Shown here: piece by piece, positions 1 through 64,000 of the stretch
How positions within the stretch are numbered: position 1 is the first letter of the stretch
Layout of the letters: the number at the start of each line of letters is the position of its first letter
From: Siansivirga zeaxanthinifaciens CC-SAMT-1
Lineage (GTDB): Bacteria; Bacteroidota; Bacteroidia; Flavobacteriales; Flavobacteriaceae
Direction of reading: 5' to 3'
Length of the DNA stretch: 64,000 bases
Assembly: GCF_000941055.1 (NCBI RefSeq)
Contig: NZ_CP007202.1
Coordinates: 492,001-556,000 of the forward strand
The notes under the pieces: model-generated
Databases searched by the model: none
Told to the model about the DNA's origin: nothing
What the model saw: the letters and a program-made list of their open reading frames with translations, nothing else
Made by a program: the position numbers and the translations under genes

Positions 1-87
1 GGTAATTATTCTTAACTGGTTAATAATTATTTTTTTATTGAATCTCGCAAAACACTACCACGTTCGTATTGTTTACGAGTCTTCAAT

Positions 88-165
88 TGTAATCCCTAAA
101 CAGCATTACCTGTTCTAGGTTCATTGGGTATGATCTCAGCCGATTATAGGCACCCCTTTTTTGAG
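88..165 (-). promoter_or_regulatory. TPP (thiamine pyrophosphate) riboswitch
   Basis: Read on the minus strand, this stretch contains the THI-box hallmarks in order: GGGGTGCC, then GGCTGAGATCATACCC, then GAACCT-GAACAGGTAATGCTG, then a closing AGGGA. The CTGAGA core and the GAACCTG..GGTAATGC segment are the conserved pyrimidine- and pyrophosphate-sensing arms of the aptamer. It points left and no ATG lies between it and position 1, so it must control a gene just outside the window, probably for thiamine synthesis or uptake. It lies downstream of the arfB operon and does not regulate it. Confidence 0.9.
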
Positions 166-172
166 AACGCTG

Positions 173-180
173 CAAAGGTA
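173..180 (-). promoter_or_regulatory. -7 promoter element for the riboswitch transcript
   Basis: The minus strand reads TACCTTTG, matching the Bacteroidota TAnnTTTG -7 consensus, just upstream of the TPP aptamer. I see no convincing TTG at the -33 position, so only the -7 box is called. Confidence 0.5.
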
Positions 181-222
181 AAAACAAAAGACAATTGAAA
201 CCTGAAAAATTACAATTATTTT

Positions 223-630
223 TTAATCGAGATCAGGCTTTTTTCTATTTGCTTTTTTATCAGCAACTTGACGCTTGCTTTTTAAGCGTTTTCTAATAAC
301 AGCTTTTGGAATTTTCGTGGCTATTCGTTTTTTAGGAACTTTAAAACTCGAGGCTATTAAGTCTAAAAATCGTTTAATAACGAGTTCTTTATTTTTATGC
401 TGGCTTCTACTTTCTTCGCATTGCAACATTAAAACACCTTCTTTTGTTAATTTATTTTGAAGTTTGTTTTGAAGATGTAAAAGCTGCTCTTCAGAAAAAG
501 CCAAAGAATCCTTTAAATTGAATGTTAATTCTACTTTTGAAGATACCTTATTAACATGCTGTCCGCCAGCACCAGAACTTCTAACAGCTTTAAACGTTAA
601 TTCTTTTAAAAGTATGTCTTTATTAAACAT
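223..630 (-). CDS. arfB: Ribosome-rescue peptidyl-tRNA hydrolase ArfB (YaeJ family)
   Basis: This 135-residue protein is a codon-independent release factor that hydrolyses peptidyl-tRNA on stalled ribosomes. The catalytic GGQ motif is at residues 22-24 within SSGAGGQHVNKV, the usual release-factor context. It lacks the codon-recognition domains of RF1/RF2. Its C-terminal third is very rich in Lys and Arg, as in ArfB, where that tail enters the empty mRNA channel. The length is normal for the family. It is the last gene of a minus-strand run and starts 2 bases after the DUF4301 stop codon, so it is probably cotranscribed. Confidence 0.93.
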   Translation of the reverse strand: MFNKDILLKELTFKAVRSSGAGGQHVNKVSSKVELTFNLKDSLAFSEEQLLHLQNKLQNKLTKEGVLMLQCEESRSQHKNKELVIKRFLDLIASSFKVPKKRIATKIPKAVIRKRLKSKRQVADKKANRKKPDLD

Positions 631-632
631 GT

Positions 633-2192
633 TTAGGCCTGATGTGCAGGTTTTAACAAATCGTTTACCGTTTTAACCGGATTAAAAGTTTCTAAAGGAA
701 TTTCAACAAAAATAGAATTCCAGTAAGCCATACTTCCATTCCATAAACCTGGCAATTCTAATGCTTTTATATCGGTTCCATTTTGAGATTTCATGGTAAT
801 AAAAGCGGCTTTGTGATCGACGTATTTAGTTAAATCGAATTTATTTCCTTTATAATCTCTCACGCCACACACTAAATCTGTAGGATTGAAATGAGTCGCT
901 TCGGCTACAATTTTTCTCTGAGATTTTTTATCGATATTAATTTGAGGAAACTCAATAATCTCCAATGAAATTTTTCCGTCCTCTTCCTTAATCCAAAATG
1001 GTCCACCGCCCGGTTCTCCTTCATTTTTAACCATTCCACAAACACGAATAGGCCGGTTTAATTTATCTTTTAAATAGGCTACTTTCTCTTGTAATGGTAG
1101 TTTTTTAAATCCTTTCTTTCGATGAACGTTCATTCGGTTAATTACAAATAATTCAATATTATGAATCTCATCCTCTAAGATATCCTCATCATCAAGTCTG
1201 TGAAGGTATTTAAAAGCCTGATTTTGTATTTTTAACAAAATTCCTGCTAGCATTTTTTTGTATTTAGAAACTTGCTTGTTTTGCTCAAAAACAACAATAT
1301 TGTCTATATTTTTAATAAAAATAAGGTCATAATTTAAAGCATTTAAATTTTCAATTAATGCTCCATGACCAGAGGGCCTAAATAACAAACTACCGTCGTC
1401 ATTTCTATAAAGCGCATCATTTGATGTAATGGTAATGGCATCGGTAGATTTACTTTGAAATGAAAAAGACACATTAAAAGTTGTGTTTGTTTGGCTTTCT
1501 AATGTCGCTTTAATTTTATTTAATTCTTCAACAAATAAAGATTGATGGGCCTCTGAAACGGTAAAATGTAAATGAGCTTTATTATTTGATGAAGCATACA
1601 AGGTAGCTTCTAACAAATGCTCTTGAAATGCTGTTGAAACCTCTGTGTCGTATTTATGAAACGGCAACAAACCTTTAGGATAAAAACTATAATTTAATGC
1701 AGTCGCATTTAACATGGTTTTTACTAAATGAAGACATTGCTCGTTTAATGGTAATTTTTTATAATCTGGGATTTGCTCGATTAATTTAGATTCTAATTTC
1801 TCATAAAAAGGAAACGCTTTTAATCCTTTTACAAATACAGCCATTTCCATATTTTTATCTAAATAGGTATCAAAATCTGCATTAACATTGTATTCTTTTA
1901 AAAACTGAAATAAAAATTTAAACATGCGGGTTGCAGCACCAGATGCTGGTACAAACTTTACTATTTCTAGCTGATTGCGATGCGCTTCAAAAAAATCAAT
2001 ATAATTTTGTTGTTGATCTTTATCAAACTTCAAGATACCATTTCCTGTGGTAGCAGCAGATTTTAATTTGGAATAGGTCATTCCCGATTTAATCAACTCG
2101 ATCTGAGCATTCACTTTTTCAAGTGTTAATCCATGATTTTTTATCTGATTCAGATCCTTATCCGTAAATACGATTGTTTTTGTAAGCATCAC
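633..2192 (-). CDS. DUF4301 family protein, possible nucleotidyltransferase-like fold
   Basis: This 519-residue soluble protein resembles the DUF4301 family of Bacteroidota, whose function I do not know to be established. Two stretches resemble UDP-sugar pyrophosphorylases. VPASGAATRM (residues 81-90) resembles the nucleotide-binding G-x-G-T-R-M loop. RPSGHGALIENLNAL (about 271-285) followed by IKNIDNIV (about 291) resembles their PxGHGxxxxxL and (F/I)xNxDN motifs. The likeness is my inference. The start overlaps the kinase stop by 4 bases, so translation is probably coupled. It lies between a nicotinamide riboside kinase-like gene and arfB. Confidence 0.75.
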   Translation of the reverse strand: MMLTKTIVFTDKDLNQIKNHGLTLEKVNAQIELIKSGMTYSKLKSAATTGNGILKFDKDQQQNYIDFFEAHRNQLEIVKFVPASGAATRMFKFLFQFLKEYNVNADFDTYLDKNMEMAVFVKGLKAFPFYEKLESKLIEQIPDYKKLPLNEQCLHLVKTMLNATALNYSFYPKGLLPFHKYDTEVSTAFQEHLLEATLYASSNNKAHLHFTVSEAHQSLFVEELNKIKATLESQTNTTFNVSFSFQSKSTDAITITSNDALYRNDDGSLLFRPSGHGALIENLNALNYDLIFIKNIDNIVVFEQNKQVSKYKKMLAGILLKIQNQAFKYLHRLDDEDILEDEIHNIELFVINRMNVHRKKGFKKLPLQEKVAYLKDKLNRPIRVCGMVKNEGEPGGGPFWIKEEDGKISLEIIEFPQINIDKKSQRKIVAEATHFNPTDLVCGVRDYKGNKFDLTKYVDHKAAFITMKSQNGTDIKALELPGLWNGSMAYWNSIFVEIPLETFNPVKTVNDLLKPAHQA

Positions 2193-2758
2193 TTTTTATT
2201 TTCTAATAATTTATCAATTGCTTCAACAGCAATTTTAAAACGTTCTTCTTTACTCCCTTTTAATAATATGTATGGCCTTTTGGCCGCTATTAATTCATTT
2301 TCAAAAGCGCTAAACATGGTTTCGCGCTCATTGGGACGATCTCTAATATCATCTGAAATCCAAGGGATGTCAATATAAGTTAAAAAATACAAATCATAGG
2401 TATTTTCTAACGCCTTTTTTTTAAGTGTTGAATTACAAATACCGTTATAAAACATTTCAGAATATACTTTGGTTTCTAATAAATCGGTATCGCAAATTAA
2501 AACAGCATTGGCTTTTTTTGCCAAGTTATTTTCTAACTTCATTTGCCCTATTGCTATAGGCATAATATCTTCCAATTCGCAGGTCTTTTGTTTTACATTC
2601 CACTTTGCTTGAAGATATTCTCTGGCGTACTCGGCAACCCAAACCGTATTATAATGCTTCGATAATTGTTTAGATAAGGTTGTTTTTCCTGTAGATTCTG
2701 GTCCAAATAATACAATTTTTACACAGCTGCTTTGTTGTTGTTCAAGCTCTTTTTCCAT
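2189..2758 (-). CDS. NadR/Ttd14-like AAA ATPase, probable nicotinamide riboside kinase
   Basis: This 189-residue P-loop protein has a Walker A motif GPESTGKTT at residues 19-27, typical of the ribosylnicotinamide kinase domain of NadR, and a later CDTDLLETKVYSE segment matching the same family. It lacks the N-terminal helix-turn-helix and the adenylyltransferase domain of enterobacterial NadR, so it is a stand-alone kinase. The expected reaction is ATP-dependent phosphorylation of nicotinamide riboside to NMN. Its start lies 40 bases inside pnuC. No later Met precedes the P-loop, so this start is required. The pairing with a PnuC transporter supports a salvage role. Confidence 0.8.
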   Translation of the reverse strand: MEKELEQQQSSCVKIVLFGPESTGKTTLSKQLSKHYNTVWVAEYAREYLQAKWNVKQKTCELEDIMPIAIGQMKLENNLAKKANAVLICDTDLLETKVYSEMFYNGICNSTLKKKALENTYDLYFLTYIDIPWISDDIRDRPNERETMFSAFENELIAAKRPYILLKGSKEERFKIAVEAIDKLLENKK

Positions 2759-3351
2759 GCTTTATAACCATAAATTGCGATTATTGTAAATAATAAATAT
2801 TGAAAAGACGTAAACACCAAGCCTTTGTACAAATATAATGGCACCGATATGATATCGCCAACAATCCAATAGGTCCAGTTTTCTAGTTTTTTTTTCGCCA
2901 TGAGCCACATCCCTACAAAAAATATAGCTGTTGTAAGGGTATCTACATAGGCCGTCCAGGTATTAAATTTATTATTAGCAGAATAAATAATTATAACCAA
3001 TATGGTAGCCAAAACAAAAATTAACACACTCCATAAATGCTCTTTTTTATTGGTTGTAGTTACTGGAACCTCATTATTGTTGGCATCTTTTCTTGTCCAA
3101 TAATACCAGCCATAAATACTCATGGCAAAATAATAAGCATTAATAAACATATCGCCTAAAAGGCCATAAACCATTAAAATATAAACAAAGATAGCAGTAC
3201 TAATAATACCTGTTGGATAAACTAAAATATGTTCTTTTTTAGAATACCAAACACTTAAAAAGCCAAAAAAAACACCTATAAATTCTAATACCACTAAATG
3301 TGTTGGTATGTCTTGATATTGTGAAAAAATCCAATTTAAAATTTGGGTCAT
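2719..3351 (-). CDS. pnuC: Nicotinamide riboside transporter PnuC
   Basis: This 210-residue integral membrane protein has about seven hydrophobic segments and the PnuC-type aromatic signature around residues 70-90 (NAYYFAMSIYGWYYWTRK). PnuC carriers let nicotinamide riboside across the inner membrane, and uptake is driven by phosphorylation inside the cell. The next gene encodes the matching kinase and overlaps this one by 40 bases. Some Bacteroidota homologues (PnuT) carry thiamine instead, but those are usually controlled by a TPP riboswitch. The riboswitch in this window lies downstream and faces away, so nicotinamide riboside is the better substrate guess. Confidence 0.85.
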   Translation of the reverse strand: MTQILNWIFSQYQDIPTHLVVLEFIGVFFGFLSVWYSKKEHILVYPTGIISTAIFVYILMVYGLLGDMFINAYYFAMSIYGWYYWTRKDANNNEVPVTTTNKKEHLWSVLIFVLATILVIIIYSANNKFNTWTAYVDTLTTAIFFVGMWLMAKKKLENWTYWIVGDIISVPLYLYKGLVFTSFQYLLFTIIAIYGYKAWKKSLNNNKAAV

Positions 3352-3363
3352 ATTCTAAATAAA

Positions 3364-4089
3364 TTAATTTTTTAATGCTTCAAAAAACAACAAATTTTCC
3401 TCAAAAGCAGTTCCAATAACCACCATATCGGCGCCCGATTTATAAGCATCTAGCAGTTGTTGTTTGCTTTTAATACCACCACCAACTATTAATGGAATTT
3501 GCACTTCTTGTTTCACAAAATAAATTATTTCAGGTGTTACAGGGTGGGTGGCTCCACTGCCAGCTTCTAAATAAATCATTTTCATGCCTAATAATTCACC
3601 CGCTTTAGCAGTATCAACAATACCCTGAATGTTATTTCTAGACATCGGAAGCGTTCCTGTTACCCGTTGTACAGCCGTTTCCTTTCCGTTTTCAATTAAA
3701 ATATACCCTGTGGAAATAACCTCTAAATTCGAATTTCTAAGTTTAGAAACCGATGCTACATGTTTACCAATTAAATACTCAGAATTCCTTCCAGACAACA
3801 AGCTTAAAAACAATAAAGCATCAGCCTGGTTTGTTATTTGAGTAACATCACCTGGAAATAAAACAATAGGCAAAGAGGTGTGTTTTTTTATTTCAGACAC
3901 TAAAATATCGGTAGCATCATCGTTTACAATACTACCGCCTACAAAAATATGAGTGGCTATGGAAGCATTAACTTTTAATAAAAAAGAAGACACATTTTCA
4001 ATTGAAAACTTATCGGGATCGATAAGTACTGCCAATAACTTTTTCTTGTTTAAAACAGCATCCAGTATATTTTGATAAACCTGTTTCAT
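3364..4089 (-). CDS. Geranylgeranylglyceryl/heptaprenylglyceryl phosphate synthase
   Basis: This 241-residue TIM-barrel enzyme joins a polyprenyl diphosphate to glycerol-1-phosphate. It shows the family's early VLIDPDKF segment near residue 20, HIFVGGS, a central YLEAGSGA, and the C-terminal phosphate-binding IVGGGIKS. The family supplies the first ether-lipid step in archaea, and related PcrB-like enzymes occur in Firmicutes and Bacteroidota. The product in Flavobacteriaceae is not well defined in vivo. Its ATG follows the phosphopantetheinyl transferase stop with no gap, so the two are probably translated together. Confidence 0.9.
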   Translation of the reverse strand: MKQVYQNILDAVLNKKKLLAVLIDPDKFSIENVSSFLLKVNASIATHIFVGGSIVNDDATDILVSEIKKHTSLPIVLFPGDVTQITNQADALLFLSLLSGRNSEYLIGKHVASVSKLRNSNLEVISTGYILIENGKETAVQRVTGTLPMSRNNIQGIVDTAKAGELLGMKMIYLEAGSGATHPVTPEIIYFVKQEVQIPLIVGGGIKSKQQLLDAYKSGADMVVIGTAFEENLLFFEALKN

Positions 4090-4716
4090 TTAAGCAATAG
4101 CATAAGCACAAGTAAAACCTTCAAACTCTAAAAACTGAATGTTATATCGGTATTTTTTATTGTTGTAATCTATCCAAGCGACAGTTTCGTTAGTATTATC
4201 AGACATAGGAATAACCAAACAATGTTGTTTAAAACTCAAACCCGGCGTCGAAAAAAGCTTATATAAAGATTCTTTCACACACCAAATAATAGTAAGCTTA
4301 TTTATGTAATCTGGAGCATGCGGTTTTAAATAGCTAAACTCGTAATCTATAAACTTATGGGCGATAACCGAGATTTTATCGCGTTGCTTTTCTATATCAA
4401 TCCCAATAATAGCATCGCTAATAATTACAGCCGAAAAAGTAAACGAATGTGTTATAGAAATATGGTTGCCATCCTTTAAATGTGGCTTACCATTGGCATC
4501 GTAAAACAAATCGTCATCGGTATATCCAAAAGCGTTTAATAAATGTCTAACGCTTAAAAATCCGCGTTGGTGCAATTCACTTTTCATTCCTAAAACCCGA
4601 CTTAAACTTTGAGGTTTTAAGTTAACCGCCTGCATTAATTCATCAAAAGACTCTGTTATTTTCCATATTTTAACAGTAGTTTTAGAATTTGGAGTAATGG
4701 TTTTATAAAGAGGCAT
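4090..4716 (-). CDS. 4'-phosphopantetheinyl transferase superfamily protein
   Basis: This 208-residue protein transfers the phosphopantetheine arm of CoA onto carrier proteins. The Mg-binding IGIDIEKQ motif and the downstream WCVKESLYKLF motif are the two signatures of the Sfp/AcpT superfamily, and ISITHS upstream is the usual substrate-side segment. It is the first gene of the minus-strand operon that continues with GGGP synthase. The 133-base gap to ahcY holds the divergent promoters. Its target carrier protein is not evident from the window. Confidence 0.87.
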   Translation of the reverse strand: MPLYKTITPNSKTTVKIWKITESFDELMQAVNLKPQSLSRVLGMKSELHQRGFLSVRHLLNAFGYTDDDLFYDANGKPHLKDGNHISITHSFTFSAVIISDAIIGIDIEKQRDKISVIAHKFIDYEFSYLKPHAPDYINKLTIIWCVKESLYKLFSTPGLSFKQHCLVIPMSDNTNETVAWIDYNNKKYRYNIQFLEFEGFTCAYAIA

Positions 4717-4739
4717 TTAATATTCTAAAAGTTATTAGT

Positions 4740-4747
4740 TATCTTTG
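4740..4747 (+). promoter_or_regulatory. -7 promoter element for ahcY
   Basis: TATCTTTG matches the Bacteroidota TAnnTTTG box and lies about 100 bases upstream of the ahcY start. No clear TTG -33 box was found at the right spacing. Confidence 0.5.
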
Positions 4748-4849
4748 CACCGCTTAAGGCAGATAAAACATTTTTATAAAGCGAATTTAACCATTTAAGT
4801 TTTATACACAAGAATGTTTTGGTTTTAAAAACAAAAGAAAAAAATTGAT

Positions 4850-6166
4850 ATGAGCACAAAAACAATTCCTTATGTAGCTAATAAAGTGAAAGATATATCA
4901 CTTGCAGCTTGGGGACGCAAAGAAATTGAATTAGCCGAAGCAGAAATGCCAGGTTTAATGAGTTTACGTGAAGAATACGGTAATTCGCAACCATTAAAAG
5001 GAGCCAGAATTGCAGGATGCCTTCACATGACCATTCAAACAGCTGTTTTAATTGAAACCTTACAAGCTTTAGGTGCCGAAGTTACTTGGAGTTCTTGTAA
5101 CATTTTTTCAACGCAAGATCAAGCTGCTGCCGCTATTGCTGCTGCAGGAACATCGGTTTATGCTTGGAAAGATATGACCGAAGAAGAATTTGATTGGTGT
5201 ATAGAACAAACCCTTTTCTTTGGCGAAGACAGAAAACCACTTAACATGATTCTTGACGATGGTGGCGATTTAACCAATATGGTACTAGACCGTTACCCAG
5301 AATTAGTTTCAGGCATTAAAGGATTAAGCGAAGAAACCACAACAGGTGTACACAGACTTTACGAACGTGTAAAAAATGGCACCTTACCAATGCCAGCAAT
5401 TAACGTAAACGACAGTGTTACAAAATCTAAATTCGACAACAAATACGGTTGTAAAGAAAGTGCTGTAGATGCTATACGTCGTGCAACCGATGTTATGTTA
5501 GCAGGAAAACGCGTTGTTGTTTGTGGTTACGGCGATGTTGGTAAAGGTACAGCCGCCTCTTTTAAAGGCGCAGGCAGTATTGTTACTGTAACAGAAATCG
5601 ATCCTATTTGTGCATTACAAGCCGCTATGGATGGTTTTGAAGTTAAAAAACTAGAAACCGTTGCTCCTAACGCCGATATTATTATCACCACTACAGGAAA
5701 TAAAGATATTGTACGCAGCGAGCATTTTGAAGCCGTAAAAGACAAAACCATTATTTGTAACATTGGGCATTTCGATAACGAAATAGATATGGCTTGGTTA
5801 AATAAAAACTACGGTCACACCAAAAACACCATTAAACCACAAGTAGATAAATATACCATTAACGGTAAAGACATTATTATACTTGCCGAAGGCCGCTTAG
5901 TTAACCTAGGCTGCGCAACAGGTCACCCAAGTTTTGTAATGAGTAACTCATTTACAAACCAAACATTGGCACAAATAGAACTTTGGACAAACAGCGAAGC
6001 ATACGAAAACAACGTTTACATGTTACCAAAACACCTAGACGAAAAAGTGGCTAAGCTTCACCTAGAAAAAATTGGTGTCGAATTAACCGAGTTAAAACCA
6101 GACCAAGCAGAATACATTGGTGTTACTGTAGAAGGCCCTTACAAACCAGAATACTACAGATATTAA
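4850..6166 (+). CDS. ahcY: S-adenosylhomocysteinase
   Basis: This 438-residue enzyme splits S-adenosylhomocysteine into adenosine and homocysteine, removing the inhibitory product of methyltransferases. It carries the family's [17 protein letters not shown] segment near residue 50, a Rossmann NAD-binding [17 protein letters not shown] motif at about 226-242, and the conserved C-terminal KPEYYRY with the Lys-Tyr that closes the neighbouring subunit's NAD site. The length is standard. It stands alone between divergent promoters and a strong terminator. Confidence 0.97.
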
Positions 6167-6196
6167 CTATTGCTGCGAAAGCAGGAATCTCAAATT

Positions 6197-6259
6197 CCAA
6201 AAAAAATCCCGACGCTTCGGGACTAAATCCCAGACAACACTGTTTGGGATTTTTTTTGG
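6197..6259 (+). terminator. Large inverted repeat / terminator after ahcY
   Basis: A perfect 14-base inverted repeat (CCAAAAAAAATCCC at 6197-6210 and GGGATTTTTTTTGG at 6246-6259) encloses a small hairpin, TCCCGA-CGCT-TCGGGA, at 6207-6222. An alternative pairing is AAATCCCA with TGGGATTT. The distal arm ends in eight T residues, so it should stop transcription leaving ahcY. The A-rich left arm would do the same for transcripts arriving from the right. Confidence 0.75.
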
Positions 6260-6345
6260 CAATTGCTAAAGCACCGCGCTTTCCGCTATATCTTTTTTGC
6301 CTTTAATAGCAAAAAAGGATGCCGCTGCAATCGCTATTGCACCGT
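6260..6345. repeat. REP-like intergenic element
   Basis: This gene-free stretch is G+C-richer than usual spacers. It contains a hairpin TTTTTTGC (6293-6300) / GCAAAAAA (6309-6316), flanked by CGCGCTTTCCGCTATATC on the left and GGATGCCGCTGCAATCGC on the right. I associate this type of sequence with dispersed intergenic repeats of flavobacterial genomes, but the window holds only one full copy, so the repeat call depends on a genome-wide search. Confidence 0.45.
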
Positions 6346-6627
6346 TTAGCCTTGGTCGTCTACCAAATCCTCTTCAAAGTACCACCATAAACTAGAATCT
6401 ATAACCGATTTCATTTTTACAATATCAACATCATTCTTCAAAAAAATAGTAATACTCTCATCGGCTCTATTTTGTTCTATACTCTCTTGAATTTCAATAG
6501 TATCAATTTCATCAAAACGTTCTAAATGATTTTTAATTTTTTCATCTAAAGATTCATCACTTAAAAAAATTTTAATGGTAGGATGGCATGGGGAATTTCT
6601 AATTTCAGATCTAAATGGAAGTTGCAT
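6346..6627 (-). CDS. Small hypothetical protein
   Basis: I do not recognise this 93-residue protein. It is acidic, has no signal peptide or membrane segment, and may alternate beta strands (TIKIFLS, TIEIQES, SITIFLK) with helices, which would suit a small ferredoxin-like fold, but that is a guess. It lies alone between the REP-like element and the L27 terminator, with its stop inside or against the repeat block. Translation quality and length look like a real gene rather than a shadow frame. Confidence 0.6.
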   Translation of the reverse strand: MQLPFRSEIRNSPCHPTIKIFLSDESLDEKIKNHLERFDEIDTIEIQESIEQNRADESITIFLKNDVDIVKMKSVIDSSLWWYFEEDLVDDQG

Positions 6628-6699
6628 AATCTCAATTTTTTAAATGAAATATTAATTAATTCCCTTATAAGATACGCATTAATTCCCTAATAATCAACA

Positions 6700-6730
6700 A
6701 AAAAGTCTTTGCGTAGTGCAAGGACTTTTT
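6700..6730 (-). terminator. Terminator after rplU-rpmA
   Basis: AAAAAGTCTTTGC and GCAAGGACTTTTT form a 13-base stem with one G-T pair around a GTAGT loop, and the minus-strand side ends in a T run. It lies 26 bases downstream of the rpmA stop. Confidence 0.8.
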
Positions 6731-6755
6731 AAAATATTGTAAAGAAAACTATTTC

Positions 6756-7016
6756 TTATCCTTCAAAAGGAATTACAGAAACATAAGATTTATTATCTTT
6801 TTTCTTAGTAAATTTTACAACGCCATCAACATATGCGTGTAATGTATGATCTTTAGAAGAGTATACATTCTCACCTGGGTGATGTGTATTTCCTCTTTGT
6901 CTTACGATAATGTTTCCAGCAATAGCAGCTTGACCACCAAAAATCTTAACGCCTAAACGTTTCGATTCTGATTCTCTACCATTCTTAGAACTACCTACTC
7001 CTTTTTTATGAGCCAT
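6756..7016 (-). CDS. rpmA: 50S ribosomal protein L27
   Basis: This 86-residue protein is L27 of the large ribosomal subunit, whose N-terminal tail reaches toward the peptidyl transferase centre. The start [20 protein letters not shown] and the core [18 protein letters not shown] are diagnostic. There is no N-terminal propeptide of the kind cleaved in Firmicutes. It follows rplU after 41 bases on the same strand, the common L21-L27 order, and is closed by a strong terminator. Confidence 0.98.
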
Positions 7017-7057
7017 TGTCTTAAGTTTTTATATTGTTAAACATTAATGGTTAGCAA

Positions 7058-7687
7058 TTAAGCTTTACCACCATTTAATTCATCTTGCCATTTTTTAAGC
7101 TCATCCCACTTACCATCAGCAGCTAATTGCGCTTGTGCTGGCCAAGTATCTGTTACGTGGTTACCACGAACACCTGCAATGATTTCAGAAATTTTAGCAG
7201 CATCAGTTTTAGCTAATTCTGCGAAAGTAGTAATACCAGCATCTGCTAAAGTTTCAGCAATTTTTGGTCCAATACCTTCAACTTTCTTTAAATCATCTGC
7301 TTTTGCTGTTGCTTTTTTAGCTTCAGCTTTAGGAGCAGCTTTTTCTGCTTTTGCTGGGGCAGCTTTCTTAGCTCCAGAAGCAGCAATACTTTCAATTACG
7401 ATTTCAGTTAAAGATTGACGGTGACCATTTTTTACACGGTATCCTTTACGTCTTTTCTTTTTGAAAACTATAACTTTATCACCTTTAAGGTGCTTTAAGA
7501 CTTTTGCTCCTACTTGAGCTCCGTCTATAGCTGGGGCGCCTACAGTTACATTGTCACCTTCACCAATAAGAAGAACATTATCAAAAGAAACTTGTTTCCC
7601 TTCTTCAGTTTGTAAACGGTGTACAAAAACCTTTTGGTCTTTAACAACTTTAAATTGTTGCCCTGCTATCTCTACAATTGCGTACAT
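7058..7687 (-). CDS. rplU: 50S ribosomal protein L21 with C-terminal helix-hairpin-helix extension
   Basis: Residues 1 to about 103 are a complete L21, starting MYAIVEIAGQQFKVVKDQ and including the basic FKKKRRKGYRVKNGHRQ segment. The protein then runs on to 209 residues, about twice the usual 100-110. An Ala/Lys-rich linker (about 105-130) leads to a helix-hairpin-helix-like domain with KKVEGIGPKIAETLADAG. Such extensions occur on L21 in other Bacteroidota, as far as I recall, but their role is unknown to me. The linker resembles a flexible tether, so the extra domain could bind RNA or DNA outside the ribosome core. A promoter lies upstream. Confidence 0.96.
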   Translation of the reverse strand: MYAIVEIAGQQFKVVKDQKVFVHRLQTEEGKQVSFDNVLLIGEGDNVTVGAPAIDGAQVGAKVLKHLKGDKVIVFKKKRRKGYRVKNGHRQSLTEIVIESIAASGAKKAAPAKAEKAAPKAEAKKATAKADDLKKVEGIGPKIAETLADAGITTFAELAKTDAAKISEIIAGVRGNHVTDTWPAQAQLAADGKWDELKKWQDELNGGKA

Positions 7688-7730
7688 AGCGTAACGTTTT
7701 ATTAAATTAATTTTTATTCAAAAATGAGTG

Positions 7731-7760
7731 CAAATATACTCCTAATTAATTAATCTACAA
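7731..7760 (-). promoter_or_regulatory. Promoter of rplU-rpmA
   Basis: On the minus strand a TTG (-33) at 7758-7760 and TATATTTG (-7) at 7731-7738 are separated by 19 bases, fitting the Bacteroidota primary sigma factor consensus. It is about 45 bases upstream of the rplU start. Confidence 0.7.
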
Positions 7761-7789
7761 ACGTTTTATATCTTTTTGAAAAGATTTTT

Positions 7790-8218
7790 TTATTTCTTGA
7801 AAAACTGCATAACGGTGAAGGTCGCAATTACAGTTGTTGCAAGCCCCATAATGAATACAACGAAGCTTACCATACCAATATCTACATTGAACCCACTCTT
7901 GATTTCATGAAGCATATCTGGTAGAAAATTAATGTTAATCTCGGTAGCGTAGAATAAAAAGAACAAAGTAAACAAAAACGACGCTATAAAACCCGTTATT
8001 ATGCCTGTTTTAAAACCTTCTCCATAAGAAAAATCATTGTAATTCTGTATTTTTTTATAACGTATCACCTCGAAGATTCCTAATGTTGTAATAACAGCGT
8101 TAAAAAAGCTAAATGCTGGATGAATATGGTTATTAAACAATGATAAAACTAAAAAATAAGCAATTAGGACCGCACTGGTTACTAATCCGAATCTAATAGG
8201 AAGGGATAAACTTTTCAT
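7790..8218 (-). CDS. DUF4199 family membrane protein
   Basis: This 142-residue protein has four predicted membrane segments (roughly 10-27, 33-50, 70-90 and 112-138) and matches the pattern of the DUF4199 family of Bacteroidota. A typical feature is the SYGEGFKTGIITGF stretch before the third helix. The function is unknown. It lies alone on the minus strand between the rplU promoter and the divergent heavy-metal-associated gene. Confidence 0.8.
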   Translation of the reverse strand: MKSLSLPIRFGLVTSAVLIAYFLVLSLFNNHIHPAFSFFNAVITTLGIFEVIRYKKIQNYNDFSYGEGFKTGIITGFIASFLFTLFFLFYATEININFLPDMLHEIKSGFNVDIGMVSFVVFIMGLATTVIATFTVMQFFKK

Positions 8219-8367
8219 AATTAAAGTGTTTTTCTTTTAAATTTCGGAAAAATTATGGAATAATAATAATTTTGAAGCTGTTTTTTAAATATAAGCTACA
8301 TAAAAACAAGCTATTAACACAATTAAAATGATTAGTTAATATAACAAATTAGACCGTTTTATTTTTA

Positions 8368-8375
8368 TAAATTTG
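8368..8375 (+). promoter_or_regulatory. -7 promoter element of the metal-associated lipoprotein gene
   Basis: TAAATTTG fits TAnnTTTG and lies 22 bases before the start codon at 8398. The -33 region is A+T-rich without a clear TTG. Confidence 0.5.
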
Positions 8376-8397
8376 TAAACTATTAAATTTATTTAGA

Positions 8398-8784
8398 ATG
8401 CATATCATAAAAAAAATCTTCGCCGTTACAGTAACATCCATAATGGTATTAAGCTGTAAAAATGAATCTAATCCAGAAGTAAAAACTATTGAAGTTGCAA
8501 CTACTAGTGTGGCCAAAGCAACTTTAGACCCGAATGCTACTTACGCAAAAGTAGAATTTACCATTGAAGGCATGACCTGTGCTATGGGCTGTGCTAAAAC
8601 AATAGAAAATAAAATTGCTAAAATGACAGGTGTAAAATCTTCTGTTGTCGATTTTGATAAACAACTTGCTATGGTAGAATACGACGTAGCTAAGGTAACC
8701 CCTGAAACTTTAGAACAAACCGTTGTGAGTGTTTCAAACCAATACAAGGTTAAAGACATAAAAACTATTACATCGTTAGAGTAG
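8398..8784 (+). CDS. Heavy-metal-associated (HMA) domain lipoprotein
   Basis: This 128-residue protein has a lipoprotein signal ending in LSC at about residue 20, a short Thr/Ser-rich linker, and one HMA domain from about 50 to 125. The metal-binding loop reads GMTCAMGCAKTIE, so the cysteines are three residues apart (CxxxC) rather than the classical CxxC of copper chaperones. It would sit in the periplasm on a membrane anchor, perhaps holding copper or another soft metal. It has its own promoter and no operon partners. Confidence 0.85.
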   Translation: MHIIKKIFAVTVTSIMVLSCKNESNPEVKTIEVATTSVAKATLDPNATYAKVEFTIEGMTCAMGCAKTIENKIAKMTGVKSSVVDFDKQLAMVEYDVAKVTPETLEQTVVSVSNQYKVKDIKTITSLE

Positions 8785-8869
8785 TACATGCTTTAAAATA
8801 AAGTTTTTATATATTAAAACGGCTGAGGAAAAGGGATTGCGATACGGCTTATTTTAACATGTAAAAACC

Positions 8870-8901
8870 AAAAAGCCTTCAAAAGTATTTGAAGGCTTTT
8901 T
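8870..8901. terminator. Bidirectional terminator between the HMA gene and gldD
   Basis: AAAAAGCCTTC (8870-8880) pairs with GAAGGCTTTTT (8891-8901) around a short A/T loop. The gldD stop codon is inside the right arm. It can serve both converging genes. Confidence 0.8.
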
Positions 8902-9487
8902 AATTTTTCCACTTTAACGTTTCCATAATATGGCCAATATCTTTCTGCATATAATTAATGGCCGGTAAAATAGAATCGTAATTGGGTTTTGCATTAAAAT
9001 AAAGAGAGCCCGTTAAAAAATGATTCTCACTGTCTGTAACATAAAATTGCACTGGTGAGGCGACGTTGCCTTTTACTTCCGATAATACTCCATAAACTTT
9101 ACGCTTACTATCTTCAAAAGGATATACTGGTATCTCATCGGCTTTAACAGCGTGCTCTAAAGTAAATTTTTGTGCATCGCGCAGATAATCGGTTAAGTTT
9201 TCTTCACGACCTTCTATTGCTTTGTATGTTATAAAAACAACCCCTTTTAAGGTTGGATATTCCAGATTAATACCATAGCTCTCGGTTGGCGCCTTTAATT
9301 GTCTGATATTAATTTTTGTCGCTTGCAGGTTTTTTTCAAAAGTAAATGGCAAATCGGTATTTAAATTGGTGTATTGGGCTCTAGGATAATCTAACCTTAA
9401 ATAGGCTTTAGGTTTAGGCACATAATCTTCAGAGCATGAAAATGCACTTATTAAAACAAGTATTAATAAATAAAAATTAGGCTTCAT
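8900..9487 (-). CDS. gldD: Gliding motility lipoprotein GldD
   Basis: This 195-residue lipoprotein (lipobox FSC at about residue 18) matches GldD, with the early PKAYLRLDYP motif and a conserved core around YPTLKGVVFITYKAIEG. GldD is required for flavobacterial gliding and is linked to the type IX secretion machinery, though its exact job is unclear. Its start overlaps the gldE stop by 11 bases, and gldE-gldD with ssb and mutY upstream is a conserved order in the family. Confidence 0.93.
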   Translation of the reverse strand: MKPNFYLLILVLISAFSCSEDYVPKPKAYLRLDYPRAQYTNLNTDLPFTFEKNLQATKINIRQLKAPTESYGINLEYPTLKGVVFITYKAIEGREENLTDYLRDAQKFTLEHAVKADEIPVYPFEDSKRKVYGVLSEVKGNVASPVQFYVTDSENHFLTGSLYFNAKPNYDSILPAINYMQKDIGHIMETLKWKN

Positions 9488-10790
9488 TAAGGATGGTGAA
9501 TTTCACAAGCTTGATTCTTTTTTTGTCTAAAGCTTCTATTTTAAAAACGTAATTTTTAAAATTTATTTTACTGTTTAACTTAGGAAAGCTTCCTGAAATT
9601 TCTAAAACAAACCCAGCAATGGTTTCTGCTTCGCCTTTGTTTTCTTCAAAAACCGTTTCGTCTTCAATTTTAATAATTTTATAAAAATCTTTTAAAGCTG
9701 TTTTTCCTTCAAAAACAAAATTATGTTCGTCTAGTTTCGAGTAGGTCAAATCTTCATCATCGAACTCATCGCTTATATCGCCAACAATTTCTTCAATAAT
9801 ATCTTCTAATGAAATTAATCCAGATGTGCCACCATATTCATCTACTACAACAGCCAAATGCACTTTTTTCTCTTGAAACTCTGCCATTAAATCATCTAGC
9901 TTTTTGTTTTCAGGTACAAAAAACGGATCTCTAATTAACGCATTCCAATCAAATTGTTTTCTATCAATATAGGGCAGTAAATCTTTAACGTATAAAATTC
10001 CTTTAATGGAGTCGATGTTATCTTTATAAATAGGTATTCTTGAATAACCATTTTTTATTATTTCCGGCAAAATCTCACTAAACTTCTGTTCGATGTTTAG
10101 TGCAAAAATATCTATTCGCGGACGCATAACTTGTTTGGTTTCGGTATTACCAAACTGCACAATACCTTGTAAAATTTTGTGTTCTTCTTTTGTAGTATCC
10201 TCTTCGCTTGTTAGTTCTAGGGCCTGAGATAATTGATCGACACTTAAATTAGATTTTTGTTTCCCCAACCTATTATGAATAGCAATTGTAACACTTCGCA
10301 TTGGCAAACTTAATGGAGACAAAACAACATCTAGAACACGTAAAGGATACGCCATAAATGTTGCAAATTTTAAGTTATTACGACTGGCATAAATTTTAGG
10401 AAGAATTTCTCCAAAAAGTAAAATTAAAAAGGTAACCACTACCACTTCAAAGGTGAATTTTAAGATTGGAGAGGTAATTACCGAAAACAAATCGCTGCTT
10501 ATGTAAGCAAATAAAATTACAACGGCGATGTTTATAAAATTATTAGCAACTAATATCGTAGCCAATAGTTTTTTTGGTCGCTCTAATAATTTTTCGATAA
10601 TTAAAATAGGTTTTAATTTACTTTCTAAACCTTTTTCTAAATCACTTCGGGTTAATGAAAACATAGCTACTTCGGCACCAGAAATAAGTGCAGAACAAAA
10701 GAGTAGCACAAACAATAACACAATTCCTAATACTACAGAATAATCTACTGTTAATATTAAACTTTTAAAACTCGTGGGGTCAGGATCCAA
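9477..10790 (-). CDS. gldE: Gliding motility-associated protein GldE (CNNM/CorC family)
   Basis: This 437-residue membrane protein has an N-terminal DUF21/CNNM transmembrane domain (to about 190), a CBS pair (about 205-330, with VVVDEYGGTSGLISLEDIIE) and a C-terminal CorC/HlyC domain. The architecture is that of magnesium-transport-related hemolysin-like proteins. Its place next to gldD identifies it as GldE, which can partly substitute for GldB function in Flavobacterium johnsoniae as I recall. It overlaps gldD by 11 bases and follows ssb. Confidence 0.92.
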   Translation of the reverse strand: MDPDPTSFKSLILTVDYSVVLGIVLLFVLLFCSALISGAEVAMFSLTRSDLEKGLESKLKPILIIEKLLERPKKLLATILVANNFINIAVVILFAYISSDLFSVITSPILKFTFEVVVVTFLILLFGEILPKIYASRNNLKFATFMAYPLRVLDVVLSPLSLPMRSVTIAIHNRLGKQKSNLSVDQLSQALELTSEEDTTKEEHKILQGIVQFGNTETKQVMRPRIDIFALNIEQKFSEILPEIIKNGYSRIPIYKDNIDSIKGILYVKDLLPYIDRKQFDWNALIRDPFFVPENKKLDDLMAEFQEKKVHLAVVVDEYGGTSGLISLEDIIEEIVGDISDEFDDEDLTYSKLDEHNFVFEGKTALKDFYKIIKIEDETVFEENKGEAETIAGFVLEISGSFPKLNSKINFKNYVFKIEALDKKRIKLVKFTILNEA

Positions 10791-10836
10791 GTACTATAAA
10801 TTTGGTTAAACTTTTTATTCTTTTAATGAACTTTTA

Positions 10837-11292
10837 TTAAAACGGAAGATCATCTTCATCGTCTTCTATTACAGGTGCTTTTGTGGCCTCTGGTTTGGTT
10901 TCGGGTTTAGAAACCGGAGATGCTGCAGCATTTGAAGCATTGGCTTCGCTTTCTTTTTTAGTTGATAAAAATGTAAAATCTGTACATTGAATTTCTGTAG
11001 AATAACGCTCGTTTCCGCCTTCATCTTGCCATTTTCTTGTTTTTAGACGACCTTCAATATACACCTTATCGCCTTTGCTAAGATATTTTTCACAAATTTC
11101 GGCACCTTTATTTCTTACTACTATATTATGCCATTCGGTATTGGTAACACGTTCGTTCGTTTGCTTACTTACATAGGTTTCGTTTGTTGCCAAAGGAAAA
11201 CGCCCAACGCAGCCACCACCTTCAAAATAGTGCATTTTCACTTCATCGCCTAAGTGCCCGATAAGCATCACTTTATTTAATGTTCCTGCCAT
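10837..11292 (-). CDS. ssb: Single-stranded DNA-binding protein
   Basis: This 151-residue SSB has an N-terminal OB fold (MAGTLNKVMLIGHLGDEV to about 110), a Pro/Ala-rich linker and the acidic tail EDDEDDLPF that docks repair and replication partners. The terminal DLPF is a slight variant of the usual D[D/I]PF. It lies 46 bases upstream of gldE on the same strand and about 110 bases downstream of mutY. Confidence 0.97.
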   Translation of the reverse strand: MAGTLNKVMLIGHLGDEVKMHYFEGGGCVGRFPLATNETYVSKQTNERVTNTEWHNIVVRNKGAEICEKYLSKGDKVYIEGRLKTRKWQDEGGNERYSTEIQCTDFTFLSTKKESEANASNAAASPVSKPETKPEATKAPVIEDDEDDLPF

Positions 11293-11401
11293 AATATGAA
11301 TATTTTAAGTGAACAAAATTACAGAATTGCACATCATTATAAATGAATTGAATTCCTTTTTTTTAAAATTAATAAAAATTTGCACGCAAAAATAGCTATG
11401 T

Positions 11402-12442
11402 TTAAAAATAAAACGATTCGATAAAATTACCTATTAAAATAGGAACAGGATATTCTTTTACGGTTTCAATAGCAATGGTATTTGGCAATGATGCATCGGT
11501 TTTTACAATCCAGAATTTAGAGTATAAATGTTGGTGTGATAATTTATGAACGATAGCTTCAGAATTAAAAAGAGATAAATGATAATCGATATTCTTAAGC
11601 AAATCGACATTTTTTACAATTTCATTAAAATCATCAAAATCCATATCCTTATTGGTTTCCACCAGAGGGAATTGGTATAAATTTTCCCAAATGCCTTTAC
11701 CTTCTCGTTTTTCTAACAAAGTTTGCTCGTTTTTAGATTCAATAACCAGAAAATTGAAATACTTCTTCTTGGCCTTGGCTGCTTTAATTTTTAATGGAAA
11801 ACTAGCCACTTTATTATTGTTAAATGCAAAACAACTGGCATTAAAAGGACACAGAGAACAATCTGGACTTTGAGGCTTACATTGAGTTGCTCCAAACTCC
11901 ATTATAGCCTGATTAAAAATAGCCGGGTCATTTTTATCAATAAGTTCTTGAGCTAAAAGCTTAAATTCTTTGTTACCCTTAGTAGAGTTAATAGCCGTAT
12001 CGATTCCAAAATATCTGGATAAAACCCGATACACATTTCCATCGACAACCGCAGCTGCTTCATTAAAACAAATAGATGCTATGGCACTGGCAGTATAATC
12101 GCCAATACCCTTTAATTTTAATAACTCCTTATATGTATTTGGAAAAACGCCTTGCAATTCGTTTGCAACATACTTTGCGGTTGCATGTAAATTTCGTGCT
12201 CTGGAATAATAACCCAGTCCCTGCCATAATTTTAAAACATCGTTTTCTGAAGCCTTAGCTAAATGAAAAACTGACGGAAATTCGGCCAAAAAAGCCTCGT
12301 AATATGGCATTCCTTGCTTAACTTGTGTTTGCTGTAATATAATTTCAGACAACCATATATGATATGGATTGGTAGTTTGCCTCCAAGGAAGATCGCGCTT
12401 ATTAACTGAATACCAAGTTTTTAATGTTTTTGAAAAATTCAT
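11402..12442 (-). CDS. mutY: A/G-specific adenine glycosylase MutY
   Basis: This 346-residue base-excision enzyme removes adenine mispaired with 8-oxoguanine. It shows the catalytic-Glu region LSEIILQQTQV (about 32-42), the helix-hairpin-helix LKGIGDYTASAIASI, the catalytic Asp in VVDGNVYRVLSR, and the [4Fe-4S] cluster cysteines in QCKPQSPDCSLCPFNASC near residue 200. A C-terminal NUDIX-like domain follows, which senses 8-oxoG. The length is normal. It diverges from the HU gene. Confidence 0.97.
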   Translation of the reverse strand: MNFSKTLKTWYSVNKRDLPWRQTTNPYHIWLSEIILQQTQVKQGMPYYEAFLAEFPSVFHLAKASENDVLKLWQGLGYYSRARNLHATAKYVANELQGVFPNTYKELLKLKGIGDYTASAIASICFNEAAAVVDGNVYRVLSRYFGIDTAINSTKGNKEFKLLAQELIDKNDPAIFNQAIMEFGATQCKPQSPDCSLCPFNASCFAFNNNKVASFPLKIKAAKAKKKYFNFLVIESKNEQTLLEKREGKGIWENLYQFPLVETNKDMDFDDFNEIVKNVDLLKNIDYHLSLFNSEAIVHKLSHQHLYSKFWIVKTDASLPNTIAIETVKEYPVPILIGNFIESFYF

Positions 12443-12505
12443 TATTCAAATAAATTGAGCTTGTAAAAATAAACGTTTATAATCTTAAATTTTAATGTAT
12501 TAGGT

Positions 12506-12537
12506 TTGAAATATTGAATTTTAAATTCCTATATTTG
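12506..12537 (+). promoter_or_regulatory. Promoter of the HU-family gene
   Basis: TTG at 12506-12508 and TATATTTG at 12530-12537 with a 21-base spacer match the Bacteroidota -33/-7 consensus. It lies 46 bases before the start codon. Confidence 0.7.
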
Positions 12538-12582
12538 CATCCCTTTTAAAACTAATAGTAATCTAACAAAATATATTATAAA

Positions 12583-12873
12583 ATGACGAAGGCTGATATA
12601 GTAGCAAAAATTTCTGAGAAATTAGGGATTGAAAAAGGTGATGTTCAAGCAACAGTTGAAACTTTTATGGAAGAAGTAAAAACCTCATTAGAAAATGGTG
12701 ACAATGTTTACTTAAGAGGTTTTGGAAGTTTCATAATAAAAACAAGAGCAGAAAAAACTGGTAGAAACATTTCTAAAAACACAACTATTAAAATACCTGC
12801 TCACAATATTCCTGCATTTAAGCCTGCAAAAGTATTTGTTGAAGGCGTTAAAACAAATGTAGACGTTAATTAA
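12583..12873 (+). CDS. HU/IHF-family DNA-binding protein
   Basis: This 96-residue protein is a full HU/IHF-type histone-like protein. It begins MTKADIVAKISEKLGIEK, contains the LRGFGSFIIKTRAEKTGRN hinge into the DNA-binding arm, and ends with PAFKPAKVFVEGV. It bends and packages DNA as a dimer. It is followed after 38 bases by the basic 30-residue peptide gene, and the two share one terminator, so they likely form one transcript. Confidence 0.95.
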   Translation: MTKADIVAKISEKLGIEKGDVQATVETFMEEVKTSLENGDNVYLRGFGSFIIKTRAEKTGRNISKNTTIKIPAHNIPAFKPAKVFVEGVKTNVDVN

Positions 12874-12911
12874 AACATTAAAATAAATTATTAATTTAAA
12901 ACACACTATTT

Positions 12912-13004
12912 ATGCCAAGTGGTAAAAAACGTAAGAGACATAAGGTTGCAACGCACAAGCGTAAAAAACGTAGACGCGCTAACCGTCACAAAAAGAAAAA
13001 ATAA
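12912..13004 (+). CDS. 30-residue highly basic peptide, probably ribosome-associated
   Basis: This ORF encodes 30 residues, starting MPSGKKRKRHKVATHKRKKR and ending NRHKKKK, with more than half of its residues Lys, Arg or His. Very similar tiny proteins occur widely in Bacteroidota as I recall. The composition resembles the AURKAIP1/COX24-type (bS22/mS38) ribosomal peptides. It lies between an HU gene and rng and is followed at once by a terminator, so it belongs to the HU transcript. The ribosomal assignment is an inference from composition and conservation. Confidence 0.8.
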   Translation: MPSGKKRKRHKVATHKRKKRRRANRHKKKK

Positions 13005-13007
13005 TCC

Positions 13008-13035
13008 AAAAAAGTAGTTAATAGCTACTTTTTTT
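13008..13035 (+). terminator. Terminator of the HU - basic peptide transcript
   Basis: AAAAAAGTAG (13008-13017) pairs with CTACTTTTTT (13025-13034), followed by another T. It starts 4 bases after the peptide stop codon. Confidence 0.85.
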
Positions 13036-13064
13036 GGTTTTTTAAAAACAACGTTCTTTGAAAT

Positions 13065-13151
13065 GAGTTCATTAATGTTTTAGGCACTTCGTGCTTTATG
13101 AACTCCACGGATTTAAAAAATCCTGTGATATCTTTAATTTATTTTAAAGAT
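13065..13151 (+). other. Three consecutive hairpins upstream of rng
   Basis: Hairpin 1 pairs GAGTTCAT (13065-13072) with ATGAACTC (13098-13105) and carries an inner GCAC-TTC-GTGC. Hairpin 2 pairs CACGGATTT (13106-13114) with AAATCCTGTG (13118-13127, one bulge). Hairpin 3 pairs ATCTTTAA (13130-13137) with TTAAAGAT (13144-13151). They lie after a terminator and about 140 bases before the RNase G start. They could be a structured leader or a degraded intergenic repeat. Confidence 0.45.
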
Positions 13152-13290
13152 AAAAACAATGTATAATCCATCTGTATAATTTAATTAACTGTTGATGGTT
13201 TATAGTTACTAGTTATTGGTGTTACACTTTTAACTTTTTAACTATTACCTTTTCAATTTTAATTAGAGTGTATGGATAAAAATTAACTAA

Positions 13291-14838
13291 ATGGATAAAG
13301 AATTGATCATTAGATCTAGTTCCGATGATGTTGATTTTGCCTTATTAAAAGATGGAAAACTTATTGAATTACAGAAAGACGAAGGTGGTAATAACTTTTC
13401 GGTTGGTGATGTGTTTATAGCCAAAATACGAAAAGCTGTTCCTGGACTAAATGCCGCATTTGTAAATGTAGGCTACGAAAAAGATGCATTTTTGCATTAT
13501 CACGACTTAGGTCCTAAACTTCCTTCCCTTTTAAAATTCACAAAAAGTGTAAGCACAGGTAAACTAAAAGATTTCTCTTTAAAAAATTTCCCATTTGAAA
13601 AAGATATTGATAAAGACGGTAAAATTTCCGATGTCTTAAAATCAAATCAATCGCTATTAGTACAAATAGTAAAAGAACCCATATCAACCAAAGGCCCTAG
13701 AATTAGCTCCGAGCTCTCTATTGCTGGTCGATATATTGTTTTAGTACCTTTTTCTAGTCGTATTTCTATTTCACAAAAAATAGAAGACAAAGAAGAAAAA
13801 GACCGTCTAAAACGATTGGTAAAAAGCATAACGCCTCCAGGTTTTGGTATTATAGTCCGTACAGTAGCAGAAGGCAAAAAAGTAGCTGAACTAGATAAAG
13901 ATTTACAAAATTTGCTTAGTCGTTGGACGGCAATGTGTAAAAAGCTACATAAAGCACATCATCCTAGTAAAGTACTAGGAGAAATGAATAAAGCCTCATC
14001 TATTTTGCGTGATCTATTTAACGATACTTTCACTAGTATTCATGTAGATGATGAAGAGCTTTACATTCAAATTAAAGATTACGTGCATGAAATTGCACCT
14101 AACAAAGAATCTATAGTTAAATTGTATCAATCTAATGTTCCTATTTTTGAAAAATTTGGAATAGAACGACAAATTAAAACCTCGTTTGGTAAAACCGTTT
14201 CCATGGCAAAAGGTGCTTATCTAGTAATAGAACACACCGAAGCCCTGCATGTAATAGACGTAAACAGCGGAAACCGGTCTAACAAAGCCAACAACCAAGA
14301 GGATACTGCATTAGAAGTTAATTTAATAGCAGCTACCGAAATTGCCCGACAATTAAGTTTACGAGATATGGGAGGCATTATTGTAGTCGATTTTATTGAC
14401 ATGACCAGCGCAGAAAACAGGCAGAAGCTATTCAATCATTTTAGAGATGAAATGAAAAACGACCGAGCTAAACACAAGATACTGCCGCCAAGTAAATTTG
14501 GCTTGATACAAATTACAAGACAACGTGTACGTCCAGAAATGAATATTAAAACGCGCGAGGAAAACCCCGACGAAATCATTAATGGTTCTGAAGTTGAGGC
14601 ACCCATAGGAATAGTGTCTAAAATAACACACGATCTTGAACAACTATTTAAAAAAGACTATAAAAAGCTGACCTTAAACACACATCCTTTTATAGCAGCC
14701 TTTTTAACAAAAGGTTTTCCATCTACACGTTCTAAATGGTTTTTAGAACATAAAAAATGGGTTAAAATTTTACCAAGAGATGCTTACACATATTTAGAAT
14801 ACCACTTTTTCGATAAAGACGGTAATCAAATTAAATAA
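13291..14838 (+). CDS. rng: Ribonuclease G/E family endoribonuclease
   Basis: This 515-residue enzyme cuts single-stranded, A/U-rich RNA and matures rRNA. It has an N-terminal S1 domain (from about 35, GDVFIAKIRKAVPGLNAAFV), the catalytic HVIDVNSGNRS around Asp 322 and the second metal-binding Asp in IIVVDFIDM near 365. After ITRQRVRPE the two zinc-link cysteines (CPxC) of the E. coli enzymes are absent. There is no degradosome scaffold tail. A mini-ORF (ATG GAT AAA AAT TAA at 13272) duplicates the start codon context 19 bases upstream and might act as a decoy. Confidence 0.95.
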   Translation: MDKELIIRSSSDDVDFALLKDGKLIELQKDEGGNNFSVGDVFIAKIRKAVPGLNAAFVNVGYEKDAFLHYHDLGPKLPSLLKFTKSVSTGKLKDFSLKNFPFEKDIDKDGKISDVLKSNQSLLVQIVKEPISTKGPRISSELSIAGRYIVLVPFSSRISISQKIEDKEEKDRLKRLVKSITPPGFGIIVRTVAEGKKVAELDKDLQNLLSRWTAMCKKLHKAHHPSKVLGEMNKASSILRDLFNDTFTSIHVDDEELYIQIKDYVHEIAPNKESIVKLYQSNVPIFEKFGIERQIKTSFGKTVSMAKGAYLVIEHTEALHVIDVNSGNRSNKANNQEDTALEVNLIAATEIARQLSLRDMGGIIVVDFIDMTSAENRQKLFNHFRDEMKNDRAKHKILPPSKFGLIQITRQRVRPEMNIKTREENPDEIINGSEVEAPIGIVSKITHDLEQLFKKDYKKLTLNTHPFIAAFLTKGFPSTRSKWFLEHKKWVKILPRDAYTYLEYHFFDKDGNQIK

Positions 14839-14840
14839 TT

Positions 14841-14879
14841 AAAAAACCCGCTACTTTTAAAGTCAGCGGGTTTTTTTTT
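14841..14879 (+). terminator. Terminator of rng
   Basis: AAAAAACCCGCT (14841-14852) pairs with AGCGGGTTTTTT (14865-14876), followed by more T residues, three bases after the rng stop. Confidence 0.9.
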
Positions 14880-14927
14880 GATATTAATTAAATTTTATAT
14901 CAACTTAATTAAAGACTTTATTTAAAC

Positions 14928-14962
14928 AAAAAGCCTCAAATATGTATTTGAGGCTTTTTGTT
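14928..14962 (-). terminator. Terminator of the giant surface-protein gene
   Basis: A perfect 15-base stem (AAAAAGCCTCAAATA at 14928-14942 with TATTTGAGGCTTTTT at 14945-14959) lies 19 bases downstream of the minus-strand stop codon at 14981. It is preserved intact although the upstream frame is broken. Confidence 0.85.
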
Positions 14963-14980
14963 TGTAATTCAATTATAAGT

Positions 14981-17900
14981 TTATTCTTTAACTACAGATT
15001 TAGTAACCTGTCCTAAATCACTTTTTATCACAAAAAGATACATCGCACTGTCCCAATGAGACATATCTATAACTTCTTGTTTTTCTTCAGATTTAAGCTT
15101 AATGGTTTCTATAAGCCTACCAGTAACATCGTAAATAGAAACCTCTTGCAAATTGATTCTTGATGGATTACTTAAATAAACTAAATTACTTGATGGGTTT
15201 GGATACAACTGAATCGTTTTTATATCTCGATTCAAATCTTCTAAACCTAATGGCGCACTAACCGTTAATTCAAAATCACAGCTACCAATATTTCCACTAG
15301 CATCTTCTGCTGTTAAAGTAATTGTATACACACCAATACCAAGTTGTGTTCCTACAGTCGGAGATTGACTGTAAACAGCTATCGTTCCCGAACAAGTATC
15401 GGTTGCAGAACCTGCTCCTGTACCAAAATAATCAGGTAGTGTATAAAAACCACTTACATCAGCTACTACAGTTTGGTTTGCAGGGCAGCTTACTGTTGGT
15501 AATTGATTATCTTCTACAGTAACTGTTTGGGTTGTGCTTGCTGTATTACCTGCATTGTCGGTTACTGTCCATGTAACTGTATTAGCACCTAAAGCTAAAC
15601 TCGATGGGCTTGCTACAACACTCGCTACGCCACAATTATCATTCACCGTTGGTGGTGTTAACTGTGCACTTGCATAAGTACATGTGCCAGCATCAGAACT
15701 TACCGTTATATTACTTGCCGCAGCGATGGTTGGATCTTCGTTATCTTCTACGGTAACTGTTTGGGTTGTGCTTGCTGTATTGCCTGCATTATCGGTTACT
15801 GTCCATGTAACTGTATTAGCACCTAAAGCTAAACTCGATGGGCTTGCTACAACACTCGCTACGCCACAATTATCATTCACTGTTGGTGGTGTTAACTGTG
15901 AACTTGCATACGTACATGTGCCAGCATCTGAGCTTACCGTTATATTACTTGCCGAAGCGATGGTTGGGTCTTCGTTATCTTCTACAGTAACTGTTTGGGT
16001 TGTGCTTGCTGTATTACCTGCATTATCGGTTACTGTCCATGTAACTGTATTTGGTCCTAAAACTATAGTTGATGGACTCGCTACCACACTTGCCACGCCA
16101 CAATTATCATTCACCGTTGGTGGTGTTAACTGTGCACTTGCATAAGTACATGTGCCAGCATCTGAGCTTACCGTTATATTACTTGCCGCAGCGATGGTTG
16201 GGTCTTCATTATCTTCTACAGTAACTGTTTGGGTTGTGCTTGCTGTATTCCCTGCATTATCGGTTACTGTCCATGTAACTGTATTTGGTCCTAAAACTAA
16301 AGTTGATGGACTCGCTACCACACTTGCTACGCCACAATTATCATTCACTGTTGGTGGTGTTAACTGTGAGCTTGCATAAGTACATGTTCCAGCATCTGAG
16401 CTTACGGTTATATTACTTGCCGAAGCAATGGTTGGATCTTCATTATCTTCTACAGTAACTGTTTGAATAATGCTTTTTTGATTTCCTGAATCATCTATTG
16501 CTGTCCATGTTACGGTATTAATACCTACAGATAAAACTCCAGGATTTCGAAGTATCCCTGCGACACCACAATTATCAGTCACTGATGGCGGTGTTAACTG
16601 AGAACTTGCATAGGTACAAACTCCAGCATCGGCACTTACTGTAATTGCACTAACAGAGGTGAATGTTGGCGCTTCGTTATCTTGAACAGTGACGCCTTGT
16701 ATTGTCGTTTTTATATTTCCAGCATTGTCTGTTACTGTCCATGTAACCGTATTTGAACCTAACACTAAAGTTGATGGACTCGCCACAACACTTGCCACAC
16801 CACAATTATCACTGGTTGCTGGTGGTGGTAATTGACTCGTATTATAAGTACAAACACCGGCATCGGCAGATACTGTAACGGCACTAACCGTTGCGATGGT
16901 TGGCGCTTGGTTATCTTCTACTGTAACTGTTTGAATGGAGTTTGCTATGTTTCCTGCGTTATCTGTAACTGTCCATGTTACTGTATTGGGTCCTAAAACT
17001 AAAGTTGATGGACTCGCTACCACACTTGCCACGCCACAATTATCACTGGTTGCTGGTGGTGGTAATTGAGAACTATCGTAAGTACAAACTCCAAGATCTG
17101 AGCTTACTGTTATTGGACCTAATGTCGCAATGGTTGGCGCTTCGTTTTCTACTACAATAACCGTTTGAGTTGTTGAGCTAAAATTAAGTTCAAAATCAAA
17201 AGCATACCATGTTAACGTATTAACTCCAACATTTAGAGTCGTTTTATCTGAAATTACAAACAAAACACCACAATTATCATCGGCTGCAGGTGGTGGTAAT
17301 TGACTCGTATCATAGGTACATAAGCCCGCATCTACATTTACAGTAACAGAACCAACTGAAGCGATGGTTGGATTTTCTGTATCTTCTACTGTAACTATTT
17401 GTGTTGCGGTTGCTGTATTACCTGAATCATCGGTTACGGTCCAAGTCACTGTATTATTTCCTATAGCTAAACTCGATGGACTTACCACAACACTCGCCAC
17501 ACCACAATTATCGTTGGTTGTTGGTGGTGTTAACTGTGAACTTGCATACGTACAAACACCTGGGTCGGAACTTACAGTAACAGGACCTGCAATAACTATC
17601 GTTGGACGTTCATTATCTACAACTGTAACTGTTTGAAGTGAGTTTGCTACATTTCCTGCATTGTCTGTAACTGTCCAAGTCACTAAATTATCTCCTAAAA
17701 CCAAACTCGATGGACTCGCCACTACACTTGCTACACCACAATTATCATTCGTTGTTGGCGGTGTTAACTGTGAACTTGCATACGTACAAACGCCGGGGTC
17801 GGAATTCACTGTTATTGGCCCTAAATTGGATATGGTTGGTAGCTCATTCTCTACTACAATTACTGTTTGAATTGATCTGTTTTGATTTCCAGAATCATCA

Positions 17901-19180
17901 ACAACTATCCAGGTAACGGTATTCGAACCTGCATTTAATGTCGATGGAATTCCTACCACTGATGCAACTCCACAATTATCATCGGTTGATGGTGGTGGTA
18001 ATTGACTGGTTGAGTACGTACAAACACCGGCATCGGCTGGTACAGTAACTGCGCCCACAGTGGCTATCGTTGGTAATTCAGTGTCTACTACAGTAACTGT
18101 TTCGGTTGTCGTTGCTGTATTACCAGAATTATCGGTTACAGTCCAAGTCACGGTATGAGCTCCTAAAGCTAAACTTGACGGACTCACTACAACACTCGCT
18201 ACTCCACAATTATCATCGGTTGACGGTGGTGGTAATTGACTGGTTGAGTACGTACAAACACCAGCATCGGCTGGTACAGTAACTGCTCCTACAGTGGCTA
18301 TCGTTGGTAATTCAGTGTCGGTTATGGTAACATCAAAACTACAGGTATTTGTGTTTCCTGCTGCATCACTTACAGTATAAGTTACTGTTGTAACACCCAG
18401 ATTAAAAGTCTCTCCACTGGCATCATTTATTCCTGTAGTCGCACTATTTTTTATAGTAGCGCCTGTTAAGGTCCAAGTTTGGGTGGTTACTGCACAATTA
18501 TCACTGGCTGTTGGAGCTATATTATTAACTACTGCAGAACAGTTTCCGGCATCGCTTGGTTGTGTTAGGTCTGATACACATGTTATGGTTGGGCTAATAG
18601 TCTCTGGTCCTGTAACAAATGTAAATACAGCCCCAGAATTTAATGTAACACCTTGAAACAACAGTACTCCAGATGTTAAACTGTTTGGAGTAATTACAGT
18701 TACGGTACCCGTTGTAAAATTGCCGTCACCATCTTGATCGATAGCTAATCTAAAATCTTCTTTCAGGGTACCTCCTACTGTTAGTCCATTAATATCTAAA
18801 CTCAAGTCTACTGTTCCAACATCATTTGTATGGTTTGCTTTCCATTCTCTTCCTAATCTTGAAAAACAGCTTAAGGACGTTGGCAAGTCTGTAGATTGTT
18901 CCACTAATGCTCCATTGTCATGACCAATCATTAAAAAGTCGCCATCTTCTAAAGATGACGGATTGCTTATTACAATATTTCCTTTTCCAGTTTGGCCAGT
19001 GCCATCTCCAGAACCTGTATTGATACTGTTAGACTGCGATTGATTTAAGCCACTAACATCGTCTTTTCCAATACCAAAAACATCGTTCCAATAGGTTGTA
19101 TTATCCCATACTGGATTACCTGCTGAATTTACATAGCTTGACACAGACTGGTCTAAAGTTATACCATATTTGATTGCCAA
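14981..19180 (-). CDS. C-terminal part of the giant surface protein: HYR repeats and T9SS sorting domain
   Basis: This open frame encodes 1399 residues. It opens with the end of a KYGITL/NDVFGIG cassette (1 to about 190). HYR-type immunoglobulin-like repeats follow from about 194 to 1310: thirteen copies carrying the DNC(G/A)V core, plus one degenerate last copy. The final ~86 residues (from about 1313, with LYPNPSSN and [13 protein letters not shown]) are a type A T9SS C-terminal sorting domain, cleaved during export to the surface. The first codon of this open frame is a TTG (Leu) inside the conserved S-Y-L-A-I-K-Y-G motif, so it is not a genuine start. Without upstream sequence it has no signal peptide and could not be exported. 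Confidence 0.75.
15511..16446 (-). repeat. Four near-identical 234-bp HYR repeat units
   Basis: The anchor CTTCTACAGT or its one-base variant recurs at 15511, 15745, 15979, 16213 and 16447, an exact 234-base (78-codon) period. The four units differ at only a few positions by eye, far less than the HYR units further upstream. This points to recent tandem duplication or gene conversion. Confidence 0.9.
16447..18330 (-). repeat. Diverged HYR repeat units
   Basis: About eight further copies of the same ~78-80 codon unit continue upstream in the coding sense, keeping the C-T-Y, PPP/TPP and DNCGV landmarks but diverged in DNA. The two at about 18000 and 18240 are again close to each other. Confidence 0.8.
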
Positions 19181-19192
19181 GTAAGATTGTAC

Positions 19193-22100
19193 TTAATTAC
19201 GGTCGGAAACAGACAATGGAACAGGATAAACAACCAGTTCTGCCAGGTCCCCGTTTAATTTATTCCTGTTATTACCACCTCCAATTACCGGGACATCCAA
19301 GGTAATCGAAGCAAATTCACCTCCTAGATCCTGTGTAACCGTTGCACCCGCTCCATTTACAAATGCACTTGCCAGTGCAGGACTTACATCTACGCTACTG
19401 ATAGAATAGGCAGTTGCTGCATTGGGATTTGTAAAAAACTGGTCGTTTCCATTTTCATCAGCAATTTTCAAACCATTGAACAGACCAGAAAACACCGCTT
19501 CATCTGCGATTGTTCCTCCCAAAATGGTTCCCTGAGTTGTTAAGTCTTTATATTTAAAAACGCCATACGCCTCCACTGCGGTTATAGCAGCTGAACCAGT
19601 AAGTCCATTATCTGGTAGCCCATTACCTACTGAATTTGTAAAATTAACTATAGGATTAAAATTCACTGAATTATTAACGACTGTAGGGGTTCCATTTACT
19701 GAAAAAGTGTTTGTACCCGTTTGATCTGTCCACCCAGTTAAGTTGCTTCCTAAAGTAGAAATACCATCATCTGTTTTTAGCCACAAATTACTTCCCACGA
19801 TTCCACCAGGAAAGGCTTTGAAGTTTACTGTAGCTGAACTTTGAAGAGCTGGCATGGCTCCTGCAGGAGAATTCCCGTTTGCCGTGGCTGTATTGGTATA
19901 GGTCTGAGCCGAAATTTCTGCACCAGTGATTGTGTAAGCGGCTGTGTACGTCCAAGATTCTCCCGGATCCAGTACATTCAATGGAGCAGAATCCCCTGTA
20001 AATGTCGAAGACACCGTGCTACCAGGGTCTGAAACACTCACTCCTGAAATACTTACATTTCCTGTGTTTTCTATTACCAGGTTGTAACTCATCACATCTC
20101 CAATGTTTGTGAAATTTAGAGTTTGAGCTGTTTTCGTAAATGTCCAAGATGGATTTTGAACAGCCGTGACCCTTACTGTGTTTGAAGTAGCATCTGCCAA
20201 ATTTCCACCAGCTGGCGTACCAGAAATCGTTGCGGTATTTTCTACAAAACCTCGATCTAAATCCGCTTGAGTCGTAGTATAGGCACCTACATATCTCCAT
20301 GCCTCACCAGGACTTAAAATCCCATCGTTCCCAATATCAGTTCCTTGGATTGGGGTTTGTAATAAGTTTGGAATTAGTGGGTCATTGATTGAAATTCCTG
20401 AAATACTAACATTCCCAGTATTGGTGGCTATAAACTCATAAGGCAATCCAAAACCAGTTGTACTAAAGGATGTTGAAGAACTTCGTTTGGTTAATGTCCA
20501 AGAAGGATTTGGATCTGGGCCCCTTACCGTAACTGTATTGGATATTCCCGGAGCCAAAGTTCCGTTATTAGGAATTCCGGTAGCTGTAGCGGTGTTGCTG
20601 TAGCTACCTGCGTCGATATCTGCTTGGGTGACTCTATGAGTGGCGAAGAAGGTCCATGTCTCTCCTAGATTCAAGATTCCAGATGGAGCAAAATCACCTA
20701 CTATGGTTTGTGAAAGAGTCGTGTTTGGATCGGTAAGGGTCAATCCGGTGATGGACACATCTCCAGTATTCTCCACTTCAATTTCATAACTAATCAAGTC
20801 ACCTACTTGATTGTATTCTAGGGTAGTCGTGGATTTAGTAACAGTCCATGAAGGATTATTATTCGCAGTGACCCTTACAGTATTAGAAGTAGCATCTGCC
20901 AATATTCCCACAGTCGTTGTACCTGAAATCGTTGCGGTATTTTCTATAAAACCACGGTCTAAATCAGCCTGAGTCGTAGTATAAGCACCTACATATCTCC
21001 ATGCCTCACCGGGACTTAAAATTCCATCATTTCCAGTATCAGTCCCTTGAATTGGCGTTTGTGACAAGTTGGGTATCAAAGGATCACTGATTGAAATACC
21101 CGAAATACTTACATTTCCAGTGTTGGTAGCCACAAATTCAAAGCTCAAACCAACCCCTATAGCATCAAAGGTTGAAGAAGACGCTTGTTTGGTTAATGTC
21201 CAAGATGGATTTTGAACGGGCCCAGGTACCGTAACTGTATTGGATATTCCAGGAGCCAAAGTGCCGCTAGCAGGAATTCCGGTAGCGGTAGCGGTGTTGC
21301 TGTAGCTACCTGCGTCGATATCTGCTTGGGTGACTCTATGCGTGGCGAAGAAGGTCCATGTCTCACCTACATCCAAGACTCCAGGTTGAGGAAAGTCACC
21401 TACAATGGTTTGTGAAAGAGTCGTGTTTGGATCCGTAAGGGTCACCCCGGAAATGACCACATTTCCAGTATTCTCCACTTCAATTTCATAACTAATCAAG
21501 TCACCTACTTGATTGTATTCTTGGGTAGTCGTAGATTTGGTAACAGTCCATGAAGGATTTGGGTCACCGGTAACAAAGGTAAAAATCGCTCCATCAGGAA
21601 AATTCACTCCATTAAATATCAGCTTGGGACTCACAAAGGAATTTGGAATAATCTGCTGAACTGTACCTGTGGAGAAATCTCCATCTCCATCATTATCAAT
21701 CAAAAGGCGGTAATTATTGAGATTTGTAGTGACTCCGCTTGTTGTCAGTCCATTCAAATCAAACTCTAGATCTACAGTTCCAGGGTCCATTGTGCGCTGA
21801 ACTTTCCACTCTCTCCCTAATCTAAACATATTTAAACCGGCTGGAAGATCCGAGAGTTGCTCGAGTAAGCTCCCGTTGTCATGTCCAATAATCAAAAAGG
21901 CTTTATCATCCAAAGAACTTGGGTTGATTATTACAATATTTCCCTTGCCGCTTTGACCTATTCCATTACCGCTTCCGGTATTAACACTGTTGGATTGGAT
22001 TTGATTTAAGCCACTTACATCATCTCGTCCAATACCAAACACATCATTCCAATAATTGGTATCGGTCCAGATTTGATTTCCGTCTGAATCCACATAGGCA

Positions 22101-25100
22101 TTGACAGAAGGATCAAGAGAGACACCATATTTAATGGCCAAATAGGACTGAATTATAGCTTTATTCGATTCTGATAGAGCATTTGGAAATATAAGCAATT
22201 CGGCCAAATCTCCATTAAGTCGACCAGTAGTCGCCCCTCCACCAATGGCAGGAGTCAGGTCAATGGATGAAAAATCGTTTCCAGAGTCTTGATTCACTGT
22301 GACAGATTGTCCATTTACTCTTGCATCTGCTAAAGCAGGATTTAAATCAATGGAACTGATAGAAAATGTTGTACCCGAGTTAAGATTTGTGAATGCTTGT
22401 TGATTGCCGTTGCTATCTTGATTTTTTAGACTATTTGATAAACCCACAAAAAATCCACCTTGTCCCGCTGTATTTCCAACAACCGTTCCTTCAAAAGTGG
22501 AGTTTTCATACTTAAACACTCCAAAGGCTTCCACCCCGCTAATTTGGGTATTTCCCAATAGACCATTGTCAGGAAGTCCATTACTCTGCGGTTGGAAAAA
22601 ATTGACGGTTGGATTGAAATTCAATGAGCTGTCATTGACAGCAGGAGTGCCTACCACTGAAAAATTATTGGAGAAACTCTGATCGACCCAGTTAGTTAAT
22701 TTTCCGGAATTTGTGCTTACACCCTGATCACTTTTTAACCAGAGATTTGGCGATTGAAAAAGGGTGGCATTAAATGAACTTACCAGTGTAAACACTGAAT
22801 TGTCTGGCAGTGACACATTTGAAAAAAGTAGCACCCCGTTAAAGTAATCGGGCGTGAATTCCGTGACCGTACCCGTAGTAAAATCCCCATCTCCATCTGT
22901 GTCTACCAATAATCTGTAGTTATTTGGCTGATTGCCTCCCAGCGAAATACCCAACAGATCTAGGCTCAGATTTACTGTACCTACATCATTGGTGTGACTT
23001 ACCTTCCATTCGCGTCCGATCCGTTTTGCATTTGTCAATCCGGAAGGCAATTCACTGGTTTGCTCTGCTATTGCACCGTTGTCATGACCGATCAGCAAGA
23101 AGTCACCGGGATCCAATGAAGAAGGGTTGCTCAAAACAATATTCCCCTTTCCAATCTGCCCGGTACCATCACCGCTACCGGTATTCATGCTATTGGATTG
23201 TGTTTGGTTTAATCCAGAGTCCCCATCTGAGCCAATCCCGAAGACATCATTATGATAGGAGGCATTCGCTGTTGCATCCCAAATAAGATTTCCAAAGCCG
23301 TCTAGATAAGACCCTGGTAGATGAATACCATATTTAATTGCGAGGTATGATTCAACTTTAAGTTTATCAACCGGAGAAAGTCCCGCAGGAAATGTAATTA
23401 CTTCTGCCAGATTCCCATTAAACGGGATCCAACCAAAAGGATTACCATTATTATTTGTGCCCCCAATCATTGGGGTCAATAAAATATTAGAAAAATCACC
23501 TCCAGTTGCTGTTGTTACGGGTTGTGTGGTACCATTTATCCTGGCAGTAGCAAAGGGTGAGGTGGATAAGGATACATCTAGATTGTTGATACTGTAAGCA
23601 TTTACAAAATCAGTATTTTCAAAACTTTGGTAGGTACCATCTCTACCATCGCCCACATAAACCCGAAAATCACGTGACGAGCCAAAAATTGCCTTCCCAT
23701 AATTAGTACCTGAGGTAGCTCCGCCAAGAATTGTACCTGTATTACTTGAACTATTATGCTTGAAAACAGCAAAGGCATCTACGTAAGAAATTTCGGTATT
23801 CCCGGTCAGGCGATGCGTAGGCAATACCGTTTGACTAGTGGTGTTATTGAAGCCAACTACCGGATTAAAGTTAACCACATCAGAAGCAAAGGTTGGTGTG
23901 CCTGTAATGGTAAAGGTATTCGTACCTGTTTGATCCACCCATCCACTTAAATTCCCTGCATTTTGCGAAGTTCCATCATTAGCTCTTAGCCAAAGATTTG
24001 AGGTTACAAACAGGGAATTGTTAAAATAAGTAAGCAGTGTAAAAACCGCATTATTTGGCAGTGTAACATTTGAGAAAGAGATTATATCAGATGCATAAGT
24101 ATCTGCTGCCACCTCAGTTACTGTACCTGTTGAAAAATCTCCATCTCCATCCGTATCGATCAAAAGGATAAAATCCGAAGCTCCAGTGCCAGTAAAAGTC
24201 AAACCAAGGGCATTGAAAGTTAAATCTATTGTTCCTAAATCATTGGTATGACTTACTCTCCATTCCCTTGCTAATCGGGCACTTCCCCTATAATTAGTAG
24301 GCAAGTCTGTCGCTTGCTCGGTTAATGCACCATTGTCATGCCCTATCATCAAAAAGTCACCATCATCCAAGGAAGAAGGATTGCTGAGAACTATGTTTCC
24401 TTTTCCAGATTGACCGGTTCCATCACCGGAACCCGTATTGATACTGTTAGACTGGGATTGATTTAATCCACTAGCATCCTCTCTTCCTATTCCAAAAACA
24501 TCGTTCCAATAAGCTGTGTTGTTCCAAATCAATGTTCCGCTGGAAGCCACATAATCGGTTACGGATGGGTCCAGAGTGATGCCATATTTGATGGCCAAAT
24601 ACGATTGGACTTTTTTCTTTTCTACATCTGAAAGAGAGTTTGGGTAAACTACTAATTCCACCAAATCTCCACTTAGCTTGCCTACATTTGCTCCACCGCC
24701 AATAACAGGGGTTAGATTAACTGAGGCAAAGTCAACTCCATTATCTTGGGTAACACTTGCGACTGCTCCGTTAACTTTTGCCGCGGCAAGGGTTGGCGAT
24801 AAATCTATTGCACTTATTGAAAAAACAGAGGATAGGTTTGAATTTTGAAATATTTGATCATTTCCATTGCTATCCCGGGCCTGCAGCGTATTAAGTAAAC
24901 TAGCAAAAAATCCTCCATCAGCCAATCTGTTGCCCAGAATAGTCCCTTGAACAAATAGTTCTTTGTATTTAAATACTCCAAACGCCTCTACACCTCTAAT
25001 TTCGGTATCACCTATTAATCCATTAGCAGGTAAGCCAGAATCTGTTTGATTGGTGAAATTAATAGACGAATTGAAATTAACGGAATTATTAACGACTGTG

Positions 25101-25663
25101 GGGGTTCCAATTACACTAAAGGTGTTAATGCCTGTTTGATCAGTCCAACCCGTTACGTTGTTACCAGAAGTTGTAACATCACCATCTGTTTTCAACCATA
25201 GGTTAGCACCAGCAACTCCGGGGCCGGCAGTATTAGTAACCAAGGTAAATACGGTCCCATCAGCCAAGGAGATCCCTGGGAATGTCAATATATTAGAACT
25301 AAAGCTAGCTGGAAGCACAACAGTAGCTCCTGAAGAAAAATCTCCATCGGCGTCTAGTAATAATTGAAAACTATCAAGAGTTCTTGTACTAAAGTTTAAC
25401 CCAGTTAAATCAATCGTAAGGTCAACTGTACCTACATCTCCTGTATGTTTTACTTTCCATTCCCTTGCTAATCGGGCACTTCCTATATAATTAGTAGGCA
25501 AGTCTGTCCCTTGCTCGGTTAATGCACCATTGTCATGCCCTACCATCAAAAAGTCACCATCATCCAAGGAAGAAGGATTGCTGAGAACTATGTTTCCTTT
25601 TCCGCTTTGGCCGGTGCCATCTCCAGATCCTGTGTTTTTGCTATTGGATTGTGTTTGATTCAA
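19193..25663 (-). CDS. Central part of the giant surface protein: lectin-like cassettes and DUF11-like repeats
   Basis: This frame encodes 2156 residues and really extends back to the frameshift near 25690. It has three full two-part cassettes: a lectin-like domain opening NLWLKTD or similar (about 153, 555 and 973), then a KYGI...NDVFGIGxDD..SGLNQ domain (about 356, 776 and 1178). Five DUF11/DUF7507-like repeats of about 117 residues follow (1368-1950, each opening NPSW(T)xTK), then a fourth lectin-like domain cut off by the TAA after SVSDRN. There is no signal peptide, and the apparent start is a TTG inside the SGLNQ motif, so it is a fragment. DUF11-like repeats commonly form stalks in secreted proteins. 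Confidence 0.75.
19810..21560 (-). repeat. DUF11-like repeats arranged A-B-A'-B'-C
   Basis: In the coding direction, five ~117-codon units alternate in type. Units 1 and 3 ([10 protein letters not shown] and [10 protein letters not shown]) match each other closely, as do units 2 and 4 (SSSTFDAIG and SSTSFSTTG). The string GTAACTGTATTGGATATTCC recurs at 21231 and 20529, a 702-base (2 x 117 codon) super-period. Confidence 0.85.
24260..24406 (-). repeat. Near-identical direct repeat, copy 1
   Basis: These 147 bases match 25457-25603 with about four mismatches and no gaps, an offset of 1197 bases (399 codons). Both encode the R-L-A-R-E-W-K/R back to G-K-G-N-I-V-L-S part of a cassette. They could recombine to delete or duplicate one cassette in frame. 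Confidence 0.8.
25457..25603 (-). repeat. Near-identical direct repeat, copy 2
   Basis: This is the partner of 24260-24406, with the same length and about four mismatches. It lies within 100 bases of the frameshift near 25690, so a repeat-driven assembly fault or conversion event there is plausible. Confidence 0.8.
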
Positions 25664-25683
25664 TCCACTTCCATCGTCTTTAC

Positions 25684-28440
25684 CTATTTCAAAATGTCAT
25701 ACTTATATGTTGCGTTGGCCGGCCAGAAAGTTGTTCCAGCAGCCGAGGTGTAAGCCACTGCCGAAGTGTTATCACCTAAGGAAATCCCATATTTAATGGC
25801 TAAATAGCTTTGAATCTTAGCTAGATCTGCATCGCTTAAACCAGAAGAATGATAGGATAACTCTGCAATTTCACCCCTGAAGAAAAAGGAAGGAGTAGAA
25901 CTGTTAAGGCCATAGGCAATATGAAAAGGCTTTACGGTATTTTGAATGTATGAACCGACTGGTGCTGTACCTGCCAGTTGTCCGTCTTTATAAAAATTAA
26001 CATTGGCACCATCGTACTTAACCGTAAGTAGATCCCATTGATTTATTGATGTATTTCCTCCACGAATTTGTGTATAACCGCTACCGTTTTTAAGACCAAA
26101 ATTCCATTTTAGTTGTCCCCCATCAAAAGCATTATCTAAGGAATATCCTGCTCCGGTTGTACTATTGTCATATGTGTCTATAACCTTGCCTCCTGAAAGG
26201 TTGTTCGGCCTCAAGACTACAATGTTAATTGTAAAAGTTGGTGAATTTAAGACAGGTGAATAAGGTATGGTAACTCCGTCATTGGTTCCATCAAAAGCCA
26301 CTGAGGGTTGGAAATTGACTTTTTGAGTTCTAATCTGCGGATTACTTTCAATAGAAGAAGTGAAATTACCTGTTTGATCTAGCCAAGATGTTAAAGTTCC
26401 TGATGAAGACGTGGTTCCTGCATCTGCTTTAAGCCATAAAGCAGCTCCGGGTACTCCAGGTCCAGGGCCTCCGCTAGTTTTAGTAATAAAAGTAAATACT
26501 GCACCTTGTGGTAAGATAACTGCATCAAAAGTTATAACATTTCCAGAATAAGAATTGGCATCAAGTACTGTAACAGTGCCATCTTCAAAATTTCCGTTGC
26601 CATCCGTATCAATCAATAGTTTGAAATCTGAAGCTTGAGTTCCAGAAAAAGTTAAACCAAGAGTATTGAAAGTTAAATCAATAGTTCCTACATCATTGGT
26701 ATGATTCACTTTCCATTCTCTTCCGATTCGTTGTGAACCAGCCAGACTTGCAGGTACTTCATTGCTTTGCTCAGTTAAAGCCCCATTATCATGACCTATC
26801 ATCAAAAAATCCCCGTCTGCCAAAGTGGAAGGATCACTGATCACGATGTTTCCTTTGCCGCTTTGACCCGTACCGTCACCAGAACCGGTATTGATGCTGT
26901 TCGATTGGGATTGATTTAATCCGCTGGCGTCATCGCGGCCAATTCCAAATACATCGTTCCAATAATTCTCATCATCCCAAAGTATAGTTCCGTTACTGGC
27001 TTCATAATGAGTTAAGGTCTGGGTGTTTTTGTTTAAAGTAATGCCATATTTAATAGCCATGTAGGTCATTAACCTGCGAACATTTGACGGATCATTTAAT
27101 AAAGGAGTAGGATAAGTAACGATCTCGGCCACTTCCCCATTAAAAGGATTCCAACCGCTGGCATTTCCATTATTGTTGGTTCCCCCTACCATTGGGGTTA
27201 CAGTGATATCTCTAAAATTGGTGGTAAAAGAAAAAACACCTTCATTTCCATTATTCAGAAAGAATTTGCCTGGTAATCCACTAAAATCAATTAATGCTAT
27301 GGAAAAATCATTCCTATCTAGATTAAAGAATCCTTTAAAAATATCATCCCCTCGACCAATTAATTGGTTTTCATTTCCTCTATAACCAAACAATCCTGGT
27401 CCATAAATTGGACCGGGTACTGTACTTCCGAGCAAAGTTGAGGTATTTGAATTACTCTTCATTACCACTATAGCAGATTGAACCTGAATAGAAGTATTTC
27501 CCTCCAGGCGGCTTGAAGGTAAAGTAGAAGGGGCATCTGTATTATTAAATGAAACCGTTGGATGAAAGTTTATTCCATTGGCTACATAACCCGGCGTACC
27601 AATTACTGTAAAATTATTAACACCTGCCTGATCTTGCCATCCAGTTAAATTGTTTCCACTATTTGCAAGCCCTACATCAGTTTTTAGATGCAAAGTTTTT
27701 CGGGGTACGCTCTCCCAAGTTGGACCATTAACTAGAGTTCCATTTAACCCCGAGACATTGGTACTGCTATTCGAAAACGAGCTGCCACTTCCCTCATTAA
27801 ATTCATAATTAGCAACTAGGTTATTTTCATTTGGAGGAATGCTTCTTGAAATATTATTTCTTATTTGCTGATCGGTCAGTGCTGCATTCCAAATTCTCAC
27901 ATAATCAATTAATCCATCAAAATAATCACCGCCCGTAGTGTAATCAGCCCCTATATAAAGCGCATTTCCATTTGGTTTATCTGGGCTATACCCATGATTT
28001 GTGGTTCGATCCAAGTTTCCATTCACATATAGCCTAAATTCGCTTCCATTATAGGTCGCAGCTACATGTGTCCAGACTCCTACTTGTACTGGAGTGTTTG
28101 AAGTTAAGTATTGAAATGCTCCTTGATTTCCATAGGCAAGAACCCACCGGTTATTGTAATTGTAAAGAATAGCTCCGTAAGCATTCACCCCATTATTATA
28201 AGAAGCTCCTGTTGAAACAATTGCTTTGTAAGTATTATTTGAAACGTCAGCTCTTACCCAAGCCTCAATAGTAAATTGATTAGGCTTTAAAGCATCATTA
28301 TGAGACACTTGCCCATATTGGTTAATCCCATTAAAATCAAGAGCATAATTTTGTGCCTCGGAGGTATAATTTAATATGAAAACAAATATTAAAATTAAAC
28401 TTATTTGAATAGGAAAAGTTTCACGTAGTTTTCTTTTCAT
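25684..28440 (-). CDS. N-terminal part of the giant surface protein: signal peptide and LamG domains
   Basis: This frame encodes 918 residues. Residues 1 to about 29 are a signal peptide ending SEAQ. Residues 31-190 form a LamG/concanavalin-like domain ([44 protein letters not shown]). A second lectin-like domain (245-460), a [16 protein letters not shown] cassette (463-650) and a LamG-like domain (667-880) follow. The last residues, YKYDILK then stop, leave the conserved D-I-F-G-I-G motif through a one-base deletion, so the natural end is lost. If secreted alone it would lack the T9SS tail and stay periplasmic. LamG domains usually bind glycans. Confidence 0.8.
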
Positions 28441-28703
28441 GAGTAGATCGTTAGGTTAAAACAATTTTAAGACAAAAATAAAAAAACTTTTATAAAAATA
28501 CTTTAAACCACTGTCAATCTTAAAACTACATTTTAAATACTTATTTCTAAAAGCATCAAAATTTATAATAAAAACTCAATATTATCTTGTCATTTTACAT
28601 AAAAACAAATAAAAACTGTAAAATTAATTAATATCGAAATAAAATAAGATATTTACTACATATTTACCAATTACTATAATTTGTTTTATAATAATTTAAT
28701 TGT
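28441..28703. other. A+T-rich intergenic region
   Basis: This 263-base spacer is extremely A+T-rich and holds no credible ORF, RNA gene or strong hairpin. It contains the presumed promoter of the giant gene on its left side. I see no transposon end or target duplication. Confidence 0.6.
28473..28480 (-). promoter_or_regulatory. -7 promoter element of the giant surface-protein gene
   Basis: The minus strand reads TATTTTTG, a TAnnTTTG match 33 bases upstream of the start codon at 28440. No -33 TTG is found at normal spacing, and A+T-rich DNA makes chance matches likely. Confidence 0.4.
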
Positions 28704-29603
28704 TTATAACGCCGAAGCACTAAAGGTATCGCCTTGCGATAAATCGCCCGTTTCAAAACCTTTTCTAAACCAACGCATACGTTGCGCAGAGGTGCCATGT
28801 GTAAACGAATCTGGAACCACTCTGCCCGTTGCTTGTTTTTGCAATCTATCGTCGCCAATAGCATTAGCAGCATTCATAGCCTCTTCCAGATCGCCGGTTT
28901 CCATCATACCTGTCATTTTCTGCGAATGATGTGCCCAAACACCAGCTAAAAAATCAGCTTGAAGTTCCAACCTAACCGAGTATTTATTGTATTCTGTTTG
29001 GCTTACTTGTCCTCTTAAACGATTCATTTTATCTGTAATACCGGTTATTTTTTGAATATGATGCCCAACTTCATGAGCTATAACGTAAGCTTGGGCAAAG
29101 TCGCCAGGAGCATTCATACGGCGGGCCATTTCATCAAAAAAACTTAAATCTAAATATAATTTTTCGTCACCTGGGCAATAAAAAGGACCTGTAGCACTCG
29201 ATGCAGCACCACAAGCCGAAGACACCGAGCCAGTAAAAAGCACCAAGGTTGGCTCTCTATAATTCTTTAAAAGTTTATTCCATACAACTTCGGTATCGCC
29301 TAAAATGGTAGCACAAAATTGCGCCAACTCTTCATCTTCTGCTGTTGATTGATACCCTTCGGAAGATTCGGTTTGAAAACCACCTCCGCTTAATAAATTG
29401 CTAATTATGCTTAACGGATTTTTACCTAACACTAAAGAGATAACTAAAAATATCCCGACAATAAACAGCCCTACTTTGGAAAAAAGCAGTTTAATTAAAG
29501 GCGTTAATAATGATGGATTTACACCTCCAAAACTTTGTCTTGGACCACTTTGACCTCTACGATCTTCCACATTTGTGCTTTGTCTTCTACCTTGCCATTT
29601 CAT
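28704..29603 (-). CDS. Neutral zinc metallopeptidase, YpfJ family
   Basis: This 299-residue protein matches the PF04228 (YpfJ) zinc peptidase family. It starts MKWQGRRQSTNVEDRR, has one membrane helix near residues 42-60, and carries the zinc motif HEVGHH near residue 173 followed by the ELQADFLAGVWAH segment that supplies the third ligand. The FCPGD-like FYCPGDEKLYLDLSFF motif is also typical. Its substrate is unknown. It is anchored by its N-terminus, with the catalytic domain probably outside the cytoplasm. It stands alone on the minus strand. Confidence 0.92.
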   Translation of the reverse strand: MKWQGRRQSTNVEDRRGQSGPRQSFGGVNPSLLTPLIKLLFSKVGLFIVGIFLVISLVLGKNPLSIISNLLSGGGFQTESSEGYQSTAEDEELAQFCATILGDTEVVWNKLLKNYREPTLVLFTGSVSSACGAASSATGPFYCPGDEKLYLDLSFFDEMARRMNAPGDFAQAYVIAHEVGHHIQKITGITDKMNRLRGQVSQTEYNKYSVRLELQADFLAGVWAHHSQKMTGMMETGDLEEAMNAANAIGDDRLQKQATGRVVPDSFTHGTSAQRMRWFRKGFETGDLSQGDTFSASAL

Positions 29604-29780
29604 AAAATTACATAATTAGTTGCCAATTTATTTGCGTAACAATTTACATATAAAATTGATTTATTATAGAAAAGAATTTACAGTATTACGCACATTTAAG
29701 CATCAGGACGATTTTTAAACAATCCATTACAGGAATAAAAAAACATTTTGGAAATTTCATATTTCTGGTGAACCTTCTAT

Positions 29781-30434
29781 TTACATAGGCTTACCCAAAA
29801 CATAATTTATGGATTTTACATACTTGCCATTTTCATCATAAAATTTCCAAACACCGTGCATTTTACCGTCTTTAAGGCTTCCTATTTTGTAAAGTTCACC
29901 ATTTTCATGAAATGTTTTTAATACATCAACAGGTTTTCCATCTACATAAAAACCCGTTTGATTTACATTTCCGTTGTCATAATAACTATACCAAATACCT
30001 TCTGGAACGCCGTTTATGTATGTTAATTTTTCAAGTAAGTTGCCGTTTTTATCATAATTTTTCCAGGCACCTACTTTTATATCCTTTTTATATTGTCCTT
30101 GAGATATTAAAATTCCTTTGGGCGTATAAAATGAAATCTCGCCAATTGGTTTTCCATTTAAGAGTTCAGAGGTGTAATAGCCGTTTAAAGATTGGTCTTG
30201 GTTATAATCGTAAGTAGTCCATAAACCAACTGGTATTTTATTTTTAAAATATCCTTCGTGCGTTTTCTGCTCGTTTTCATTATAATAAACCCAATAACCG
30301 CTTTTTTGGTTGTTTTTATAAGTTCCTTTAGATTTAAATTTTCCAGATTTATAATATTCAACATGCGTTTTTGGTTCTTGTGCGAACAAGAACATAAATT
30401 GACAACATACGAGTATAGAAATTAGAAACCTCAT
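29781..30434 (-). CDS. MORN-repeat (YwqK-like) secreted protein
   Basis: This 217-residue protein has a signal peptide ending FAQ (about 1-18) and then about seven MORN_2-type repeats with the pattern G.YK....G.W..Y...G, for example GTYKNNQKSGYWVYYNENEQ. Such proteins are often annotated as YwqK-family antitoxins, but here there is no toxin partner, and the signal peptide argues for an envelope role. It follows the aldo/keto reductase after 9 bases on the same strand, so the two may share a transcript. The function is unknown. Confidence 0.82.
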   Translation of the reverse strand: MRFLISILVCCQFMFLFAQEPKTHVEYYKSGKFKSKGTYKNNQKSGYWVYYNENEQKTHEGYFKNKIPVGLWTTYDYNQDQSLNGYYTSELLNGKPIGEISFYTPKGILISQGQYKKDIKVGAWKNYDKNGNLLEKLTYINGVPEGIWYSYYDNGNVNQTGFYVDGKPVDVLKTFHENGELYKIGSLKDGKMHGVWKFYDENGKYVKSINYVLGKPM

Positions 30435-30443
30435 TTAATTTTT

Positions 30444-31484
30444 TTATACAGCTGGATTAGGAATTTGAGCGTGCACGGCATTTATTTGTTCTAAAATAGC
30501 TTCACTTAAGCTAACATGTATAGAATTTATATTTTCTTTTAACTGCTCTAAACTGGTTGCACCAATAATATTACTGGTTACAAAAGGTTGCTGGGTTACA
30601 AAAGCTAAACTCATTTGAGCCAATGTTAAGTTATTGTCTTCGGCAATTTTTAAATAACGTTTTGTAGCTTCGGTACAGGATTCGCTGCTGTAACGTGCAA
30701 ATCTTGGAAATAATTTTAATCGTGCATTATCGGCAGCGGTGCCTTTTATGTATTTACCCGAAAGTACTCCAAATGCCATAGGAGAATAGGCCAATAAACC
30801 TAAGTTTTCGCGAATTGAAATTTCTGCCATATCACCCTCGTAAATTCTATTTATTAACGAATATGCATTTTGAATTGTTTTCATGCGTGGTAAACTATGT
30901 ACTTTAGATTCTTCTAAAAATCGCATGGCTCCCCAAGCTTTTTCGTTAGACATACCAATGTGACGAATTTTACCTGCCTTAATTTGTGCCTCTAGTTTAT
31001 GTAACACTTCATTAAAATTATCGGTCCAGGCATCGTCTGGATTATGCTTATAGTCGCGGGTTCCAAAGGTATTCGTTTCGCGTTCTGGCCAATGTATTTG
31101 GTATAAATCTATATAATCGGTTTGCAGACGTTTTAATTCGCTATTAATGGCTTCTTCAATAGAATTACCAGTCAAACCTGTAGTTCTTATATGTGCTGTA
31201 TAATCGCTTGGACGCCCAACTATTTTACTTGCAATAACGACTTTATCTCGATGGCCTGTATTTTTTAACCATGTACCAATAATTTTACTTGTTGCTCCTT
31301 GAGTTTCGGGGCTTGCTGGCACCGGATACATTTCGGCAGTGTCTATAAAATTAACACCTTGCTCTAATGCATAATTTAATTGGGCATGTCCTTCGGCTTC
31401 GGTATTCTGGTTTCCCCAGGTCATGGTTCCAAGGCAAATTTTACTAACTTTTATATCGGTTTTTGGTATGGTTGTATATTTCAT
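30444..31484 (-). CDS. NADP(H)-dependent aldo/keto reductase (Tas-like)
   Basis: This 346-residue enzyme has the aldo/keto reductase TIM-barrel motifs. NFIDTAEMYP supplies the catalytic Asp and Tyr, VIASKIVG the Lys, and YQIHWPER the His. The MYPVPASPETQG insertion and the EEAINSELKRLQTDYIDLYQIHWPER stretch are characteristic of the Tas/YghZ-like branch. It would reduce small aldehydes or ketones, but the substrate is unknown. It is closely followed by the MORN protein gene. Confidence 0.92.
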   Translation of the reverse strand: MKYTTIPKTDIKVSKICLGTMTWGNQNTEAEGHAQLNYALEQGVNFIDTAEMYPVPASPETQGATSKIIGTWLKNTGHRDKVVIASKIVGRPSDYTAHIRTTGLTGNSIEEAINSELKRLQTDYIDLYQIHWPERETNTFGTRDYKHNPDDAWTDNFNEVLHKLEAQIKAGKIRHIGMSNEKAWGAMRFLEESKVHSLPRMKTIQNAYSLINRIYEGDMAEISIRENLGLLAYSPMAFGVLSGKYIKGTAADNARLKLFPRFARYSSESCTEATKRYLKIAEDNNLTLAQMSLAFVTQQPFVTSNIIGATSLEQLKENINSIHVSLSEAILEQINAVHAQIPNPAV

Positions 31485-31693
31485 TATTGATGGTTGATGG
31501 TTGATGGTATAAAGATAAAAAACCTTTCAGTAGCGAATTAACTGAAAGGTTTAAAACTATGTTAAGATTTGCGTTAGCGGTTACTCATAAGTTTTATTTC
31601 AAACTTGGAAATCGTGAATGCTTAGCATTTACAGTGTAAAGCCCACATGCGATATATCTTGAAAATATTATTTCAAGACACCAGAACTAACAT
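31485..31693. other. Intergenic spacer between the reductase and OmpA genes
   Basis: It contains three tandem copies of TTGATGG (about 31487-31508), a terminator (31520-31552), and about 140 bases with no ORF. The last part has weak stem potential (TCTTGAAA...TTTCAAGA), but no known RNA family was recognised. Confidence 0.4.
31520..31552 (-). terminator. Terminator downstream of the OmpA-family gene
   Basis: AAACCTTTCAGT (31520-31531) and ACTGAAAGGTTT (31541-31552) form a perfect 12-base stem with a 9-base loop. It lies about 140 bases past the OmpA stop and just upstream of the reductase gene on the same strand. Confidence 0.7.
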
Positions 31694-32653
31694 TTAATTT
31701 TCGTTTAGCAACTTAGATAATTCGTCTAATTTTGGTGTTAAAATCACCTCGATTCTACGGTTTTTAGCGCGACCTTCTGGGGTGTCGTTTGTTGCAATAG
31801 GCGCAAACTCGCCACGACCGGCAGCAGTTAAATTTTCAGGATTTATATTATTATTTTCACGTAAAATATTTACGATGGCGGTGGCGCGTTTGGTAGATAA
31901 ATCCCAGTTGCCAACCAATTGTCCGTTGCCTTGATAGGGCACATTGTCGGTGTGGCCTTCAATTAAAACAGCAATGTCTGGATTTTGACCAAGCACACTA
32001 CCTAGTTGTTGTACCGCACGTTTACCTTCTACGCCTACAGCCCAACTTCCAGAACTAAATAATAATTTATTTTCCATAGAAACGTATACTTTGCCATCGC
32101 GTTGTTCGATGGTTAAACCTTTGCCTTCAAAATCGGTTAAGGCTTTTGTAATAGCGTCTTTTAAGGCAGTCATAGCAGCGTCTTTATCGGCTATAACTTT
32201 TTCTAATTCTGCAACACGATTCGAGCGATCTTCTAACTCTCTTTTAAGTTTTTCAAGGCGTGCATTTTCTGCGGCCAAGGCTTGTTCTTTAGCATCGAGC
32301 TGTGCTAATAATTCTCTATTTTTTTGTGAATTTGCTGCAATAGCTGCTGTGCTGTTTTTCTCTAAAGCGTTGTATGAAGCGGTTAAAGCATCTAAATTTG
32401 CTTTGGTTGTATCGTAATCGGCTTGTAATTTGTCGCGTTGGGCAACAGCATCGTTATATGCGGCTTTGAGTTGTTTTAACTCGTTTTCGGCAGCTGTTTT
32501 TTCATCTAAAAGCGCTTCGTTATCTTGAGTTAGTTTTCGGTTTTCCTTTTTTAAATTATTGTATTTATTTTCTAAATCTTTATAAACTTTTGGTGACACA
32601 CACGATGCCAATAAAACCAAGGTTACTAATGCTAATGAAACTTTTTTAATCAT
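31694..32653 (-). CDS. OmpA-family peptidoglycan-binding lipoprotein with coiled coil
   Basis: This 319-residue protein has a lipoprotein signal (lipobox LASC at about residue 18), a long heptad-rich coiled coil (about 25-165) and a C-terminal OmpA/MotB domain containing VLIEGHTDNVPYQG and the TPEGRAKNRRIEV peptidoglycan-binding signature. It probably spans from the outer membrane to the cell wall. Flavobacterial homologues are abundant envelope proteins. It lies 33 bases after the exonuclease III gene on the same strand but is likely a separate function. Confidence 0.9.
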   Translation of the reverse strand: MIKKVSLALVTLVLLASCVSPKVYKDLENKYNNLKKENRKLTQDNEALLDEKTAAENELKQLKAAYNDAVAQRDKLQADYDTTKANLDALTASYNALEKNSTAAIAANSQKNRELLAQLDAKEQALAAENARLEKLKRELEDRSNRVAELEKVIADKDAAMTALKDAITKALTDFEGKGLTIEQRDGKVYVSMENKLLFSSGSWAVGVEGKRAVQQLGSVLGQNPDIAVLIEGHTDNVPYQGNGQLVGNWDLSTKRATAIVNILRENNNINPENLTAAGRGEFAPIATNDTPEGRAKNRRIEVILTPKLDELSKLLNEN

Positions 32654-32685
32654 TTTACTGTTGTTAGGGTTCGTTCTTTTATAAA

Positions 32686-33447
32686 TTAATTTTCAATTTC
32701 TAATAAAATTGGGCAATGGTCGCTATGTACCGCGCTCGTTAGTATAACGGCTCTTTTTATTTTTTCTTGTAATGGCTCTGCAACTAATGCATAATCTAAG
32801 CGCCATCCTTTGTTATTTGCTCTGGAATTAGCTCGGTAGCTCCACCAACTAAATTCTTGAACCTCTTTGTTTAAATATCGAAAGGAATCAATAAATCCGC
32901 TATCGATAAAATTACCAAGCCATTCACGCTCTTCAGGTAAAAACCCCGACACACCTTTCATTTTAGGATTATGAATATCAATTTCTTCGTGACAAATATT
33001 GTAATCGCCACAAATAACCAGGTTTGGAATATCTTTTTTTAAGGTGTTTATATAGTCTTGAAACATGTCCATATATTCAAACTTGTGCTCCAAGCGTGCG
33101 TCGTTGGTTCCCGATGGTAAATACAAACTCATTACCGAAACGCCATCGAAATCGGCACGCAGGTTTCTGCCTTCGAAGTCCATCGAATCAATTCCTGTGC
33201 CATACTCGACATGGTTGGGTTCTATTTTACTTAAAATAGCGACACCACTATACCCTTTTTTTTGAGCACTAAACCAATAATTGTATTTATAACCTGCTTC
33301 GGCAAAGGCATCTACATCTATTTGTTCTTTTAAAGCTTTTATTTCCTGTAAACAAATAACATCTGGATTGGCACTTTTTAACCATTCTAAAAAGCCTTTA
33401 CTAATAGCTGCGCGGATACCGTTTACGTTGTATGAGATTATTTTCAT
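32686..33447 (-). CDS. xth: Exodeoxyribonuclease III (AP endonuclease)
   Basis: This 253-residue enzyme of the exonuclease III family begins MKIISYNVNGIRAAISKGF and has the catalytic CLQEIK, VMSLYLPSG, CGDYNICHEEIDIHNPK and SDHCPI motifs. It cleaves DNA at abasic sites and digests 3' ends in base-excision repair. The length is typical. It starts 119 bases from the divergent outer-membrane protein gene. Confidence 0.96.
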   Translation of the reverse strand: MKIISYNVNGIRAAISKGFLEWLKSANPDVICLQEIKALKEQIDVDAFAEAGYKYNYWFSAQKKGYSGVAILSKIEPNHVEYGTGIDSMDFEGRNLRADFDGVSVMSLYLPSGTNDARLEHKFEYMDMFQDYINTLKKDIPNLVICGDYNICHEEIDIHNPKMKGVSGFLPEEREWLGNFIDSGFIDSFRYLNKEVQEFSWWSYRANSRANNKGWRLDYALVAEPLQEKIKRAVILTSAVHSDHCPILLEIEN

Positions 33448-33565
33448 GAATAATAATAAGATTTTCAGCTAAAATAAATAATGCGTTACTTTTACACTAT
33501 TAAATTACAGGTCTTTTAACGAAAACTATAATTAAAATATTTTAAGCTATTTTTAGTTTAAGTAC

Positions 33566-36500
33566 ATGATGAGAATTACTGCCATACTTTTTATTTTTTT
33601 TGTTGGGGTTTGTGCCTGGTCACAAGACCTAAACTCGAACTATAAAAAAATAACGGTTGCTGTAAAAGATTCCATTGCAATTGATAGCGTAAGCATTAAT
33701 GCGAGCTACTTTTCAATTAAAACAAAAAACAATAAAATTGTAGATTCGTCTTTTTACAGAGTCGATTTTTCAAAAAGCATTTTAACGTTTATAAAACCCA
33801 TCGATGCAGACTCAATTTCTATTAGTTATTTAAAATATCCCGAATTTTTAACGCGTACTTACAAACAATTAGACGAAAGCCTTATTGTAAATAACACCGA
33901 CAACATACAAACCTTATATAAACTGTCGCAACCCAGCGAGCCTAAAAATTTTATTCCGTTTGATGGTTTAACAACTTCAGGAAGTATTTCCAGGGGTGTT
34001 ACGATTGGAAACAACCAAAATTCGGTATTAAAAAGTGAATTAGATCTTCAAATAACGGGAAAACTAAATGATAAAGTATCCCTTCGCGCCTCTATACAAG
34101 ATGCTAATATTCCTTTACAAGAAAGCGGCTACAGCCAGCGATTAGATGAATTCGACCAGGTTTTTATTGAGCTTTTCAGTGACACATGGAATGTGCGCGC
34201 TGGCGATATTGATTTAGAAAATAAAACCTCATACTTTGCTAATTTCTCTAAACGGGTGCAAGGTCTTTCTGTAAAAACGGCACTTGGCAACGAAACAACG
34301 AAAACCAATCTTTTTGCTGCTGGTGCCTTGGTTCGCGGACAATTCACCAGAAGTCAGTTTACCGCTCAAGAAGGCAACCAAGGACCATATAAACTTCAGG
34401 GGCAAAACGGCGAATTATTTGTGCTTATTGTATCAGGAAGTGAAACGGTTTATGTGAATGGTAGCGTTGTACAACGCGGGGAAGACAAAGATTATATTAT
34501 AGATTATAATGCCGGCGAAATTATTTTTAACGCTACGTACCCCATAACTTCGGAGATGCGTATTACCGTCGATTATCAATTTAGCGAACGTAATTACTCC
34601 CGATTGGTGGCTTACGGTGGCGGAACTATTGAAAGTGAAAAATTAAAAATTGGTGTTTCGGTGTATTCTGAAAACGATGCCAAAAACCAACCGTTGCAAC
34701 AAAATCTATCGGAAGAACAAGTGCAAATTTTAGTAAATGCCGGAGATGACAAAACTTTAATGGTGGCGCCTTCTGAAGTAAAAGAATCTCAAAACGATAA
34801 CCGTATTCTATATAAAAAAGAACTTATAAATGGTGTTGAAGCTTTTGTGTTTTCAAACAATCCAGACGACGAATTATACCGCGTAACCTTTTCGCAAGTA
34901 GGAGCCAATCAAGGAAACTATGTTTTAAGCAGCTCGAATGCTATTAGTAATATTTATGAATATGCTGGTGAATTTCAAGGCAATTACGCTCCCATCATTC
35001 AGCTTATCGCCCCAACAAAACTTCAAATTGCAGTTGTAAATGGGCAATACAACCCTTCTGAAAAAACAGCTATCAATTTTGAGTTTGCAGGAAGTAAAAA
35101 TGATTTAAATACGTTTTCTAATTTAAATGATGACAATAATGATGGTTATGCGGCCAAACTAAAAATAGCTCAAAGCATAATTAAAAAAGATAGTTTATGG
35201 AACCTGGATGTTTTTGCAGATGCCGACTATCTCCAAAAAGATTTTAAAACCATACAACGGTTGTATAATGCCGAGTTTAATCGCGATTGGAATTTAAGTG
35301 ACCTTAATGGTGCTACTATAACGTTTAATTCGAGTAACCAAACTTTGCTACGCACCGGTTTTAATTTATTTCATCCTGAAAAAGGAAGTGCTAATTATCA
35401 ATTAGAACACTTAGGATATTCAGGTAATTTTAATGGTAACAGACATGTAATTAATACCAATTTAGTTTTAAATAAATTGCGAATAACATCGTATTCTAGT
35501 TTTTTAAACGCAAGTTCTAATATAAATACTTCTACTTTTTTAAGATCGTCGAACCACATTCAATACAGTTTAAATAAAAGTTGGGTTGGTACAAACATAG
35601 CCATCGAGGATAACGAACAAAAAGATATTGCCACACAAACACTCACCAATTTAAGTCAGAAATTTAAATCTTACGAAGTCTTTTACGGCATTGGCGATAG
35701 CACAAAACTATTTGGTGAAATAGGTTATAAAAACCGTGTAAACGATAGTATTCGAAACAATCAATTACAAAAAGTAAACACCTCCAATACTTTTTATTTA
35801 AACACTAGGCTTATTCAAAACACCAAAACCAATTTAGCATTATATGCTAATTACAGAACATTAAAAAGTGAGGAAACTAAGGCAAATAACGAACGTTCTA
35901 TAAATTCCAGATTACAATTCAATCAAAAATTATTTAAAAATCTGGTGCAATGGAACACCCTTTTTGAAACTAATTCGGGTACACTGCCCCAACAAGATTT
36001 TACCTATGTAGAGGTAGAACCCGGACAAGGCACTTACACTTGGATAGATTACAACGGCAATGGCATACAAGAATTGGAAGAATTTGAAATTGCCCAATTT
36101 CAAGACCAGGGCAAATACATTCGGGTGCTTCTACCAAATAGAATTTACATAAAAACCCACCAAAACAGATTAAGTCAAACCGTAACTATTAACCCTGCAC
36201 AATGGGCTGTTAGCGAAAACAAAACTCAAAAATTCTGGTCGCATTTTTACAATCAAACCAGTTATTTGGTTGATAGAAAGTTAAAACGCGATGGCAATAG
36301 CTTTAACCTAAACCCATTTAAAACCGATGAAGCTAAGCAACTGGGGCTTCAGTTAAATTTAAGAAATGTATTGTTTTTTAACAGAGGAAAACAACATTAT
36401 ACAACCTCATATACTTACTTATCTAATAAAACCAGAAATATTTTATCGGTTGGATTTATTGAAAACGGGCTTAAAAGCCATCAATTAAATTTTAATCATA

Positions 36501-36991
36501 AGTTTGAAGAAAGCTGGCTGCTAACATTACAATCCGATTTTGAAAACAACGAAAGTATCAGTGAAAACTTTGTGAGTAAAAATTACAACTTTAATGAAAC
36601 GCGCTTAAGTCCGAAGCTATCATACCTACTAAACGACAATACTCGCTTCGATTTATACTACCAGCACGCCAGTAAAAAGAATACCATTGGAAACTTTGAA
36701 ACCTTAAAACAACAGAAATACGGCACCTCGTTTACGTTTTCAAATAAAAACAACAACTCTTTAATTGGTGAATTTAATTATATATCAAACGCATTTACAG
36801 GCAATGCCAACACCCCTGTTGCCTACCAAATTCTTGAAGGATTACAGCCAGGAAAAAACTTTACTTGGAGTTTATTGGCACAAAAAAAACTAACTAAGTT
36901 TTTAGATTTAAACCTTAGTTATTTTGGTAGAAAAACCGAAACAAGCCAAACCATTCACACGGGCTCGGTACAGCTAAAAGCTTATTTTTAA
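33566..36991 (+). CDS. Large outer-membrane beta-barrel protein, SprA-like features
   Basis: This 1141-residue protein has a signal peptide ending AWSQ (about 1-20). After an N-terminal globular part (to about 330, with GSISRGVTIGNNQN and an EDKDYIIDYNAGEIIF segment) it is dominated by alternating strands typical of an outer-membrane barrel and ends in Phe (VQLKAYF). The middle motifs resemble fragments of the T9SS translocon SprA, but it is about half SprA's length. I do not recognise a characterised family. It stands alone, upstream of the metal-efflux locus by 50 bases. Two ATG codons begin it (MM), and either could be used. Confidence 0.8.
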   Translation: MMRITAILFIFFVGVCAWSQDLNSNYKKITVAVKDSIAIDSVSINASYFSIKTKNNKIVDSSFYRVDFSKSILTFIKPIDADSISISYLKYPEFLTRTYKQLDESLIVNNTDNIQTLYKLSQPSEPKNFIPFDGLTTSGSISRGVTIGNNQNSVLKSELDLQITGKLNDKVSLRASIQDANIPLQESGYSQRLDEFDQVFIELFSDTWNVRAGDIDLENKTSYFANFSKRVQGLSVKTALGNETTKTNLFAAGALVRGQFTRSQFTAQEGNQGPYKLQGQNGELFVLIVSGSETVYVNGSVVQRGEDKDYIIDYNAGEIIFNATYPITSEMRITVDYQFSERNYSRLVAYGGGTIESEKLKIGVSVYSENDAKNQPLQQNLSEEQVQILVNAGDDKTLMVAPSEVKESQNDNRILYKKELINGVEAFVFSNNPDDELYRVTFSQVGANQGNYVLSSSNAISNIYEYAGEFQGNYAPIIQLIAPTKLQIAVVNGQYNPSEKTAINFEFAGSKNDLNTFSNLNDDNNDGYAAKLKIAQSIIKKDSLWNLDVFADADYLQKDFKTIQRLYNAEFNRDWNLSDLNGATITFNSSNQTLLRTGFNLFHPEKGSANYQLEHLGYSGNFNGNRHVINTNLVLNKLRITSYSSFLNASSNINTSTFLRSSNHIQYSLNKSWVGTNIAIEDNEQKDIATQTLTNLSQKFKSYEVFYGIGDSTKLFGEIGYKNRVNDSIRNNQLQKVNTSNTFYLNTRLIQNTKTNLALYANYRTLKSEETKANNERSINSRLQFNQKLFKNLVQWNTLFETNSGTLPQQDFTYVEVEPGQGTYTWIDYNGNGIQELEEFEIAQFQDQGKYIRVLLPNRIYIKTHQNRLSQTVTINPAQWAVSENKTQKFWSHFYNQTSYLVDRKLKRDGNSFNLNPFKTDEAKQLGLQLNLRNVLFFNRGKQHYTTSYTYLSNKTRNILSVGFIENGLKSHQLNFNHKFEESWLLTLQSDFENNESISENFVSKNYNFNETRLSPKLSYLLNDNTRFDLYYQHASKKNTIGNFETLKQQKYGTSFTFSNKNNNSLIGEFNYISNAFTGNANTPVAYQILEGLQPGKNFTWSLLAQKKLTKFLDLNLSYFGRKTETSQTIHTGSVQLKAYF

Positions 36992-37041
36992 CTTCAAATT
37001 AATATCAAGACATTTATTTTTTTTGTACTATTGTCTTTGGT

Positions 37042-37434
37042 ATGAGTAAAATAATTGTTGTTTTATATTCTTTTTTGATTCTTACTCAAAGTTTCAACAT
37101 AAACATTGAAGACATTTCAAAGTTCAATGCCCTTATGGAACATGCCAAATATCATAAAGAAGTTTACGGCGATTCTTTTTTTAATTTCCTTTCAGAACAT
37201 TATGGCAACCAAATGGTTCAGCATGAAAATGAGCATACAGGTCATGAAAATTTACCATTTAAGGATCCGCACCACATGCTTTGTCATATAAACACGGCTT
37301 TTATTTTAGCGCCATATATTTCTTATTCTTTAAACACATCCATTGTTAAAGAAATTCCTTTAAATTTTCTTTATAAAGAACCCGTTTCTTTACACGAAAA
37401 ACTTTCTGTTTTTCAACCTCCCAAATTAGCATAA
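37042..37434 (+). CDS. His-rich small exported protein preceding the metal efflux pump
   Basis: This 130-residue protein has an N-terminal hydrophobic segment (about 1-17) and a His-rich middle, QHENEHTGHENLPFKDPHHM, with a Cys right after. The pattern suggests metal binding, and similar small genes often precede czcA/cusA in flavobacteria as I recall. The function is not established. It is separated from the pump gene by 75 bases that include a perfect inverted repeat. It may be part of the same metal-induced transcript. Confidence 0.7.
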   Translation: MSKIIVVLYSFLILTQSFNINIEDISKFNALMEHAKYHKEVYGDSFFNFLSEHYGNQMVQHENEHTGHENLPFKDPHHMLCHINTAFILAPYISYSLNTSIVKEIPLNFLYKEPVSLHEKLSVFQPPKLA

Positions 37435-37455
37435 TTTTTCTGAATACTTTTTAAA

Positions 37456-37481
37456 CTATTTAAAATCAATATTTTAAATAG
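37456..37481. promoter_or_regulatory. Perfect 11-bp inverted repeat upstream of czcA
   Basis: CTATTTAAAAT (37456-37466) and ATTTTAAATAG (37471-37481) are perfect complements around CAAT. The repeat ends 28 bases before the pump start codon. It may be an operator for a metal regulator, though the A+T-rich arms could also form by chance. Confidence 0.4.
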
Positions 37482-37509
37482 AATTTACTAATTTTCATTA
37501 CATTGAATT

Positions 37510-40500
37510 ATGCTAGAAAACATAATAAAATTCAGCTTAAAAAATAAGCTGATTATTCTACTTTTTACAGCGTTTGTTATTGGTTTTGGGATTTTTTCTT
37601 TAACCCAAATTCCCATTGGTGCTGTACCCGATATTACCAATAACCAAGTACAGGTTATAACAACATCAAGAAATTTATCGACTCAAGATGTCGAGCAATT
37701 TATAACCTACCCTATTGAGCTTGAAATGGCTAATTTACCGGGTGTAGAAGAAATTCGGTCGGTTTCAAAATTTGGTTTATCGGTTGTTACTATTGTATTT
37801 AAAGATCAATTAGGTACCTATTTACCAAGGCAGTTAATTGCCGAGAAAATAAAATCTGCCAGCGAAAAAATACCTAATGGTTTTGGTTCGCCAGAAATGG
37901 GACCGATAACAACTGGCCTGGGCGAAATCTATCAATATATTTTAGATGTAAAGCCCGAATTTAAAGACCGGTATTCTGCCACCGATTTACGTACCATACA
38001 AGATTGGATTGTTAAGCGTCAACTATCTGGAATTCCCGGTGTGGTCGAGGTAAATACCTGGGGCGGTTATTTAAAACAATACGAAGTTGCCATAAATCCC
38101 GAAAAGTTAAAAGCTATGAATATTCATTACATGGATATTCTTGATGCTTTAGAAAAAAACAATAGTATTGCTGGTGGTGGTTACATTGAAAAAACCAATA
38201 AAGCCTTTTTTATACGTGGCGAGGGCTTGGTAAATTCGTTAAACGACATAGAACAAATTGTGGTAAAAAACGAAGGTGTACCGGTTTACATAAAAGACAT
38301 AGCCACCATAGGCTTTGGCAGCGCCACTCGATTTGGAGCCATTACGGGTAATGGCGAAGGCGAAAAAGTTCTGGGCCAGGTCATGATGCTTAAAGACGGA
38401 AATTCTAAAGAAGTTATCGATGCCGTTAAAGCACGCGTGGCTTCTATACAAAGTTCGTTACCCGAAGGCGTTTACATAAACGGCTTTTTAGAACGCAGCG
38501 AACTTATTGGCAAAACCACCTTTACCGTTGCCGAAAACTTAATTTTAGGCTCACTCATTGTCATATTTGTTGTGGTGTTGCTCTTAGGTAATTTGCGCTC
38601 GGGATTGGTCGTAGCATCGGTCATTCCATTGTGTTTACTTTTTGCTATTTCCCTTATGAATATTTTTGGAATAGACGCCAATTTAATGAGTTTAGGCGCT
38701 ATTGACTTCGGAATTATTATCGATGGTGCTGTTATTATTGTGGAATTTATTGCCTTTCAAATTACGAGTCAGAGTTCTAAGTTAGCATCTCTTTCTGAAG
38801 TCGAACAACAAGACCAAATCGATGCGATTACCCATAAAAGCGCCTCTAAAATGATGAATTCTGCCATTTTTGGGCAACTCATCATCTTAATCGTTTTTAT
38901 CCCCATTTTATCTTTAAGTGGTGTAGAAGGCAAAATGTTTAAACCCATGGCATTAACCTTCAGTTTTGCATTAATTGGGGCTATGATATTTTGTTTAACC
39001 TACGTGCCCGTTATTTCGTCTATGTTTTTAAAACCGAACAAACAAAGCGATAAAAACATATCGGTTAGGTTAATGAAATTTTTAACAAAAAAATACAAAC
39101 CAACCATTCACTGGGCTTTAGAAAACAAAAAAATGGTGGTTTCACTGGCGGGTCTTTTACTGGTAACAAGCATTTGGATTTTCACGACCATGGGTGGTGA
39201 ATTTGTACCCACTTTAGATGAAGGTGATTTTGTAATTCAGCCTGTTTTAAAAACCGGAACTTCCTTAGGTAAAACCATAGAAGTAACCACTAAAATTGAA
39301 AAAATTCTTTTAGATAATTTCCCCGAAGTTGACCAGGTGGTTAGTAGAATTGGTGCTGCCGAAGTACCCACCGACCCCATGAGTATGGAAGAAAGCGATG
39401 TTATTATTAAACTAAAATCTAAAAGTGAATGGGTTTCTGCCGAAAGCAAAGACGAGCTTGCCGATAAATTTAAAGAAGCACTGTCTGTAATTCCAGGTAT
39501 GGAAGTCGAATTTACTCAACCCATAGAAATGCGCTTTAACGAGCTTATTACAGGTGTTCGTGCCGATGTTGCCGTTAAAATATTTGGCGAGGATTTATCT
39601 GTTTTAGCAAGCAAAGCCAACGAAATTAAATCGCTTATTCAAAATGTAGAAGGTGCTTCAGATATTATCATTGAAAAAGTAGAGGGTTTGCCTCAAATGA
39701 GTGTGAAATTTAACAGAAATAAAATTGCACGATACGGATTAAACATATCCGATGTGAACCAAGTTATTTCCATGGGATTTGCAGGTGCTACGGTAGGCAC
39801 CGTATTTGAAGGCGAAAAGCGCTTCGATATGGTGATGCGTCTGGATTCCGCCCACAGAACCAATATTGAAAATCTTCAAAATTTATTTATCGATACACCC
39901 AGCGGCATAAAAATTCCATTAAATGAATTGGCTGAAATTAAATATACTACAGGGCCTGCTAAAATATCGAGAGATGATACCAAACGTCGCATTGTGGTTG
40001 GTATAAACGTTAGAAATCGCGATTTACAATCGGTGGTAGATGATGTTAGAAACATTATAGAAAATAAAGTAAAACTACCTGTTGGATACAGCGTTACTTA
40101 TGGCGGCCAGTTTGAAAATTTACAAAGTGCCAAGGCTAGATTAATGATTGCTGTACCCATTGCATTAATTCTTATTTTCATTCTTCTGCATTTCGCTTTT
40201 GGCTCTATAAAAGAAGCCGCCATGGTTTATTCGGCGATACCACTCTCGGCCGTTGGAGGTATTTTATTGCTATGGTTTAGAGATATGCCGTTTAGTATAT
40301 CGGCAGGAGTTGGTTTTATTGCGCTTTTTGGTATAGCTGTTTTAAATGGTATTGTTTTAATTGAACATTTTAAAGAACTCAAAGAAGAAGGGATTACTAA
40401 TATTGAAGAACGCATTAAACGTGGCACTACAGAACGATTAAGACCCGTTTTACTAACAGCGGCAGCAGCGGCCTTAGGTTTTTTACCCATGGCTATTTCT

Positions 40501-41823
40501 ACAAACGCCGGAGCCGAAGTGCAACGCCCATTAGCAACCGTAGTTATTGGTGGTTTGGTTACGGCAACCGTTTTAACGCTTATTGTTTTGCCCGTTTTAT
40601 ATGCTTGGTTTGAAGAAAAAACACAACTTAAAATGAACAAGAAATCTATAATTACAGTGATAATTATTTTGTTATCGGTACAAATAAAAGCACAAAATAA
40701 GCCTTTAAATATCGACGAGGTTATTCGTTTGACTATCGAAAATAACGCCCACTTAAAAGCATCATCTTTAAAAGCAGATGAAAGCAAAGCTTTAATAGGT
40801 TCGGCATTTAATTTTGATAAAACTGCTATTTATTATCATTACGATGAAAATAATTTAGCCATAAATAACGAGCCTTTAAAGGTGTTTGGCGTGTCGCAGG
40901 ATTTTAAATTTCCAACGGTTTATTTTGCCGATAAAAAAGTAAATAAAGCGAAATACAATTTACAAAAATCGAATTATGCCATTACTTTAGAAAACATAAA
41001 GCGCGAAGTACATTTGGCATATAATCATTTGGTTTATGCTAAAAATAAAGCTGAAACCTATCGCTATTTAGATAGTTTGTATCAAAATTTTGCAAGTTCT
41101 GCCGAACGTAGATTTGAGTTAGGTGAAACCAACTATTTAGAAATGATTAGTGCAAAATCGAAACAAAAACAGTTGGAAACAGCTTTTAAACAATCGCAAC
41201 AGGACGTTATTTTAGCTTCAGAAGAATTGAAAAAATTAGTACAAATTGATAGTTTAACGATTGCTGAATCTGCCTTAGAAAAGCTTGAATTGCAAACCAT
41301 GTCTTTAGAAAGCAACCTCGGACTTTTATATTTTGAAGACTCGAAATCGTATTACAAAGCTTTAAATCAGCAAGAAAAACAAAACTTACTACCCGATTTA
41401 AATGTTGAGTATTTTCAGGGCACTAACAGTGGTTTAAGTGGCAATATTAAAGGCTATCAATTAGGGGTTAAAATTCCTTTGTTTTTTAGTGGAAATGTCT
41501 CGAAAATTAAAGCTTCCAATATTGCAAAAGATGTTATTGAAGCCGAACAACAAGATTACAAAGTAAAATTACATTCGGAATACAGTTCGCTACTGGCTAA
41601 ACTTCAACAGCAGGAAGAAGCCCTTAATTATTACGAAACTCAGGGCAATAAACTTTCAGAAGAAATTATAAAAACAGCCGAACGTACTTTTAAAGAAGGT
41701 GAAATTGATTTCTTTCAATATCTGCAAAGTATAGAAACAGCAACCCATATTAAACTTGATTACCTAAACACCATGAATGCTTACAACCAAACGGTTATAG
41801 CAATAAACTATTTAATACTTTAA
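37510..41823 (+). CDS. czcA: Heavy-metal efflux RND pump fused to its TolC-like outer-membrane channel
   Basis: Residues 1 to about 1035 are an HME-type RND pump. Helix 4 has the proton-relay motif DFGIIIDGAVIIVE (Asp399, Asp405, Glu412), which suits CzcA-type divalent metal pumps better than Cu/Ag-type CusA. From Met1042 (ATG at 40633) a signal-peptide-like MNKKSIITVIIILLSVQIKAQ leads into a ~395-residue TolC/CzcC-like coiled-coil channel. One reading frame therefore encodes inner- and outer-membrane parts, about 1437 residues against about 1040 for the pump alone. Such fusions occur in other Bacteroidota. The adaptor gene follows 3 bases later. Confidence 0.92.
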   Translation: MLENIIKFSLKNKLIILLFTAFVIGFGIFSLTQIPIGAVPDITNNQVQVITTSRNLSTQDVEQFITYPIELEMANLPGVEEIRSVSKFGLSVVTIVFKDQLGTYLPRQLIAEKIKSASEKIPNGFGSPEMGPITTGLGEIYQYILDVKPEFKDRYSATDLRTIQDWIVKRQLSGIPGVVEVNTWGGYLKQYEVAINPEKLKAMNIHYMDILDALEKNNSIAGGGYIEKTNKAFFIRGEGLVNSLNDIEQIVVKNEGVPVYIKDIATIGFGSATRFGAITGNGEGEKVLGQVMMLKDGNSKEVIDAVKARVASIQSSLPEGVYINGFLERSELIGKTTFTVAENLILGSLIVIFVVVLLLGNLRSGLVVASVIPLCLLFAISLMNIFGIDANLMSLGAIDFGIIIDGAVIIVEFIAFQITSQSSKLASLSEVEQQDQIDAITHKSASKMMNSAIFGQLIILIVFIPILSLSGVEGKMFKPMALTFSFALIGAMIFCLTYVPVISSMFLKPNKQSDKNISVRLMKFLTKKYKPTIHWALENKKMVVSLAGLLLVTSIWIFTTMGGEFVPTLDEGDFVIQPVLKTGTSLGKTIEVTTKIEKILLDNFPEVDQVVSRIGAAEVPTDPMSMEESDVIIKLKSKSEWVSAESKDELADKFKEALSVIPGMEVEFTQPIEMRFNELITGVRADVAVKIFGEDLSVLASKANEIKSLIQNVEGASDIIIEKVEGLPQMSVKFNRNKIARYGLNISDVNQVISMGFAGATVGTVFEGEKRFDMVMRLDSAHRTNIENLQNLFIDTPSGIKIPLNELAEIKYTTGPAKISRDDTKRRIVVGINVRNRDLQSVVDDVRNIIENKVKLPVGYSVTYGGQFENLQSAKARLMIAVPIALILIFILLHFAFGSIKEAAMVYSAIPLSAVGGILLLWFRDMPFSISAGVGFIALFGIAVLNGIVLIEHFKELKEEGITNIEERIKRGTTERLRPVLLTAAAAALGFLPMAISTNAGAEVQRPLATVVIGGLVTATVLTLIVLPVLYAWFEEKTQLKMNKKSIITVIIILLSVQIKAQNKPLNIDEVIRLTIENNAHLKASSLKADESKALIGSAFNFDKTAIYYHYDENNLAINNEPLKVFGVSQDFKFPTVYFADKKVNKAKYNLQKSNYAITLENIKREVHLAYNHLVYAKNKAETYRYLDSLYQNFASSAERRFELGETNYLEMISAKSKQKQLETAFKQSQQDVILASEELKKLVQIDSLTIAESALEKLELQTMSLESNLGLLYFEDSKSYYKALNQQEKQNLLPDLNVEYFQGTNSGLSGNIKGYQLGVKIPLFFSGNVSKIKASNIAKDVIEAEQQDYKVKLHSEYSSLLAKLQQQEEALNYYETQGNKLSEEIIKTAERTFKEGEIDFFQYLQSIETATHIKLDYLNTMNAYNQTVIAINYLIL

Positions 41824-41826
41824 ATC

Positions 41827-42969
41827 ATGAAACATATATATATCTTACTTTTTTTGTTCGCATTTATAGCCTGTAAAAACAACGAAAATAATACAGAAAA
41901 TACCGAAGAAACTTCCATGAATTCAAACGAAATTCAAGTTAACAGCTCGCAATTTACTGGCGAAAACATGGCTTTAGGCAAACTGGAACCTCAGGCATTT
42001 AACGAATCTATAAAAGTGAGTGGTTTAATTGATGTGCCACCACATAACAAAGCAAGTGTAAGTTCGTTTATTGGCGGTTATATAACCAAAACACCTTTAC
42101 TTATTGGCGACAGGGTTAAAAAAGGCCAAATACTTGTAACACTCGAAAATCCTGAATATGTAGAAATACAACAACAGTATTTGGAAGTTTCGGAGCAGAT
42201 ATCGTATTTAAAGTCTGAATACAACAGACAAAAAACACTTTTCGATGAAAAAATAAGCTCGCAAAAAAACTATTTAAAAGCCGAAAGTGGCTATAAAAGC
42301 ACCTTGGCACTTTACAATGGTTTACGCAAAAAACTGAGTATGCTACATATTAATCCGGCATCGGTAGAGCAGGGAAATATAACGGCAACTATAAATTTAT
42401 ATTCGCCTATTGATGGTTATGTAACTAAAGTAAATGTGAGTAATGGTTTATACATTTCACCTTCCGATGTTATTATGGAAATAATAGATACAGACCATAT
42501 TCACTTGGAATTAGTGGTTTATGAAAAAGATATTTTACACATTAAAAAAGATCAAAAAATAAGCTTTAAAATTCCTGAAGCATCCAACGAAACTTTTGAA
42601 GCCGAAGTTCATTTAGTAGGCACTACTATTAATGAAACTTCGAGAACTGTTAAAGTGCATGCACACATTTTAAACGAAAAACAGGCCAATTTTATAGTAG
42701 GCATGTTTGTTGAAGCCCAAATAATTACAGAAGCCCGCACTATATTAGCCTTACCAAAAGAAGCTATTGTAGAACTTGATGCAAAACATTTTGTATTGGT
42801 TTTAAAAAGCAAAACTGCCAACACTTATACATTTGAAAAAGTAAAAGTTGATTTAGGTGCAGAAACTGAAGCTTATGCCAGCATTTTAAACCCCGACACC
42901 TTATTAAACAAAGACATCTTAGTAAATGGTGCTTTTATGCTAATTAGTGAAGAAAGCGGTGGACATTAA
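41827..42969 (+). CDS. czcB: RND efflux periplasmic adaptor (CzcB/CusB family) lipoprotein
   Basis: This 380-residue membrane-fusion protein begins with a lipoprotein signal (lipobox IAC, about residue 16) and an Asn/Glu-rich linker. It then has the barrel-sandwich halves (SSFIGGYITKTPLLIGDRV and LYSPIDGYVTKVNVSNGLY) around a coiled-coil hairpin (about 115-165), a beta-barrel domain and a C-terminal permuted domain. It connects pump and channel and lies 3 bases after czcA, so the two are surely cotranscribed. No dedicated metal-sensor gene is adjacent. Confidence 0.92.
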   Translation: MKHIYILLFLFAFIACKNNENNTENTEETSMNSNEIQVNSSQFTGENMALGKLEPQAFNESIKVSGLIDVPPHNKASVSSFIGGYITKTPLLIGDRVKKGQILVTLENPEYVEIQQQYLEVSEQISYLKSEYNRQKTLFDEKISSQKNYLKAESGYKSTLALYNGLRKKLSMLHINPASVEQGNITATINLYSPIDGYVTKVNVSNGLYISPSDVIMEIIDTDHIHLELVVYEKDILHIKKDQKISFKIPEASNETFEAEVHLVGTTINETSRTVKVHAHILNEKQANFIVGMFVEAQIITEARTILALPKEAIVELDAKHFVLVLKSKTANTYTFEKVKVDLGAETEAYASILNPDTLLNKDILVNGAFMLISEESGGH

Positions 42970-42988
42970 CATTAATTTAGATTCGCTG

Positions 42989-43915
42989 TTAAAGTTTTAA
43001 CTGATCTATTTTTTGAAATACTTCAATGATAACTTTAACAGCTTCTATATAAAATTTCGGGTGAATATTTTCGAAATCATCGGTTGGTTCGTGATAATCT
43101 TCATGGTCATCTACCCCAAAATATATAAATGGTATGTTTTTTTGGTAAAAATTAGCATGGTCGGATGCGAAAGTCCAATTGTCTTTCCAACTGCCATCAT
43201 CATGACCAATTAATAACTTAATTTTTTTTGAATCTTGTGACTTTAAAATCACCTGTTTCAAAAAATTATGATGTATGGTTCCAACGGCAAACAATTCGTT
43301 TTTATCGCTTCTACTAATCATATCCATATTAAGGTTTACTTTAATATCGCTTAAAGTAACCTTAGAATGATTTACAAAATATTTTGATCCCTGCAGCCCT
43401 AATTCTTCGGCATCGAAAGCAGCTAAAATAACCGAATATTTTGGTGGATATTTTGAAAGATATTCGGAAAAACTAAATAGCGCACTTATGCCTGAGGCAT
43501 CGTCGTCTGCGCCATTATAAATCTGCCCAAGTTTAATACCCTCGTGGTCGTAATGCGCACTAATAACAATGTATTTATTAGAAAACTCTGTGCCATTTAT
43601 AATGCCCAAAACATTTGTTCCTTTATAAAACTTTCCAGAATTAGAAAAAGTAAAATCCTGCTCGTAACTTCCTTTTAAAGGCAATACGCCTAAAGCATGA
43701 AACTGATTAATAATATATTTTCTGGCTTTTATGGCACCTTGTGTTCCGGTGCGTCTGCCTTCAAAAGCATCAGAAGATAAAGCCTTAATATGTTTTAAAA
43801 GTTGTGATTCACTAAATAAGGAATCGGTAGTAATTGTTTTATTTATTTCAATTTGAGCATTCAGATTAAAACAAAAAAAACAAAGTATTACTTTAAAGTA
43901 AAATGTCCTGTACAT
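42989..43915 (-). CDS. Secreted M28-family zinc aminopeptidase
   Basis: This 308-residue protein has a signal peptide ending LNAQ (about 1-20) and an M28 peptidase domain. The two-zinc ligands are visible as VISAHYDHEG (His), NGADDDASG (bridging Asp), DAEELGLQG (catalytic Glu and ligand), NLNMDMIS (Asp) and the final VDDHEDYHEPTDD (His). It probably trims peptides in the periplasm or outside the cell. It converges with the czcB gene (19-base gap) and lies just beyond the sdh terminator. Confidence 0.92.
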   Translation of the reverse strand: MYRTFYFKVILCFFCFNLNAQIEINKTITTDSLFSESQLLKHIKALSSDAFEGRRTGTQGAIKARKYIINQFHALGVLPLKGSYEQDFTFSNSGKFYKGTNVLGIINGTEFSNKYIVISAHYDHEGIKLGQIYNGADDDASGISALFSFSEYLSKYPPKYSVILAAFDAEELGLQGSKYFVNHSKVTLSDIKVNLNMDMISRSDKNELFAVGTIHHNFLKQVILKSQDSKKIKLLIGHDDGSWKDNWTFASDHANFYQKNIPFIYFGVDDHEDYHEPTDDFENIHPKFYIEAVKVIIEVFQKIDQLKL

Positions 43916-43945
43916 TTTTATAGATTAAAAAACGAAGCTAATTAA

Positions 43946-43972
43946 AAAAACCCAAGCTAAAGCCTGGGTTTT
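43946..43972 (-). terminator. Terminator of sdhCAB
   Basis: AAACCCAAGC and GCCTGGGTTT form a 10-base stem (one A-C mismatch) around TAAA. It lies about 30 bases downstream of the sdhB stop and upstream of the M28 gene. Confidence 0.75.
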
Positions 43973-44000
43973 AAATTTATTCTATGAAATGATTAAAAAA

Positions 44001-44744
44001 TTAAGAAAACTGCGCTTTCATTAATTCTCTGTTCATTCTTGCAATGTTGTCTAACGAAATGCCTTTTGGACATTCTATTTCGCAAGCACCTGTATTTGTA
44101 CAGTTACCAAAACCTTCTAAATCCATTTGAGCTACCATGTTTCGTACACGATCGGCAGCCTCTACTTGACCTTGAGGTAATAATGCGTATTGAGATACTT
44201 TAGCACCAACAAATAACATAGCACTTGAATTTTTACAAGTTGCTACACAAGCACCACAACCTATACAGGTAGCAGCATCCATAGCTTCATCGGCAGCATG
44301 TTTAGAAATTGGAATCGAGTTTGCGTCTTGGGTGTTTCCTGATGTATTTACAGAAATATAACCTCCCGCATGTTGTATGCGATCGAAAGCAGATCTATCT
44401 ACTACTAAATCTTTAATTACTGGAAAAGCAGCTGCTCTAAATGGCTCTATAGTAATAGTATCGCCATCTTTAAACATACGCATGTGTAACTGGCACGTAG
44501 TAACGCCTCTATCGGGACCATGTGCTTCACCATTAATAAACATTGAACACATACCGCATATCCCTTCACGACAATCGTGATCGAAAGCTACAGGTTCTTC
44601 GCCTTTATTAATAAGTTGTTCATTCAAAACATCCATCATTTCTAAAAAAGACATGTGTTCTGAAATTTCAGTTACTTTATAATCGACCATTTGACCCTTG
44701 GCATTTGAGTCTTTTTGTCTCCAAATTTTAAGTGTTAAATTCAT
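44001..44744 (-). CDS. sdhB: Succinate dehydrogenase/fumarate reductase iron-sulfur subunit
   Basis: This 247-residue subunit carries the electron-transfer clusters of complex II. It has the [2Fe-2S] ligands in CREGICGMC and a later Cys, then ferredoxin-type [14 protein letters not shown] and [15 protein letters not shown] for the [4Fe-4S] and [3Fe-4S] clusters. It passes electrons from the flavoprotein to the quinone site. It is the last gene of sdhCAB and follows sdhA after 83 bases. Confidence 0.96.
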
Positions 44745-44827
44745 TTTTATTAGTTTTTGGTTATTGGTTGTTGGTTAATAGATTTTTGGTTTTTACCATA
44801 ACTATCTTCCACAAACCATCAACTATA

Positions 44828-46825
44828 TTATTTATAAGATCTTTCTTTTACTTCTATATTCTCGTAAACTAAATCTTCTTTATGTAATACCGCATCTTTA
44901 GGCTCGCCTTTATATTCCCATGCAGAAACATATTGAAACTCTTTTCTTCTTAAAGCTTCACCATCTGGAGTTTGATATTCTTCTCTAAAGTGACCACCAG
45001 CAGATTCTTCACGTTGTAAAGCATCTTTAGCAAATAGCTCCCCTAGTTCTAAGAAATCGGCAACACGACCTGCTTTGGCTAATTCTTCATTAAATTCTTT
45101 ATCGCCACCAGGAACAGATACCTCTTTCCAGAATTCGGCTCTCAGCTCAGAAATATCATTAATGGCTTGTTTTAACCCTTCTGCATTTCTAGACATACCG
45201 CATTCATCCCACATAATTTTTCCTAATTTTTTGTGGAAATAATCTACAGATTTTGATCCTTTATTATTTATAAAAAAGTCAATTCTTGATTTAACTTCTT
45301 TTTCTGCTTCGTCAAATTCTGGCGTATCAGTTGGTATTTTACCAGTTCTAATATCATCAGATAAATAATCACCAATAGTGTATGGTAATACAAAATACCC
45401 ATCGGCCAAACCTTGCATTAAAGCAGAAGCTCCTAACCTGTTCGCACCGTGATCTGAAAAGTTAGCTTCTCCAATGGCATAACAACCAGGGATGGTAGTC
45501 ATTAAATTGTAATCTACCCAAATACCTCCCATAGTGTAGTGTACAGCAGGATAAATCATCATAGGAGTTTCGTATGGATTTTCATCTACAATTTTCTCAT
45601 ACATCTGGAATAAGTTACCATACTTAGCCTCCACAATTTTCTTACCTAATTCATACACTTTCTCTTTTGAAGGATTCGTGATATTATGAATTTTAGCTTG
45701 TTCTCTTCCGTAGCGTTCAATAGACGATGCGAAGTCTAAGTAAACCGCTTCACCAGTAGCATTAACACCATATCCGGCATCGCAACGCTCTTTTGCTGCT
45801 CGCGATGCAACGTCACGAGGTACTAAGTTTCCAAACGCCGGATAACGACGCTCTAAGTAGTAATCTCTTTCGTCTTCAGATAAATCGGTTGGTTTTTTTC
45901 TACCCTCACGAATGGCTTTTACATCCTCTAAATTTTTAGGTACCCAAATACGCCCGTCGTTACGTAACGATTCAGACATTAAGGTTAATTTAGATTGATA
46001 TTCACCTGAACGCGGAATACATGTTGGGTGAATTTGTGTATAACATGGATTTGCGAAATACGCTCCTTTTTTATGAATTTTCCAAGCAGCAGTTACGTTA
46101 CTTCCCATCGCATTGGTAGATAGGAAATAAACGTTTCCGTAACCACCTGATGCAATAACAACAGCGTGCGCCGAGTGGCGCTCAATTTCTCCAGTTACTA
46201 AGTTTCGTGCTATAATACCTCTCGCCTTGCCATCAATTTTTACTAGATCTAACATTTCGTGGCGGTTATACATTTGTATTTTACCACGAGCAATTTGTCT
46301 ATTCATGGCAGAATAGGCGCCTAATAATAATTGCTGACCTGTTTGTCCTTTTGCGTAGAATGTTCTAGATACTAACACACCACCAAACGAACGGTTATCT
46401 AATAACCCACCGTAATCACGGGCAAAAGGAACACCTTGAGCCACACATTGGTCAATGATGTTTGTAGATACCTCAGCCAAACGGTAAACGTTAGCTTCAC
46501 GAGAGCGGTAATCGCCTCCTTTTACAGTATCGTAGAATAATCTATATGTAGAATCCCCATCGCCTTGATAGTTTTTAGCGGCATTAATACCACCTTGAGC
46601 AGCAATTGAATGCGCTCTACGAGGCGAATCTTGATAACAAAATGCTTTTACATTATAACCTAATTCTGCTAAAGTTGCTGCAGCAGAACCTCCTGCTAAA
46701 CCAGTTCCAACTACAATAACATCGATGTGACGTTTATTAGCAGGGTTTACTAAATTGATATGATTTTTATAATCTGTCCATTTATCTTTAATTGGACCTT
46801 TTGGTACTTTTGAATCTAAAGCCAT
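44828..46825 (-). CDS. sdhA: Succinate dehydrogenase/fumarate reductase flavoprotein subunit
   Basis: This 665-residue FAD subunit oxidises succinate to fumarate. It shows the dinucleotide-binding [20 protein letters not shown], the covalent-FAD His region [18 protein letters not shown], and the substrate-site MGGIWVDYN and [16 protein letters not shown]. The length and the ~660-residue form match the Bacteroidota/epsilon-type (B-type) enzyme that pairs with a single five-helix cytochrome b. It lies 14 bases after sdhC. Confidence 0.97.
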
Positions 46826-46839
46826 AGTATTTTTTAAGA

Positions 46840-47517
46840 TTAATGGTTAAAGTGGTGAAATAAAGCAATTAAAATAAACCCTAAAGGAATAATAACTGAA
46901 TATGCTTTACCAATATTTTGTAATGTTTTCTTTCTGCCTGCAGTAGCACCCATCGATTGGAATGCCGAAGTAAACCCATGTAATAAATGCAATGCTAAAA
47001 ACACAAAAGCAATTACATACGCTGCAACTCTTGCTGGATTAATAAATTTTTCTTGTAACTCGTGAAAATATCTGTAACCATCGATACCTTCAACCATACC
47101 AGACATATCGCCTTGTATGTATTTTATATTAATTTCTGGGAACCAAAAATCAATAAAATGTAATACAATAAATGCTAAAATAGCAACACCGCTGTAAATC
47201 ATGTTTCTACTCATCCACGACGAATTAGCCGCGCCATTGTTTTTAGCATAAGCTACACCTCTAGCTTTTTTATTTTTAATTTCTAAAACAAAGCCCATAA
47301 CAAAATGAAATACCACACCAAATATTAAAATTGGCTGTAAAGCATATTGTACCAAAGGATTTGTTCCCATAAAATGGGATACTTCATTAAAGCTATCTGG
47401 GCTTATAACCGATAACATATTTATTAAAAAATGCTGAAGCAAGAAAAACATAAGGAAAAAAGCTGAAAGAGCCATAGCCACTTTTCTTCCAATTGAAGAT
47501 TTTAAAAATCCGCTCAT
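46840..47517 (-). CDS. sdhC: Succinate dehydrogenase cytochrome b subunit
   Basis: This 225-residue membrane anchor has five helices and spaced His residues for two hemes (for example [25 protein letters not shown]), the single-subunit B-type anchor of complex II. It binds menaquinone. It is the first gene of the operon and is preceded by a clear promoter. Confidence 0.95.
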
Positions 47518-47552
47518 TTTATTTTAAGTTTGTTATATTATTTATACTCTAG

Positions 47553-47583
47553 CAAAGGTACTAACCGAACCTATTTTTAACAA
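47553..47583 (-). promoter_or_regulatory. Promoter of sdhCAB
   Basis: On the minus strand TTG (47581-47583) and TACCTTTG (47553-47560) are 20 bases apart, matching the Bacteroidota consensus. It lies 36 bases upstream of the sdhC start. Confidence 0.7.
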
Positions 47584-47777
47584 ACTTTAAATCGTGTTTT
47601 ATTTAGTATTTAGAATGGTTTTAAAGAAGGAATTTTTACAAACAGTTTAAAAGCTAACAAATTAGATTTAATTAAACTTTAAGTTTTAAATTCTAGTTAA
47701 AATATGTGGCTTCAAGATTTATTGGCAAACAAATTAATTAGTTTTGTTAATCTACTAATTTAAAAATTTCAAATAGT

Positions 47778-49070
47778 ATGAAGTACCACCCAATAGACAA
47801 AACGCTATTCATAAATAACAGAAAGCATTTTGCCAACCAAATGAAACCCTCAAGTTTAGCCGTATTTAATTCCAACGATATTTACCCCATTAGTGCAGAC
47901 AGCACCATGCCTTTCCAACAACACCGCGATATTTTTTATTTAAGCGGAGTCGATCAAGAAGAAAGTATTTTGGTATTATTTCCAGATTGTCCGAAAGAAA
48001 AACATCGTGAGATTTTATTTTTAAAAGAAACTAACGATCACATAGCTGTTTGGGAAGGCGAAAAACTAACCAAAGAAGCAGCCTATGAAACCAGCGGCAT
48101 TAAAACCGTTTATTGGTTAAAAGACATGGAAAAAATCATGTTTGAAATAATGACCCAATGCGATACCGTTTACATTAACACTAACGAACATTACAGAGCA
48201 AACGTAGAGACCGAAACTCGCGAAGACCGCTTTACTAAATGGTTAAAAGCCAAATATCCTGCTCATAGTGTCGCCAAAAGCGCTCCCATTTTACAACGAT
48301 TACGCTCTGTTAAAAGTCAGATTGAAATTGATTTAATCCAGAATGCCTGCAACATAACCGAGAAAGGTTTTCGCAGAATTTTAAATTTTGTAAAACCCGG
48401 CGTTTGGGAATATGAAATTGAAGCCGAATTTATGCACGAATTTTTAAGAAATCGCTCTAAAGGATTTGCTTACTCTCCCATAATTGCTTCGGGAAATAAT
48501 GCCAATGTTTTACATTATGTGCAAAACAACCAACAATGTAAAGCTGGTGATTTATTATTATTAGACACTGCGGCAGAGTACGCTAATTATTCTAGCGATT
48601 TAACCAGAACCATCCCAGTATCTGGAAGATTTAGTAAAAGACAAAAAGATGTTTACAACGCGGTAAATCGTGTTAAAAACGAAGCTACAAAAATGTTATT
48701 ACCCGGAACCGATTGGGCTGCATATCATGAAGAAGTTGGGAAGTTGATGACCTCAGAGCTTTTAGGTTTAGGACTTTTAGATAAAGCCGATGTACAAAAC
48801 GAAAATCCAGATTGGCCAGCATATAAAAAATACTTTATGCATGGAACCAGTCACCATATGGGATTAGACACCCACGATTATGGTATTTTAACAGAACCTA
48901 TGCAAGCTAACATGGTATTTACTGTAGAACCCGGAATTTACATTCCTGCAGAAGGATTTGGTATTCGTTTAGAAGACGATGTGATTATTCAACCAACAGG
49001 AGAACCCTTAAATTTAATGAAAAACATTCCTATTGAAGCCGATGACATTGAAAGCATCATGAATTCATAA
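47778..49070 (+). CDS. pepP: Xaa-Pro aminopeptidase (aminopeptidase P)
   Basis: This 430-residue metallopeptidase removes N-terminal residues preceding proline. The N-terminal domain (to about 170) is followed by a pita-bread catalytic domain with the metal ligands in LLDTAAEYANYSSDLTRT (two Asp), HGTSHHMGLDTHD (His), VEPGIY (Glu) and GIRLEDDVII (Glu). The length is standard. A TAGTTTTG sequence at 47739-47746 may be the -7 box. It is followed by a strong two-way terminator. Confidence 0.95.
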   Translation: MKYHPIDKTLFINNRKHFANQMKPSSLAVFNSNDIYPISADSTMPFQQHRDIFYLSGVDQEESILVLFPDCPKEKHREILFLKETNDHIAVWEGEKLTKEAAYETSGIKTVYWLKDMEKIMFEIMTQCDTVYINTNEHYRANVETETREDRFTKWLKAKYPAHSVAKSAPILQRLRSVKSQIEIDLIQNACNITEKGFRRILNFVKPGVWEYEIEAEFMHEFLRNRSKGFAYSPIIASGNNANVLHYVQNNQQCKAGDLLLLDTAAEYANYSSDLTRTIPVSGRFSKRQKDVYNAVNRVKNEATKMLLPGTDWAAYHEEVGKLMTSELLGLGLLDKADVQNENPDWPAYKKYFMHGTSHHMGLDTHDYGILTEPMQANMVFTVEPGIYIPAEGFGIRLEDDVIIQPTGEPLNLMKNIPIEADDIESIMNS

Positions 49071-49076
49071 AAAATA

Positions 49077-49107
49077 AAAGAGCCGTTTTAAAAACGGCTC
49101 TTTTTTT
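49077..49107. terminator. Bidirectional terminator between pepP and lysC
   Basis: AAAGAGCCGTTTT (49077-49089) pairs with AAAACGGCTCTTT (49091-49103), with a T run on the plus side and an A run that serves the minus side. The genes converge on it. Confidence 0.9.
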
Positions 49108-49127
49108 AACAATACTAAAATTGTAAT

Positions 49128-50450
49128 TTATAGAGTGACTAATTCAAATAAATAATCGTTTAGCTTGCTAAGTGTTTTTATTTTATCGTTAGAATTTATC
49201 AATAAGGAAATGTTGTTATTACTACCTCCGTATGATATCATTCTTATTTTAACGTCTTGTAAAATTTTAAATAATCTATAAGTTTCTTCGTGGTTTACTA
49301 TAGAATGCCCAACTAAACAGATAATGGTTTGATTTTTATCTACTTCAATAGTTGCAATTTTTTCTAATTCAACTAAAATTTTATCTAAATTTTTATCATC
49401 ATCAATGGTTAATGACACTGCAACTTCAGAAGTGGTAATCATATCTATCGATGTTTGGTATGCTTCAAAAATTTCAAAAACTTTTTTCAAGAAACCATGG
49501 GCCTGCAACATACGTGCAGATTTAATTTTTATAGCAATGATATTATCTTTTGCTGCAATAGCTTTCACTCCGTTTTCAGAATGATTACCATCAATTAAAG
49601 TACCGTAAGCATCGGGATTCATGGTACTTTTTAATCGCACCGGAATATTTATTTTTCTTACTGGGGTTACCGTTTGTGGGTGTAAAATTTTTGCTCCAAA
49701 ATACGCCAACTCTGCAGCCTCATCAAAAGATAAGTTTGAAATTGGTTTTGTGTTTTCAACGTATCTAGGATCGTTATTATGCATCCCATCAATATCGGTC
49801 CAAATTTGAACTTCTTCGGCATTTATAGCAGCTCCAACAATGGTTGCTGTGTAATCACTTCCACCGCGTTGTAAATTAGATATGTCACCGTCTTTATCTA
49901 AACAAATAAAGCCTTGTGTGATATAAATTTGAACATCTTCGGCAGCTTCTAAAACAGCATTTAAACGCGCTTTAATGTACTCTGAATCTGGATCCTTTTC
50001 AGCATCAATTTTCATAAAATCTAAAGCTGGTAATAAGGTCGAACTTACACCTTCCTGCTTTAAAAATTTATTAACCATAAAGGTCGATAACAATTCACCT
50101 TGCGCTAAAATTAAATTTTCCAGCTGTATAGAATACGATTTATAAGTACTTTCAACCAATAAGTTAAAAACACTAGTAATGTATTCTTTTACCTCGGCAT
50201 TTAAAAAAGTATTCGTTAAAAGGGCATCTACCACTTTAAAATACGTTTCGTGCAGAGCATTTATTTTTTCAATAGCGTCATTCGATTTTTTCTCTTTAAT
50301 ATCGTTAGCTATGGATACTAAATGATTTGTTGTACCAGACATAGCCGACAGCACGACAATTTTTTTATCGCCGTCGTTAATAATATTCTTTACGTTATTG
50401 ATGTTTTCAACAGTACCAACAGAGGTACCACCAAATTTTAATACTTTCAT
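49128..50450 (-). CDS. lysC: Aspartate kinase
   Basis: This 440-residue enzyme phosphorylates aspartate, the first step to lysine, threonine and methionine. It begins MKVLKFGGTSVGTVENI with the nucleotide-binding KFGGTS (residues 5-10), has the substrate segment GRGGSDYT variant LQRGGSDYTATIVGA, and ends in two ACT domains (about 300-440) for feedback control. It is not fused to homoserine dehydrogenase. A divergent ACT-domain gene shares its upstream region. Confidence 0.93.
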   Translation of the reverse strand: MKVLKFGGTSVGTVENINNVKNIINDGDKKIVVLSAMSGTTNHLVSIANDIKEKKSNDAIEKINALHETYFKVVDALLTNTFLNAEVKEYITSVFNLLVESTYKSYSIQLENLILAQGELLSTFMVNKFLKQEGVSSTLLPALDFMKIDAEKDPDSEYIKARLNAVLEAAEDVQIYITQGFICLDKDGDISNLQRGGSDYTATIVGAAINAEEVQIWTDIDGMHNNDPRYVENTKPISNLSFDEAAELAYFGAKILHPQTVTPVRKINIPVRLKSTMNPDAYGTLIDGNHSENGVKAIAAKDNIIAIKIKSARMLQAHGFLKKVFEIFEAYQTSIDMITTSEVAVSLTIDDDKNLDKILVELEKIATIEVDKNQTIICLVGHSIVNHEETYRLFKILQDVKIRMISYGGSNNNISLLINSNDKIKTLSKLNDYLFELVTL

Positions 50451-50618
50451 ACTTTTAAAAATTAAACCTTTAATATTTTACTTAGCAGTTTCATGCATCA
50501 TCTAAATAAAATAAGATTCTTTGCTATTAATTAGGCCACGAAATTACAATTACTCATCAACTAAAAACTATTTATTAAAAAAATTGTTTATTTTTACACA
50601 AATTGTTAAATAATTAAC

Positions 50619-51275
50619 ATGAAAACTGTATCAAACTGTGTAGAAGACATTTTAATAACGCAACCTTACCTTGAGGAAGCACTTTCCAGAAACATTATTA
50701 ATTTTAGTGCTTTAGCTATAGAGCTTACAGAGCCCATTAGTAAAATGCTAAAAAAAGAGGTGAAACCTGGAGCTATTATGATGGCCCTCAGACGTTACAA
50801 CCCGCCACCTGCATTAACCAATTCTATAAAAATGAAACGTGTTATGCAAAATCTAGGCGATATTACCGTACGTTCCAATTTAACCGATTTTACTGTTAAA
50901 AATTCTGAAACCATTATTGATAACCACGTAAAGATTTTAGAACGTATCAATAAGGAATCGAAATTATTTTACACATTCACACGCGGTATTCATGAGAGCA
51001 ATTTAATTATATCGAGTGTTTTAAAAGATTTTATTTTAGAAAACTTTAAATCTGAAACCATATTAGAGGTTCAGGATGGCTTGTCGGCCATAAGTGTTAA
51101 TTTACCACAAGACAACTCCAAAATTGCTGGTTTGTACTATCAGTTTTTTAAACGTCTCGCCTGGGAGGGCATCGTATTATACGAAGTTATATCGACTACC
51201 AACGAGTTTACAATTTTAGTGGAAGAGGAATATGTAGACAAAGCCTTTACCGCCATTAAGAAAGTTAAAGCTTAA
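50619..51275 (+). CDS. ACT-domain protein of unknown function, divergent from aspartokinase
   Basis: This 218-residue soluble protein has an N-terminal helical part (1-85, with LKKEVKPGAIMMALRRYNPP resembling a small helix-turn-helix) and a C-terminal region (about 95-215) that looks like two ACT-like alpha/beta repeats, ending FTILVEEEYVDKAFTAIKKVK. I do not recognise a characterised member. Its divergent arrangement with lysC, 168 bases apart, and the shared ACT-type fold suggest an amino-acid-sensing regulator, but that is inference. The alpha/beta hydrolase gene follows after 15 bases. Confidence 0.7.
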   Translation: MKTVSNCVEDILITQPYLEEALSRNIINFSALAIELTEPISKMLKKEVKPGAIMMALRRYNPPPALTNSIKMKRVMQNLGDITVRSNLTDFTVKNSETIIDNHVKILERINKESKLFYTFTRGIHESNLIISSVLKDFILENFKSETILEVQDGLSAISVNLPQDNSKIAGLYYQFFKRLAWEGIVLYEVISTTNEFTILVEEEYVDKAFTAIKKVKA

Positions 51276-51290
51276 TATTCCAATTTTTTT

Positions 51291-52064
51291 ATGATTATAG
51301 AACACAAAGGCATCAATATTTTCTTTGAAACCTATGGACATGGAAACCCTATTATCCTGCTTCATGGTTTTTTAGAAAACAGCAGCATGTGGCAACCTTT
51401 TATACAACCACTTTCTAAAAACAATCAAGTTATTACTATCGATTTATTAGGTCATGGTAAAACAGGCTGTTTGGGTTACATTCATAGCATGGAACTCATG
51501 GCCGAGGTAGTTGAAGTTGTTTTAAATAGTTTAAGAGTTACCAAAGCAACACTTATTGGACATTCAATGGGTGGTTATGTAGCACTCGCTTTCGCGGAAA
51601 AACATCCAGACAAACTACATGGCTTATGTTTAATGAATTCGACCGCCCATGCCGATACACCCGAAAAAAAAATAAATAGAGACCGTGCAATTGAAGCCGT
51701 TAAACAAAATCATAAAACATTTATTCGTATTGCTATTAATAATTTATTTCGCCCTAAAAACAGATCGCTATTTGCAACCGAAATTAAAGCTGTTATAAAT
51801 AATGCTTTACAAACCCCACTTCAAGGCATCATTGCCGCATTAGAAGGTATGAAAATACGAAACGATCGCACGCCCATTTTAAATGAAACAACATTTAAAA
51901 TTATGATGATTGCCAGTAAAAAAGATCCAGTTTTAGATTATAATATGCTTGTTGAACAAATAAAAAACACGCATTGCAAATTAGTTACTTTTCCAGACGG
52001 ACACATGAGTCATATTGAGAATAAAGATGTTTTCTTACAAGAAATAATGCATTTCATCGATTAA
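51291..52064 (+). CDS. Alpha/beta hydrolase
   Basis: This 257-residue protein has the alpha/beta hydrolase fold with the oxyanion segment ILLHGFLENSSMW, the nucleophile elbow GHSMGG (Ser92), an acid residue near KKDPVLD and the catalytic His in FPDGHMSHIEN (about 241). It resembles esterase or MenH-like hydrolases, but the substrate is unknown. It follows the ACT gene after 15 bases, so the two are probably one transcript. Length and start are normal. Confidence 0.88.
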   Translation: MIIEHKGINIFFETYGHGNPIILLHGFLENSSMWQPFIQPLSKNNQVITIDLLGHGKTGCLGYIHSMELMAEVVEVVLNSLRVTKATLIGHSMGGYVALAFAEKHPDKLHGLCLMNSTAHADTPEKKINRDRAIEAVKQNHKTFIRIAINNLFRPKNRSLFATEIKAVINNALQTPLQGIIAALEGMKIRNDRTPILNETTFKIMMIASKKDPVLDYNMLVEQIKNTHCKLVTFPDGHMSHIENKDVFLQEIMHFID

Positions 52065-52128
52065 TTTTGTTATTTTAACGGTTTTTATGATTTTTTTATT
52101 ATGTTTACTTAAACAAAACCCCTAGATC

Positions 52129-52394
52129 ATGAAAACAACTACTAACAAACCAGCATTTATTCCAAAAATGTATTGTAACCTATTTGGTCATGTTACAAAG
52201 TAACAAAACAAGTTACCTATCATGTTAAAGAATACACATGCAAACATTGTAAAAAGGAATTAACAACCAATAGCAATGGTAACTTAATTGAGCTTACGCC
52301 AAAGTTTAAAGAAATTAATGCCATTTTAGAGCGTATTCACAACACTAAAATGTTAAGAATACAAAAGAAACGCTTGCTAGTTGCTTCGTATTAA
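52129..52394 (+). pseudogene. Frameshifted 88-residue CxxC protein gene
   Basis: From ATG at 52129 the frame reads MKTTTNKPAFIPKMYCNLFG and HVTK, then a stop. Another frame continues from about 52195 with KVTKQVTYHVKEYTCKHCKK and so on to TAA at 52392. Adding one base in CATGTTACAAAG (expected CATGATTACAAAG, giving H-D-Y-K) rejoins them into an 88-residue protein. The C-x-x-C pair (C38, C41) resembles a small zinc ribbon. I recall similar small flavobacterial proteins of unknown function. The stop overlaps thiL's stop by about 3 bases on the opposite strand. Confidence 0.7.
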
Positions 52395-53437
52395 TCGGTT
52401 ATACTTTTCCAGCCTTGTGCTTTAATTGGTATTTTAGTTTCTGCTCTTGTTACTAAATCGATACCTGCGCTAGCATCTTTCATAAAACCAATAACGGTTA
52501 AACTAGGATTTGCTTTAATTTTTGGAAAATCTTTTTGCGATATGGTAAACAAAAGCTCGTAATCTTCGCCACCGTTTAAAGCAATCGTGGTGCTATCTAT
52601 GTTAAATTCTTCGCAAGCAGCTATAACTTGTGGGTCTAAAGGAATTTTAGCTTCATACAAATCGCAACCTACCTGGCTTTGTTTGCATAAATGAATAATT
52701 TCAGAAGATAACCCATCGCTAATATCAATCATAGCAGTAGGTTTCACATCCAAATCTTTTAAAAGCTTAATAATATCTTTTCGAGCTTCAGGTTTTAACT
52801 GGCGCTCAATTAAATACGTATAAATTTCTAAATCTGGCTGATTATTTGGGTTAACTTTAAACACTTCTTTTTCGCGTTCTAAAATTTGTAAACCCATATA
52901 AGCCGCACCTAAATCGCCGCTTACAACCAGCAAATCATTCGGTTGGGCGCCGCTTCTGTAAACCACATCATCGGCAGCTACTTCGCCAATAGCCGTTACA
53001 GAAATAAGCAAACCTTTGTTAGACGAGGTTGTATCGCCTCCAACAACATCAATATTATAAATACTGGCGGCGGTTTCAATACCAGCGTATAAATCTTCTA
53101 GAGCTTCTAAAGGAAATCGATTAGAAACAGCTATAGAAATGGTTACTTGCGTAGCAACCGCATTCATAGCGTAAACATCAGATAAATTTACAATAACAGC
53201 CTTGTAACCTAAGTGTTTTAAGGGCATGTAACTTAAATCGAAATGCACACCTTCTATCAACAAATCGGTAGTAACAACAACCTGTTTATTTTCAAAATTT
53301 AAAACGGCAGCATCATCTCCAATACCTTTAACAGTCGAACTTTTAGTTATTTTAAAATTCTTTGTTAAATGATCAATAAGGCCAAATTCGCCTAAATCGC
53401 TCAATTGCGTACGTTGTGGATTTTTATCTTCTATCAT
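52391..53437 (-). CDS. thiL: Thiamine-monophosphate kinase
   Basis: This 348-residue enzyme makes thiamine pyrophosphate from thiamine monophosphate. It shows the AIR-synthase-type motifs KGIGDDAAVLNFE near residue 40, VVTTDLLIEGVHFDL, the GGDTTSS core, MIDISDGLSSEI and a late NGGEDYELLF, all typical of ThiL. It stands alone with its own upstream region. Its place in the same window as a TPP riboswitch is of interest, but the riboswitch is 52 kb away and faces elsewhere. Confidence 0.95.
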   Translation of the reverse strand: MIEDKNPQRTQLSDLGEFGLIDHLTKNFKITKSSTVKGIGDDAAVLNFENKQVVVTTDLLIEGVHFDLSYMPLKHLGYKAVIVNLSDVYAMNAVATQVTISIAVSNRFPLEALEDLYAGIETAASIYNIDVVGGDTTSSNKGLLISVTAIGEVAADDVVYRSGAQPNDLLVVSGDLGAAYMGLQILEREKEVFKVNPNNQPDLEIYTYLIERQLKPEARKDIIKLLKDLDVKPTAMIDISDGLSSEIIHLCKQSQVGCDLYEAKIPLDPQVIAACEEFNIDSTTIALNGGEDYELLFTISQKDFPKIKANPSLTVIGFMKDASAGIDLVTRAETKIPIKAQGWKSITD

Positions 53438-53621
53438 ACTGCAAAAATAAGAAGCTTATTTTATAAACCGATACATTTTAGTTAATTAAGGATAATTTAA
53501 TATTTTCTTTTCTTGTTTGAAAAATAAACAATGTAATGCCCATTTAAATTCAATAAAATAAACCTATGAAACTATATACTAATATAATGTTAGGTTATGT
53601 GGTAATCCGTGACTTATATTG

Positions 53622-53629
53622 TATATTTG
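53622..53629 (+). promoter_or_regulatory. -7 promoter element of the suf cluster
   Basis: TATATTTG matches TAnnTTTG and lies 33 bases upstream of sufA. The -33 region (TTATG) is a poor TTG match. Confidence 0.5.
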
Positions 53630-53662
53630 TACCCTATTTAGACAAAATCTATATAAAGAATT

Positions 53663-53992
53663 ATGATAAAAGTTTCTGAAACAGCTAAGAAAAAAGTCAT
53701 CGAACTTATGCAAGAAGATGGCTATAACCCTGCTACCGACTATGTGCGAGTGGGTGTTAAAAGCGGTGGTTGTTCTGGACTATCTTACGATTTAAAGTTT
53801 GATAAAGAGAATAAAGAAGACGATAAAGTATTTGTCGATAACGATGTTAAAATTATCGTAGACAAGAAAAGTTTCCTATACCTAGTAGGTACTACTTTAG
53901 AGTACTCGGGAGGCTTAAACGGAACTGGTTTTGTGTTTAATAATCCGAATGCTAATAGAACCTGTGGTTGTGGCGAAAGCTTTTCGCTTTAA
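53663..53992 (+). CDS. sufA: Iron-sulfur assembly scaffold/carrier SufA (A-type carrier)
   Basis: This 109-residue A-type carrier has the conserved first Cys in KSGGCSGLSY and the C-terminal TCGCGESF pair that bind iron or a cluster. It delivers Fe-S clusters made on SufBCD to apo-proteins. It opens the cluster, and sufB starts 9 bases later. It could be named IscA or ErpA by others, but the neighbourhood favours SufA. Confidence 0.93.
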   Translation: MIKVSETAKKKVIELMQEDGYNPATDYVRVGVKSGGCSGLSYDLKFDKENKEDDKVFVDNDVKIIVDKKSFLYLVGTTLEYSGGLNGTGFVFNNPNANRTCGCGESFSL

Positions 53993-54001
53993 ATAAAAAT
54001 T

Positions 54002-55450
54002 ATGAATAAATATACTGAAGACGATTTAAGGGAAGAACTTAAAACCAAAGAGTACGAATACGGATTTTATACAGACATAGCTTCCGATACGTTTCCTGTT
54101 GGTTTAAACGAAGATATTGTTCGTGCTATTTCACTTAAAAAAGAAGAACCCGAATGGATGACCGAATGGCGTTTAGAAGCCTTTCGTGCTTGGGAAAAAA
54201 TGGTTGAACCCGAATGGGCAAATGTGCATTACACCAAACCAGATTTTCAAGCTATTTCATACTATTCTGCACCAAATAGTAAACCAAAATACAATAGTTT
54301 AGACGAAGTAGATCCAGAATTACTAGCCACTTTTGCTAAACTTGGAATTTCTCTAGACGAACAGAAAAAACTTTCTGGCGTTGCTATGGATGTTGTTGTA
54401 GACTCAGTGTCTGTTGCAACAACCTTCAAGAAAACACTAGGCGAAAAGGGTATTATTTTTTGTTCTATTTCTGAAGCTTTAAGAGAGCACCCCGAATTGG
54501 TTAGAAAATATATTGGCACCGTTGTACCGCAAAAAGATAATTTTTACGCGGCTTTAAACTCGGCGGTTTTTAGTGATGGTAGTTTCTGCTACATTCCAAA
54601 AGGCGTGAAATGCCCCATGGAATTATCAACCTATTTTAGAATAAACCAGGCTGGAACCGGACAATTCGAAAGAACATTAGTAATCGCCGATGAAGGTAGT
54701 TATGTAAGTTATTTAGAAGGCTGTACCGCTCCTAGCCGCGACGAAAATCAATTACACGCTGCCGTGGTAGAGTTAATTGCTCTAGATAATGCCGAAATAA
54801 AATACTCGACAGTACAAAACTGGTTCCCAGGAAATGCCGAAGGCAAAGGTGGAGTTTACAACTTTGTAACCAAGCGTGGTTTATGCGAGAAAAACGCTAA
54901 AATATCTTGGACACAAGTAGAAACTGGTAGTGCTGTAACCTGGAAATATCCATCCTGTGTTTTAAAAGGCGATAATTCGGTGGGCGAATTTTACTCGATT
55001 GCAGTAACTAATAACTTCCAACAAGCCGACACAGGAACCAAAATGATTCATTTAGGAAAAAACACGAAATCGACTATCATTTCTAAAGGAATCTCGGCCG
55101 GAAAATCGCAAAACAGTTACCGCGGTTTGGTAAAAATTAGTCCGAATGCAGACAACGCCCGTAACTTCTCGCAATGCGACAGTTTACTTATGGGTAACGA
55201 ATGTGGTGCACACACCTTTCCATATATAGAAGCAAAAAACAAAACAGCTAAAATAGAACACGAAGCAACAACCAGTAAAATTGGCGAAGACCAAATTTTC
55301 TATTGCAACCAACGGGGTATCGATACAGAAAAAGCCATTGCTTTAATTGTAAACGGTTTTAGTAAAGATGTTTTAAACAAGCTTCCCATGGAATTTGCTG
55401 TAGAAGCACAAAAACTTCTGGAAATAAGTTTAGAAGGCTCGGTAGGATAA
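54002..55450 (+). CDS. sufB: Fe-S cluster assembly protein SufB
   Basis: This 482-residue scaffold subunit shows SufB landmarks: [16 protein letters not shown], the beta-helix core with [19 protein letters not shown], and the C-terminal [23 protein letters not shown]. It binds SufD and SufC and carries the nascent cluster. The length is standard. It starts 9 bases after sufA, which supports one operon. Confidence 0.97.
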
Positions 55451-55514
55451 AAAAATAAAAGTAGAACAAAAAGAATTTAATGGTATTAACCATTTATTTT
55501 CAAATCAAATACGT

Positions 55515-56267
55515 ATGTTAAAAATTGAAAATTTACACGCACGTGTAGAAGATAAAGCCATCTTAAGAGGCATCAACCTAGAAGTTAAACCAGGTGAAGT
55601 ACACGCTATTATGGGACCAAACGGTTCTGGTAAAAGCACCTTATCATCTGTAATTGCTGGTAAAGAAGAATATGAAGTTACCGATGGTGAAATCATTTTC
55701 GAAAATGAAGATATCGCCGAATTAGCTGCCGAAGAACGCGCACACAAAGGCATCTTTTTATCGTTTCAGTATCCTGTTGAAATTCCTGGAGTATCTGTAA
55801 CCAACTTCATGAAAACAGCAATTAACGAAACACGAAAAGCTAAAGGTCTAGACGAAATGCCGGCTAAAGATATGCTTAAGCTTATCCGTGAAAAATCGGA
55901 ATTATTAGAAATCGATAGAAAATTTTTATCGCGCTCATTAAACGAAGGTTTTTCTGGTGGAGAGAAAAAGCGTAACGAAATTTTCCAAATGGCAATGCTA
56001 GAACCAAAATTAGCTATCCTAGACGAAACCGATTCTGGTTTAGATATCGATGCTCTGCGTATTGTTGCCAATGGCGTTAACAAACTTAAAAGTAAAGACA
56101 ATGCTGTTATTGTAATTACACACTACCAACGTTTGTTAGACTATATCGTGCCTGATTTTGTGCATGTTTTGTATAACGGACGCATTGTTAAATCTGGCGG
56201 AAAAGAACTAGCGCACGAGTTAGAAGAAAAAGGATACGACTGGATTAAAGAAGAAGTAAACGCGTAA
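55515..56267 (+). CDS. sufC: Fe-S cluster assembly ATPase SufC
   Basis: This 250-residue ABC-type ATPase has Walker A GPNGSGKST (residues 34-42), a signature SGGEKKRNE and Walker B LAILDETDSGLDID. It powers structural change in the SufBCD complex. It is soluble with no transmembrane partner, as expected. It lies 64 bases after sufB and 69 before sufD. Confidence 0.97.
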   Translation: MLKIENLHARVEDKAILRGINLEVKPGEVHAIMGPNGSGKSTLSSVIAGKEEYEVTDGEIIFENEDIAELAAEERAHKGIFLSFQYPVEIPGVSVTNFMKTAINETRKAKGLDEMPAKDMLKLIREKSELLEIDRKFLSRSLNEGFSGGEKKRNEIFQMAMLEPKLAILDETDSGLDIDALRIVANGVNKLKSKDNAVIVITHYQRLLDYIVPDFVHVLYNGRIVKSGGKELAHELEEKGYDWIKEEVNA

Positions 56268-56336
56268 ATTAAGTACACAGCTTCAGTCGCAGTTAACATA
56301 AATAAAACTGAGACAGAGACTGAAAACTGAACAACA

Positions 56337-57650
56337 ATGGATTTAAAAGATAAATTAATAACATCATTTTTAGCTTTCGAAGAAGCCGTAGACGTTAATA
56401 CATACGTGCACGATTTAAGAAGTGATGCCATAAAAATATTTGAAGAAAAAGGCTTTCCTTCAAAAAAAGAAGAAGCCTGGAAATACACCTCTTTAAATAG
56501 CGTTTTAAAACAAGATTACAATCTGTTTCCTAAAAAGGAAAACGCCATAGAATACAGCGACGTAAAAAAATATTTTATCCATGATATAGACAGTTATAAA
56601 ATTGTTTTCATCGACGGCAAATATTCGTCACATCTATCAAGAACAACACACGATGGCATGGATATCTGCTTAATGTCGGCAGCATTTTCTAAACCTAAAT
56701 ACCGCTTAATTATTGAAAATTATTTCAATAAAGCAGCTACTAAAGACAGTTTGCCATCTTTAAATACAGCATTCTCTAGCGAGGGGGCTTACATTCATAT
56801 TCCAAAAAATAAAATAGTTGAAAAGCCTATTCAAATTATTTACTTTTCAACAGGAGATGAATCGGCAATCATGTTACAACCACGTAACCTTATTGTGGTC
56901 GACGAGAATTCGCATGTTCAAATTATAGAACGCCACCAAAGCTTGTCAGACAATGCAGTGCTAACCAATAGTGTTACCGAAGTATTTACAGCAAAACGCG
57001 CCATTGTCGATTATTATAAAATACAAAACGACAACGAAAACGCCACCTTGCTAGACAATACCTTTATTAGTCAAAAACAAGAAAGTCATGCATCGGTGCA
57101 CACTTTTGCCTTTGGCGGAAAGCTTATTCGTAACAATTTAAACTTCTACCAAAACGGCGAACGCATCGATTCTACATTAAAAGGTGTAACCATTATTGGC
57201 GACAAACAACATGTAGATCACAACACTTTGGTACATCATATCGAGCCTAATTGCGAAAGCCACCAGGACTATAAAGGTATTTTCACAGATGCTTCAACAG
57301 GCGTTTTTAACGGTAAAATTATTGTCGAAAAAGAAGCTCAAAAAACCAATGCTTTTCAAGCAAACAACAATATTTTATTAAGCGACAAAGCATCCATTAA
57401 CACCAAACCGCAATTAGAAATTTTTGCCGACGATGTAAAATGTTCTCACGGTTGTACCATTGGACAATTAGACGAAAGCGCCATGTTTTACATGCGTTCT
57501 CGAGGCATCCCAGAAAAAGAAGCCAAAGGACTTTTAATGTATGCCTTTAGTAATAACGTATTAAGTTCGGTTAAAATACCAGAAATTAAGCAACGTATTA
57601 CCAAAATAATAGCCAACAAATTAGGTGTAAATATTGGTTTCGATTTGTAA
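56337..57650 (+). CDS. sufD: Fe-S cluster assembly protein SufD
   Basis: This 437-residue SufB paralogue has the helical N-terminus (KKEEAWKYTSLNSVLKQDY) and the beta-helix core with KCSHGCTIGQLDESAMFYMRSRGI near residue 365. It pairs with SufB and SufC. The length is typical. A short repeat-like hairpin separates it from sufS. Confidence 0.95.
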   Translation: MDLKDKLITSFLAFEEAVDVNTYVHDLRSDAIKIFEEKGFPSKKEEAWKYTSLNSVLKQDYNLFPKKENAIEYSDVKKYFIHDIDSYKIVFIDGKYSSHLSRTTHDGMDICLMSAAFSKPKYRLIIENYFNKAATKDSLPSLNTAFSSEGAYIHIPKNKIVEKPIQIIYFSTGDESAIMLQPRNLIVVDENSHVQIIERHQSLSDNAVLTNSVTEVFTAKRAIVDYYKIQNDNENATLLDNTFISQKQESHASVHTFAFGGKLIRNNLNFYQNGERIDSTLKGVTIIGDKQHVDHNTLVHHIEPNCESHQDYKGIFTDASTGVFNGKIIVEKEAQKTNAFQANNNILLSDKASINTKPQLEIFADDVKCSHGCTIGQLDESAMFYMRSRGIPEKEAKGLLMYAFSNNVLSSVKIPEIKQRITKIIANKLGVNIGFDL

Positions 57651-57684
57651 TAAACATCAAGAACTCGAATTATTAATTTTTTAA

Positions 57685-57728
57685 GGAGCTCATCCCGCTT
57701 TCGGCAGTCGCTCTCTGCGAGGAGCTCC
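57685..57728. repeat. REP-like hairpin between sufD and sufS
   Basis: GGAGCTC (57685-57691) and GAGCTCC (57722-57728) bracket an inner stem GCAG (57704-57707)/CTGC (57715-57718). This G+C-rich block in an A+T-rich genome, with CATCCCGCTTTCGG on its left and AATGCCTCAATCGGGGCTAA on its right, resembles an intergenic repeat. It may modulate expression of sufS. Confidence 0.5.
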
Positions 57729-57762
57729 AACAAATGCCTCAATCGGGGCTAAACCATCTGCT

Positions 57763-58977
57763 ATGTTCAATGTAGAAAACATACGAAAAGACTTCCCCAT
57801 ACTTTCACGAAAAGTAAATGGAAAAGACCTCGTGTATTTAGATAATGCAGCAACATCACAAACGCCAAAACAAGTTATCGATGTTATTGTAGATTATTAT
57901 TCAAACTACAACGCCAACATACACCGTGGAGTTCACGCCTTAAGCCAAGAAGCTACAGATAAATACGAACAGGCAAGACATAAAATACAGGCACATTTTA
58001 ATGCCAAACATGCCCACGAAATTATTTTCACCTCTGGTACAACACACAGCATCAATTTAGTTGCAAATGGCTTTACAAGTATTTTAAAACCAGAAGACAA
58101 TATAATTGTATCAGCACTAGAGCATCATAGCAATATCGTGCCATGGCAAATGCTTTGTGAGCGTACCGGCGCCCAGTTAAAAGTCATCCCAATGAACCAA
58201 GCTGGCGAATTAATAATGTCTCAATACGATAACTTGCTCACAGAAAACACCAAGCTTGTTTTTGTAAATCATGTTTCAAATGCCTTAGGCACCATAAACC
58301 CTATAGAATACATTATTGAAAAAGCACACCAAGTTGGCGCCGCAGTTTTAATAGATGGCGCACAATCTACACCTCATATAAAACCAGATGTACAAGCCTT
58401 AAATGTCGATTTTTATGTAGCCTCGGCTCATAAATTGTGTGGACCAACGGGTCAAGGCATGTTATATGGTAAAGAAGATTGGTTAAAAAAATTACCTCCA
58501 TACCAAGGTGGTGGCGAAATGATTGCCGAAGTAACCTTCGAAAAAACAACTTATGCCGATTTACCACATAAATTCGAAGCAGGAACACCCAATATTTGTG
58601 GCGGTATCGCCTTTGGAGCAGCAATAGATTATATGAATAGCATAGGTTTTGAAGCCATAGCAAATTATGAGCACGAACTTTTAGAATATGCTACGGCACA
58701 ATTATTACAAATAGAAGGATTAACCATCTACGGAACTGCCAAAAACAAAACATCGGTAATATCGTTTAATTTAGATGGTATTCACCCCTACGATGTTGGT
58801 ACCATTTTAGATAAATTAGGCATTGCAGTTCGTACAGGGCATCATTGTGCACAACCCATAATGAGTTTTTATAACATTCCCGGAACCGTAAGAGCTTCCT
58901 TTGCTTTTTACAATACCAAAGCCGAAGTTGATGCTTTAGTTTTAGGTATTAAAAAAGCTAAAATGATGCTTTCCTAA
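57763..58977 (+). CDS. sufS: Cysteine desulfurase SufS
   Basis: This 404-residue PLP enzyme supplies sulfur from cysteine. The PLP Lys is in VASAHKLCGPTG (Lys224) and the persulfide-forming Cys in RTGHHCAQPIM (Cys362), the group II (SufS) type that needs SufE. N-terminal motifs NAATSQTPKQV and RGVHALSQEAT are typical. It starts 112 bases after sufD, past a REP-like hairpin. Confidence 0.97.
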   Translation: MFNVENIRKDFPILSRKVNGKDLVYLDNAATSQTPKQVIDVIVDYYSNYNANIHRGVHALSQEATDKYEQARHKIQAHFNAKHAHEIIFTSGTTHSINLVANGFTSILKPEDNIIVSALEHHSNIVPWQMLCERTGAQLKVIPMNQAGELIMSQYDNLLTENTKLVFVNHVSNALGTINPIEYIIEKAHQVGAAVLIDGAQSTPHIKPDVQALNVDFYVASAHKLCGPTGQGMLYGKEDWLKKLPPYQGGGEMIAEVTFEKTTYADLPHKFEAGTPNICGGIAFGAAIDYMNSIGFEAIANYEHELLEYATAQLLQIEGLTIYGTAKNKTSVISFNLDGIHPYDVGTILDKLGIAVRTGHHCAQPIMSFYNIPGTVRASFAFYNTKAEVDALVLGIKKAKMMLS

Positions 58978-59136
58978 AAGCATTTCCGATACTACATCAT
59001 TTAAAAAATTGAATTGTTAAAAAAATAACAGAGATTACATTATTGTTTAGTATTTAACACTTTTTGTTAAAAAAAGTTAAATATTTTCAAAAAAAGATAT
59101 ATCTTAATCCACGACTAATTCAAATTTTTATTAAAA

Positions 59137-60216
59137 ATGAAAAGAATATTTTTAAGCATGGCTGCTTTAGCCTTGATTTTTATTGCCTGTGAAGGCGACA
59201 AAACTGCAGTTAATGAAACATCTCAAGAAGCTGTAGACATGAGCGATTTTTATGTTTACACAGAGGGAAGTGCAGATGTAACTTCAAAATCTACAAAATC
59301 TAAGGAAAAACTTAAAACCTGTTACACCATGGATGTGTTAAACAGACAATTAAGCGAAAATCCAGATTTAGAGAAAAAAATGTATGATATTGAATACCAC
59401 ACCAGAAAATTCATAAACGCTAAAGGTAAACCAGGTGGCGGTACTGGCGGCGGTGGCGGTGGTTCTAATGGAGAAACCGATATTGATGTAACGCCTATAC
59501 AAGATGGCTTAGGAACCATAAACATTCCTGTTTATGTGCACATTGTACTTCCTAATACAGCCGTTGTATCGAATTCACAAATTACATCTCAAATAAATGT
59601 TTTAAATAGCGATTTTAACAGTACAAACACCAATCAATTACCAGCAGCCGCTACAAACTTTATTAATGATGCAACTATAACAGATATTAACTTCACTTTG
59701 GCAGGCACTTTTAGATACGAGGACCCAACAGCCTCTTGGGGTACAAATAATAGTATAAAATCGAAATACCCGCCAATTACACCTCAAACACATTTAAATA
59801 TATGGGTTTGTAATATTGGTGGTGGCATCCTAGGATATGCTCAATTCCCTGGCGGAAACCTTGCTACAGATGGCGTTGTATTATTATACTCCAGTCTTCC
59901 AGGAGGTACTTCTGCACCTTATAACTTGGGACGTACTGCAACACATGAAGTAGGACATTATTTAAACTTACGCCACATTTGGGGAGATGGCAGATGTCGT
60001 CAAGACGATTTCGTTACAGACACTCCAACATCAGACGGAGCTAATTACGGTTGCCCATCGTACCCAACCGTTAATTGTAGTTCAACCGATATGACTATGA
60101 ATTACATGGATTATACGAACGATTCTTGTATGTATATGTTCACCGACGGACAAAGAAATAGAATGCGTGCTATTTTCACTTCAGGTGGCGCCCGTTCGTC
60201 TATGATAGGAAACTAA
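59137..60216 (+). CDS. M43-family (pappalysin/cytophagalysin-like) zinc metalloprotease lipoprotein
   Basis: This 359-residue lipoprotein (lipobox IAC at about residue 18) has a Gly-rich linker (about 97-110) and an M43-type protease domain. The zinc motif is HEVGHYLNLRH (His270, His274 and His280), followed by IWGDGRC and a Met-turn in MNYMDYTNDSCMYMFT. It probably degrades proteins at the cell surface or outside. It lies between sufS and sufE and has no evident role in Fe-S assembly. A strong terminator closes it. Confidence 0.9.
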   Translation: MKRIFLSMAALALIFIACEGDKTAVNETSQEAVDMSDFYVYTEGSADVTSKSTKSKEKLKTCYTMDVLNRQLSENPDLEKKMYDIEYHTRKFINAKGKPGGGTGGGGGGSNGETDIDVTPIQDGLGTINIPVYVHIVLPNTAVVSNSQITSQINVLNSDFNSTNTNQLPAAATNFINDATITDINFTLAGTFRYEDPTASWGTNNSIKSKYPPITPQTHLNIWVCNIGGGILGYAQFPGGNLATDGVVLLYSSLPGGTSAPYNLGRTATHEVGHYLNLRHIWGDGRCRQDDFVTDTPTSDGANYGCPSYPTVNCSSTDMTMNYMDYTNDSCMYMFTDGQRNRMRAIFTSGGARSSMIGN

Positions 60217-60237
60217 TTTTTAAAAATATCAAGTCAT

Positions 60238-60265
60238 AAAAGGCGCCTACTTTGGCGCCTTTTTT
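60238..60265 (+). terminator. Terminator of the M43 protease gene
   Basis: AAAAGGCGCC pairs with GGCGCCTTTT around a short loop, followed by T residues. It lies 22 bases after the stop and would isolate the downstream lipoprotein gene and sufE from read-through. Confidence 0.85.
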
Positions 60266-60292
60266 GTATCATTATATAATAAAAGAAATTTT

Positions 60293-60721
60293 ATGAAAGC
60301 CTATTTAATAGTGATGATGCTTCTGCTTCTAAACAAGGGGTGTTCGCAATCTCAAATAAACCAAGATGCAGTTAGTTTAGAATATTCGGCGATGTCTCGT
60401 GGTAAATTTTTAGAAATTAATATCACTAAAAAAAGTGTTGCTGTTAAAAAAGACCGAAATGCTTCGGTTGTTTCTGCATCTTGTAAAAAAGAAGATTGGG
60501 ACGAACTAATTTCAGAATTAAAAAGCATCGATATCGAGAACATTCCCAATTTAAAAGCGCCTTCAGAAAATAGATTTTTCGATGGTGCAGCTATTGCAAA
60601 TCTAACAGTGCATTATAACGGCAACTCCTACAAAACCAATAGTTTCGACCATGGCAATCCGCCAGAACCTATAGCGAAACTTGTTAAAGTAATGCTATCT
60701 ATTTCAGAAAACATTGAATAG
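60293..60721 (+). CDS. Small hypothetical lipoprotein
   Basis: This 142-residue protein has a lipoprotein-type signal (lipobox-like KGC at about residue 17) and a mainly alpha/beta region with no recognised motif. It starts after the terminator of the protease gene, and the sufE promoter overlaps its stop codon. The function is unknown. It could be a small periplasmic inhibitor or accessory of the preceding protease, but nothing in the sequence shows that. Confidence 0.65.
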   Translation: MKAYLIVMMLLLLNKGCSQSQINQDAVSLEYSAMSRGKFLEINITKKSVAVKKDRNASVVSASCKKEDWDELISELKSIDIENIPNLKAPSENRFFDGAAIANLTVHYNGNSYKTNSFDHGNPPEPIAKLVKVMLSISENIE

Positions 60722-60744
60722 CAACTTATCTTATTGTATTTTTG
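60714..60744 (+). promoter_or_regulatory. Promoter of sufE
   Basis: TTG (60714-60716) and TATTTTTG (60737-60744) are 20 bases apart, and the -33 box lies inside the end of the preceding gene. It would transcribe sufE separately from sufABCDS. Confidence 0.65.
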
Positions 60745-60761
60745 TTTAAAAATTTATAATC

Positions 60762-61184
60762 GTGAGTATTGAAGCTATACAAAATGAAATAATAGACGAA
60801 TTCGCAATGTTTGAAGATTGGGAAGAGCGTTACCAATATATGATAGATTTGGGGAAAGATTTACCCCTTATCGACGACCAATATAAAACCGATAGTAATA
60901 TTATTAAAGGCTGTCAAAGTAAAGTTTGGGTACATGCAGAAATGCAAGACAACAAAATTATATTTACAGCAGACAGCGATGCCATTATTACTAAAGGCAT
61001 TATTGCTATATTAATTCGAGTGTTTTCAAATCAGCATCCAAAAGATATAATTGATGCCGATATGGATTTTATAGACGCTATTGGATTAAAAGAACATTTA
61101 TCTCCTACCCGAGCGAATGGCTTGGTAAGTATGATAAAACAACTTAAAATGTATGCTATAGCATATCAAACCCAGTTAAAATAG
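60762..61184 (+). CDS. sufE: Sulfur acceptor SufE
   Basis: This 140-residue protein takes persulfide from SufS. Its active Cys is Cys51 in IIKGCQSKVWVH, and the N-terminal EIIDEFAMFEDWEERYQYM is typical. The start is a GTG at 60762. The first in-frame ATG is about 14 codons later and would cut the conserved helix. It opens a second suf segment with DUF59 and DUF2480. Confidence 0.94.
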   Translation: MSIEAIQNEIIDEFAMFEDWEERYQYMIDLGKDLPLIDDQYKTDSNIIKGCQSKVWVHAEMQDNKIIFTADSDAIITKGIIAILIRVFSNQHPKDIIDADMDFIDAIGLKEHLSPTRANGLVSMIKQLKMYAIAYQTQLK

Positions 61185-61261
61185 TTTAGTCGTTAAACCG
61201 TTTATTTGTTGATTTATTTCGAATAAACATCTCAACAATCAAACAAAATAAAATTAAAAAA

Positions 61262-61585
61262 ATGAGTGAAGAAATAAATACCACCGATTTAGGTGAAAAA
61301 ATTGTAAACGTTTTAAAAACCATTTACGATCCTGAAATACCTGTAGACATTTACGAATTAGGCCTTATTTACGATGTATTTGTAAATGAAGATTTTGATG
61401 TTAAAGTTTTAATGACGCTAACAACACCAAACTGTCCAGTAGCCGAAACGCTACCAATGGAAGTCGAGGAAAAAATTAAATCGCTTAACGAAGTAAATAG
61501 TGCAGAAGTAGAAATTACTTTCGATCCGCCATGGACTCAAGATTTAATGAGTGAAGAAGCTAAATTAGAACTGGGCATGCTGTAA
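61262..61585 (+). CDS. DUF59/MIP18-family Fe-S assembly protein (SufT-like)
   Basis: This 107-residue protein belongs to the MIP18/DUF59 family, with DPEIPVDIYELGLIYDV and the TTPNCPVAETLPMEVE segment holding the conserved Cys, then FDPPWTQDLMSEEA. Homologues (SufT, PaaD-like) help transfer or mature Fe-S clusters. It sits 77 bases after sufE and 60 before DUF2480, one transcript unit. Confidence 0.9.
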   Translation: MSEEINTTDLGEKIVNVLKTIYDPEIPVDIYELGLIYDVFVNEDFDVKVLMTLTTPNCPVAETLPMEVEEKIKSLNEVNSAEVEITFDPPWTQDLMSEEAKLELGML

Positions 61586-61645
61586 ATGAATTTACAGAAC
61601 CTGTATAATTAAATCTCAAAAACTTAAATCGAAAGATTATTAAAC

Positions 61646-62152
61646 ATGTCAGACGAAATAATAAACCGCGTAGCAAATAGCGCCTTGGTTACACTTAACC
61701 TAGAGGATTATTACCCCAAAGGGCAACGCATCCTTTTTGATATTAAAGATTGGCTTTTTGAGGGTTTTGTTTTGCGTGAAAAAGAATTTAGAAATGAGGT
61801 AGCAACATATAATTGGTCTCAATATCAAGATTGTTATGTTGCTCTTACCTGCAGCACCGATGCTATTATTCCCGGATGGGCCTTCATGCTTATTAGTTTA
61901 CAATTACAGCCTTTTGCAAAAAAAACTATTATAGGAAATCTTGAAGCTTTAGAAACTTCTATTTACCAAGATGTTATAAATAATCTCGATCTCACCGAAT
62001 TCACTGATAAACCTATAATTATTAAAGGGTGCTCTAAAAAACCGGTCCCACAAAACGCCTACATCATGTTAGCTAACAAATTAAAACCTATAGCTAAATC
62101 TATTATGTATGGTGAAGCTTGCTCTTCTGTGCCCTTATATAAGAAAAAATAA
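61646..62152 (+). CDS. DUF2480 family protein
   Basis: This 168-residue protein matches the DUF2480 family, which is common in Bacteroidota next to suf genes. It has conserved Cys in DCYVALTCSTDAI, KGCSKKPVP and EACSSVP that could bind a metal or cluster, though that is inference. It is soluble with no signal peptide. The position after the DUF59 gene supports a role in Fe-S work. Confidence 0.85.
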   Translation: MSDEIINRVANSALVTLNLEDYYPKGQRILFDIKDWLFEGFVLREKEFRNEVATYNWSQYQDCYVALTCSTDAIIPGWAFMLISLQLQPFAKKTIIGNLEALETSIYQDVINNLDLTEFTDKPIIIKGCSKKPVPQNAYIMLANKLKPIAKSIMYGEACSSVPLYKKK

Positions 62153-62242
62153 ACTCCTTCATTTGTGACTTTTCATACGATTTTGAGTCTTACTACGAAA
62201 TTTTAATTCCAAATAGAATGCCCATATTAAATCATAAAAAAA

Positions 62243-62250
62243 TATATTTG
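62243..62250 (+). promoter_or_regulatory. -7 promoter element of the DUF3078 gene
   Basis: TATATTTG lies 22 bases before the start codon and fits TAnnTTTG. No good -33 TTG is apparent. Confidence 0.45.
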
Positions 62251-62272
62251 CATTCTTAAAATTCAAACGACC

Positions 62273-63199
62273 ATGAAAAAAACATTATTCTTAGTATTAT
62301 TATTTTTAGGTGCTATTTCATTAAACGCACAAACAAAAGAAGAACTAGAAGCTAAAAAAGCCGAAAAACAGGCCGAATTAGATGCTGTTAAAGAAGAAGT
62401 AAATGCTTTACAAGCCCAAATTGATGCGCTTCCAGGTTGGAGAAAAGGTGCTTTTGGTGTTATTGGTGGTAGCCTTTCTAACTTTAACAACTGGTATGCT
62501 CAAGGAACTCCAAACAATGCTTCAGGAAATATAGGTTTTACTTTTAATGCTTACGCTAATTTAATTGAAGAGAAATTCTTTTGGAGAAACTCATTATCTA
62601 CTAATTTAACTTGGGTTAAACTAGACGATAAAGACAATCCTAATGATGATGATAGTTTTAAACCAACTACAGATGTTTTTAATATTTCATCTTTATATGG
62701 TAGAAATATAACTAAAACATTGGCTGCATCTGGTTTAGTAGAATACAGAACAACCATTTTAAACAACTTTAACGATCCTGGTTACTTAGATTTTGGTATT
62801 GGTGCTACATGGACTCCTATTGAACATTTAGTGGTTGTGGTGCACCCTTTAAACTACAACTTTGTATTTAGTTCTGGACAAACGATTTTCGAATCGTCTT
62901 TAGGTGCTAAAGTTGTTGCAGATTATACTAGAAAAATTGGAGCCATAAACTTTAAATCAAACTTATCGATGTTTGAAAGCTACAAAAGCAACAACTATTC
63001 TAACTACACTTGGACCAATTCGTTTAGCTACACTCTATGGAAAATGATTGGGGTTGGTTTTGATTTTGGTTTAAGAAACAACAAACAAGAGGCTTTAACC
63101 TATGCTCTAGCTCAAACACCAGCGGCTGCTACAAGTTTTGATGATTTAGATAACAAACTACAAACTTATTATACCATTGGTTTAACTTATAAGTTTTAA
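62273..63199 (+). CDS. DUF3078 family outer-membrane protein
   Basis: This 308-residue protein has a signal peptide ending LNAQ (about 1-19), a short heptad-like coiled coil (about 20-52) and then barrel-like strands, GSLSNFNNWYAQG through to a C-terminal Phe (YTIGLTYKF). It matches the DUF3078 family, an outer-membrane barrel of Bacteroidota with no known function. It has a -7 box of its own and a strong terminator. Confidence 0.88.
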   Translation: MKKTLFLVLLFLGAISLNAQTKEELEAKKAEKQAELDAVKEEVNALQAQIDALPGWRKGAFGVIGGSLSNFNNWYAQGTPNNASGNIGFTFNAYANLIEEKFFWRNSLSTNLTWVKLDDKDNPNDDDSFKPTTDVFNISSLYGRNITKTLAASGLVEYRTTILNNFNDPGYLDFGIGATWTPIEHLVVVVHPLNYNFVFSSGQTIFESSLGAKVVADYTRKIGAINFKSNLSMFESYKSNNYSNYTWTNSFSYTLWKMIGVGFDFGLRNNKQEALTYALAQTPAAATSFDDLDNKLQTYYTIGLTYKF

Positions 63200-63215
63200 G
63201 CAAACTAATACTATT

Positions 63216-63250
63216 AAAAAAGGCGTTTCAACTTGAAACGCCTTTTTTTT
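63216..63250. terminator. Bidirectional terminator between DUF3078 and the PBP gene
   Basis: AAAAAGGCGTTTCA pairs with TGAAACGCCTTTTT around a short loop. The genes on both sides converge on it. Confidence 0.9.
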
Positions 63251-63261
63251 GTTTATAAACT

Positions 63262-64000
63262 TTAGTTCCCTTTAAAGGTTTTTTCCTTCTTTTTGCTTCC
63301 AAAAAGACGTTTTAAAAATCCGTCTCGCTTTTCTGTTTCACAATCTAAATCATTTAAAACTGCATCGGTTGGAGTTTCTAAATGACTTTGTGTAATCGCT
63401 TTAAATTGAGAATCGTTATTTAAACTTTTATAAAATTGAGCAAAAATAGGCAAGGCTGAATTTGCACCTTGACCAATACCCGTTGTTTTAAAACCTATAT
63501 GATGATTATCGTTTCCAACCCAAGTAACCGTTACTAAATGAGGTGTTATTCCAACAAACCAACCATCTTTGTTATTTTGTGTGGTTCCTGTTTTTCCTGC
63601 TATATCATTTTTAAGTCCGTATGTTGAGCGCAATCTCGCAGCCGTTCCGGTATTAACTGTAGACTGCATTATTTGCAACATAACTTGTCTGGTGTAATCA
63701 CTATAATCTTGTTCTTTTGCTACTTCTGGTTTAAAAGTAGCTATTACCTTTCCATTTTTATCTTCAATTTTGGTAATAGCATACGGTTTTACATGTTTAC
63801 TTTCGTTTACAAAACTTGCATACGCACCGGTTAATTCTTGTAAATTTATTTCGGCAACACCTAAAGCTAACGAAGGTTCTTCTGGTAATTCCTTTGTAAT
63901 TCCCATGCGCTTTGCCTGCTCGATTACTTTGAGAATACCTACTTCATTTAAAACTTTTACAGCTATGGTATTAACCGAATTACTTAAGGCTTTTTCTAAA
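63262..64000 (-). CDS. Penicillin-binding protein 1A, C-terminal part (cut by window edge)
   Basis: The minus-strand frame is open to the window edge and keeps the transpeptidase SxN motif (ALSNSVNTIAVKVLNEVG) and the KTG motif (AGKTGTTQNNKDGWF). It belongs to a class A bifunctional PBP that polymerises and crosslinks peptidoglycan. The catalytic SxxK and the glycosyltransferase domain lie outside the window. The Met at 63906 is internal, not a start. About 246 residues are visible. The exact paralogue (1A or 1B type) cannot be settled from this part. Confidence 0.92.
   Translation of the reverse strand, partial: LEKALSNSVNTIAVKVLNEVGILKVIEQAKRMGITKELPEEPSLALGVAEINLQELTGAYASFVNESKHVKPYAITKIEDKNGKVIATFKPEVAKEQDYSDYTRQVMLQIMQSTVNTGTAARLRSTYGLKNDIAGKTGTTQNNKDGWFVGITPHLVTVTWVGNDNHHIGFKTTGIGQGANSALPIFAQFYKSLNNDSQFKAITQSHLETPTDAVLNDLDCETEKRDGFLKRLFGSKKKEKTFKGN

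Follow-up and report, generated by a model that had tools for sequence, protein, structure and literature searches.

A heavy-metal pump and a TolC-like channel are encoded as one protein in the window, the whole 64,000-nucleotide stretch of the Siansivirga zeaxanthinifaciens CC-SAMT-1 genome analysed here. This protein is probably a polyprotein that occurs across the phylum and is cleaved by signal peptidase I, complemented in the window's own clade by a selected internal start that gives extra channel. A fuller reading, to which we give somewhat better than even chances, is that a single frame gives an identical mature channel along two routes, the old phylum-wide cutting and the clade-specific selected start, giving surplus channel with the 1:1 polyprotein kept, and that splitting and/or rejoining of the fusion took place seven or more times, as counted on a quick tree. 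The features concerned are as follows.

37042..37434, + strand: small His-rich protein of secreted type, 130 aa, first gene of a probable operon
37510..40614, + strand, residues 1-1035: pump half, HME-type RND transporter, CzcA/ZneA-like (TIGR00914, ACR_tran, ZneA)
40609..40632, + strand, codons 1034-1041: A-rich probable translation-initiation region (lowest synonymous diversity, in ATG-bearing relatives only)
40633..40635, + strand: internal ATG, Met1042, probable second start for the channel alone (ATG conservation, A at -3)
40633..40692, + strand, residues 1042-1061: putative internal signal peptide, with a predicted signal peptidase I cut after A1061 (base 40692)
40693..41820, + strand, residues 1062-1437: predicted mature outer-membrane channel of TolC/CusC fold (OEP, AlphaFold2 model, fold search)
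41827..42969, + strand: periplasmic adaptor, CzcB/CusB-like, with a lipobox-like start (HlyD_D23, TIGR01730)

The frame at 37510-41823 (+) is open over 1437 aa, from the ATG at 37510 to the stop codon at 41821-41823, and holds, in this order, a CzcA/ZneA-type RND metal pump, a signal-peptide-like segment and a TolC-fold channel. The original prediction that pump and channel share one frame is borne out by the succession of ACR_tran and OEP domains, as is its statement that Met1042, the ATG at 40633, opens a signal-peptide-like segment; the quoted peptide MNKKSIITVIIILLSVQIKAQ is present. In the pump half, TIGR00914 matches at full length (residues 1-1043; 1186.2 bits against a cut-off of 701.45), Pfam ACR_tran spans residues 5-1034, and the best solved relative is ZneA. 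The TM4 motif, DFGIIIDGA in the window pump and DFGIIVDGA in the aligned ZneA, is of the charged DFGxxxDGA type, which we take to be the divalent-cation type. The Met triad M573, M623 and M672, presumably the metal site of CusA, aligns to Q, E and E in the window pump (numbering counted by hand), and Cu/Ag specificity is therefore unlikely. The exporter would most likely serve divalent metals.

The channel half is recognized by OEP (90.4 bits against a cut-off of 22; two matching stretches, best 1069-1243). Its AlphaFold2 monomer model has a mean pLDDT of 89.3 and, in a fold search, retrieves CusC (Z 26.5) and TolC (Z 25.6); a sequence search of the PDB with the channel half gave nothing relevant. 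By domain and predicted fold it appears to be a TolC-like outer-membrane factor, which would assemble in the outer membrane. The adaptor encoded next is over the cut-off for TIGR01730 (136.3 bits against 94.9) and likewise for HlyD_D23, and its gene is found in 80/80 related loci (the best 80 of 495). The His-rich gene is present in 78 of the same best 80 of 495 loci; in 74 of the 78 a distance of 69-141 bases separates its last aligned base from the fused gene, the measure being inapplicable or unchecked for the remaining four; its product has no match in Pfam, NCBIfam or PADLOC. Fused gene and adaptor gene together would encode a complete tripartite exporter.

The same three parts, a pump, an OEP channel and a CzcB/CusB-like adaptor, make up the HME heavy-metal tripartite RND systems CzcCBA, CusCBA and ZneCBA; the window differs from these in having pump and channel in one frame and in its order, pump-channel and then adaptor. 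In Bradyrhizobium, signal peptidase cleaves the cytochrome b/c1 precursor FbcH at a signal peptide inside the chain, and FbcH resembles the present case in that one gene with such a peptide provides two subunits of a membrane complex. The FbcH proteins are unrelated to the pump-channel chain and both remain at the inner membrane, whereas the second product of the window gene would go to the outer membrane. In SecDF, RND-superfamily subunits are fused in Thermus thermophilus (PMC8277102). Fused SecDF remains one chain and is not known to have an internal signal peptide. In RefSeq, the same fused gene appears in Bacteroidota as 'CusA/CzcA family heavy metal efflux RND transporter' of about 1440 aa (for example with coding sequences of 4350 and 4311 bp), a name that covers the pump half only; in two such records the gene tables mention neither channel nor cut site nor internal start.

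A sequencing error or chimera joining two genes is rejected, as the continuous frame recurs in public genomes of relatives. Each of 80 loci (the best 80 of 495 encoding a relative) has one continuous frame of 1434-1468 codons, and 14 of the 22 matches at E <= 1e-100 in 21 genomes, chosen by kinship and including the window's own, unite pump and channel within a single frame. Searches of genomes from Bacteroidota, the phylum of the window, gathered 217 fused genes, some with pump identity down near 50%. The first set had 188 genes, over which the check for distinct proteins was made, and 29 were added from one Flavobacterium-like genus; both totals contain the window's own gene (L001). Both leave out three fused-looking loci with a channel half unscored by blastp (L201, L206, L207), one cut by a contig end (L217) and one repeat of L135 (L218). 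Among plasmid records, 3640 had a match and 36 matched 80% or more of the query at a single place, each of these under a name that we take to be a Bacteroidota genus. What looked like a giant RND frame at another site of the genome was an artefact of a masked stretch. Relatives with pump and channel as two adjacent genes also exist, and the fused state changes at least seven times on the quick tree (in 12 of its 18 'separate' rows the pump gene is immediately followed by a channel gene, and in six no channel gene stands at that place); a covalent pump-channel link is therefore not essential. Searches of open-licence papers, including passages of PMC8277102 and PMC4827864, turned up no account of an RND pump naturally fused to its channel.

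Cleavage at the junction is well supported by conservation of the motif and by the agreement of the predicted cut with the mature start of TolC. The hydrophobic core of the junction is followed by [AGS]Q in 213/217 fused genes (absent in 4/217) and in 184/188 of the first set; in the pump halves of these 188, taken as control, [AGS]Q occurs at 155/2426 hydrophobic peaks and at 14/188 first peaks. The window's five signal-peptide candidates lacking a lipobox, the pump itself excluded, all end in [AGS]Q, and one frame in the genome is over the cut-off for signal peptidase I. At the predicted cut the model shows a helix and then a stretch with pLDDT under 50, and residue 1066 of the chain, four residues further on, aligns with residue 1 of mature TolC. 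These data point to a polyprotein that is likely cut by signal peptidase throughout the phylum and since long ago.

If cutting were the sole source of channel, the ATG at 40633 would be a relic or a chance Met and pump and channel would be made strictly 1:1. This is a possible but rather unlikely account. The linker has no ATG in 112/217 fused genes and none of ATG, GTG and TTG in 69/217; an internal start is therefore not needed in general. The 29 added genes from the Flavobacterium-like genus agree with this, 18 of them missing the ATG and all 29 having [AGS]Q. A relic would not, however, predict codon constraint before the ATG that is missing where the ATG is absent or replaced by ATH, and such constraint is found. 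The near relatives (pump identity at least 75%) comprise 94 proteins, with the window gene counted in, of which 48, including the window gene, have ATG at the Met1042 position and 46 do not. Winogradskyella eximia is among the close relatives that carry the ATG, whereas part of the Gelidibacter species have lost it. In the 48 ATG-bearing genes the observed/expected synonymous change is 0.52 over codons 1034-1041 (p=0.0024) and 0.46 over codons 1036-1041 (p=0.0013); in the 46 others it is 1.08 (p=0.71) and 1.09 (p=0.72). The window gene was entered twice in the first two synonymous analyses and once in later ones. In the ATG-bearing class, and in no other, the codons just before the ATG change less at synonymous sites than any other part of the gene, with 11 wobble steps against 30.6 +- 6.8 expected (p=0.0005; 48 genes), and the ratio upstream of Met1042 is the lowest among 23 conserved Met columns. 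Wobble A stands at 220/235 in the ATG-bearing class (0.834 gene-wide), at 44/55 in the 13 close relatives that lost the ATG to ATH (0.793 gene-wide) and at 90/121 in other genes without ATG (0.761 gene-wide). The signal concerns one gene and some eight codons, at p values of about 0.0005-0.002.

The first, uncorrected dip was partly composition, and mere K/E codon bias is countered by a residue-specific expectation, by residue-matched permutation and by other K/E/Q-rich windows, 0/56 of which, overlapping, reach the junction's wobble-A fraction, by a small margin (best 0.913 vs 0.936). The ATG-bearing class has A at -3 in 48/48 (100%), at -12 in 94% and at -13 in 96%; position -6 is C in the window and A in only 46% of the class. 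In F. johnsoniae, A at -3, -12 and -13 is a positive determinant of initiation (PMC6847099). A-richness is lower at the start of the pump than at the internal site (0.36 vs 0.71) and so proves nothing by itself. The adaptor start, used as a positive control, failed to show a preceding dip, and a missing dip therefore does not exclude a start. The weak structure predicted at the internal site offers no independent support, since the residues account for most of it (z 0.46, with control sites up to 0.47) and genes that lack the ATG likewise have rather little structure there (-4.4 against -2.4 kcal/mol). That ATGs are enriched at one set distance from the cut comes mainly from 48 ATGs at 20 residues, the distance in the window's clade. 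Titles and abstracts in the literature yielded nothing on internal initiation in the fused gene. The codon data suggest that the initiation region is probably under selection beyond the protein sequence in the ATG-bearing class only; the proposed initiation at 40633 finds support among these relatives and is dispensable elsewhere. The cut and the internal start, originally offered as alternatives, are each supported and probably both operate in the window gene.

The converse, that the channel is made from 40633 only and read-through yields a fused by-product which is then degraded, has the A residues at -3, -12 and -13 in its favour and is very improbable against a continuous frame kept over large divergence (14/22 matches; pump identity near 50%), a cut motif kept even where no start exists, and an attached channel that is a necessary product of pump translation. 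That the chain stays whole, with pump and channel covalently tethered, would fit the conserved frame and is hardly credible given separately encoded relatives and only four residues from the predicted cut to the match of mature TolC residue 1, a tether that would be too short to reach from the inner membrane to the equatorial domain, which includes the first helix and lies halfway up the 100 A alpha-barrel (PMC8277102).

In the favoured reading, cutting with an added clade-specific start, the pump half would end on the cytoplasmic side, and the segment after Met1042 would act as internal signal peptide and 13th membrane helix, leading the channel half into the periplasm. Signal peptidase I would cut after A1061 and free the TolC-like channel for the outer membrane. 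The ATG at 40633 would, in the window's clade, also be a genuine start, at which ribosomes begin a channel-only product carrying that signal peptide, and both routes would give an identical mature channel at a pump:channel ratio of 1 to 1 or more. The earlier expectation that either route gives fixed stoichiometry is unsupported: cutting alone gives 1:1, and an internal start adds channel without pump, so that channel would equal or exceed pump.

Two-membrane exporters are normally assembled from parts that are synthesized separately; in this system the inner part and the outer one begin on a single chain, across many families of one phylum. Surveys relying on the RefSeq name would overlook the channel. 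How far pump and channel depend on co-synthesis and on dosage becomes testable by single codon changes, and the repeated splits and/or rejoinings would offer a natural series on why pump and channel are born on one chain, be it for co-targeting, assembly order or dosage. The internal start, if true, would mean that bacteria lacking Shine-Dalgarno sequences can conserve wobble bases within a coding sequence for the sake of initiation.

The original prediction of an RND pump and a TolC-like channel in one reading frame was borne out by translation of the window, where the frame runs uninterrupted for 1437 aa with family matches in both halves. The gene and its neighbours are:

37510-41823 (+), fused gene; residues 1-1043 score as a heavy-metal RND pump of CusA/CzcA type (1186 bits, cut-off 701), and the remainder matches the OEP channel family
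41827-42969 (+), next gene, CzcB/CusB-like adaptor, present in 80 of 80 related loci
37042-37434 (+), small His-rich secreted-type protein preceding the fused gene, without family match, in 78 of 80 related loci

In 74 of these 78 loci the His-rich gene lies a short way upstream of the fused gene; its product is perhaps a periplasmic metal-binding partner. A 1141-aa secreted-type protein (33566-36991, +), with no match in a Pfam search, adjoins the operon in 57 of 80. The pump half aligns best with ZneA and has the TM4 motif in common with it, and the three methionines of the CusA metal site align with Q, E and E, which makes divalent metals the likelier cargo. Public records name the gene 'CusA/CzcA family heavy metal efflux RND transporter', and the channel is unmentioned in the two gene tables examined. 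No description of a natural pump-channel fusion was found in open-licence papers, which is weak evidence of absence; FbcH of Bradyrhizobium is a precedent for the principle.

Of 495 loci encoding a relative across the genome collection, the best 80 each have pump and channel in one frame. Among 21 genomes selected for kinship, the window's own included, 22 matches reach E <= 1e-100: 14 are fused, seven of the eight unfused are only 31-37% identical, and the eighth is 53% identical. A match is present in 247 of 296 genomes drawn from the phylum and, among the matches listed, fused frames occur in the window's family, order and class and in other classes of the phylum. Some relatives have two adjacent genes, one such pair overlapping by four bases, and two of the collected loci, L220 and L140, have pump and channel in one frame with a single stop codon between them; these look like recent splits of a fused gene or changes in the opposite direction. 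A quick pump-half tree has 70 fused rows and 18 unfused, 12 of the latter with a channel gene immediately downstream of the pump gene; by parsimony it requires at least nine changes of state, or at least seven if only starred branches are trusted, and it settles neither root nor direction. The two arrangements nevertheless interchange, and the covalent link is therefore not essential. Four fused genes (L138, L139, L209, L210) have an unusually long linker ahead of the internal signal peptide; L209 and L210 form a deep branch near the separate-gene rows and may represent an independent fusion.

Junctions were compared in 188 distinct fused genes and 29 added from one genus (217). The predicted signal peptidase I motif, [AGS]Q, follows the junction hydrophobic core in 184 of the 188 (AQ 152, SQ 20, GQ 12) and in 213 of the 217; as a control, the same search found it after 155 of 2426 pump-half hydrophobic peaks, or 14 of 188 if only first peaks are counted. 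At position -3, 178 of 184 have a small or aliphatic residue. A simple screen for a hydrophobic N-terminal segment picks out ten genes in the window: the pump, four with a lipobox-like motif, and five others, starting at 33566 (+), 62273 (+), 43915 (-), 28440 (-) and 30434 (-). All five end in [AGS]Q, seemingly the motif that signal peptidase usually cuts in this organism. One frame in the genome exceeds the cut-off for signal peptidase I.

In an AlphaFold2 model covering residues 1031-1437 (57 sequences, mean pLDDT 89.3), the signal peptide is helical, pLDDT falls below 50 immediately ahead of and at the predicted cut, and a TolC fold follows (CusC, Z 26.5; TolC, Z 25.6). The first residue of the 1EK9 chain (number 23 in the precursor scheme of other TolC entries in the same table) aligns to residue 1066, four residues lying between 1066 and the predicted cut A1061/Q1062. 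Helix H1 of TolC-type channels is placed by PMC8277102 in the equatorial domain, halfway up the 100 A alpha-barrel. By inference, an uncut chain, which would need to link this point to the inner membrane through a few residues, is judged impossible in an assembled pump.

Initiation at the ATG at 40633 (Met1042) was the other route offered by the original prediction. As a general source of channel such a start is not supported: a conserved start codon would be expected, but the 217 linkers have ATG in 105, only GTG or TTG in 43 and none of these in 69. Among the 29 genes from one genus, 18 are without a linker ATG and all keep [AGS]Q; close relatives have lost the junction ATG, with ATA, ATT or ATC instead in 13 genes. 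Retention of [AGS]Q where the start codon is not conserved points to cutting as the general mechanism.

Near relatives (pump identity >=75%) comprise 48 genes with the ATG and 46 without. In the ATG class A occupies -3 in 48 of 48, -12 in 94%, -13 in 96% and -6 in 46%; the window site has A at -3, -12 and -13 and C at -6. In Flavobacterium johnsoniae, whose phylum lacks Shine-Dalgarno sequences, A at these four positions and low structure accompany efficient initiation, according to PMC6847099. Predicted folding around 40633 is weak, at -2.4 kcal/mol, where control sites average -6.5 kcal/mol and the weakest of them has -3.7. Synonymous shuffles fold only slightly more strongly (z 0.46 +- 0.13; up to 0.47 at control sites), and the junction of the class without ATG also folds fairly weakly (-4.4 kcal/mol); low structure therefore comes mostly from the amino acids encoded there and gives the start no independent support. 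L157, L161, L163, L170, L177 and L178 also have an ATG at the internal signal peptide start, after a lysine-rich stretch.

Synonymous conservation at the junction had been planned as a test in advance. Without correction the profile exaggerated the dip, since codons for lysine and glutamate show little variation in these AT-rich genes. Under a residue-specific expectation the dip persists on the codons before Met1042 in ATG-bearing relatives, where no other 8-codon window in the gene is as low, and relatives without the ATG have none before the junction. By residue-matched permutation, with the window gene counted once, the ATG class (n=48, the window's gene and 47 relatives) has O/E 0.52 for codons 1034-1041 (p=0.0024) and 0.46 for 1036-1041 (p=0.0013); the 46 genes without ATG have 1.08 (p=0.71) and 1.09 (p=0.72). 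Wobble changes counted on a tree amount to 11 steps against 30.6 +- 6.8 (p=0.0005). No other of the 23 conserved internal Met columns has so low an upstream O/E as Met1042, nor so high an A content (0.71, next 0.52). Wobble A before the junction reaches 220/235 in the ATG class against 0.834 gene-wide, a fraction (0.936) unmatched by 56 other K/E/Q-rich, partly overlapping windows, the best coming near at 0.913. The excess is gone in the 13 genes with ATA, ATT or ATC (44/55 against 0.793 gene-wide); the other 33 genes without ATG have 90/121 against 0.761. Against the internal start, the positive control failed, with no synonymous dip in the codons before the adaptor's start; the constraint signal comes from a single gene and some eight codons, and close relatives have lost the ATG.

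The best reading of the fused gene is a pump-channel polyprotein that signal peptidase I cuts, with a clade-specific internal start. Cutting and internal start, proposed as alternatives, are probably both true and not exclusive, the former favoured by the conserved [AGS]Q and the latter by the low O/E of the ATG class. The fixed stoichiometry expected from either probably does not hold; an internal start would add channel. Cutting of the polyprotein would be a mechanism common across Bacteroidota, and in the window's clade the added start would supply extra channel with the same signal peptide.
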